Shown piece after piece: positions 1-37,630 of a DNA stretch of 37,630 nt (within the stretch, counting starts at the first letter, position 1; the number at the start of each line of letters is the position of its first letter). This stretch comes from Verrucomicrobiota bacterium. Lineage in GTDB: Bacteria > Verrucomicrobiota > Lentisphaeria > Victivallales > UBA1829. Position numbers and translations under genes: made by a program. Under the pieces are notes generated by a model. It worked only from the letters and a program-made list of their open reading frames with translations, did no database searches and had not been told where the DNA came from. The stretch is from positions 1-37,630 of the forward strand of contig JAKJHH010000014.1 in the NCBI GenBank assembly GCA_022703965.1, written 5' to 3'.

Positions 1-171
1 GGAGCCAAGAAAGCCGCTACCGCTATCGCCAGAAAAATGCTCGTCTACGCTTGGAGCGTTTCCCGTAAAGGACAGCCTTTTCAGTGGCCGGATCGGAAGA
101 GCGCAGTTAATGATAAGACCAAAGGAACGGTCAATAGCTCTCAGGACGAAACGTTCTGTTATTGTATTTGA
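1..171 (+). CDS. C-terminal fragment of probable IS110-type transposase
   Basis: Reading frame 1 is open from the window edge to a TGA at 169-171 and gives 56 residues. It begins G-A-K-K-A-A-T-A-I-A-R-K-M-L-V-Y-A-W. This resembles the end of the IS116/IS110/IS902 transposase domain, where a G-x-K-K-A-x-x-A-x-A-R-K-L-L helix lies near the C-terminus. The rest of the gene lies outside the window, so the assignment rests on one short motif. The last 25 residues are not recognisable and may read into non-element sequence. No inverted repeats were seen after the stop, as expected for IS110 elements. Confidence 0.45.
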   Translation, partial: GAKKAATAIARKMLVYAWSVSRKGQPFQWPDRKSAVNDKTKGTVNSSQDETFCYCI

Positions 172-550
172 GCTGATTTTTGAGTAAATAAAGAGGCCGG
201 AGCCTTCCTTAATAATATTTTTTTCTGCCGGGTGTAGGGCGGAGAATGTCTGCGAGCCACTTCTTGCGACCAATCCCATTGGGACAGAGTTCGCGTTAGT
301 GTGAAGGCAGCTTCTCCGTCTTGCAGCCCGCAATCGGCGGCACTTGTCCGCGAATAGATGAAGACACCGGCAGTATTGTTGTCCGAGGACATCCGGCCAT
401 AACCTATTATAACGGAGTTCTTTCATGTTCTCAAATCCATTTTTAAACGATTCGTAATTTTTATAGTTCAGATATTCCGGAACCCGGAAAAATCCGGAGA
501 AAATCGCTGTCTGGGCTTGAAAGGTACATAGATGAATGGTCTGGTTTTAT
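172..550. other. intergenic stretch, no supported gene
   Basis: This stretch lies between the transposase-like fragment and the convergent LacI-type gene. A 77-codon open frame on the minus strand (159-392) overlaps the end of the transposase fragment. It has no recognisable domain and no clear ribosome binding site, so it is not called. The segment may contain the end of the insertion element. No tRNA or strong terminator was seen. Confidence 0.4.
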
Positions 551-1591
551 TCATAGTGCAACCACCTTTAGTTTTTCCCTGTCCGTACCTGAGAACAGAG
601 TTCCTTTCATATATATAATATTCTCGTTGATTTCACTTCCGCCTGAGAGAGTTTCCAGCAGGATTGAAGCACCCTTTCTGCCAACTTCGGTTTCTGGCAG
701 AAGGTAATAGGTTTTCAGTCCGGATACAGCAGGATTATGCTCCCACTGCGAAGCAAAATGCAGGACTTCCGTCTGAGAAGAAAGATTTTTCGCTGCAGCA
801 GCGTGGAATACGGTTTCGGCAAAATAAAAATTATAGCAGACAAGCGCATCGGGAATCTCATCACCTGCAAAAAACAAAGCGGCATCTGCGGATATATTTG
901 AGATCGGAAAACGTTCCATGAAAATGCGTTTTCCGGATTTCTCCAATTCCATCTTGATTCTTTCATATCTGACTCTGCTGGAAAAGTGAAATTTCTCCTT
1001 GTGCAGGTAATCAGGTCCGAACCATCCGATTTTTTTCTTCCCAGAGCTGATTAGATGTTCGGCCAATTTTCTGGCTCCATCTTCTTCATCGAAGTTAATT
1101 GCATGTACTGTTTCAGGTGCGTCGTCTCTGTTGAGCCAGACTGCTGGAACCCCCATCGAGTCTATCATTTTGTCGAGCTTTTCAGGAATGGAACATCCCG
1201 GAACGCCTATTACCGCATCGACCGAGAGGGAAGAGAAAAAGTTGGAGGAAAGTATTTCTCCTGTTCTTGCATTGATTCTGACAGGTGCGAATACAAGCGA
1301 GTAACCTTCCGTTTCCAGCTCAGCAGCCGCTCCGTTCATGAATGCCATCATCTGAGGATGGGGCAGTTGTGAAGTAGATTCCGCCTGTACTGCTAGCAGT
1401 GCTACCCTTTTGAACTTCTTTGTCTTTATGGATACCGCTGCAGAATTCGACCAGTAACCGTACTTTTCAGCAATCTTTCCTATTTTCTCTTTTGTTTGAT
1501 CCGAGACAAGAGGGCTTCCCTTGAAGTAAAGTGAAACTGTCTTCTGGGTTACTCCTGCCTTTTCAGCTATTCTTTTTTGTGTTATCGGCAT
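551..1591 (-). CDS. LacI-family transcriptional regulator
   Basis: The 346-residue product starts with a LacI-type helix-turn-helix (about residues 3-25, R-I-A-E-K-A-G-V-T-Q-K-T-V-S), then the usual hinge region with K-I-A-E-K-Y-G-Y. A periplasmic-binding-protein-like effector domain fills about residues 60-340 (R-V-A-L-L-A-V start, D-A-V-I-G-V-P-G, W-L-N-R-D-D). The length is normal for the family. It is cytoplasmic and DNA-binding, and the effector is probably a sugar. The HTH reads V-T-Q-K-T-V-S-L-Y-F where most LacI members have V-S-x-x-T-V-S-R-x-L, so operator recognition may be unusual. The gene has its own near-consensus promoter and a perfect palindrome just upstream. No sugar gene is adjacent, so its target cannot be named from the context. 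Confidence 0.9.
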   Translation of the reverse strand: MPITQKRIAEKAGVTQKTVSLYFKGSPLVSDQTKEKIGKIAEKYGYWSNSAAVSIKTKKFKRVALLAVQAESTSQLPHPQMMAFMNGAAAELETEGYSLVFAPVRINARTGEILSSNFFSSLSVDAVIGVPGCSIPEKLDKMIDSMGVPAVWLNRDDAPETVHAINFDEEDGARKLAEHLISSGKKKIGWFGPDYLHKEKFHFSSRVRYERIKMELEKSGKRIFMERFPISNISADAALFFAGDEIPDALVCYNFYFAETVFHAAAAKNLSSQTEVLHFASQWEHNPAVSGLKTYYLLPETEVGRKGASILLETLSGGSEINENIIYMKGTLFSGTDREKLKVVAL

Positions 1592-1624
1592 TGCGATGTT
1601 CCTTGTTCCTCTTCTTGTATATTC

Positions 1625-1653
1625 ATTTTATTACAAAAAATGATATGTGTCAA
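1625..1653 (-). promoter_or_regulatory. sigma-70-type promoter of the LacI gene
   Basis: On the minus strand TTGACA (1653 to 1648) and TAAAAT (1630 to 1625) are separated by exactly 17 bp. The -35 is perfect and the -10 is one base from TATAAT. The predicted start is about 1618, some 27 bp before the ATG. Confidence 0.75.
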
Positions 1654-1656
1654 TAG

Positions 1657-1680
1657 TTTTATGTATACGTATACATAAAA
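1657..1680. promoter_or_regulatory. 24-bp perfect palindrome, candidate LacI-type operator
   Basis: The core is ATGTATACGTATACAT with a central CG, flanked by TTTT on the left and AAAA on the right. All 24 positions are self-complementary. It lies 3 bp upstream of the -35 element of the LacI gene. Central-CG palindromes are typical LacI-family operators, so autoregulation is the simple reading, although an upstream position is less usual for pure repression. Confidence 0.6.
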
Positions 1681-1995
1681 AAGTGAATTTTTCTCAGTTC
1701 GCCGTTTTCTAACCCAGAATCCTGCTTTAATTCGTTTTACATCTGCATTGTACAAGATCATTACGGATATCGGGATTGCAAAGGCCGGGAAATCTTTTCC
1801 AAGGGGGAGTGCTGGGGCTGAAAGAGGCTTGAAAGACAGTGAAATGGAGTTTTAGACTTGGAAGGGTGGAAAAAAGCATAAAAAATCTCAAAAAAAATTT
1901 GCCGAAAAATGAAAATATGCTACTTTAAACAGGTTTATCTCTGTGATAAACTGAACAAAATTGTTACAGAGTGACATTTTTGAAATAAGGATACG
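1681..1995. other. intergenic DNA between the divergent LacI gene and the gltB leader
   Basis: This is AT-rich non-coding sequence. TTGTTA (1961-1966) followed after 17 bp by AATAAG (1984-1989) is a weak (4/6 plus 4/6) promoter candidate for a gltB leader transcript starting near 1996. No gene, tRNA or strong repeat was seen. Confidence 0.35.
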
Positions 1996-2060
1996 GGTAG
2001 CTAAGGGTAGGAACCGTCAAAGGTGCCAGCTTCAAATTCGAGGCGGAGGCCTGTGCTGTA

Positions 2061-2076
2061 TGGCACGGGATCTGCT
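2061..2076 (+). promoter_or_regulatory. sigma-54 (-24/-12) promoter-like element upstream of gltB
   Basis: TGGCACGGGATCTGCT matches the sigma-54 consensus TGGCACRNNNNTTGCW at all but one defined position (C for T), with correct GG-to-GC spacing. The predicted start is near 2087, upstream of the hairpin at 2126-2147. Glutamate synthase is under nitrogen control in many bacteria, which fits. The same bases can pair in a leader RNA stem, so the match could be incidental. Confidence 0.35.
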
Positions 2077-2125
2077 TATCTCCCCGGAACCTGAAAAAGC
2101 CGGATTCTCTGATTGAAATTTTAGG

Positions 2126-2152
2126 ACGTGCGCGTAAAAGCGCACGTTTTTT
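2126..2152 (+). terminator. intrinsic terminator hairpin in the gltB leader
   Basis: ACGTGCGC (2126-2133) and GCGCACGT (2140-2147) form a perfect 8-bp GC-rich stem with a 6-nt loop, followed by a run of T to 2152. It lies 72 bp before the gltB start with no gene between. It therefore either ends an upstream small RNA or acts as an attenuator. Confidence 0.7.
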
Positions 2153-2223
2153 ATCAGTAGATATGAGATTGGAAAAAGAACATAAACTAATATAACAGAA
2201 CAGGGAAACGTAACGGTAACTCT

Positions 2224-5200
2224 ATGGACAAGATCAAAAGGTTTCATCCGGGAAAAGTCGGTCTCTACGACTTCGCAAATGAACATGACGCCTGCGGCGT
2301 GGGCTTTGTAGCCAATATTCACGGCGAAAAAAGCCATAAGATCGTCGAACAAGGTGTTGAAGTTCTTATAAAACTCCAGCATCGCGGTGCTCTCGGAGGC
2401 GACAATGCTACCGGCGACGGTGCGGGTATCCTCATTCAGATTCCTGACGAGTTCTTCCGTCTCGAAAGCAAGAAGCTCAAAATCAATCTTCCTGCTGAAG
2501 GCGAATACGGCGTAGCGATGATCTTCCTTCCGCACGATGAGAAGCTCAAGAAAATCTGCATCGGCGAAATGGAAAATGCCGTCAAATCAAACGGTCTCAG
2601 CCTCCTCGGATGGCGTGATGTTGCCGTCAATCCTTCATGTCTCGGACGCCTTGCCGCCGAAACATGTCCCTGCATCAAGCAGCTTTTTATCGGAACAGGC
2701 ACACAGAAGCTTGATAACGAGGCTCTCGAAAGAAAGCTTTACATCAGCAGAAGATGCGCTGAAAAGGCCGTTGAAGCATATCCTGAAATCGGTGAATCCT
2801 TCTATGTAGTAAGCATGTCCTCACGTACAATTGTTTATAAGGGACTCCTGCTTGCTCCTCAGATTCCGGCCTTCTATCCTGATCTCAGCAGCGAAGCGTT
2901 CAAGAGTGCGCTTGCTGTAGTTCATCAGCGTTACAGCACAAACACCTTCCCGACATGGCATCTTGCCCATCCGTTCCGCTTCCTTGCCCACAACGGCGAA
3001 ATCAATACACTCCGCGGAAACGTCAATCAGATGCGCGCACGCGAAAAGTCATTCAAGTGCGAAAAGTTCGGCGACGACATGCAGAAGGTTCTGCCTGTTA
3101 TTAGAGAAGGACTCAGCGACTCCGCTTCTCTTGACAATGCGTTCGAGTTCTTCTATGAAGCCGGACGCACAATGCCTCACACAGCCATGATGCTCATACC
3201 TCAGGCATGGGGCGAGAAGTACACAATGGGCAAGGATCTGAGAGGATTCTTTGAATATCACGCCGGACTTATGGAGCCTTGGGACGGTCCCGCAGCGGTC
3301 GTCTTCTCGAACGGTAAAGCCATCGGCGCGATTCTTGACAGAAACGGACTGCGTCCTTCACGTTATACCATCACAAAAGACGGCTTCATGGTTCTTGCAT
3401 CCGAAGCAGGCGTACTTGAAATCGATCCTTCAAACGTCAAGCACAAAGGACGTCTCAGCCCGGGTCAGATGATCTATATCGACATCGAAAACAAGCGCGT
3501 GATGTTCGGTTCGACACCGAAATCAAGATGCATATTGCCCGCCAGAAGCCTTATCGCCGCTGGGTTGAAGAGAACAAGATTGTTCTCACAGGCCTCTTTG
3601 ATTCAGTTGTTCCGCCTAAGATCAACAAGGAAACACTCTGGAAGAGACAGACTCTCTTCGGTTACACAAGAGAAGAGCTCAAAATGATTCTCGAGCCTAT
3701 GGTTCTCGACGGCGCCGAGCCGACAGGATCAATGGGTAACGACGCGGCACTTGCGATTCTTTCAGAGAAGCCGCAGCTGCTCTTCGCCTACTTCAAGCAG
3801 CTCTTTGCTCAGGTAACAAATCCGCCGATCGACTCCATCCGTGAAGAGCTTGTAATGAGCCTTACGGTTTTCATCGGCAACAAGCGCAACATTCTTCAGG
3901 AACTTCCTGAAAACGCACACCTTGTCAAGCTGAAATCCCCGATTCTCACAGACGAAGATCTCGAAAGAATCAGAGAAGCCCAGCTCCCGACATTCAAGGC
4001 CAAGACTCTTACATGTCAGTTCCCTGCCGGAAGCGGCGGAGAAGGCCTCAAGAAAGCTATTGACAGACTCAAGGCTGATGCGGAAGACGCGGTTCTCAAC
4101 GGATTCAGCGTCATTGTCCTCAGCGACAGACATGTTGAAGCCAACCATGTTCCGATTCCCTCCCTGCTTGCGGTTGCCTCAGTGCATCATCACCTTGTCC
4201 GCAAGGGAATTCGTACAAGCACAGGATTGCTTGCGGAAACAGGAGAAGCCCGCGAACTCATGCACTTTGCTCTGCTTCTCGGGTATGGCGCTACAGCGAT
4301 CAATCCTTATCTCGCGCTCGAAACAATCGCGGATATGGTCAAGGAAAAACAGCTTGCCAAGGATATCGACGTTGATGGGTATTTCGACACTGCGCAGCTA
4401 TCGCGGAGCTCAGATCTTCGAAGCTGTCGGTCTCGCAAAAGACTTTATCGACGATTACTTCACAGGTACAGCCTCCAGAATCAACGGTATCGGTGTTGCT
4501 GAAGTCGCAAGAGAAGCTGAAATGCGTTATAAGCGCGCTTACGCTCCTGCTCCGGGCGTTCCGCACCTCCTCGATGCAGGCGGACAGTATCACTTCAGAC
4601 TCGGTGAAGAAAAGCATCTCTGGACTCCCGAGACAATTACTAAACTTCAGTTCGCCACACGCAACAACGACATGAAGATGTACAAGGAATATGCCAAGTA
4701 TATCAACGAACAGGCTGAACATCTCTGCACGCTCAGAGGTCTCTTCAAGTTCAAGAAGGCAGCTCAGCCGGTTCCGATTGAAGAAGTCGAACCTGCTTCT
4801 GAAATCATGAAGCACTTCGTGACAGGCGCTATGTCCTTCGGCTCAATCAGCAAGGAAGCTCACGAAACAATCGCTATTGCCATGAACCGTATCGGCGGCA
4901 TGAGCAACAGCGGTGAAGGCGGAGAAGATCCTGAAAGATATATCCGTCTTCCGAACGGCGACAGCAAGTGCAGCGCCGTCAAGCAGATCGCCAGCGGACG
5001 TTTCGGCGTAACATCCGAATATCTCGCAAGCGCACGTGAGCTTCAGATCAAGATCGCTCAGGGAGCCAAGCCCGGTGAAGGCGGACAGCTCCCCGGCCAC
5101 AAGGTTGATAAGTTCGTAGCCAAAGTCAGACACTCGACTCCGGGCGTTACACTTATTTCACCTCCGCCGCACCATGACATCTATTCGATCGAAGACCTTG

Positions 5201-6717
5201 CTCAGCTGATCTATGACCTCAAGTGCTCAAACACTGATGCCAGAATCTCGGTCAAGCTGGTTTCCGAAGTCGGCGTAGGTACAGTTGCCGCGGGTGTGTC
5301 GAAAGGACATGCCGACATGGTTCTCATCAGCGGCCACGACGGCGGTACAGGCGCATCTCCGCTTACCTCCATCAAGCACGCCGGACTTCCGTGGGAACTC
5401 GGTCTTGCCGAAACACAGCAGACGCTTGTTCTCAACTACCTGAGAGACAGAATCAGAGTTCAGGCAGACGGTCAGATGAAGACCGGACGCGACATCGTTA
5501 TCGGTGCCCTTCTCGGAGCTGAAGAATTCGGCTTTGGAACAACAACTCTCGTTGTTCTCGGCTGCGTGATGATGAGAAAATGTCACAGCAATACATGTCC
5601 TGTCGGCGTAGCCACACAGGATCCTGAACTCAGAAAGCGTTTTGCAGGTCAGCCGGAACACCTCATCAACTTCTTCCGCATGATCGCAGAAGAAGCCAGA
5701 GAGATCATGGCAGAACTCGGAATCAGAAAGTTCGACGATCTCGTCGGACGCAGCGACCTGCTCGAAATGAACAAGGCCATCGACTTCTGGAAGGCCAGAA
5801 ACCTCGACTTCTCAGCCGTCTTCAAGCGTCCTGATAACCCGAATCTGCCTGTCAGAAGAACCAAGGCTCAGGATCACGGCATCGACAAGGCATATGACAC
5901 CGTCAATATCCTGCCGAAAGTTCAGGATGCCATCGAAAACAAGAAGAAGGTCACTCTCGAACTTCCGATACACAACGTCGATAGAACTGTCGGTACAATC
6001 ACATCGTACCATGTCGCCAAGAAGTACGGAAACGCCGGTCTGCCTGAAGACACCCTGACAATCAAGTTCAAGGGCAGTGCAGGCCAGAGCTTCGGTGCCT
6101 TCCTCTCGCACGGTATGACATTCGAGCTCGAAGGCGAGTCGAACGACTATCTCGGCAAAGGACTTTCGGGAGGTAAGATCATCGTCCGTCCTCCGGTCAA
6201 TGCCAGCTATAATCCGTCCGAAAACATCATTGTCGGTAACGTGCTTCTCTACGGAGCTACAGACGGCAAGATCTTCATTTACGGACGTGCCGGCGAGCGT
6301 TTCGCTATCCGTAACAGCGGCGTGACAGCGGTTGTCGAAGGTCTCGGAGACCACGGCTGCGAATAGATGACAGGCGGTAACGTTATCGTTCTCGGACCTA
6401 CAGGCGTGAACTTCGCGGCAGGTATGAGCGGCGGTATAGCTTATGTTCTCGACGAAGAATACAACTTCAACGACCGTTGCAATCTCAGCATGGTTGATCT
6501 CGAAGCTGTATCCAGCGAGAAGGATAAGGCGTTCCTCAAAGCTACAATTGAAGAACACGTCAAGCTCACAGGCAGCGAAAAGGGTAAATATGTCCTCGCA
6601 AACTGGGAGGAAATCCTGCCCAAGTTCGTTAAGGTCTTCCCGATCGAGTACAAGAAGGTTCTCGGTCAGATGATGAAGGAAGACGAGGCCATCAAGCGCG
6701 ACGTTCCGAGAGACTAA
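2224..6717 (+). pseudogene. gltB: glutamate synthase large subunit, broken by two frame changes and an amber codon
   Basis: The pieces together cover a full GOGAT large subunit of about 1,500 residues, which normally makes glutamate from 2-oxoglutarate and glutamine amide nitrogen. The N-terminal glutaminase domain has the D-A-C-G-V-G-F nucleophile Cys after a short propeptide. The FMN-binding synthase domain and the 3Fe-4S cysteines ([12 protein letters not shown]) lie in the third quarter, and a GXGXG-type beta-helix ends the protein. The frame shifts at 3504-3513 (GTTCG doubled) and again at about 4374, where roughly 20 family residues before M-G-I-S-T-L are missing. A TAG at 6364-6366 then falls between G-C-E and M-T-G-G, where Tyr is usual. 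Outside these lesions the reading is well conserved, so the decay is recent or the assembly is wrong. The gene is followed by gltD after 31 bp. Confidence 0.9.
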
Positions 6718-6748
6718 CAGAATAATTAAATCGAAAAGGTTATAAAAT

Positions 6749-8179
6749 ATGGGAAATCCAAAAGGCTTCCTTGAAGTAGGGCGCAAAAATCCCGGTTACA
6801 GACCGGCTGAAGAGCGCGTGAAGGATTATAACGAGGTCGAAACTCATCTTTCAGAGGCCGACCTCAAGAAACAGGCATCCCGCTGCATGGACTGCGGTAT
6901 TCCTTTCTGTCATGGCTGCGGCTGTCCTGTAAGCAACGTCATTCCTGAGTGGAACGACCTCGTTTACAAAGGCTTCTGGAAGGAAGCCCTCGACATACTC
7001 CGCTCGACAAACAACTTCCCTGAGTTCACCGGCAGAATCTGCCCGGCTCTCTGCGAAGCTTCATGTACTGTCGGACTCAACGGCGATGCCGTTACTATCC
7101 GTCAGATTGAGCTCGAAATCATCGAAAAAGGCTATAAGGAAGGCTACATCAAACCTGAGCCGCCGGCTGTCAGAACAGGCAAGAGAATTGCCGTCATCGG
7201 TTCAGGACCGGCAGGACTTGCCGCTGCCGATCAGCTCAACAAGAGCGGTCACAGCGTAACAGTCTTCGAAAGAGACCTGAATGTCGGCGGACTTCTTCGC
7301 TACGGCATTCCGGACTTCAAACTTGACAAAAAGGTTGTGCAGAGAAGAGTAGACCTCATGGTCGCTGAAGGCGTAACCTTTGAAACAGGCGTTGACGTCG
7401 GAACAGATCTTTCCGCTAAATATCTGACAAACCGCTTCGATGCAATATGCATCACAACAGGCGCAAAAGCTCCCCGCGACCTCAAGACCGCAGGACGTGA
7501 GCTCGAAGGTGTTCATTTTGCAATGGAATTCCTCTGGCAGCAGAACTGCCGCGTCTGCGGACAGGTTTTCGAAGGCGAAAACATAACAGCCAAGGGCAAG
7601 AAAGTTCTTGTCATCGGCGGCGGTGACACTGGTTCCGACTGCGTCGGTACATCCAACCGTCACGGTGCCAAGGCTGTTACTCAGATCGAAATCATGCCCG
7701 AGCCTCCGGAAACACGTCATCCCGGCACACCCTGGCCTCTCTGGCCCTATCAGAAGAGAACTTCCAGCAGCCATAAGGAAGGATGCACAAGAATGTGGAA
7801 TATAGCCACAAAGAGCATCGAAGGCGAAAACGGCAAGGTCAAGAGAGTCAACGCGATCAAGGTTGAGTGGGAACTCGGCCCGACAGGCGCACCTCTCAAG
7901 ATGAAGGAAATTCCGGGTTCGGAATTCGTCATCGAAGCTGATCTTGTTCTTCTTGCCATGGGCTTCACCGGTCCTGAGCAGGGCGGAATCATCTCCCAGC
8001 TCGGTCTTGAGCTCGATCAGAGAAGCAACGTCAAAGTCAATGCCGACTGGATGACATCCAAGCCCGGCGTTTTCGCAGCAGGCGACGTCGCCTCAGGCGC
8101 TTCTCTTGTTGTCAGAGCAATCGCAGCCGGACGCAAAATGGCTGAGAATGTCGACAAGTACCTTGGAAACAATAAGTAA
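6749..8179 (+). CDS. gltD: glutamate synthase small subunit
   Basis: The 476-residue product is the normal length for the NADPH-dependent beta subunit, which passes electrons from NAD(P)H through FAD and Fe-S clusters to GltB. The N-terminal Cys motifs (C-M-D-C-G-I-P-F-C-H-G-C-G-C-P, then C-P-A-L-C-E-A-S-C) bind the 4Fe-4S clusters. An FAD Rossmann motif (V-I-G-S-G-P-A-G) lies near residue 150 and a nucleotide-binding G-G-G-D-T-G-S-D near residue 290. A-A-G-D-V-A-S-G near the C-terminus closes the FAD site. The frame is intact, although the partner gltB is broken. GltD-like proteins also serve other flavin systems, so it could still function alone or with a second GltB elsewhere. Confidence 0.95.
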   Translation: MGNPKGFLEVGRKNPGYRPAEERVKDYNEVETHLSEADLKKQASRCMDCGIPFCHGCGCPVSNVIPEWNDLVYKGFWKEALDILRSTNNFPEFTGRICPALCEASCTVGLNGDAVTIRQIELEIIEKGYKEGYIKPEPPAVRTGKRIAVIGSGPAGLAAADQLNKSGHSVTVFERDLNVGGLLRYGIPDFKLDKKVVQRRVDLMVAEGVTFETGVDVGTDLSAKYLTNRFDAICITTGAKAPRDLKTAGRELEGVHFAMEFLWQQNCRVCGQVFEGENITAKGKKVLVIGGGDTGSDCVGTSNRHGAKAVTQIEIMPEPPETRHPGTPWPLWPYQKRTSSSHKEGCTRMWNIATKSIEGENGKVKRVNAIKVEWELGPTGAPLKMKEIPGSEFVIEADLVLLAMGFTGPEQGGIISQLGLELDQRSNVKVNADWMTSKPGVFAAGDVASGASLVVRAIAAGRKMAENVDKYLGNNK

Positions 8180-9146
8180 TAAGCTTATATGTTTTGTAAT
8201 TACGGCAGTCATGCTTTTGGGCGTGACTGCCTTTCCTCTTTATTCCTCTGAAAGTGTTGACTACGCGGAGCAGGGCAAATATAAAGTTCTGACCGAAGAT
8301 TCCATTCTCTATGATCTCTCGCGCGATAACCGCGATATCCCCTTCAAAGTCTATTATCCGGAAAACCCGCAGGGAAAATGTCCTCTGGTCATATTTTCCC
8401 ACGGATTGGGCGGCAATAAGAATCTGCACTCCTTCCTAGGTGAATTATGGGCTTCAAACGGCATTATAAGCGTCCATGTCCAGCACAGGGGCAGCGATAC
8501 CGCAATTCTCAAGACTCTGCGTCCCATGCACGCTCTAAAGGAAGCTATGAGCAACCCCGAAATATCCTCGGCCAGACCGAAGGACGTAAGTTTCATGATA
8601 AGCTCCATAAAAAGCGTCTGCAACGGCAAATTCAAGGAGATGGTGGATATGGACAGGATCGGGGTTGCCGGACACTCCTACGGCGCTTATACTGCCATGG
8701 CATGCGCGGGACAGAAGCTCCGTCCCGAGTACAATTTTAAAGATCCGCGTGTGAAAGCTATCATTGAAATGAGCTTTGGTCCTCCGAAGACGCGCGACGG
8801 AGTCAGTATTTATAAGGACGTCACTATTCCGGCGTTGCACATGACCGGAACCGAGGACGAACTTTTTGGGCGCGGTCCCGATGAAAAACGCATTCCCTTT
8901 GATTCTATAAGTGCTCCAGGACAATACCTCATTATCCTGAACGGTGGCGATCACATGGTCTTCGGAGGCAAGGGCAAAGCCGCAAGCGAGGACAATATGA
9001 ATATAATCAAATCCTCCTGCATGGCATTCTGGAAGAAATATCTCTTCTCCGATCCCAATGCCGCCCTTTATCTCGATTCCGATAAGGACGGTCTCGTTAC
9101 TCTCATCCGCAAGACCGGCTCCACTTACGAGCGCAAAAAGCCCTGA
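8148..9146 (+). CDS. secreted alpha/beta hydrolase (dienelactone hydrolase / PAF-acetylhydrolase-like)
   Basis: From an ATG at 8148 the product is 332 residues. It has an N-terminal hydrophobic segment (about residues 13-32, L-I-C-F-V-I-T-A-V-M-L-L-G-V) that looks like a signal peptide. The oxyanion strand reads F-S-H-G-L-G-G (about 83-89). The nucleophile elbow is G-H-S-Y-G (175-179, Ser177), and a late G-G-D-H-M gives the likely catalytic His. The substrate cannot be told from sequence; an ester is likely. The start is uncertain: 8148 overlaps gltD by 32 bp, an ATG at 8211 would cut into the signal peptide, and the frame is open back to 8106. It is probably co-transcribed with gltD but has no evident functional tie to it. 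It converges on the sirtuin gene 11 bp downstream. Confidence 0.75.
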   Translation: MSTSTLETISNKLICFVITAVMLLGVTAFPLYSSESVDYAEQGKYKVLTEDSILYDLSRDNRDIPFKVYYPENPQGKCPLVIFSHGLGGNKNLHSFLGELWASNGIISVHVQHRGSDTAILKTLRPMHALKEAMSNPEISSARPKDVSFMISSIKSVCNGKFKEMVDMDRIGVAGHSYGAYTAMACAGQKLRPEYNFKDPRVKAIIEMSFGPPKTRDGVSIYKDVTIPALHMTGTEDELFGRGPDEKRIPFDSISAPGQYLIILNGGDHMVFGGKGKAASEDNMNIIKSSCMAFWKKYLFSDPNAALYLDSDKDGLVTLIRKTGSTYERKKP

Positions 9147-9157
9147 ATTTCTGCTGT

Positions 9158-9880
9158 TCAAAGAAGTGGGGCGAAAAAGGTCTCTTCAAGATTATTCAGC
9201 CGAAGGGCGGCATAATCATCAAGATGAGTTTCTCCGTCATTTACAATGACTATTTTTCCGCCGTTTCTGATAGTATAAAGCGGTATTGACGCAGCCGGAT
9301 GTACGACAAGACTTGAACCGAGAACAAGCAGCAGATCAACGCTTGATGCTGTTTCGATAGCTCTTTCGACCGCAATTTCGCTGAGTCCTTCTCCAAAAAA
9401 CACGATATCCGGTTTGATTATGCCTCCGCATGAGCACGAAGGAACTTTTCCGGTTTTCACGATTTCTGCGATATATTCAAAGCAGTATTCCCTGCGGCAG
9501 GAAAGACAATGGTGATGCAGAGGAGAGCCATGAAGTTCAATCACATCGCCGGAACCGGCACGCTGATGCAGCATGTCGATGTTCTGAGTTATTACCGTTT
9601 TAAGTTTTCCTGCCTTTTCGAGTTCAGCCAGACGGACATGGACGATTCCCGGTTCTTTGCTGTCGATGTCATAAATGAAATCTGCGCTGTGTGAGTAGTA
9701 ATAGGAGGGATCTTCCAGAAAATAATCAAGATCGAAAAGTTTTTCGGCATCGATGTCTCTACGCTTATAGATGCCGTTTTTTCCTCGGAAATCGCTGATT
9801 CCTGAAAGAGTCGAAACACCGGCTCCGGTGAAGGCCGCGCATGAGTTAGATTCAGCGATAAGTTTTCTGAATTTGTCCAT
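9158..9880 (-). CDS. Sir2-family NAD-dependent protein deacylase
   Basis: This 240-residue sirtuin removes acyl groups from protein lysines using NAD. The motifs are in order: G-A-G-V-S (19-23), G-I-S-D-F-R (27-32), T-Q-N-I-D (98-102), and the catalytic His117 in E-L-H-G-S. Zinc cysteines are at 125 and 128 (C-L-S-C) and 149 and 151 (C-S-C-G-G), the second pair closer than the usual C-x2-C. G-S-S-L-V-V follows later. The length is normal for a bacterial CobB-like enzyme and there is no signal peptide. The N-terminal Tyr/Arg pair of desuccinylases is not obvious, so the acyl preference is open. It is the last gene of the long minus-strand array and lies 17 bp after the DUF6232-like gene. Confidence 0.92.
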
Positions 9881-9897
9881 ATCCGCTTTCCGGACGT

Positions 9898-10422
9898 TCA
9901 GTTGTTTGTATCAGCTTTACTTTGACTTGCCTGATTCAGAGTGGAGGGATGAGGAATCTCAAACTGTGACGGCGAAATTTTTTCCAGATCCAGAAGTAGT
10001 CTGCGCAGACGTATTGTTTCGGTTTCGCTGAGCTGAGGCATAGTTTTCTTACGTTCCTTGTCGGCCAGTGCCATGCTGAGAGCGTCTGCAATGGAGTAGA
10101 GGAATTCACGCTTGTACATGTTGACAGTCAGAACGGTTATTTTCTTTGAGCCTACCGTAACGATCAGCTCCACATAGTTTTCGTATGCCCATCTGACCGC
10201 GATAAAGCACATGGAAATCACAAGGATTCCCACACTTCCAAAGTAGAAACTCAGAAAGGAAAGTAGAAAAAGAATTATCGATGTAAAGAGAGTGCCGACC
10301 TTCAGATTAGTGTCGACCATTGCTATTTTATCAATCAATATTGTATCATGCTTACATATGAATCTGACATCTGTGACTTTGATGTTTTCCTTGTCAAAAT
10401 ATACTTTTTCGGCTATTTCCAT
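9898..10422 (-). CDS. DUF6232-like membrane protein
   Basis: The 174-residue product begins with a short beta-rich segment ([14 protein letters not shown]) followed by I-L-I-D-K-I-A-M-V. Two adjacent hydrophobic helices lie at about residues 43-62 and 64-82. A soluble strand-rich part and a polar tail follow. This pattern matches the DUF6232 type: Y-x-D-x-x-V-x-V-T start, an I-x-x-I-x-x-V strand, then a helical hairpin. The function is unknown. It sits 15 bp after the oxidoreductase gene and 17 bp before the sirtuin gene, so all three are probably co-transcribed. Confidence 0.65.
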
Positions 10423-10437
10423 TTTCCTGATCCGTTT

Positions 10438-11436
10438 CTATTGCGCGGCAGCCTCCGCCTTAACTTCTTTGAGCTGAACTCCGCTTACTTTCAGTATCGG
10501 CTCATAAGGAGGCATATCGAAAGAATCTTTTCTTCCGGTTATAATTGCCGCTACTGCTTCACCCTGATCCTTGGCGGCGATCCAGAGCCCGCAGCAGTTA
10601 CCGTTGATTTCTGCGCAGTCTCCCGCTGCATAGACGTCGTTGGCCGATGTTTTCAGGCCCGTTCCGACTTTTATACCGCGCCCTGTTTCGAGTCCGCCTG
10701 AAACGGCCAGACTGATTTCGGGCTTTATCCCCGCCGAGAATACTATCATATCACTGTTTATAATATCATTCCGGTTTGTATACGTTTCAAGGGAATCCCC
10801 TGAACATAAAATCTTTTCTGTTTTCCGGTCAAGGTAAAATTTGAAGCCCATAGCTTCAAGTTTCTTCTGCAGAACGAGTCCTTCCTTCTGATTCAGCTGA
10901 CGCGGCAGCAGATAAGGGAAGAATTCCAGAACGGAGACGCTGAGGTTCCTCTGCATCAAGGCGTAAGCTATCTCAAGTCCGAGAAGACCTCCGCCTATCA
11001 CGGTCGCAGTTTTAGCCGAAGCTGAACGGGCTATGATCTCATCAGCATCCTTCATTGTTCTGAGTGTGTATACGTGACGGGAACACGCGCCTTCTATGTC
11101 CGGTTTTGAAGCGGAAGCTCCGGATGCTATCAGAAGTTTGTCATATGCGTAGACTTTCCCTGTAGAACTTGTCACTGTTTTTGATTTTGTATCCAGAGAA
11201 ACAAGATTTTCTCCGAGATGAGCTTCAATTCCTGATGCCGCATATTTTTCGGCAGATGCCAGAATCAGCTTGTCGGACGTTATTTTGCCTGCGACGTAGT
11301 CCGGCAGGCGGACTTTTGTGAAGAGTCCGCAAGGAGACGGGTCGAATATGGAGACTTCGTAGGAAGATTCAAGCTCCTTGATCTTTTTTGCCGCATAATA
11401 ACCGGCCGGCCCGTTACCCGCAATAATTATCTTCAT
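10438..11436 (-). CDS. FAD-dependent NAD(P)H oxidoreductase (NirB / rubredoxin-reductase-like)
   Basis: This 332-residue protein belongs to the Pyr_redox_2 flavoprotein group. An FAD Rossmann motif opens the protein (G-N-G-P-A-G, 7-12). L-L-I-A-S-G-A follows near 108, then a second Rossmann motif for NAD(P)H (V-I-G-G-G-L-L-G-L-E, about 145-154). The C-terminal FAD motif is Y-A-A-G-D-C-A-E. The segment C-G-L-F-T-K-V-R-L-P-D-Y-V-A-G-K resembles the start of nitrite reductase large subunits and rubredoxin reductases. No CxxC redox disulfide and no extra Fe-S domain is seen, so an electron carrier such as rubredoxin is the likely acceptor. It starts 17 bp after the stop of the 538-aa gene, which puts it in the same transcript as the ABC genes. 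Confidence 0.8.
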   Translation of the reverse strand: MKIIIAGNGPAGYYAAKKIKELESSYEVSIFDPSPCGLFTKVRLPDYVAGKITSDKLILASAEKYAASGIEAHLGENLVSLDTKSKTVTSSTGKVYAYDKLLIASGASASKPDIEGACSRHVYTLRTMKDADEIIARSASAKTATVIGGGLLGLEIAYALMQRNLSVSVLEFFPYLLPRQLNQKEGLVLQKKLEAMGFKFYLDRKTEKILCSGDSLETYTNRNDIINSDMIVFSAGIKPEISLAVSGGLETGRGIKVGTGLKTSANDVYAAGDCAEINGNCCGLWIAAKDQGEAVAAIITGRKDSFDMPPYEPILKVSGVQLKEVKAEAAAQ

Positions 11437-11453
11437 TAAAAATAGTCTCCGCT

Positions 11454-13070
11454 TTACTTTTTAACGTCTGCTGAAGGAACTTTATTGTCAGTTTCCTGAT
11501 TTTCAAATTTTATATGCGCCTGAAGTATGGCAGAAAGCTCGGGTGGCAGGTTGGCTATAAGATTCTTTGTTATCTGAGTCTTCATCGACACAAAGGGAGG
11601 CAAGCCTGTGCGCACAGCGCTGAGACTCTGTTCCTTCTGATACTGAGTATGAACGAACAAAGCCAGTCTTTCATGAGCCAGAGCAGCGTCCATATCGCCG
11701 TAAACAACAAAAAGGCAGCTCGTATATATGAGTCCTGTGATGATTTCATTAGCCTGGCGGCGACTTGCCAGCTTGGCTGTTTCCGTCCAGACGGTCAACA
11801 CAAACTGATCAAGAGGAACTTTGAATTCCCTGTTGTCCGGCATCTCCTTCTTGAGCATGTTCATATAGTCCTGAGCTTTTGTGTAGTTGCCGAAAGAATA
11901 AAGAGTAACAACTGCTTCCTTCATAAAGTTGCGTTTGGCGTCGATGAATGTCTTGGCTCCGTTGTTGCGTTCGGCGGTTTCCTCGTAAGTCCTTTTTACG
12001 GCATCCACGACATTAAGATTCGGAACAGTCATGATTCTGCCCTGATATTCAGGATTGTCGATCATGAGGAGACGTCCTGCCGAGAACGCTTCCTTGAGCG
12101 ATTGCGTTATCATGCGCTCGCAGTCTATGCTTTTCTTGTCCGGTGACTTCTCTATTCCCAGCGTTGCCCAGTAAATGGCATGTGCTTCGGGCATTCTCCA
12201 ATCGAACTTGCCGTACTTGTTATTGATTTCTACGATCAGTGACGGATTGAGTTTGTAGACTTCGCGCAGCCACTTTGAGCGTAGATAGAGTTCAAGAGGC
12301 ATCAGTTCTGCGGGATTCTTGAATTCTGCGCTGAAGGTCTCTGGAAATTTACCTGTTTCCCTGAACTTCTGCTCCAGCTCTTCAAGTGTGTTGAAGCCCG
12401 CAACCCGCAAAGCCTTCTCGAAGGGAGATTCAGGCGGATAATGTTTCATCAGCTCCTCTTTTGTGCGCGGAGCCGAGGCAAGTTTGTTCCAGTCCGGATC
12501 AGCTGAGCCTGTGACTTTCATCATCTGTATCGCCATCTGGTACTTATAGTACAAATTGGCGTCGTCCATGATGTTGCCTATCTTGTGCTGATATATCCAG
12601 CCGAGTTCCTTGTAGAGTACCGGATCAGCAGGATTGTATTGCAAAGCCTCGTCCCTTATCAGCTCGATTCCTCTCTGCACCCAGCGCCAGCGGTCTTCTG
12701 GAGACGAAAAGGTCACGGAAATGTTGTATGCCATATTCCAGGCCAAGTAAGCCGTCGCTCCTGTGAAGCGCGGCTGAAGCTTGGTTATCCACGAGGCCAG
12801 CTGAACCATTTCAAAGTAATTTCCCTGCTCCTGAAGTGTCGTGGCGCGAAGCCAGAGCAAGTCGGCCAGAAGTCCCCGGAAACTTCCCAGCGCGACCGTC
12901 GTAAACATCACCACCGGCGGTGCGTTTTCCACTGAACCGGTGTCCGTCAGACGATTATCCACTGTAATCTTGTTGATTTTCAGCTGGACAAGATGAATTG
13001 AAAAAAGCAGGACGAGGGAGGCGGCGACGACTCCTGCAAAAATAAGCAGTCTTGAAAAGTTTCCGTTCAT
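11454..13070 (-). CDS. membrane-anchored protein of unknown function with TPR-like helices, ABC-operon partner
   Basis: The 538-residue product has one N-terminal membrane segment (about residues 8-28), and the rest is probably outside the cytoplasm. The following part is helical and Trp/Tyr-rich (L-L-A-D-L-L-W-L-R-A near 65-75, then W-I-T-K-L-Q-P-R-F-T and L-Q-Y-N-P-A-D-P-V-L-Y-K-E-L-G-W). The repeated L-x-P / Y-N-P-A-D-P turns between helices look like tetratricopeptide-type repeats, but no single repeat is clean. There is no catalytic motif. The gene overlaps the permease gene by 4 bp (ATGA), strong evidence for translational coupling. It is probably an extracytoplasmic partner of the ABC permease; I do not recognise a named family. 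Confidence 0.8.
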   Translation of the reverse strand: MNGNFSRLLIFAGVVAASLVLLFSIHLVQLKINKITVDNRLTDTGSVENAPPVVMFTTVALGSFRGLLADLLWLRATTLQEQGNYFEMVQLASWITKLQPRFTGATAYLAWNMAYNISVTFSSPEDRWRWVQRGIELIRDEALQYNPADPVLYKELGWIYQHKIGNIMDDANLYYKYQMAIQMMKVTGSADPDWNKLASAPRTKEELMKHYPPESPFEKALRVAGFNTLEELEQKFRETGKFPETFSAEFKNPAELMPLELYLRSKWLREVYKLNPSLIVEINNKYGKFDWRMPEAHAIYWATLGIEKSPDKKSIDCERMITQSLKEAFSAGRLLMIDNPEYQGRIMTVPNLNVVDAVKRTYEETAERNNGAKTFIDAKRNFMKEAVVTLYSFGNYTKAQDYMNMLKKEMPDNREFKVPLDQFVLTVWTETAKLASRRQANEIITGLIYTSCLFVVYGDMDAALAHERLALFVHTQYQKEQSLSAVRTGLPPFVSMKTQITKNLIANLPPELSAILQAHIKFENQETDNKVPSADVKK

Positions 13071-14518
13071 TTTCTTATCACAAGTCCAAGTTCACGCCGT
13101 CTGTACAGCCATATGCCCAGAAGGAACCAGGGCATGCCTTTGATCAGCATGTATTCAATAAATATTCCTCGCATGTATCTGAACTCAATGAGTTCTCCGT
13201 TGGATACTTTATCTGAAATTTCAAACTTCTGCACAGGAATTATGCATGTCATCAGGACGTGACTGACCGAGAGCCCGACCTTTTCCATTATCGAGGCCTT
13301 AGGATCTTCTCCATACATTTCCTGATTGCCTATGAGGAAGCTTGAAAAACTGCCGAAAAGCAGGTATGCACAGACCATGAAGATGGCTGTAGGCATCGAA
13401 AGCGCCGAGGCAAACGCGCAGGAGAGTCCGCAGAGGATCAGTATTTTCAGCGCGATCACAGCAACCGCTCTCAAATAGTTGTTGATGAAGCTTGTCGATT
13501 TGATGAGCAGTTTAGGACCGTCCGCAAGCTGGAAAAACAGAGGTTTCTGATTCATATCCAGATTCATGAAACGCAGCGCTACAGTATTGTCTTCCCCAAT
13601 GACATCAGGAGTCATGGCGAATTCGTGGAAAGCGCTGCAAACTATTCTTTCAGCTTCCTGGCTTTTTGCCAGAAAGACCTCGCGGACCTGAGGCTTGGCA
13701 TCCTTTGGAGCGCCTTCAGCTGGTTTTTCTTCGAGCATAAAACGGGCAAACCAGACTCCGTAAGTTTCTTTCTGCTCTTTCGAGGTTATGCTGCCGTGAT
13801 AAATCCTGTAACGGATGAATACCGGAGCATCCTTGATTTTCGGAACGTTGTTAAATGTCCAGGTTTTGGCTTCCTGAGGGCCGAACTTAACTTCTCCGAG
13901 GTTCGCAATGATCTGACGGCGGATTTCCTGATAAAGAGCTGTTTTTCCTTCCGCCGTCTGAGGCACTGTGCTGTTCTGCATGCCGCTGACATTCGATTCG
14001 GAAAGACGCTTAAGAAACTCTTCCTTAGTCTTCTCGTTTATATCTGGGATCTGAGGATAGAATACTGTACGTCCGACGAGAACTTCATTATTGATTTTAT
14101 CTCTTTCCTCTTTCGGAAATTCGCGTGTTTTGAACTGAAACATCACAAGCAGAAGGATCACTGCCGATGCGATCAGAAGCAGTGCAAAATTGATCAGAAA
14201 CACTCCGCAGAGCTTGCCTATCCATACCTTCACTCTTGAGACAGGCTTGGAAAGAACCATGTGAATCTGATATGACTCCACATCCTGAGTCATAACCTGA
14301 CAACTCAGCCAGACCGCGGAAAGCGAAAGAATAAAGCTGGCGAATCCAAGACTGTATTTCAATGAAATCTGGATGAACCCGTATGCTGTTCCGTCGCCGG
14401 ATATCGTCATCGGAATAGCTATCACGCTGACGATGAGCAGAAAATTCAGTATCTGAAACACATAGGATCTCAGAGCCGATTTTACTGTATGTTTTAGTAT
14501 GGCGAGAAATGATATCAT
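13067..14518 (-). CDS. ABC-2 type transporter permease with large extracytoplasmic insert
   Basis: The 483-residue product has N-terminal membrane helices at about residues 22-37, 53-75 and 108-128. A soluble insert of roughly 220 residues follows (about 130-350), then more helices (about 352-405) and a last one near 455-475. The motif V-L-S-K-P-V-S-R before a helix and the overall fold are typical of ABC-2 permeases of the NosY/GldF kind. The insert is probably on the outer face of the inner membrane and could bind the partner encoded next. The gene begins 18 bp after the ATPase gene ends and overlaps the 538-aa gene by 4 bp. The substrate is unknown. Confidence 0.85.
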   Translation of the reverse strand: MISFLAILKHTVKSALRSYVFQILNFLLIVSVIAIPMTISGDGTAYGFIQISLKYSLGFASFILSLSAVWLSCQVMTQDVESYQIHMVLSKPVSRVKVWIGKLCGVFLINFALLLIASAVILLLVMFQFKTREFPKEERDKINNEVLVGRTVFYPQIPDINEKTKEEFLKRLSESNVSGMQNSTVPQTAEGKTALYQEIRRQIIANLGEVKFGPQEAKTWTFNNVPKIKDAPVFIRYRIYHGSITSKEQKETYGVWFARFMLEEKPAEGAPKDAKPQVREVFLAKSQEAERIVCSAFHEFAMTPDVIGEDNTVALRFMNLDMNQKPLFFQLADGPKLLIKSTSFINNYLRAVAVIALKILILCGLSCAFASALSMPTAIFMVCAYLLFGSFSSFLIGNQEMYGEDPKASIMEKVGLSVSHVLMTCIIPVQKFEISDKVSNGELIEFRYMRGIFIEYMLIKGMPWFLLGIWLYRRRELGLVIRK

Positions 14519-14536
14519 GCTGAGAACCCGGAACCT

Positions 14537-15715
14537 TTATTTTGAAAGGAATTTCTTGAGTTTTTCGTTGGCTTCATCAAGCTTGGCCTGAACTTCCGCA
14601 GGAGTTTCGACCTTTACCGCTTCCTCAGTTTTCTTTACAGGTTCTTCAGCTGTAAGTTTTTCAAGTTTGGCTGCATCGGCGACAAGAGGAGCTGCGGTTT
14701 CGACAGCTGCCTTCTGTACAGGCAGTTCATCTTTCTTTATCAGACTTTCGAGAACTTTATCGGATTTCGCGTTTTCTTCCGTTCCGAGGTAATTCGCTAT
14801 ATGGCCGCCGCTTACAACTCCGAAGGTTTCGAGACTTTCGGAACGAGCCTTACAAATGACATCAAGGAAGAAGTCTTCCAGTGTCTTGCGCGGATGGTCT
14901 ATCTTGAACTCCTCGCCCGAAAGATTTTCACGAAGCAGCTTCAGAACTTTTTCTGTATGTTCGGCACTCAGCGACGGCATTGTTATGCGGCTTGTTTCGG
15001 AAACTGTAAGGAGCTTATCCAGAGTGCCTTCCGCACGGATTTTTCCGCCGTAAAGAATTACAACACGGTCGCAGACATCTTCGACATCGCTCAGAAGATG
15101 GCTTGTGACGATAACGGTTTTTCCGCGTTTTTTGAGGTGCAGAATCAAGTCTTTGACTTCACGGCATCCAACAGGGTCGAGTCCTGAGGTCGGCTCGTCG
15201 AGAATCAGAAGAGCCGGGTCGTTTATCATAGCCTGGGCAAGTCCTATGCGGCGAGCCATACCCTTGGAAAATTCTCCGACAGGTCTGTTCTTCGCGTGGC
15301 TGAGTCCCACCATGTCCAGAAGCTGTTCCGCGCGGCTTTTGCGTTCAGCCGCCGAAAGATTGAAAAGCGCTCCGAAGAAATCCAGAGTCTCATAGGCCGT
15401 AAGATATTTGTAGAGATAAGTTTCTTCAGGCAGATAGCCAAGCATTTGCTTGGTCTTGACATCCTGAGGCGACTTCCCGAAAACGCTGAGATTGCCTCCG
15501 GTTGGATAGAGCAGGCCAAGAAGCATTTTAACTGTGGTGGATTTGCCGGAACCGTTAGGTCCGAGAAGGCCGAATATCTCGCCTTCCTTCACATCAAAAT
15601 CTATATCGTTAACGGCTTTTGCCTTGGGTCTGTTCCAGAAATCGCGGAACTCCTTCGTCAGCCCTACGGCTCTGACTATGACCTGTGACTCGGGATTTGA
15701 TGCGTCCGTCACCAT
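14537..15715 (-). CDS. ABC transporter ATP-binding protein with charged C-terminal tail
   Basis: The 392-residue product contains a full nucleotide-binding domain. Walker A is G-P-N-G-S-G-K-S (52-59). The signature is F-S-K-G-M-A-R-R (149-156), a common variant in ABC-2 ATPases. Walker B is L-L-I-L-D-E-P (169-175), followed by the D-loop S-G-L-D and the switch His206. It resembles CcmA/NatA/GldA-type ATPases that power ABC-2 permeases. After about residue 290 there is an extra tail of about 100 residues rich in Ala, Glu and Lys (V-K-K-T-E-E-A-V-K-V-E-T-P), predicted to be extended or coiled. Such a tail is unusual and could contact an operon partner. The gene lies 76 bp after the P-type ATPase gene and 18 bp before the permease gene. 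Confidence 0.92.
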   Translation of the reverse strand: MVTDASNPESQVIVRAVGLTKEFRDFWNRPKAKAVNDIDFDVKEGEIFGLLGPNGSGKSTTVKMLLGLLYPTGGNLSVFGKSPQDVKTKQMLGYLPEETYLYKYLTAYETLDFFGALFNLSAAERKSRAEQLLDMVGLSHAKNRPVGEFSKGMARRIGLAQAMINDPALLILDEPTSGLDPVGCREVKDLILHLKKRGKTVIVTSHLLSDVEDVCDRVVILYGGKIRAEGTLDKLLTVSETSRITMPSLSAEHTEKVLKLLRENLSGEEFKIDHPRKTLEDFFLDVICKARSESLETFGVVSGGHIANYLGTEENAKSDKVLESLIKKDELPVQKAAVETAAPLVADAAKLEKLTAEEPVKKTEEAVKVETPAEVQAKLDEANEKLKKFLSK

Positions 15716-15742
15716 GATTCTAAGCTCCTCTTTCCTTGATGC

Positions 15743-15791
15743 GCTGCCGAGCAGCCGCTTTCAGATCCTGTTTAAGCGCCCCGGAAGGGGC
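15743..15791 (-). repeat. two small hairpins in the P-type ATPase / ABC ATPase gap
   Basis: GCTGC-CGA-GCAGC (15743-15755) and GCCCC-GGAA-GGGGC (15778-15791) are perfect inverted repeats, the second directly after the P-type ATPase stop. On the transcribed strand neither is followed by a T run. They are more likely mRNA-stabilising or processing structures than terminators. Confidence 0.4.
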
Positions 15792-17798
15792 TCAGTTTTT
15801 GTCCTGAAGCTCTTCGCCGGTTCTCACCAGACGCGCGCTGTTGAATATCACTATTATGGTGCTCAGCGAATGCAGAACAGCAGCCGTCACCGGCGACATG
15901 TAACCGAACGCCGAAAGTATGATACCTCCGAATACGAAAAGCACACCAACCGCAAGATTCTGATTGATGATTGCTGAAGTCTTTCTCGACAAACTCACAA
16001 GGAGCGGAATTCTTCTGAGATCGTTAGTCATCAGGGCAATCGAGGCACTGCTTATTGCGATATCGCTTCCGATGGCTCCCATCGCTATGCCAAGGTCACC
16101 TGCGGCAAGAGCTGGAGCGTCGTTCACTCCGTCGCCGACAACCGCGACTGTATTGTTCTTTTTCATCTCTTCAACATAGCGAACCTTGTTTTCAGGCAGA
16201 CATTCGCTCTGGAAATCATCCACGGCGATTTTAGCAGCCACAGTTTCGGCTACCGACTGACGGTCTCCTGTCACCATTGCACAACGTGATATTCCAAGGC
16301 TCTTAAGCTCACTGATAACTTCCGGAGCATTTTCTCGGATCTTGTCGCGGAAACCTATCCAGCCGAGAATTCTGCCACCCTTAGCGACGTAGACAATACT
16401 CATTCCCTGGCTTTCATTTTCCTTTTCATGACTGTCCTTCTCGTTGATCTTAAGACCGAGAGAGAGAAGCCATTCGCCACGGCCGACATAAAGCTGTTCT
16501 CCGCCCAGCATGGCCTTGACGCCTTTGCCGTGCACTTCGCCGAATTCCGTGATCTCCGAAGCTTTGATTCCAGCCTCGGCTGCAAGACTCTGAAGAGCCA
16601 GTGCAGTAGGATGGTTGCTGTGCGCTTCCGCAGAAGCCGCCGCGACAAGCAGCGTAGCCGCGTCTGTTCCTTCTGCCGGAGCGAGACGGGCAACCGAAAG
16701 AATTCCTTCGGTCAGCGTTCCTGTCTTATCGAAAACGAAAACTTTGATCTTTGCGGCAAGCTCAAGATGGCTTACGTTCTTAATAAGGATGCCGAGACGT
16801 GCCGCTGCCGCAACCGCCGCGACAATTGTCGAAGGTGTTGCAAGGACGATAGCGCAGGGACAGGCTATTACCATGATTGTTATAACTCTCATGAGATCGC
16901 CGGTGAACCACCATGTGATGGCAGCTATCATGAGAACGGCAGGAGTATAATAGCCTGCGTAACGGTCAATGATTCTGACTACCGGAGTCTTACTGGTTTC
17001 GGCCTGAAGAATCATTTCCTTCACTTTACCGAGTGTTGTCTGCTCGCCAAGCTTTGTAACCTTGACATTCAGACTTCCTGTAAGGTTCTGAGTTCCGGCG
17101 TAGACATCGTCTTCCGGCCCTTTGTCGACGGGAAGAGATTCGCCTGTGATCGAAGCCTGATTTACTGAAGTTTCACCGCTTACAATCCGACCGTCAACCG
17201 GGAAGTTTTCGCCGGGACGGATATTGATGAGGTCGCCGATCTTCAGAGCTGATACATCAACCTGCTCGAAAGAACCGTCTTCCTTGAGAAGTCTTGCATC
17301 GTTGGGCGTCAGCTTGATAAGTTCCTCAATTGAACGCTGTGCTCCGCTGGCAGTTCTGGTTTCGATGATTATCGAGATCAGAAGGAAAAAGGCGATGATG
17401 CCTGCGGTACGGAAATCTCCGCCTGTCAGTGCGGCGAGAATCGCCAGCGCAACAAGCTCGTTCATGTAAATTTTGCCGCGGCAGATATCTTTTATAGCGG
17501 TAAGGATGATTGGCAGCGCGAGAATAACCGCACCGACAATCGCACTTAATTCACCCGCGAAAAGCTGTGTAGGCAGAAGCCAAGGAATAATATAGGAGTT
17601 AAGAATGAAATAGCCGCCTATCATGGCGACGCTCATTTTTCCGAGTGAACGTCCATGTCCTTCGCCTTCGGTCATAGGACCGCAGATCGTCGGGCAGGTA
17701 TGTCCTTTGGCATGATCGTGACGCTTGGGTTCATTAGAATGATCATGTCCGCAGGCGCACGGAGCTTTATCTGCTGTTATGCTGCTGTTTTCTGACAT
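15792..17798 (-). CDS. P1B-type heavy-metal-transporting ATPase
   Basis: The 668-residue product is an ATP-driven metal pump. An unusual tail comes first: C-A-C-G-H-D-H (14-20), H-D-H (27-29), H-T-C-P-T-I-C (33-39), with no classical HMA domain. Membrane helices follow. The actuator motif is T-G-E-S (218-221), the metal-site motif C-P-C (313-315), the phosphorylation loop D-K-T-G-T (Asp357), the nucleotide-site H-P (396-397), and G-D-G-V-N-D-A-P lies at 555-562. The last helix pair carries L-H-S-L-S-T (642-647), where Zn/Cd pumps have an Asp and Co-type pumps have H-E-G-S-T, so the metal cannot be assigned. It starts 3 bp after an SPFH gene, so coupling with that operon is clear. Confidence 0.93.
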   Translation of the reverse strand: MSENSSITADKAPCACGHDHSNEPKRHDHAKGHTCPTICGPMTEGEGHGRSLGKMSVAMIGGYFILNSYIIPWLLPTQLFAGELSAIVGAVILALPIILTAIKDICRGKIYMNELVALAILAALTGGDFRTAGIIAFFLLISIIIETRTASGAQRSIEELIKLTPNDARLLKEDGSFEQVDVSALKIGDLINIRPGENFPVDGRIVSGETSVNQASITGESLPVDKGPEDDVYAGTQNLTGSLNVKVTKLGEQTTLGKVKEMILQAETSKTPVVRIIDRYAGYYTPAVLMIAAITWWFTGDLMRVITIMVIACPCAIVLATPSTIVAAVAAAARLGILIKNVSHLELAAKIKVFVFDKTGTLTEGILSVARLAPAEGTDAATLLVAAASAEAHSNHPTALALQSLAAEAGIKASEITEFGEVHGKGVKAMLGGEQLYVGRGEWLLSLGLKINEKDSHEKENESQGMSIVYVAKGGRILGWIGFRDKIRENAPEVISELKSLGISRCAMVTGDRQSVAETVAAKIAVDDFQSECLPENKVRYVEEMKKNNTVAVVGDGVNDAPALAAGDLGIAMGAIGSDIAISSASIALMTNDLRRIPLLVSLSRKTSAIINQNLAVGVLFVFGGIILSAFGYMSPVTAAVLHSLSTIIVIFNSARLVRTGEELQDKN

Positions 17799-17801
17799 AT
17801 T

Positions 17802-18965
17802 TTACTTATCCTTGTTTTCCTCTTTTTTGGCAGGAGCCTGTATCTGCGGTTCCGGGTTCAGTTTGAGTCTGAGCTCCTGATTGCCGTTTCTGTCCTTGCT
17901 TATGATGAATTTCTCCTTTACGGAGGAAATCACTGAAGCAAGCGTACTGTTGTAGAGAGAAACAAGCACGGTGTCCGGATTCTCCGAGTACTCCGTCTTG
18001 ATTTTGTTGAAATAGAATTTGTCGGCTATGACCTGAGCTACAACTCTCTTCTTGTATGAATCCGCTTCGGCAAGGATGAGAGAGCTTTCGGAGGAAGCCA
18101 GATTAAGCTGCTCCACGGCATAAGCTCTGGCGGTGTCTTTTTCCTTCGAACTCTGCTGTTCGGCAACGATCACGTCCTGAAAAGCTCCGATGGCGGAAGG
18201 AGGTGGAGTCTTCATGCGGAGAGAAACGGAGTCAACCGTCACGCCGATGTCGAGAGCCGCAACCTGTTTGATATATTCGCTTTCAACGGCTTTGATGTAG
18301 CCGTAGGAGTCCTTGTACAGGGCATCTTCAGCCTTCCATGAAGCAGTGATTCTGAGAACTGTGTTATCTAGCAGATTTCTGAGAATCGTCTGAGGGCCGC
18401 GAGTTCCGTAAGATTCTCTTGTGACCGGATCACGCATTTGCTCGTCGCTGTCTGCGGGTTTTTCAGGAGTCAGCGTTGAAAGGTAATATTTCTTTGGATT
18501 TGAAACGCGATATACCGCGCTCCACTCCGAATGTATGATATTTGCGTCGCCCGTAAGCAGATAGCCGTCCTTGCCGGGAATCAGCGATTCGGACGGCGGC
18601 GCGGCGGCACCGTCGATGCCTGTTGACTTGGCAGGCATATACGAGGATGTCGCAACTGAACGGCTGCTGACCGGAATTCTTATCAGACTGTTGACCGGAT
18701 AAGGAAGCACCCAGTGCCAGCTGTCCTGAAAGACATCGACAATTTCACCGAAACGCAGCACAAGAACAGCTTCCTGAGGCTTTACAGTGAAATAACCGCC
18801 GAAAGTGAAAAACCATATCAGCATACCGCTGATTATGAGGGCAAGGCTGATGAAAGCCGTGTTCATGGCTTTCAGAAGAGCCTTGACTCCGGGCGAGTAC
18901 TGACCGTAATCGTCTCTTGAGAGATTTTCCGGTTTTAAATTGTGTTCGTGTTCAGACATTTTCAC
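17802..18965 (-). CDS. SPFH-domain membrane protein (HflK-like), third of three
   Basis: The 387-residue product has a His-containing N-terminus (M-K-M-S-E-H-E-H-N), one membrane helix at about residues 33-56, then an SPFH/band-7 domain. That domain starts V-K-P-Q-E-A-V-L-V-L-R-F-G-E-I and continues with W-H-W-V-L-P-Y-P and, later, A-F-Q-D-V-I-V-A-E-Q-Q. The A-F-Q-D-V segment before the coiled coil is a hallmark of HflK-type proteins, which oligomerise into membrane cages and often regulate FtsH. A Lys-rich tail ends the protein. The start codon overlaps the stop of the HflC-like gene by 4 bp. No ftsH is in view, and the pairing with a metal ATPase suggests a different client. Confidence 0.88.
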   Translation of the reverse strand: MKMSEHEHNLKPENLSRDDYGQYSPGVKALLKAMNTAFISLALIISGMLIWFFTFGGYFTVKPQEAVLVLRFGEIVDVFQDSWHWVLPYPVNSLIRIPVSSRSVATSSYMPAKSTGIDGAAAPPSESLIPGKDGYLLTGDANIIHSEWSAVYRVSNPKKYYLSTLTPEKPADSDEQMRDPVTRESYGTRGPQTILRNLLDNTVLRITASWKAEDALYKDSYGYIKAVESEYIKQVAALDIGVTVDSVSLRMKTPPPSAIGAFQDVIVAEQQSSKEKDTARAYAVEQLNLASSESSLILAEADSYKKRVVAQVIADKFYFNKIKTEYSENPDTVLVSLYNSTLASVISSVKEKFIISKDRNGNQELRLKLNPEPQIQAPAKKEENKDK

Positions 18966-19924
18966 TTCTTTTCCTGTTTGAGTTCAGGGTTAGTGAGCTT
19001 CTCGGCGTTTGTCTTGAGAAGGTCAAACGGAGCTGAATCGGTATCCAGCACCAGTGTTGTCTTTGTTTCCATGATCTTCTTTAGAGAATCAAGCTTCTTC
19101 AGGAAGGCGGCGAGTTCCGGATTTTCCTTGAAGACAGCGTAGTATGAAGCGGCTTCGGCATCTCCCTCGGCTCTTGTGCTTTTGGCTTTAGCTTCGGCAT
19201 CAGTGATGATGGCGCGTTTTTCACGGTCAGCTTCGATTTTGATTTTTTCGGCAATTTTCTTACCTTCAGCGCGATATTCGCTGGCAAGAACATTACGCTC
19301 GCTGACCATTCGTGCGGAGATTTCCTTGGTGATCTTTTCGGGAACAATGAGAGTCTTTATACCGACATTGCTTACTTCGATACCGAATTGATCCATGGCG
19401 GTCTTGGCTATTTCGTTTCTGATTTCCTTTTCGATCTCGGGCAGAAGCATTTTACTCTTGTCCGTGTTGAGAATCTGATCGAAAGCATAGCGTCCGATGA
19501 CGCCGTCTTTAGCTGTTCTCATGAGGTTGCCGAGTTTTTCTTCGGCTGAAAGAATATCTACGGCTGTCTTGTAGAACTTGGCAGGCTCGCTGATCTTATA
19601 TATTACATATATACCGATGATGACGTTCTTGCTGTCCTTGGTAATGGTTTCTTCGTTTTTGCCGATATTACCGTCGAAACATCTCTGGCGGATGTCGTAT
19701 TTTGTGATGTTCTGAATCGGATAGGGCCAGCGGAAGTGAAGCCCCGGCTTCTCGACTGCGGTGATTTTTCCGAGTGTTGTTACAACCGCAAGTTCATTGG
19801 ACTGAACTTGATAAGAAAATATTGCAGTAATAAAGACAAAGGCTACAGCAAGCCCCAGCAGTATAGTCGGCCAATGGACTGTCTTGTCATGTTCCGCATG
19901 TTCGTGTTTATGGTTCTCGGACAT
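18962..19924 (-). CDS. SPFH-domain membrane protein (HflC-like), second of three
   Basis: The 320-residue product opens with a His-rich cytoplasmic segment (M-S-E-N-H-K-H-E-H-A-E-H-D) and a membrane helix at about residues 21-40. The SPFH domain begins V-Q-S-N-E-L-A-V-V-T-T-L-G-K-I, then G-L-H-F-R-W-P-Y-P-I-Q. The coiled-coil region contains the typical R-A-E-G-K-K-I-A-E-K-I and A-x-A-K-S-T-R-A-E-G-D-A-E-A-A motifs, and A-S-Y-Y-A-V-F-K-E-N-P-E-L matches HflC closely. It overlaps the third SPFH gene by 4 bp and follows the first after 41 bp. It probably forms a hetero-oligomer with its neighbours. Confidence 0.92.
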   Translation of the reverse strand: MSENHKHEHAEHDKTVHWPTILLGLAVAFVFITAIFSYQVQSNELAVVTTLGKITAVEKPGLHFRWPYPIQNITKYDIRQRCFDGNIGKNEETITKDSKNVIIGIYVIYKISEPAKFYKTAVDILSAEEKLGNLMRTAKDGVIGRYAFDQILNTDKSKMLLPEIEKEIRNEIAKTAMDQFGIEVSNVGIKTLIVPEKITKEISARMVSERNVLASEYRAEGKKIAEKIKIEADREKRAIITDAEAKAKSTRAEGDAEAASYYAVFKENPELAAFLKKLDSLKKIMETKTTLVLDTDSAPFDLLKTNAEKLTNPELKQEKK

Positions 19925-19965
19925 AGTTGCTGTTCTCCTGTTATTAAAAGCGTAACTGTAAATTT

Positions 19966-21888
19966 TTATTTGGCTGAAAGTTCACCGAGATTGGCGTCAA
20001 TAAGGTCAAGTCTCGGCTTTTCTTCCATGTTAAGTTCATATATCTGATAAGGCATCGAGCCTGAAATTATGTACTTTCTGACATTCTTGCAATCGCTTTC
20101 AAGGAAGTCAAGATAGGTACGGAGGCGGAAGATGCCGGGCTGAACTTTGTATGCGTCGAGCTGACGCTTGAAGCGCATGCTTTCGGCTTCGGCAACCATC
20201 TTGGTGTTGTACTTGTATGATTCAGCATCGGCTACGATTCTCTCTCCCTGAGCCTCTGCTTCGGGAATAGTATTGGTTTTATAGGCCTTGGCTTTGAGAA
20301 TTTCGGCTTCCTTCTGCTCCATTGCGCCTATGACATCCTGAAAAGCCGGAGCAACAAGTTCTATCGGCGGATGGGCGTCATGCAGGTTGACGTAAAGAAT
20401 TTCCACTCCTAGTTTCAGGCTGTCGGCGTAATTCTGAATAAGATTCTTCAGGGAATCCGCGGCTTCCTGACGTCCTGAGGACATCAACTTCTGGAGGTCG
20501 GCCTGAGCAAAATAATTCGTCGCGGCCTTTTCTCCGATATCCTTCAATGTCTTTGCCGGATCCTGAAAATTATAGGCATAGTCCAGAAGAGCATCTTTCT
20601 TAATCCTGTAATGTACCGGCATGCTTACTTCTATAATTGAAATTGCATTGTCCTTTGAGCCTTCCCCCTTCTTATCGGATGCGACAAGATAGTTTGTCTC
20701 CTTGGCGTAATGATTTACTGTCCAGAGGATTGTAGACGGTTTTGCTTCGGGAGTGCTGCCGGATTTGAGTTCAGCACCGAGAGTGATGGATCTTACTTCC
20801 TCAATGCGGTATCTGCGTATTTTCTCGAAAGGCCACGGCATCTTGAGATAAACACCGGGTTCAAGAGCTGTCTTGCTTACAAGACTTCCGAAGCGCTCGC
20901 GGAGTCCGTTCTCACCGGGGCCGACTTCGCTGAGACCAGTGAAAAGCCACAGAGAAAGCAGCCAGAGAAGAGTCAGCGGAAATATTGATTTTTCAGCAAA
21001 ACTGTATATCCATGTTTTTGAGACCTTGAAGCCGAACTGATAATCCAGCATGTCGGCTACATTGCGGATGACTCCGCCGGGCTCTGTGAAAAGAGCAAGA
21101 ATTCTGCTCTCGAAAACAGGTCTTTCCTCTTTACTTGTGCGAGGTCTGTAGAATTCACTTATAAAACTCAGCAGAAGCTCGACGGCAAGAGCGGCATAAG
21201 CCCAGAAAAGAATATTCCTGAGAACCGCATCCCAGCCTGTGATTCCATACTGCTGAAGAAGCGCGGCTGTAAGCGCAAGAGCCATCGATGCGGCTCCGGC
21301 AGTGAGCCAGGCTCCTGTCGGACGCAGGAAACGAAAGCCCTTGTCATAAGACTGGCCTGTGCAGAATATTCCGGCAAACATGTTGAGACAGAGGAAGATT
21401 ATGCAGACAAAAGCACTGTGGAGTATGTTTGTCGGCTGGGGAGCAACAGGACGCGTTGTCCAGTACTTCCATGTAAAATAAAGAGTCACGGCAATAATTA
21501 CAAGTCCAAGAAGAGCAACGACCTGAGGAGCATATTTACGGTAGTTGGAAAAAGTCCTTCCGGCGGTGAAACGGACATCTTCTTCTATATTAAGCGCATT
21601 AGTCTGTTTGCGCTTTTCGAGCAAGGATTTTTCCTCTTCCTCCTGAGCTGCTTTTCCGGAAAGGATTCCGTAGAAAACCGATGCCAGCGCAAAGAGCAAC
21701 GCAATAATATAAGGTAATACCGTAATTGAATAAGTGTCAAAGCCCGTCCAGGAGTAAATTGTTCCTGAAATGAAGACTATCAAAGCACCTATAAAAGAAT
21801 AAACGGCCGCAATGCCGGACAGCACTGTCAGCATTCTCGCTTTTTCTTCTCTTGTCTTTATATCTGACAGATTTACGTTTTCCTGCAT
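19966..21888 (-). CDS. polytopic SPFH-domain protein (HflK-like with multi-helix N-terminal half), first of three
   Basis: The 640-residue product is much longer than HflK (about 400). Its first ~310 residues hold several hydrophobic helices (about 19-43, 54-77, 122-142, 158-176, 192-212 and 225-244). A further helix lies near 307-325, directly before an SPFH domain (V-G-P-G-E-N-G-L-R-E-R-F-G-S-L, then P-G-V-Y-L-K-M-P-W-P-F). A-F-Q-D-V-I-G-A-M-E-Q-K-E-A-E and A-E-A-Q-G-E-R-I-V-A-D-A-E mark the coiled coil. It is the first gene of the operon, 40 bp after the predicted transcription start. The role of the extra membrane part is unknown; it could anchor the assembly or hold the partner transporters. 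Confidence 0.88.
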   Translation of the reverse strand: MQENVNLSDIKTREEKARMLTVLSGIAAVYSFIGALIVFISGTIYSWTGFDTYSITVLPYIIALLFALASVFYGILSGKAAQEEEEKSLLEKRKQTNALNIEEDVRFTAGRTFSNYRKYAPQVVALLGLVIIAVTLYFTWKYWTTRPVAPQPTNILHSAFVCIIFLCLNMFAGIFCTGQSYDKGFRFLRPTGAWLTAGAASMALALTAALLQQYGITGWDAVLRNILFWAYAALAVELLLSFISEFYRPRTSKEERPVFESRILALFTEPGGVIRNVADMLDYQFGFKVSKTWIYSFAEKSIFPLTLLWLLSLWLFTGLSEVGPGENGLRERFGSLVSKTALEPGVYLKMPWPFEKIRRYRIEEVRSITLGAELKSGSTPEAKPSTILWTVNHYAKETNYLVASDKKGEGSKDNAISIIEVSMPVHYRIKKDALLDYAYNFQDPAKTLKDIGEKAATNYFAQADLQKLMSSGRQEAADSLKNLIQNYADSLKLGVEILYVNLHDAHPPIELVAPAFQDVIGAMEQKEAEILKAKAYKTNTIPEAEAQGERIVADAESYKYNTKMVAEAESMRFKRQLDAYKVQPGIFRLRTYLDFLESDCKNVRKYIISGSMPYQIYELNMEEKPRLDLIDANLGELSAK

Positions 21889-21935
21889 GAAGAAAGCTCC
21901 GGATTTCTTTATAAGTTACATCTAGAATTTCCCAT

Positions 21936-21964
21936 AGCATACATTGCATAATATGAAACGTCAA
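21936..21964 (-). promoter_or_regulatory. promoter of the SPFH / P-type ATPase / ABC operon
   Basis: On the minus strand TTGACG (21964 to 21959) and TATGCT (21941 to 21936) are separated by exactly 17 bp. The start would be near 21929, about 40 bp before the first SPFH ATG. No clear operator palindrome was seen next to it. On the opposite side, towards the GH78 gene, I see only A-rich sequence and a small GGCCT-TTTG-AGGCC hairpin at 22097-22110. Confidence 0.6.
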
Positions 21965-22166
21965 GATTCAGGAAGTTCTTTTACAGTCTTTTTCACGGGA
22001 TAAAAAATTTCTTGAAAAAAAACTTCCGCTTTATATCGGAAAACGGGTTTTAAAAAAACGTGAAGGTATATAAATTAGTCTGCTATTTGGCATCTTGGCC
22101 TTTTGAGGCCTTTCGGCAAGTGAATGACTTATATTTTAAATAAACGCAGGAAAGGGAATTTTGCGG

Positions 22167-24533
22167 ATGAATGCTCATTGGATTTGGATAGACTCGGAAA
22201 TCGCTGGAGAAAATACTCACTGCGCGTTCAGAAAGCATTTTAATATCGTTTTCAAACGGGAGGTTTTCTATAAACTCGAAATAGCCGCCGACTCCTATTA
22301 TAGAGTATGGCTTAACGGCAACATGATCGGAAACGGCCCCCACCTCACCGCCGATACCGAAAATTCCGCCGACTCCTATGATATAAGAAAATACCTTATC
22401 GAAGGAGACAACATTCTTGCCGTTCAGGTTCAGTATGTCGGAGTCACAACTCAGAATTACATACCTAAACGCGCCGGTCTCTGCTGCACAATCACTGACG
22501 GCAACACAGGCGAACTCATCCTCGGCACGGATAAGACATGGGAATGCAGAAAGCTTGATGAGTACAAATCAGGCATTCCGAGACGCTCATGGGCACTCTC
22601 AGCCTATCCGGAATACCTCGACATCCGCGAATCTGAAAACTGGGTGCGCGGCGAAATCTCAAGAAAGTGGTTCCGTCCTGCCGAAATCGCGGAAAGACAT
22701 TTCTCAAAGATCATTCCGCGTCCTATTCCGGACATGAAGTTTGAAAAGGTATCGCTCAAAAACAAAATCTTCTCCATATGGACATGCTCACCGGACAGTC
22801 CCGATGAAAAGGCAAAAGCGGAAGAATCTCTTTCCGCATATCTTGATAAGGAAACTCTGCGCGAAGCTCCTGCTTCATCATTCTCAGGTAAGAAGGGTGC
22901 TTTCGTTCTCGACTTCTCAAAATCACAGGGCTGGGCTTTCTGCCTTGACTGCGGTCAGGAAGTTACAGGATATCCTTATATAGAAGTGGAATCAGACTCG
23001 CACGGCACAGTAATCCTTGCCGCATCTGAGCTCCTTCAGGACAACGGCGACCGTCCGTGGCTTCACAGACGTCACCGTTCGGCATCCAAGGCTGTCGTTG
23101 CCCCCGGCCGCAACAACTGGACAAGCTGGGACTACAGCGGTTTCAGCTATCTTTACTTCTCGCTCCGCGGCTTCTCCGGCAAAGTCAGAGTCATCGACTG
23201 CGGTTATATCTCCAGACACGCAAACTTCAAGGATCCCGAATTCTTCACCGGCGACGATGAAATCAATCAGATCTGGGACATTTCGGTCAATGCCGTAAAG
23301 CTCTGCTCACAGGATCTGCTCATCGACTGTCCGACACGCGAACAGGCTCAGTACTGGGGCGACCTCGTCACGGCTGCTCCCGTTCTCGCCTATGCTTTCG
23401 GCGATACAAAGTATTTCCGTGAAGCTCTCCGTCAGGCCTTTCAGGCTCAGCTTGAGGATGGTCTTATCGTTTCAAACTTCCCGTCCACCTTCGACAGAGT
23501 TCTTTACGATTACAGCCTGCTTCCGGTCATTGCACTTGAAGATTATGTCAGATACACAACCGATCTCGCCTTCGCAAAAGAACACTTGCAGGATATCGAA
23601 CTCATTGTTTCAAAGTTCGAGTCATATATCGGCAACAGCGGAACTCTTGAGCTCAACGGAAAATATGATCCGACAAATCCGGGCGACTGCCTCTTCCTTG
23701 ACCACCCCGGTCTCGGCTGGCACGATTTCAGCTATCCGGGTCTTGAAAGAGACGGCATAAGCGCAGGACTCAACTTCCTCTTCGTGCTGGCTCTCAAGTC
23801 CGCAGGTATCGTCAGTAACAAGTGCGGCGATGAAAAAGCAGCCATCAAGTACTTCACAAAAGCGGCCAAACTCCTCGAAATTTCAACTGATTTCTTTAGA
23901 AATCCGAAAACCGGCGCCTTTGCGGACGTGATCAGCAAGGACAGAGGCCCTCTCGGTCTCAGCCAGCAGACAAACGCTCTTGCGATCCTCTGCGGCGCGG
24001 CGGGCGAGGATACCGAATCCATCATCAATATGATCATGGACGAGTCCAACCCGAATCTCTGTCTCTGCACGCCTTATTTCGCGTTCTTCCTCATCAAGGC
24101 GCTCATCGACAACGGGCACAGCGATGACGCTCTTGCCATGATCAAGAGACGCTGGGGCAAGATGCTCGAAGAAGGTGCCACAACCACATGGGAAACCTTT
24201 GAAGGTACCGCCAAGGACAGTCTCTGCCACGCATGGTCATCGGCTCCGGCTTACTATCTTGCCTCATACTGGGCAGGTGTAAAAATTGCGGACGACGGCG
24301 AGCACGGCTTTGCCTCAATCACAATTGAGCCTCAGTTTGATGCTCTCGACAGTCTCAGCACAGTACTCAACCTTCCTTCAGGCGAGCTCGAAATCGCATG
24401 GAACCGCAAGAAGGACGGTGTAATCAACTGTGAAATCACAGTGCCCGTCAAAGTCAAAGCGGTTCTCAAATCGGATCTTCTCGAAGATGGCAGCATCGAT
24501 CTCGACGAAGGCCTGAACAGTTTTGAAATCTAA
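22167..24533 (+). CDS. GH78-type alpha-L-rhamnosidase, cytoplasmic
   Basis: The 788-residue product has the GH78 layout. An N-terminal beta-sandwich substrate-binding domain comes first (Y-R-V-W-L-N-G-N-M-I-G near 45-55, D-S-Y-D-I-R-K-Y-L). A second beta domain follows, then an (alpha/alpha)6 barrel starting near residue 350. The motif D-C-P-T-R-E-Q-A-Q-Y-W-G-D (about 387-399) corresponds to the family's D-C-P-x-R-D/E catalytic segment. G-A-T-T-T-W-E-T-F and S-L-C-H-A-W-S-S-A-P mark the end of the barrel. There is no signal peptide, so short rhamnosides are probably imported first. The chosen ATG follows AGGAAAGGG; a TTG two codons earlier is also possible. A strong terminator follows. It probably supplies rhamnose to RhaB, encoded at the right edge. 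Confidence 0.85.
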   Translation: MNAHWIWIDSEIAGENTHCAFRKHFNIVFKREVFYKLEIAADSYYRVWLNGNMIGNGPHLTADTENSADSYDIRKYLIEGDNILAVQVQYVGVTTQNYIPKRAGLCCTITDGNTGELILGTDKTWECRKLDEYKSGIPRRSWALSAYPEYLDIRESENWVRGEISRKWFRPAEIAERHFSKIIPRPIPDMKFEKVSLKNKIFSIWTCSPDSPDEKAKAEESLSAYLDKETLREAPASSFSGKKGAFVLDFSKSQGWAFCLDCGQEVTGYPYIEVESDSHGTVILAASELLQDNGDRPWLHRRHRSASKAVVAPGRNNWTSWDYSGFSYLYFSLRGFSGKVRVIDCGYISRHANFKDPEFFTGDDEINQIWDISVNAVKLCSQDLLIDCPTREQAQYWGDLVTAAPVLAYAFGDTKYFREALRQAFQAQLEDGLIVSNFPSTFDRVLYDYSLLPVIALEDYVRYTTDLAFAKEHLQDIELIVSKFESYIGNSGTLELNGKYDPTNPGDCLFLDHPGLGWHDFSYPGLERDGISAGLNFLFVLALKSAGIVSNKCGDEKAAIKYFTKAAKLLEISTDFFRNPKTGAFADVISKDRGPLGLSQQTNALAILCGAAGEDTESIINMIMDESNPNLCLCTPYFAFFLIKALIDNGHSDDALAMIKRRWGKMLEEGATTTWETFEGTAKDSLCHAWSSAPAYYLASYWAGVKIADDGEHGFASITIEPQFDALDSLSTVLNLPSGELEIAWNRKKDGVINCEITVPVKVKAVLKSDLLEDGSIDLDEGLNSFEI

Positions 24534-24556
24534 GCAAAACTGCATAGAAAATGATA

Positions 24557-24592
24557 AAAAGAGCCGACGAAAAACGTCGGCTCTTTTCTTTT
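24557..24592 (+). terminator. intrinsic terminator after the GH78 gene
   Basis: AAAAGAGCCGACG (24557-24569) and CGTCGGCTCTTTT (24575-24587) form a perfect 13-bp stem with an AAAAA loop and a T-rich tail. It is A/T-symmetric and could act in both directions. Confidence 0.92.
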
Positions 24593-24645
24593 CAGAACTT
24601 AAAGACGCATGACAAATGAGAAACTGCTGATATATTATCTACAAT

Positions 24646-24807
24646 GGAACCTCTAAAAATTGAAAAACTTGGAATAAAAACCTGTCTTGCGGCAAGCGCC
24701 ACGACCTTGCGCGCCATTGGTTAGCTCTGCTAGCCAATGACTTGCAAAATCATGGCTTTGAGCCGCAAAACATGCTTTTTCTTCTCAAGTCAATTTTTAG
24801 AGGCTCC
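24646..24807. mobile_element. 162-bp palindromic MITE-like element
   Basis: The ends are GGAACCTCTAAAAATTGA and, inverted, GGAGCCTCTAAAAATTGA, 17 of 18 identical. Similarity between the arms continues inward through TTGCGGC blocks to a central CATTGGTTAGC-TCT-GCTAGCCAATG hairpin, so the whole element can fold back on itself. The left flank ends CTACAAT and the right flank begins CTACAT, possibly an imperfect target duplication. It encodes no protein. The terminal sequence recalls IS5-type elements, but this is only a resemblance. Confidence 0.65.
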
Positions 24808-24831
24808 CTACATCAACGGGAAAAGGGACTT

Positions 24832-26982
24832 ATGGACGGACACAAGTGCAGATTCCAGAAACTCGGCGGCGCATTTCAGCTCATAATCAATGATCATAAG
24901 GATCTTGAGGCTGCGCTTACCCTTGATGAAGCCCTCTGGATGGTCAACAGCGCTCCCTGCGACGGATTTATATGTGACAGCGACTTCCTCAAATACCTCG
25001 ACGGCGACGGCGATGGACGCGTAAGAACCGACGACGTGAAAGATGCCCTGCAATGGCTTTTCAAAGTCCTGAAAGACCGCTCCGCCATTGACCGTTCGGA
25101 CAGCTTTCTGCATCTTGATACCGTTAATGGCGATGAGCCTGAAGGAAATGAGATTCTTTCCGCGGCGGCTCTCATCCTGAAAAACCTTGGATGCCAGGAT
25201 TCCAGAACTCTCAGTCTGGAACAGGTCAGAGACCGTCAGAAAATCGTTGCCCGCGGACGCTCAAACGGCGACGGCATAATTCCTCCTGAATCGACCGATT
25301 CCGAGGAACTTGCGTCCTTTATAAGAGACATCATGGAAGTTTACGGAAGCCGTAGCGATCTGAGCGGCGAAAAAGGTGTCGGCAAGGAAGAACTCGGCAA
25401 ATTCAAGGAGTCCGCCAAGAACTGTCTGGACTGGCTAGAAAAAGGGGGACTTGCGGGAGAAAATCACGATGACGCCGTGCTTCCCTGGGGCAAGGATACT
25501 CACGAAATATGTGATTCAGCTGTAAAACTTTCATCCAAAATAGACGAATATTTTGACCTCTGCCGTCTGCTCAGACTCGGCATCGATCCTTATGACAGCG
25601 CGCTGAAAAACGCTCAAAAACCGGAAAATCCCTCTGGAATCCGTGATTTCATGCTGGCCTCTCCGCTGGCGGCTCCGCGAGTGGATGAAACCCTCATCAT
25701 CGACAGCACCGTCAATCCGGTTTACAGAAAAGAACTTTCGGACTTCGCCTCCAAACTTCTGCCCAAAATCAAAGAGATTGAAGGGACTCTCTCCATCAGT
25801 TCGAACGAGTGGGATAAGATCAAACAGAAAATCTGTCCGTATCTTGACTGGAAAAAAGATTCCGCCTCCAATCCTGTCCAGAAGATTCCGCATGAACGTC
25901 TTAAGAAGTATATTGACAATGATTTTGCCTCGCGCCTCAACGAGCTGATAGAGGAAGACGAGCTTGTGGCCAAAGAACTCAAGGCCGGAGATAAAATAGA
26001 AAAAGTTCTGCTCTTTCAGAAGAATTTTCTGCGTTTCGGTAAAAATTTCATCTCCATACAGGAGCTCTTCGATCCGTCAGGCAATTCTCTGATTCAGGCA
26101 GGAACTCTTGTCATGGACGGACGCCGCTTCACACTCACAATGAAAGTTTCAAACATCGACGATCATAAGAAAACCGCTGAAAAAAGCAATATCTGCGTCA
26201 TGTACCTGGCCGTTTTCAGAAAAGACGACACGGGCAGCAGCACGATGAATGTGGCTGTAACTGTGACATCCGGCTTCATGCGCAACCTTTTTCCAGGGAA
26301 GAACGGCATATTCTTCACTCCTGATAAAAAAGAATGGGACGCAAAAGTAATCGACTTCATAAGACAGCCTGTTTCGCTTTCGGAAGCGGCTCAAATGCCT
26401 TTTGTGAAAACAGGGGAATTCTTCTCGAAACAGTTCGATAAATTCTTTTCTTCGCGCTTCAAGGATCTTGACGCGTCCATCAGCAAGACGGTTCAGAGTC
26501 CGACTCCGCCGCCTCCACAGCCGCAACAGCAATCCAGTATGCTCGGAGGCTCAATGCTGCTGATGGGAGGAAGTTTCGGTGTAGCCGCCCTCGGAAGTTC
26601 TTTTGCTTACATGGCAAATATCCTTAAAAACGTGCCTTTCCTGCATCTCATGTTAATGCTTTTCATTGTGGTGCTGCTGATAGGCGGGCCGGTTGTGGCC
26701 TTATCCGTCTACAAACTTTCGAGACGGAATCTCGGACTTTTCCTTGAGGCTTCAGGCTGGGCAGTGAATTCTCCGCTCAGACTGACTCGTCGCATGGGAA
26801 AACTCTTCACCGGAACCCCGGACTTCCCGGCTGATGCGGAAGTCCTTTCAATAGAGAGGATTATTACAACGGAGCTGAAGGCCGACAAGAAAGCTGAAGT
26901 CTCCTTCAAAGGTCTTTTCAAAGCCTTCGTTTTCACTTTGATACTTATAATAATTCTCATGCTTTTTATGAACATATTCTGA
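24832..26982 (+). CDS. EF-hand membrane protein of unknown function
   Basis: From the ATG at 24832, preceded by AAAAGGGA, the product is 716 residues. Near the N-terminus is a canonical calcium loop (D-G-D-G-D-G-R-V-R-T-D-D, 57-68). A second, weaker N-G-D-G-I-I-P-P-E loop lies near residue 145. A long soluble region follows, then a Pro/Gln linker (P-T-P-P-P-P-Q-P-Q-Q-Q) near 590. Hydrophobic segments come next (about 604-625, 634-655 and a final one at about 695-714). The bulk is probably cytoplasmic because no signal peptide is seen. I do not recognise the family. The frame stays open upstream into the MITE-like element, but the product there is not credible. The gene lies 39 bp before the Sua5-like gene and is probably co-transcribed with it. 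Confidence 0.8.
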   Translation: MDGHKCRFQKLGGAFQLIINDHKDLEAALTLDEALWMVNSAPCDGFICDSDFLKYLDGDGDGRVRTDDVKDALQWLFKVLKDRSAIDRSDSFLHLDTVNGDEPEGNEILSAAALILKNLGCQDSRTLSLEQVRDRQKIVARGRSNGDGIIPPESTDSEELASFIRDIMEVYGSRSDLSGEKGVGKEELGKFKESAKNCLDWLEKGGLAGENHDDAVLPWGKDTHEICDSAVKLSSKIDEYFDLCRLLRLGIDPYDSALKNAQKPENPSGIRDFMLASPLAAPRVDETLIIDSTVNPVYRKELSDFASKLLPKIKEIEGTLSISSNEWDKIKQKICPYLDWKKDSASNPVQKIPHERLKKYIDNDFASRLNELIEEDELVAKELKAGDKIEKVLLFQKNFLRFGKNFISIQELFDPSGNSLIQAGTLVMDGRRFTLTMKVSNIDDHKKTAEKSNICVMYLAVFRKDDTGSSTMNVAVTVTSGFMRNLFPGKNGIFFTPDKKEWDAKVIDFIRQPVSLSEAAQMPFVKTGEFFSKQFDKFFSSRFKDLDASISKTVQSPTPPPPQPQQQSSMLGGSMLLMGGSFGVAALGSSFAYMANILKNVPFLHLMLMLFIVVLLIGGPVVALSVYKLSRRNLGLFLEASGWAVNSPLRLTRRMGKLFTGTPDFPADAEVLSIERIITTELKADKKAEVSFKGLFKAFVFTLILIIILMLFMNIF

Positions 26983-27021
26983 GGACAATCGACAAACTTG
27001 AATTAAAATCTGGAGCCGACG

Positions 27022-27609
27022 ATGAAAGTACTGAATTCGGGAAAAAATCTTAACGACAGGCACACAGCCTCTCTTGTCGCCACTGCTATTGCTGAAAAAA
27101 ACGTTCTCATAGTGCCTGTGGACGGAATATACTGCCTGATCTGCAAGGGAAACGACGAAACTGCCGCAAAACGCATGTACGACATCAAAAGAGTACGTCC
27201 GGTGCAATTACTGGCCTCTGAACTGGATGACTTTGACAGAGCCAACATCAAGCTTTCCCGCAATGCCCGTAAAATAGCTTCGGCGATATGTCCCGCCCCG
27301 CTGACTGTAGTGGACAAGGAAGAGGACGGCACTGGAATTGTTTTCAAGATTCCGGATGAAGGTTCCTTCATACGCCTTGTTCTGGATTGCGGAAGCGGCG
27401 TAATAGGACTTTATCCGCTCGCCAAAACCCCGACGGATGTAAAATCGCTGCTTCCCTCATTCCTGAGAGAACCCGATGCCGTAGTCGATTTCGGCTTCCT
27501 TGAGCGTGAACCCAAAGTATCGACAGTCATTGAGCTCTCAGGCAAATCCTTCAAAGTTCTGCGTCCCGGCGTAGTTCCGGAAAGCAAGATTCGCGAAGCC
27601 ATCAAGTAA
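27022..27609 (+). CDS. divergent Sua5/YciO/YrdC-domain protein
   Basis: The 195-residue product has the size and layout of a YrdC domain, the family that makes threonylcarbamoyl-AMP for tRNA t6A. The strand V-P-V-D-G-I-Y-C-L (31-39) stands where P-T-D-T-x-Y-G-L is usual, and Y-D-I-K-R-V-R-P (53-60) stands for I-Y-x-I-K-x-R-P. G-I-V-F-K-I-P-D and S-T-V-I-E-L-S-G-K-S-F-K-V-L-R-P-G match the family's later motifs. The central S-A-N-x-S-G motif is not seen. The changes in the Thr/Asp/Gly positions make it likely that it is not the main t6A enzyme. It may be a YciO-like paralogue. It converges on the large hydrolase gene with 3 bp between the stops. Confidence 0.75.
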   Translation: MKVLNSGKNLNDRHTASLVATAIAEKNVLIVPVDGIYCLICKGNDETAAKRMYDIKRVRPVQLLASELDDFDRANIKLSRNARKIASAICPAPLTVVDKEEDGTGIVFKIPDEGSFIRLVLDCGSGVIGLYPLAKTPTDVKSLLPSFLREPDAVVDFGFLEREPKVSTVIELSGKSFKVLRPGVVPESKIREAIK

Positions 27610-27612
27610 CTG

Positions 27613-30600
27613 TCACTTGCAGAGGACTGCATCGCCGTAAAGGGCAGGATCTTTGCCGTCGGCAATGCCGCCGTACCACTCCAGCCAGTGGCGTTGTTTG
27701 CGTCCGTCGACAATGGCATCGCAATCGTTAATCAGCAGACTGAATTTTACAGGGAGATCCGCACGCGGATTCTTTACGTTCAACGCTGACCAAGGCAGAT
27801 TGAGACTATAAACCGTAACTTGATCTTCACGAGTCCATTTTCCCTCAAAAGCAGGGACGGGCTCATTGAGTTCAGCCAGCTGGCGGTTGGAGCTTGCCCA
27901 GAGACGTGAAACTGCCTTGCCGTCCGCGGCGGGCAGGATACCGAGTTCAGTATAACTTGTTTCCTGAATTCCGTCATTATTGGGATGCACCATTTCATCA
28001 CGCGAAATCGCAAAGCCGATCTGAAGAGAGTCAGCCGACCAGAGCCCCTCAAGCGTATCGGAGGCAAGGTGGACTTTGTCATTTACAGCAACTCTTATCA
28101 GGAGATAATCCTTTGTCCAGCCGAGATAGAGTTTTCCGGCTGGACGGTCGAATTCGCCGTTAACGGAATGGCGGCTGTAGCGTCCTCCGGCAAGATCAAA
28201 GACTGAAGCGGCAGGCCAACGCTCAAGCGTGGTATCAACGGCGACTTTGCTGATTGAAAAGCGGTTCAGGCCGGGAAGCGACTCCTTCCAGCTTGCGCCC
28301 GAAGAACGGCGCAGTTCCGCCTCATAGTTGCGCGGCTGTCCGAATTTAAGCTGAGGCAGTTCCAGACTGGCAGAACTAGCGCTTGTGAACTCACCGGCAG
28401 CCAGTTCCACTCCGTCTTCCTTCAGGGATACCCGAAGTTTTTCGCTCTTTGTTGCCGTGGAATTCAGGCGGAAGCGTAAGGCTGGGCGTCCGTCAATTCC
28501 GGGACTCAAAGTTAGATCGCTTAGTTCAACTGGAGGAATTACCTGAAATTCACGCCGCCAGATACTGCGGCTTTCTCCATTTTCCACCAGATGGAAGAAA
28601 ATAGCGCTTTCGCCCGGACTTGCATCGGCAGGTATTGAGATGTCGACACTACGTTCCTGATTCTTAGCTGCGCTACGGACAATCCAGTTTGCGGGGACTT
28701 CTGTTTTCAGACTTACGTTCTCCTTGGCAAAAGGAGTTCCCTTCAGCGTAACAGTTATGCTTTCGCCGGGTTTTGCGCGAAGAGTGTCCGGCGTGATTTC
28801 TATTTTGAGTCCGGCGAGACGCTCAAAATCGGCAGGATCGTTACCTGCAATGTAGAGCGGCGCTTCATCAACGGTCACCTCTACGACTCCGGCATTGACA
28901 GGCTGAGTTGATGGACTGCCGCAGACATCTGTAGTGAGTACTTCAGTGCCTCCAAGCGGCAATTTGAGCTTTCGCGGTTGACCTGTCAGTGAGTAGGCGG
29001 CAAGCAGAGCTTTTCCGTTACGCTCAAAGAGGTGAACACGAACGCCGCGGCCAAACTCGAGTTCTCCGCGGTAAGATGCATTGTATGTCATGCGCGAAAC
29101 GGTTGCCCAGGCGGCAAAAGCCGGTTTGGGTTCACGAAGCTGAGAGTTTTTGGGATGACCGCGAAGGATGCCGTAATCCAGTTCACGGGCGCTTGTCGCA
29201 TCATTCCAGAGGCCTATATGCCATACACAGGCACGTAGATTTTTAACCTGTCGATTCAGCAGAATGACACGCGCCAGATATGCAGCCTGCTGAAGTTCAG
29301 TGACCTCTCCGCCCGGCTTGGTCGAATATCCGATTTCGCTTATGTACATAGGAACATCATGTCCGTTGATCTGATTGAGCTCACGTCCAAGGCGGTTCAA
29401 CACATCGACGTAGCCTGAAGTATCAGGAGCGGCGGCGTTGGGAATGTAAGGATGAAGCATGACGTTGTCGACCAGATTTGCCATGCCGTAGTTGCGGTAA
29501 TAGCCTGTTATCTGAGAGTATTGATTCTGACTCATTGGATTAATGCAGATGCCTGCGATCGGAACACCCGGATTCAGGCTGCGAACCAGTCGGCTTGTGT
29601 TGGAAATGATATCGACGACGTCAGACATGGAGCCATGAAAGTTTTCTCCAACCATCGGCTCGTTCTGAGTTTCCCATACATCGACAAGCCCGCGGCTGGC
29701 TATGAGCTCCTTAGTGACTTTTTCACGTAAAGCCGGCCATTCGTCGGACGGCACCGGATACATTTTCTTGAACGGATGAAGGACGTTTATGCATTTGATC
29801 ACTTTGATCGGCGAACGGGCGGCGATTTTTTCAGGTGAGGGAGGATCAGCCTGAAAATCCGGCTTCTGGAAAAACGTGAAAAAAAGCTGACGCGTCCATT
29901 TTGCTCCTCCTACTTTTAACAGATCGGATTGCAGTCCCCAGACACCGAAGGCAGGTTCAGGCGTGGAATAATAGTCCTCTGGAAGCGGTGTTGTAATGGT
30001 CAGGCTGCTTGTTTTGAGCGCAAGCTCTTTGCCTGTACTGTCGCAGAGGCGCGCGGTGGCTCTGTAGTATCCGGGAAGCGCAAGTTCGAGCTCTATGCCG
30101 GACTGGGCTGAGGACTGGCGACGAAAGAGTTCACGCTCACGGCAATCGCTGACGCTCAGAGTAACAGTACTATCGGCTGGACTGTCGGGAATTGCAGCGA
30201 CCTTTACAGCTATAGGGCGTTCGAAAACCTGAACAGGAGCAGGCAATTCCAGAATCAGTGAGTCTGACTCAGATTTTTTTTTAAACTCAGGACTTGCCTG
30301 ACTCGCAAGAGGAGCCGCTTTGACCGGAGAGGGCGGAGTTGTAGCACTCGGGGCTGCCTTGACCGGACTCGGCGGATTTACGCTTGGACTTGTCTGTGGT
30401 GCAGTTTGATCTTTCACAGTCGCGTCTCCGGGCTGCATTTCACATGAAAGCTTGTCGATCCAGACCTTGCCTGCCTGTGCGGTGGTGGAAACATCAATAT
30501 ACAGCATCAGACGTTTTACATCCTGCTTCTGCATGGTCTCCGGGATGGGACCGAAAACAAATTCGCGACGTTCCCATTTCTCGCCGGGAGTAAAGACAAA

Positions 30601-30969
30601 ATCTGCCTTGGATTTGCCGGATGGATACCAGAAGGCAATCGGCTTTTTACCTTGAAGCATAAGACTTACCGTAATCTTTGGAGACTCGGCTCCAGCGCTG
30701 CTTTTGCTGTCAAAACTGAAACGGTAAGTGCTGCCAGGACGGGCTTCGACATTGGCGACAGCACTGAGCTTGCTGTCGGCAGGTAGATCAAGGAGTAGCG
30801 ATTGCAGTCCGGCAGAGGATGTCTCTGTGTCGATCTTTGCCAAAGCAGGCTTGCTGATCCAATAGCCGCCTGTTCCCTCTTCAAATGAGGGATTCTGCAA
30901 TTTGACCTCTTCGCCTGCTGACGCAATAGCGATCAATCCCGAGACAAGGCAATAAAAAATCTTCTGCAT
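27613..30969 (-). CDS. large secreted multi-domain glycoside hydrolase (TIM-barrel, clan GH-A-like)
   Basis: The 1118-residue product has a signal peptide (about 1-18). A beta-sandwich carbohydrate-binding-like domain follows (about 20-180, N-P-S-F-E-E start), then a Pro/Ser linker (about 188-235). A beta domain comes next, then a TIM barrel with W-E-T-Q-N-E-P (Glu437, likely acid/base) and M-Y-I-S-E-I-G-Y (Glu545, likely nucleophile), as in clan GH-A families such as GH39 or GH5. Beta domains and a CBM9-like C-terminal domain (about 940-1118, L-Y-L-G-W-T-K-D-Y-L-L-I-R-V-A-V-N-D) end the protein. The substrate is unknown. AAGGAAAA precedes the ATG. It is the last gene of a three-gene run with a pseudopilin and a LacI regulator. 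Confidence 0.8.
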   Translation of the reverse strand: MQKIFYCLVSGLIAIASAGEEVKLQNPSFEEGTGGYWISKPALAKIDTETSSAGLQSLLLDLPADSKLSAVANVEARPGSTYRFSFDSKSSAGAESPKITVSLMLQGKKPIAFWYPSGKSKADFVFTPGEKWERREFVFGPIPETMQKQDVKRLMLYIDVSTTAQAGKVWIDKLSCEMQPGDATVKDQTAPQTSPSVNPPSPVKAAPSATTPPSPVKAAPLASQASPEFKKKSESDSLILELPAPVQVFERPIAVKVAAIPDSPADSTVTLSVSDCRERELFRRQSSAQSGIELELALPGYYRATARLCDSTGKELALKTSSLTITTPLPEDYYSTPEPAFGVWGLQSDLLKVGGAKWTRQLFFTFFQKPDFQADPPSPEKIAARSPIKVIKCINVLHPFKKMYPVPSDEWPALREKVTKELIASRGLVDVWETQNEPMVGENFHGSMSDVVDIISNTSRLVRSLNPGVPIAGICINPMSQNQYSQITGYYRNYGMANLVDNVMLHPYIPNAAAPDTSGYVDVLNRLGRELNQINGHDVPMYISEIGYSTKPGGEVTELQQAAYLARVILLNRQVKNLRACVWHIGLWNDATSARELDYGILRGHPKNSQLREPKPAFAAWATVSRMTYNASYRGELEFGRGVRVHLFERNGKALLAAYSLTGQPRKLKLPLGGTEVLTTDVCGSPSTQPVNAGVVEVTVDEAPLYIAGNDPADFERLAGLKIEITPDTLRAKPGESITVTLKGTPFAKENVSLKTEVPANWIVRSAAKNQERSVDISIPADASPGESAIFFHLVENGESRSIWRREFQVIPPVELSDLTLSPGIDGRPALRFRLNSTATKSEKLRVSLKEDGVELAAGEFTSASSASLELPQLKFGQPRNYEAELRRSSGASWKESLPGLNRFSISKVAVDTTLERWPAASVFDLAGGRYSRHSVNGEFDRPAGKLYLGWTKDYLLIRVAVNDKVHLASDTLEGLWSADSLQIGFAISRDEMVHPNNDGIQETSYTELGILPAADGKAVSRLWASSNRQLAELNEPVPAFEGKWTREDQVTVYSLNLPWSALNVKNPRADLPVKFSLLINDCDAIVDGRKQRHWLEWYGGIADGKDPALYGDAVLCK
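30311..30375 (-). repeat. 13-codon direct repeat in the hydrolase linker
   Basis: Two imperfect copies (30311-30336 and 30350-30375, period 39 bp) encode P-P-S-P-V-K-A-A-P twice in the Pro/Ser-rich linker. This is probably slippage growth of a flexible linker. Confidence 0.7.
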
Positions 30970-31022
30970 GATGTTTTTCCTTAGTTTTCTGTATGACGGT
31001 TTTGCCGATGCGGAAATCAGCT

Positions 31023-31688
31023 CTATAGCGCTGATGTCGCAGTTTCAGCGTCGGCGTAATAAAAATTCTGCACAGACGGGAAAATTGAATTCAGTTCGGA
31101 ACGTCCGACAGGACGGACACTGCCGTCCAGAAACCAGGTATTGGCACGGTTGCTGTGGCGCAGTTGCATATAAAACCCCGAACCGCTGTTCCAACGGATT
31201 ACGTAAAGCTGCTGAGGAACCGAAAGCCAGCCGCCAAGACCGTAACTGTCGCCGAGAAACCATACAGTGCTTGGAGACTTGTTTGTATAAATATTCAGAA
31301 AATCAATTCTTGTAGCTTTGTCGATTTTTATTCTGGCCATATCTCCGTTGATCCCGTAGGTAAAGACTGCATTGCTGTTGTTTGCAAAACTCTTGCGCTT
31401 GGAATCCGATGGACAGAGGAACACATCGGACAACGGCATATACTTCATATCAACCATTTTATTAGCCCAGTAATACTGGTTGGACGGAGACGGCTCACAG
31501 AACCAGCCGTCATAATCGCCGGAATACATTTTTATTGCCAGACCGATCTGTTTCTGATTAGAGGAGCATTTGATTTCTTTGGCGCGGCCGCGAGCCTGAT
31601 TAAGAGCTGGCAGCAATAAAGTCGCCAGTATGCCGATAATGGCAATTACAACAAGAAGCTCAATCAAGGTGAAATGATTTTTTTTCAT
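31023..31688 (-). CDS. prepilin-like (type II pseudopilin) protein with H...DGSV C-terminal motif
   Basis: The 221-residue product begins [21 protein letters not shown]. This is a prepilin leader with cleavage expected before F-T-L-I-E and the methylated helix after it. [17 protein letters not shown] and [16 protein letters not shown] are the conserved features of the expanded Lentisphaerae/Planctomycetes pseudopilin family (DUF1559-like). C-P-S-D occurs mid-protein. It is probably an envelope or secretion-associated surface protein. AAGGAG lies 8 bp before the ATG. It lies between a LacI regulator and a large hydrolase gene in the same direction, so the three are likely one regulon. Confidence 0.88.
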
Positions 31689-31740
31689 GATATATTCTCC
31701 TTATATGATATTCAAAATCAACATCTTGAAGTGATGTCAG

Positions 31741-31753
31741 TTTGAATTTCAAA
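31741..31753. promoter_or_regulatory. TTTGAA-T-TTCAAA inverted repeat between LacI gene and pseudopilin gene
   Basis: This is a 6+6 inverted repeat with one central base, in the 87-bp gap upstream of the pseudopilin gene. It is a possible operator for the upstream LacI-type regulator, but the AT-rich context makes chance likely. Confidence 0.25.
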
Positions 31754-31775
31754 TAGTCTCTTTTTTAAGACCGGA

Positions 31776-32777
31776 TCAGCGAACAGAGGCTCGCTCAAGC
31801 AGTTTGACCGGAATTCTGATATTCTGGGGCTGGATGACAGTGTTTTGAGACTCTATTGCCTCCAGCAAAATTTCAGTGGCGCGAGAACCGATTTCCTCGG
31901 GAAACTGGTCAACAGTACTTAATTGCGGGCGCATCCGTGTGCCCAGAGGAAGCTTGCCGAAACCGACCAGAGAGAGCTCGCGAGGAACATTCATTCCCAG
32001 ATCGGTAGCCGCGGAAGCTGCTTCAAGGGCAAGATAATCATTAAAACAGACCAGCGCTTCGGGATGATCGGGACGATCAAGCAGCGGGCGGATAATTGCC
32101 TGATTATCAGCAAAACAGTCGTCGATATTGACGCAGTCGGACTGGCGGACAGTCAAACCGTGACGAGCCATAGCCTCCTGAAAACCGCTGAAACGTTCCT
32201 GACCGGAGCTGATACCGCGATTGCTGATACAGCCGATTCGGGTAATACCGCGTGAAATCAGATGATCGACCGCAAGATTGGCTCCGCCGAAGTTGTCGCT
32301 TCCTACAAAGTTGAATTCGTTGCCTGCCCAAGTTTGGTCAATCACTACAACAAGACTGTGAAAATTCTGTAACTCTTTGAGATAGAATGGAGAAGGCAAC
32401 TGAGCCATCGGAAAGAGCAGGAGTCCGTCAACCCTTCGGCGTGAAAAACGCGAGAGCACTCCGGCTCCTTCCGCCACAATCAAATCCCAGCATATTACCA
32501 TCACATCATAATTATTCTGATGAAGACAACGCAAAATGGAATTCATAATCGCACCGGAAAAACTGTCGTCAAAATTATTATAAGCAATGCCAATTGTACG
32601 GCTGCGTCCGGTCTGAATGCTCTCAACAATCGCATTCGGCTGATAATTATAGCGTTTTGCCACCATTTCAATGCGCTCGCGAGTGGCGGCTTTGATTTCC
32701 GGACGCCCCTTGAGCGCTTTGGATACCGTCGACTCCGATACATCACAGATTCTGGCAATGTCTTTCAGTGAGATCAT
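31776..32777 (-). CDS. LacI-family transcriptional regulator of the hydrolase locus
   Basis: The 333-residue product has a standard LacI helix-turn-helix (S-L-K-D-I-A-R-I-C-D-V-S-E-S-T-V-S-K-A-L-K-G, residues 3-24) and hinge (Y-N-Y-Q-P-N-A). The sugar-binding-like domain shows I-G-I-A-Y-N-N, R-R-R-V-D-G-L-L-L-F-P, V-V-V-I-D-Q-T-W and L-V-G-F-G. It is normal in length and cytoplasmic. It stands first in a co-directional run with a pseudopilin and a secreted hydrolase, so it probably controls them in response to a sugar released by the hydrolase. AGGAAA precedes the ATG. A promoter with an overlapping palindrome lies upstream, which suggests autoregulation. Confidence 0.93.
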   Translation of the reverse strand: MISLKDIARICDVSESTVSKALKGRPEIKAATRERIEMVAKRYNYQPNAIVESIQTGRSRTIGIAYNNFDDSFSGAIMNSILRCLHQNNYDVMVICWDLIVAEGAGVLSRFSRRRVDGLLLFPMAQLPSPFYLKELQNFHSLVVVIDQTWAGNEFNFVGSDNFGGANLAVDHLISRGITRIGCISNRGISSGQERFSGFQEAMARHGLTVRQSDCVNIDDCFADNQAIIRPLLDRPDHPEALVCFNDYLALEAASAATDLGMNVPRELSLVGFGKLPLGTRMRPQLSTVDQFPEEIGSRATEILLEAIESQNTVIQPQNIRIPVKLLERASVR

Positions 32778-32807
32778 AACGCTATTTCCTGACTTGTTCT
32801 ATAATAG

Positions 32808-32835
32808 ATTTTATCAGATTTATAGAAAAAATCAA
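32808..32835 (-). promoter_or_regulatory. promoter of the LacI / pseudopilin / hydrolase run
   Basis: On the minus strand TTGATT (32835 to 32830) and TAAAAT (32813 to 32808) are 16 bp apart. The start would be near 32801, leaving a leader of about 24 nt before the ATG. Confidence 0.55.
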
Positions 32836-32843
32836 GTACTTGA
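32832..32843. promoter_or_regulatory. 12-bp palindrome over the -35 element, candidate operator
   Basis: TCAAGTACTTGA is fully self-complementary and overlaps the -35 of the promoter by 4 bp, a position suited to repression. It is short and has a central TA rather than the usual CG of LacI operators, so the call is tentative. Confidence 0.4.
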
Positions 32844-32991
32844 AATTATAAATAACAAAAAATTTGAGCACAAATATTCAAAGATCAAAAAAATAATTTA
32901 CATGCCATGAAATTATTGAATTATAAGGCTTTTGTCAGTTACATGGAAGTTTATATCGAATGGACAAGAGAGAAATTTTGAGGAATGGAAA

Positions 32992-33804
32992 TCAGTCAAC
33001 AACACTGCGCTCTTCAGCTGCAAACAGATTCTGCTCGGCATCGTATTTTAAGATGGATATTTTGCCTGTTTTCGTTACCGAGCCGGAACAGTATTCGCCG
33101 CGTCCGCCGGAAACGGTCGGCACAAAATACGGGACGTGGACATGTCCGCAAAGGGAAACATCAATTCTGCCGGAATCCAGAAGCTTTCTGACAGCTGCCT
33201 GTCCCCATAATCTGCGCCTGAACCTCGCAAGCGGATGACGTTCGATTAGCGGAAAATGCCCGGCAATTATTATAGGATGTTTTTTGTGATCCGAACATAG
33301 TTTTTCAAGGAAAATCCGGCTGTCCCTGCTGAAATGCCCGCAGGAGGAAAATAGAGTCGTCGGCACACTGGAATTCGTAAGAACAAGTTCGCAGTCGGCA
33401 ATTCTGACAGAAAGAGGCAGTTCATCCAGACTGCAACGGTTCTGATTAATTGCCTTAAAGGCCTCCTTTAGAGCCTCTCTGCATTTTTTGTTCCGTACAT
33501 AAGCATCGTGATTGCCCGGCACGTAGAAAAGTTTGATATCCGAATCAATAAGCGGTCTGAGAAGTTCCAATGCACGCCTGAATTCCCCCGGCTGCCCGCA
33601 GTTTGTGATGTCGCCGGTGCATATAGCCGCGTCCGGCTTCTCCTTCAATATGAAGGAGACAGCTTTCTCAAGCAGTTCCGTTCTGTGGATGCCCTTCCGC
33701 CTGAAGCGGAAATTCATGGAGCCAAGAAGTCGTTTATCAAAAAACGCGCTCCAATGCTCAAGACCTCCGCCTTCATGCGGATCGGAAAAATGAATTAGTT
33801 TCAT
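32992..33804 (-). CDS. calcineurin-like metallophosphoesterase
   Basis: The 270-residue product shows the five metal-binding motifs of the superfamily in order: S-D-P-H (D8, H10), G-D-I-T-N (64-68, where the usual last residue is also Asn), G-N-H-D (97-100), then a G-H-F-P and a G-H-V-H in the second half. No signal peptide is visible, so it is probably cytoplasmic. Cyclic nucleotides, nucleotides or lipid-linked phosphates are all possible substrates. It lies downstream of the NamZ-like gene on the same strand with 220 bp between, including hairpins, so it is probably a separate unit. Confidence 0.88.
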   Translation of the reverse strand: MKLIHFSDPHEGGGLEHWSAFFDKRLLGSMNFRFRRKGIHRTELLEKAVSFILKEKPDAAICTGDITNCGQPGEFRRALELLRPLIDSDIKLFYVPGNHDAYVRNKKCREALKEAFKAINQNRCSLDELPLSVRIADCELVLTNSSVPTTLFSSCGHFSRDSRIFLEKLCSDHKKHPIIIAGHFPLIERHPLARFRRRLWGQAAVRKLLDSGRIDVSLCGHVHVPYFVPTVSGGRGEYCSGSVTKTGKISILKYDAEQNLFAAEERSVVD

Positions 33805-33833
33805 CGCCTGCTTTCACAGCCATTCCATAAAAT

Positions 33834-33852
33834 TAAAATGCGTAGCATTTTA
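33834..33852 (-). terminator. weak intrinsic terminator downstream of the NamZ-like gene
   Basis: TAAAATGC-TAC-GCATTTTA on the minus strand is an 8-bp stem with a 3-nt loop, followed by ATTTTAT. The stem is AT-rich, so efficiency is uncertain. Confidence 0.4.
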
Positions 33853-33858
33853 CAGAGT

Positions 33859-33892
33859 GCAGGAATTCATTCCTGCCCGCCGAGCGGCGGCA
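33859..33892. repeat. two further adjacent hairpins
   Basis: GCAGGAAT-TC-ATTCCTGC (33859-33876) is directly followed by CCGCCG-AG-CGGCGG (from about 33879). With the hairpin at 33834 this makes three back-to-back palindromes in non-coding DNA, resembling an extragenic palindromic cluster. Confidence 0.5.
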
Positions 33893-34024
33893 GAGCGATT
33901 TCCTTTCCCCTTTGCCGCCTGACCATACTCAGTTCTAATCTTTATGCTTGGCAAAAACCTTTCAGTTTAAACTCAGATCCAAAATTTCAACCGGCTTTTT
34001 TCCGATTCCCCATAAAGTTTGCTT

Positions 34025-35290
34025 TTATTTATAGAGAAGATACTTCTGGCGTTTCTGGATAAAAGGAGCCTGCATTTTCTGCCAGTCCTGAAGAATATTC
34101 TTGTAATGACGTCCTACGGCCAGATCAAGGCGGGTTGAAGATACGCCCATCGCCTTGTCAAAGTTTTCCGCTCTTTCCGGAAGCCATTTATAGGACTTAG
34201 GATACATTTTCTGAAGCATCCATATCATTACAAGTTCCGTAGTCGCAGGTTTGAAGGAAACAGGATCGGTGACCTTTATGTATATTCCCTTGAAGGACAT
34301 CGGCTTGCCGTTGTTGAATGTGGGGATGTCTCCGCGCAGCACCTGGAAAAATACGCCCGGCAGCTGCTGGCTGTTCAGAGAATTGGCATAAGCATCCGGA
34401 TCCATCCATCCCACCCCGACAGCCTGAAAGGAATAGGGCGTTCCACAGCAGACATTGACCGTTTTCAGCTCGCCCATTGTGCCGGTTGCGGCATAGGTGA
34501 CGGCGGATTCAGGAGAAGGAATGTTAGGTGACGGCGGAATCCACGGAAGTCCGGTATCCTTCCAGCTCATATTGCGGGTGTAGCCCTGCATCGGAACCAC
34601 TGTCAGCTTGGAATTGATCTTTTCTTCCACGTTCAAATAGAGAGCAAGTTCGCCTATCGTCATTCCGTAGACTCGCGGAATCGGATAAAGTCCGATAAAG
34701 CAGAGGAAGGGTTTCTGGTTTACAGGACCGTCAATCGTGATTCCTCCAAGGGGATTGGGACGGTCAAGCACAACGATTTCCTTGCCTGCCTCTGCGCATC
34801 CGCTCATACATTCGGCCATGTGCCATATGTAAGTGTAGGTTCTGCTTCCTACATCCTGAATATCAAAAACCATGACGTCGATCAGGGCAAGAGCTTCTTT
34901 TGTGGGACGGTGTCCGTTCTTGCCGTGAAGCGAGTAAACGTTCAGACCTGTCTTGGGATCTTTCAGATCCGGCACATCGGCACCGGCCTTGAGATCGCCG
35001 CGAATTCCGTGTTCCGGCGCAAAGAGAGCGGTAAGTTTGAAGCGTTTGTCTCTTGCAAAAATATCGACGGTGGGGACTCCGGCAGAATTGACGCCCGTCT
35101 GGTTTGTGACAAGTCCGACACGCTTGCCTGCAATGAGATTTATCTTGGATTCCAGAAGTACTTCAAGACCTGTTTTGACTCTGACCTGACTCTGAGCCTT
35201 CGGCGCGGCCGGCTGTGCCTGCGAAAAAGCCGAAGCAGAGAGAAAAAGCAGAGAAAATGCCGTCAATGTTCTTTTAATCAGCGTGTTCAT
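34025..35290 (-). CDS. NamZ-like exo-beta-N-acetylmuramidase (DUF1343, GH171)
   Basis: The 421-residue product has a signal peptide (about 1-24, ending A-S-A-F-S-Q-A). The DUF1343 motifs follow: V-G-L-V-T-N-Q-T-G (58-66), F-A-P-E-H-G-I-R-G (90-98), F-D-I-Q-D-V-G-S-R-T-Y-T-Y (142-154) and D-R-P-N-P-L-G-G (176-183). Characterised NamZ proteins release MurNAc from the end of peptidoglycan fragments, and the motif set and length agree. It is probably periplasmic and recycles or scavenges cell-wall sugar. It stands alone between the metallophosphoesterase gene and the divergent rpsD. GCAGGAGCC upstream of the ATG is the likely ribosome binding site. Confidence 0.9.
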   Translation of the reverse strand: MNTLIKRTLTAFSLLFLSASAFSQAQPAAPKAQSQVRVKTGLEVLLESKINLIAGKRVGLVTNQTGVNSAGVPTVDIFARDKRFKLTALFAPEHGIRGDLKAGADVPDLKDPKTGLNVYSLHGKNGHRPTKEALALIDVMVFDIQDVGSRTYTYIWHMAECMSGCAEAGKEIVVLDRPNPLGGITIDGPVNQKPFLCFIGLYPIPRVYGMTIGELALYLNVEEKINSKLTVVPMQGYTRNMSWKDTGLPWIPPSPNIPSPESAVTYAATGTMGELKTVNVCCGTPYSFQAVGVGWMDPDAYANSLNSQQLPGVFFQVLRGDIPTFNNGKPMSFKGIYIKVTDPVSFKPATTELVMIWMLQKMYPKSYKWLPERAENFDKAMGVSSTRLDLAVGRHYKNILQDWQKMQAPFIQKRQKYLLYK

Positions 35291-35364
35291 TAAGTGATGG
35301 GCTCCTGCTCTGAGAAATTCTTGTTTGTCATATAGTAATATTTAAAAGAATCTACATTCCTGAT

Positions 35365-35393
35365 TTGAAAAATGCCAGACAGCAAGTTACTTT
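35365..35393 (+). promoter_or_regulatory. rpsD promoter
   Basis: TTGAAA (35365-35370) and TACTTT (35388-35393) are 17 bp apart. The predicted start is near 35400, which gives a leader of about 127 nt. A TTGACA at 35470 has no matching -10. Confidence 0.5.
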
Positions 35394-35399
35394 AAAACT

Positions 35400-35425
35400 C
35401 TTTTTATGCGGAAAAGCGTAAAAAG
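35400..35425 (+). promoter_or_regulatory. hairpin at the 5' end of the rpsD leader
   Basis: CTTTTTATGC (35400-35409) pairs with GCGTAAAAAG (35416-35425) over 10 bp with one G-U and a GGAAAA loop. It lies right at the predicted transcript start. S4 autoregulates through its mRNA leader in several bacteria, so an S4 site is possible but unproven. Confidence 0.4.
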
Positions 35426-35526
35426 AACTCGACACAAGGCGGATACAGGCCCCCTTTATAAAAGAAGGCTTGACACCTGTAACTGTCTTTAAAACATCCA
35501 CTTTTTAAACAAAAGGAGACGGGATA

Positions 35527-36132
35527 ATGAAAAAAGGTCAGGCGAAACACAAGCTGTGCAGAAGACTCGGCTACTGCATATGGAATATGCCGAAGTGCCC
35601 TACAACCAAGGAACGCGCATACCCGGCCGGACAGCACGGCAAGAGCGGCAAAAAGCGCAAACTCTCAACCTACGGCGAAATGATGCAGGAAAAGCAGAAG
35701 CTCAGAGCTCACTATGCTATTTCCGAAAAGCAGCTCGAAATCGCTTATGCAAACGCCAAGAAGAGTGAAGGCAGAACAAACGAAAAGCTGATGAGAAACA
35801 TCGAACTCAGACTCGATGCTATCGTATATCACAGCGGACTTGCTCCGTCAATCTTCGCTGCTAAGCAGTATGTTGCTCACAGACACATCCTCGTTGACGG
35901 CAAAGTTGTCAACAAGGGCTCATACAAGCTCAAGCCCCAGCAGGTTGTAACTCTTGATGCAGAGCGCTCACCGAGCCTCGCAGAAGCTGCCAAGGCTTCA
36001 AACACAACAGCTCCGGCTTATGTCGAAGTTGACAGAGAGAACCTCAAGGTTACAGTGCTCCGCGCACCGGAAATCAGCGAGATTCCGTTCCAGGTTGAAG
36101 CTATGCGTATCGTCGAATATTACGCCAGATAA
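35527..36132 (+). CDS. rpsD: 30S ribosomal protein S4
   Basis: The 201-residue product is a complete S4, a primary 16S rRNA binder of the small subunit body. It shows the N-terminal L-C-R-R-L-G and P-A-G-Q-H-G-K region, then L-R-A-H-Y-A-I-S-E-K-Q-L, and the S4 RNA-binding domain (L-D-A-I-V-Y-H-S-G-L-A, A-A-K-Q-Y-V-A-H-R-H-I-L-V-D-G-K-V-V-N). P-F-Q-V-E-A-M-R-I-V-E-Y-Y closes the protein. N-terminal zinc cysteines are only partly present (C at positions 11, 17 and 24). AAAGGAG precedes the ATG by 8 bp. The gene stands alone, away from the alpha operon (rpsM, rpsK, rpoA), with its own promoter and terminator. Confidence 0.97.
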   Translation: MKKGQAKHKLCRRLGYCIWNMPKCPTTKERAYPAGQHGKSGKKRKLSTYGEMMQEKQKLRAHYAISEKQLEIAYANAKKSEGRTNEKLMRNIELRLDAIVYHSGLAPSIFAAKQYVAHRHILVDGKVVNKGSYKLKPQQVVTLDAERSPSLAEAAKASNTTAPAYVEVDRENLKVTVLRAPEISEIPFQVEAMRIVEYYAR

Positions 36133-36155
36133 TCGCTTCACGATTTGTCTTATTC

Positions 36156-36189
36156 AAACTCCGTATCCTTTCAGGTGCGGAGTTTTTTA
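36156..36189 (+). terminator. intrinsic terminator after rpsD
   Basis: AAACTCCG (36156-36163) and CGGAGTTT (36178-36185) form an 8-bp stem with a 14-nt loop, followed by a T run. Confidence 0.85.
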
Positions 36190-36311
36190 TTTCCTGACAG
36201 GCTCAGACCGCTTCAACATAGTAGGCTCCGGCGCTGGAATTCCTCTCTCTCCTGCTTATATTAAACGTCTTAGACTTTTATCAACTAAAACTAAAAGAAG
36301 AGAAGAATTGT

Positions 36312-37630
36312 ATGGGAGCAAAAACATTTCTTGCCTTTGACTTGGGAGCGTCAAGCGGCAGAAGCATCGTAGGCGAGATTCGCGACGGAAAACTCGTCCT
36401 CACAGAAACACACAGGTTTCCTAACGGGCCTGTCGATAAATCAGGTTCGCTTTTCTGGGATTTCGATTCCCTGAAAAAGAACATCGTCGAAGGCTTCGAG
36501 AAGTCCGTAAAGAAGTTTCCGGAAATCTCCAGTGCCGCCGTCGATACCTGGGGCGTCGATTATGTTTTCGTGAAGGAAGACGGTTCATTCGTCAGACCTC
36601 CTTATCACTACAGAGACTCCAGAACTGAAAAAATGCCCGCCGAAGTTTACGGAAAAATGTCCGAAAAGGACATCTACTCCATCGCAGGCATTCAGCATAT
36701 GGCGCTGAATACGATATTCCAGCTCGCCGCACACCTGAAGCAGCATCCCGAGGACTTCAAAGGCACAAAGATCATGCTCGTGCCGGACGCCCTCACCTAT
36801 CTGCTCTGCGGTAAGATTTCATGCGAATATACCGATGCCAGCACAACTCAGCTTCTCGATGCCGAGAAACGCAGCTGGTCTTTCGAGATCATCAAAAAAC
36901 TCGGCATTCCGGAAGACGTCTTCCCTGCCGTTTCAGAGCCCTGTTCCAATGCCGGAACACTGCTCCCCGAACTTCAGCAGAAATTCGCCTGCAAGCCGGT
37001 CGAAATCTGCCACGTCGGCAGCCATGACACCGCCTCGGCATTCGCCTCTGTCCCTGTTCGTGAAGGCGAAACTTCAATTTTCATAAGCTGCGGTACCTGG
37101 GCTCTGCTCGGAACAGAGACAAAAACTCCGGTTCTCAGCGAAAAGGCCAGACTCGCATCCTTCACAAACGAAGGCGGCATCTGCGGCACAATCAGACTCC
37201 TCACAAACATCATGGGAATGTGGCTTCTTCAGGAAACCAAAAGAGTCTGGAACATGGGCGAGAAGAAAGTCAGCTTCAACGACATCGAAAAGATGGCTCT
37301 TGCCGCGACTCCGCTCAAGTACATCGTCAATCCCAATGACAACATATTCTTCGCCCCCGGTGATATGCCAGCAAACGTCCGCGAATTCTGCAAGAGAACA
37401 GGACAGACAGGCGAAGTCTCCGACGGCGCGACAGTCCGCGCTATTTACGATTCACTTGCTCTCTGTTTCCGCTCGAAGGCCGATAAGCTCCGCGAACTCA
37501 CAGGTACCGACTACAAGAGAATCAACATCGTAGGCGGCGGAACTCAGGATCGCTTCCTTATGCAGCTCGTAGCCGACTGCACCGGACTTCCTGTCACAGC
37601 AGGCCCCGTCGAGGCTACAGCGGCAGGAAA
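36312..37630 (+). CDS. rhaB: rhamnulokinase, 3' end outside the window
   Basis: An open frame runs from the ATG at 36312 to the window edge (439 codons, no stop). The start F-L-A-F-D-L-G-A-S-S-G-R-S is the FGGY-kinase phosphate-binding loop in its rhamnulokinase form. A-A-V-D-T-W-G-V-D-Y and Y-H-Y-R-D-S-R-T are typical of RhaB, as are H-V-G-S-H-D-T-A-S-A and I-V-G-G-G-T-Q-D-R-F-L. The family is about 470-490 residues, so only a short tail is missing. It phosphorylates L-rhamnulose in the cytoplasm. Purine-rich AGAAGAGAAG lies 9 bp before the ATG. It is preceded by the rpsD terminator. RhaA and RhaD may lie further right. Confidence 0.93.
   Translation, partial: MGAKTFLAFDLGASSGRSIVGEIRDGKLVLTETHRFPNGPVDKSGSLFWDFDSLKKNIVEGFEKSVKKFPEISSAAVDTWGVDYVFVKEDGSFVRPPYHYRDSRTEKMPAEVYGKMSEKDIYSIAGIQHMALNTIFQLAAHLKQHPEDFKGTKIMLVPDALTYLLCGKISCEYTDASTTQLLDAEKRSWSFEIIKKLGIPEDVFPAVSEPCSNAGTLLPELQQKFACKPVEICHVGSHDTASAFASVPVREGETSIFISCGTWALLGTETKTPVLSEKARLASFTNEGGICGTIRLLTNIMGMWLLQETKRVWNMGEKKVSFNDIEKMALAATPLKYIVNPNDNIFFAPGDMPANVREFCKRTGQTGEVSDGATVRAIYDSLALCFRSKADKLRELTGTDYKRINIVGGGTQDRFLMQLVADCTGLPVTAGPVEATAAG

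Follow-up and report, generated by a model that had tools for sequence, protein, structure and literature searches.

The window analysed here is a 37,630-nucleotide stretch of a Verrucomicrobiota genome (contig JAKJHH010000014.1). Its minus strand carries four consecutive genes encoding a 640-aa SPFH protein (SPFH640), an HflC-like and an HflK-like SPFH protein, and a P1B-type heavy-metal ATPase, here called the pump (Table 1). The stop codon of the HflC-like gene lies 2 nt before the ATG of the HflK-like gene, and 3 nt separate the HflK-like stop codon from the pump ATG; an alternative GTG start of the HflK-like gene, at 18965, would give a protein of 387 aa. Positions 11454-15715 hold the genes of an ABC-2 type transporter (ATPase and permease) and of a membrane protein of 538 aa, all of them conserved downstream neighbours of the operon. 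In the genome from which the window comes (78% complete), the operon pump is the only P1B ATPase above the cut-off. A Band_7 search of this genome missed SPFH640 and is therefore not a full count of its SPFH genes.

Table 1. Genes and sequence features of the SPFH-P1B operon, with positions in the window
Feature	Position	Strand	Basis or remark
640-aa SPFH protein (SPFH640)	19966..21888	-	Pfam Band_7 2.1e-14; TIGR01933 129.7 bits, below cut-off 159.4
HflC-like SPFH protein, 320 aa	18962..19924	-	TIGR01932 145.1 bits, above cut-off 134.4; PDB 7vhp HflC 3.4e-24
HflC-like N-terminal tail MSENHKHEHAEHDKTVH	19874..19924	-	His 5, 7, 9, 12 and H17; from sequence
HflK-like SPFH protein, 385 aa from likely ATG 18959	17802..18959	-	Band_7 9.3e-20; TIGR01933 115.5 bits, below cut-off
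H-E-H, residues 4-6 of HflK-like protein (MSEHEHN)	18942..18950	-	From sequence
P1B-type heavy-metal ATPase (pump), 668 aa	15792..17798	-	TIGR01525 562.6 bits (cut-off 346.25); Foldseek 4bbj, 4umw, 7qbz
Pump N-tail, 54 aa: CACGHDH, HDH, CPTIC-G knuckle, GHGRS before first membrane helix	17637..17798	-
CPC, residues 313-315, transmembrane helix M4 of pump	16854..16862	-
His643, motif HxxST(x5)NSARL, last membrane helix of pump	15870..15872	-	Aligns with His of sCoaT HEGxT motif (PMC8880997)
ABC-2 type ATPase	14537..15715	-	Next gene of conserved operon
ABC-2 type permease	13067..14518	-	PF12679 25.2 bits, just below cut-off 27.2; conserved neighbour

SPFH proteins and conservation of the operon

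The 320-aa protein is a member of HflC by TIGR01932. The HflK-like protein, scored in its 387-aa form, and SPFH640 both fall short of the TIGR01933 cut-off, and judged by these profiles they are HflK-related, that is, HflK-like only. SPFH640 has six predicted N-terminal membrane helices, followed by a further membrane helix, an HflK-like SPFH domain and a long coiled coil, and it has no His tail; its AF2 model (mean pLDDT 76) matches HflK (7vhq/9cz2) in Foldseek. The possibility that its membrane domain is a CDF zinc transporter was rejected: YiiP/ZnT chains rank after the SPFH matches in Foldseek (best E 0.017), hhalign gives a probability of 30%, conserved acidic or His residues are sparse in the helices, and Pfam is silent. 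In one genome (L066:10641-11639), a separate gene for a transporter of the CDF family directly precedes the operon on the same strand, and the N-terminus of its product is rich in His (MGHSHSHADGEE); this is the only one among the loci examined in which a CDF gene adjoins the operon.

Relatives of the same family and order, and then those across the class, nearly all show the arrangement SPFH640-HflC-HflK-pump-ABC, and most genomes fetched from other classes of the phylum have the same gene order. Counted over loci holding both members of a pair, SPFH640 adjoins HflC in 124 of 130, HflC adjoins HflK in 137 of 142, and HflK adjoins the pump in 159 of 170. Start codons of the relatives were picked by a ribosome-site heuristic, and most of the genomes are probably metagenome assemblies. 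The association between the SPFH genes and the pump gene is old and stable, irrespective of the state of the tails described below; the preliminary description of this locus had called the genes neighbouring and coupled, which both this stability and the narrow spacing in the window bear out. Genus g5 (L077-L080, L083-L085, L088, L096) keeps HflC, HflK and the pump, with an ABC ATPase gene upstream and without a recognisable SPFH640 gene. L092, L093 and L095 hold divergent paralogues of the operon (45-47% identical), which likewise combine SPFH genes with a pump gene, placed either ahead of the SPFH genes or behind them; the only complete pump tail among them, that of L095, contains no His.

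Gene linkage of this kind could also reflect an operon partnership without a complex, in which the HflK/C-like proteins are modulators of FtsH or of further membrane proteins, and co-expression of the pump reflects a common response to envelope or metal stress. E. coli HflK/C do bind FtsH (PMC12005517), and an FtsH gene is present in the window's genome, though unlinked to the operon. The real cargo may be FtsH, with which HflK/C usually associate. The unusually tight gene order across classes, which includes lineages whose pump has lost its CPC motif, speaks against such a loose partnership, as do the 2-3 nt gaps in the window and the sharing of tails of the same kind by the partners; we consider it unlikely.

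The pump and its N-terminal tail

The pump belongs to the P1B heavy-metal ATPases, with a TIGR01525 score above the cut-off and the CPx, DKTGT, HP, TGES and GDGxNDxP motifs present; its Pfam matches are E1-E2_ATPase and Hydrolase only, with no HMA domain. Three subclasses were considered and rejected. P1B-1 (Cu) is marked by CPC with YN(x)4P and MxxSS (PMC4932525), whereas the pump has QN, not YN, and a last helix reading HxxST...NSARL, without MxxSS. The P1B-2 (Zn/Cd/Pb) signature was applied as CPC, T(x)5QN(x)7K and DxG(x)7N; CPC and T(x)5QN are present, but K is replaced by V and D by H. For P1B-4 (Co/Zn), applied as SPC plus HEGxT, the pump has CPC instead of SPC, and H643, which sits where ZntA has Asp, aligns with the His of HEGxT, the E and G being absent. 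By its signature residues, the pump is a P1B ATPase outside P1B-1, P1B-2 and P1B-4.

The place of an HMA domain is occupied by the N-terminal tail, of which residues 1-49 are predicted to be disordered (pLDDT < 50). CACGHDH (residues 14-20), HDH (27-29) and HTCPTIC (33-39) had all been reported from the first 40 residues and are all present there, although HTCPTIC (17682-17702) falls outside the interval beginning at 17703 to which it had been assigned. Relatives have pump tails with a median of about 54 residues, CGHxH/HDH repeats, GHxRS just before the first helix and, in most, a CxxCG knuckle (CPTIC-G in the window). Phylum-wide, 115 of the 174 pumps of this operon have a tail with at least four His and Cys residues.

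CPC is intact in M4 of each of the 115 tailed pumps, and the 42 CPC-less pumps are tail-less without exception. In the CPC-less pumps, M4 reads VPA (L138, L143-L149, L151, L152, L241-L248, L250, L251, L253-L256, L258-L260), CPG (L192-L194, L197), CPV (L200-L202), CPL (L190), CPI, CPM, LPC (L223, L229, L233) or IPC (L235). On a FastTree tree built on the pump core only, with the M4 CPC columns removed, the CPC-less pumps form six clades; six events placed randomly on the branches reproduce the pattern with P ~0.005, or P ~0.002 with clade sizes matched, in a test that assumes equal rates and was chosen after the pattern had been seen. An independent-pairs test of CPC against tail had too few pairs (p 0.25-1). 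Tail-less pumps with CPC adjoin some of the CPC-less clades, which suggests that the tail was lost before CPC.

The CPC-less pumps are not decaying, since the catalytic motifs TGES, DKTGTLT, SNHP and GDGVNDAPAL are intact in the 19 that were checked, pumps of the VPA group are about 76% identical to one another, and the operon is kept. Since the operon is retained even with pumps that have lost this motif, it must have some role besides metal export. Further P1B ATPases were found in some, not all, of the genomes with CPC-less pumps.

A role in metal handling, as first proposed for the pump tail, is supported by its conservation and by its absence from every CPC-less pump. This role might be that of a metal-sensing autoinhibitory switch and not that of a delivery site, as has been discussed for P1B N-termini including those of ATP7B and CoaT (PMC8880997), and the predicted disorder of the tail would suit a switch. 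The sequence does not distinguish between them, however, the absence of the tail from CPC-less pumps fitting both switch and delivery, and we regard the switch as a doubtful explanation. The reading favoured below, in which the tail feeds or gates the CPC site, has a point against it as well: deletion of the His/Cys-rich N-tail of sCoaT had little effect in vitro (PMC8880997).

Histidine-rich tails of the SPFH proteins

The HflC-like protein begins with MSENHKHEHAEHDKTVHW, in which four His fall within 14 residues and five within 17. Five had earlier been counted in the first 14; the fifth is H17, part of a juxtamembrane HW(P) motif, and it stands outside the lineage-specific His run because this motif is widespread (90 of about 140 orthologues, about 60%). 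The H-E-H described at the start of the HflK-like protein is present when the protein is read from its likely ATG.

The preliminary description had asked whether the His and Cys residues of the three tails are conserved together. Among orthologues the pump tail is conserved; strict co-conservation across all three tails was rejected, as orthologues with the operon intact show only a scattered occurrence of His in the SPFH tails, an outcome named beforehand as contradicting the proposal. Most HflC and HflK orthologues are without His tails, and the nearest HflC orthologue (L037, 64% identical) is without the His run (MTDEANSSKFSQHWP). This scatter, together with the variation of the tails in length and position, speaks for an explanation in which the pump tail is the genuine metal-binding input, while the His runs of the SPFH proteins arose incidentally, as low-complexity drift in short tails under no constraint, and play no part in metal handling.

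Some SPFH tails are very rich in His, with 11 in the HflC of L140 and 10 in that of L136; the HflC tails of genus g7 carry MSETCCGHNHDH and CEHEHDHH, the HflK tails of genus g56 are also very His-rich, and the HflK tail of L257 reads MSQHHHHEHGDSCGHDHHEHDENCHHHH. A threshold of four or more His among the first 30 residues was reached by 50 of 106 pumps, 5 of 78 HflC and 5 of 83 HflK proteins, and, as controls from the same operons, by 0/82 ABC ATPases, 0/68 permeases, 0/81 of the 538-aa proteins and 1/117 SPFH640 proteins. The His background was taken from the fetched loci, leaving out the class of 'other' proteins, which is full of spurious antisense ORFs. On the pump tree, HxH tails fall into about five clades for HflC and eight for HflK, and none occurs on the N-tail of SPFH640 (0/124 in the tree set). 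No His-tailed SPFH protein stands beside a CPC-less pump (P ~0.03).

These counts weigh against drift, since HxH tails form 13 clades in HflC and HflK taken together and none on the N-tail of the third SPFH protein, and the 231 ABC, permease and 538-aa control proteins include none with four or more His. A binomial test gives P ~6e-7, or 5e-4 for strict cases, on the assumption of equal rates per protein and, like the branch test, chosen after the pattern had been seen. Several SPFH tails also bear CCGH/CxC motifs like those of the pump tail (L058, L063, L070). The pattern looks like repeated independent gain rather than noise, and drift seems to us improbable. What stands of the link between SPFH tails and metal is thus their repeated gain on HflC and HflK and their absence beside CPC-less pumps, while joint conservation does not.

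A trade-off, with a long HflC tail making up for a shortened pump tail, was also considered; it is seen in one genus (L058, L063, L070) and not in L136 or L140, and was set aside as anecdotal. An independent-pairs test between HflC and HflK gave no information.

Proposed metal-efflux unit and known systems

Each of the E. coli proteins HflK and HflC crosses the membrane once, with a helix at its N-terminus, and the SPFH domain that follows lies in the periplasm (PMC12005517, PMC2636767). By analogy, the N-tails of HflC and HflK would be cytoplasmic, on the side where a P1B exporter picks up its metal; the positive-inside rule weakly agrees for HflC and gives no indication for HflK. The preliminary description had metal captured by the cage and handed to the pump. 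A cage that is periplasmic, as homology predicts, could not take up metal in the cytosol, which makes it an unlikely site of capture; of the SPFH proteins, the cytoplasm would be reached by the short N-termini only.

On balance, we favour the view that the conserved operon encodes an SPFH-scaffolded P1B metal exporter, whose His/Cys-rich pump tail and lineage-specific SPFH tails would concentrate metal for the pump. The comparisons suggest, and do not prove, that scaffold and pump act as one metal-efflux unit. The disordered pump tail, replacing an HMA domain, would bind cytosolic metal and feed or gate the CPC site, and HflC, HflK and SPFH640 would oligomerise around or beside the pump, as the near-invariant gene order and the homology to HflK/C lead us to infer. 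In some lineages, including that of the window, HflC or HflK would independently have gained a cytoplasmic His tail, and such tails, repeated round the oligomer, could form a metal-concentrating collar or local reservoir beside the pump. The exported metal would be released into the periplasm, on the side of the SPFH domains. Since most orthologues are without them, the SPFH tails are dispensable for the unit.

A wider reading is tentative, and we would not yet call it probable: the operon may encode a phylum-wide SPFH (HflK/C-type)-P1B machine in which metal tails are possible on any of the three subunits, and the ATPase, which in six lineages shed both the transmembrane cysteines and the tail while keeping the catalytic motifs checked and its place in the operon, may serve another function, or move another substrate, in addition to exporting soft metals. 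If the exporter reading is true, SPFH scaffolds, which are usually seen as FtsH regulators or raft markers, gain a concrete partner and a job, that of organising a metal exporter. The natural variants, with a tail on HflC, on HflK or on the pump only, and with pumps that have or lack CPC, would offer a direct way to test how the labour is divided.

No report of this SPFH/P1B operon turned up in the literature that was searched; its parts can be compared with several known systems. The pump shares with ZntA (P1B-2, PDB 4umv) the CPC motif, T(x)5QN in the preceding helix and a conserved N in the last helix, and differs in having V and H for the ZntA lysine and aspartate and in having no HMA domain. 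Like sCoaT (P1B-4, PDB 7qbz, PMC8880997), it combines the lack of an HMA domain with a metal-ligand-rich N-tail and a conserved last-helix His, but it has CPC where sCoaT has SPC, and HxxST for HEGxT. The E. coli HflK/HflC cage (PDB 7vhp, 7wi3) is likewise built from a heteromeric gene pair whose products have a single N-terminal membrane helix, an SPFH domain and a coiled coil, and a heteromeric HflK/C-type periplasmic cage would be expected here by homology only; here, however, the genes are linked to a P1B pump and not to FtsH, a third SPFH protein brings six extra helices, and His tails occur in some lineages.

The nearest analogue is found in the PacL1/CtpC effluxosomes of Mycobacterium tuberculosis. 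PacL1 is a membrane protein that binds Zn through a cytoplasmic DLHDHDH motif and forms platforms with its P1B pump; it stabilises the pump, and the LHDHDH motif becomes necessary only when zinc is high (PMC9374683, PMC13043812). Both systems have a membrane-anchored partner encoded with a P1B pump and a short cytoplasmic HxHxH-type motif on that partner, for which a role as scaffold and metallochaperone has been proposed. PacL (DUF1490), however, is not an SPFH protein, its motif is C-terminal and its foci form without flotillin, whereas the partners here are of the HflK/HflC type, match Band_7 only and carry N-terminal tails on some members only. The likeness, drawn by analogy, is a resemblance in working and not membership; if the exporter reading holds, the operon would represent a second, unrelated solution to a PacL-type metal-efflux platform.
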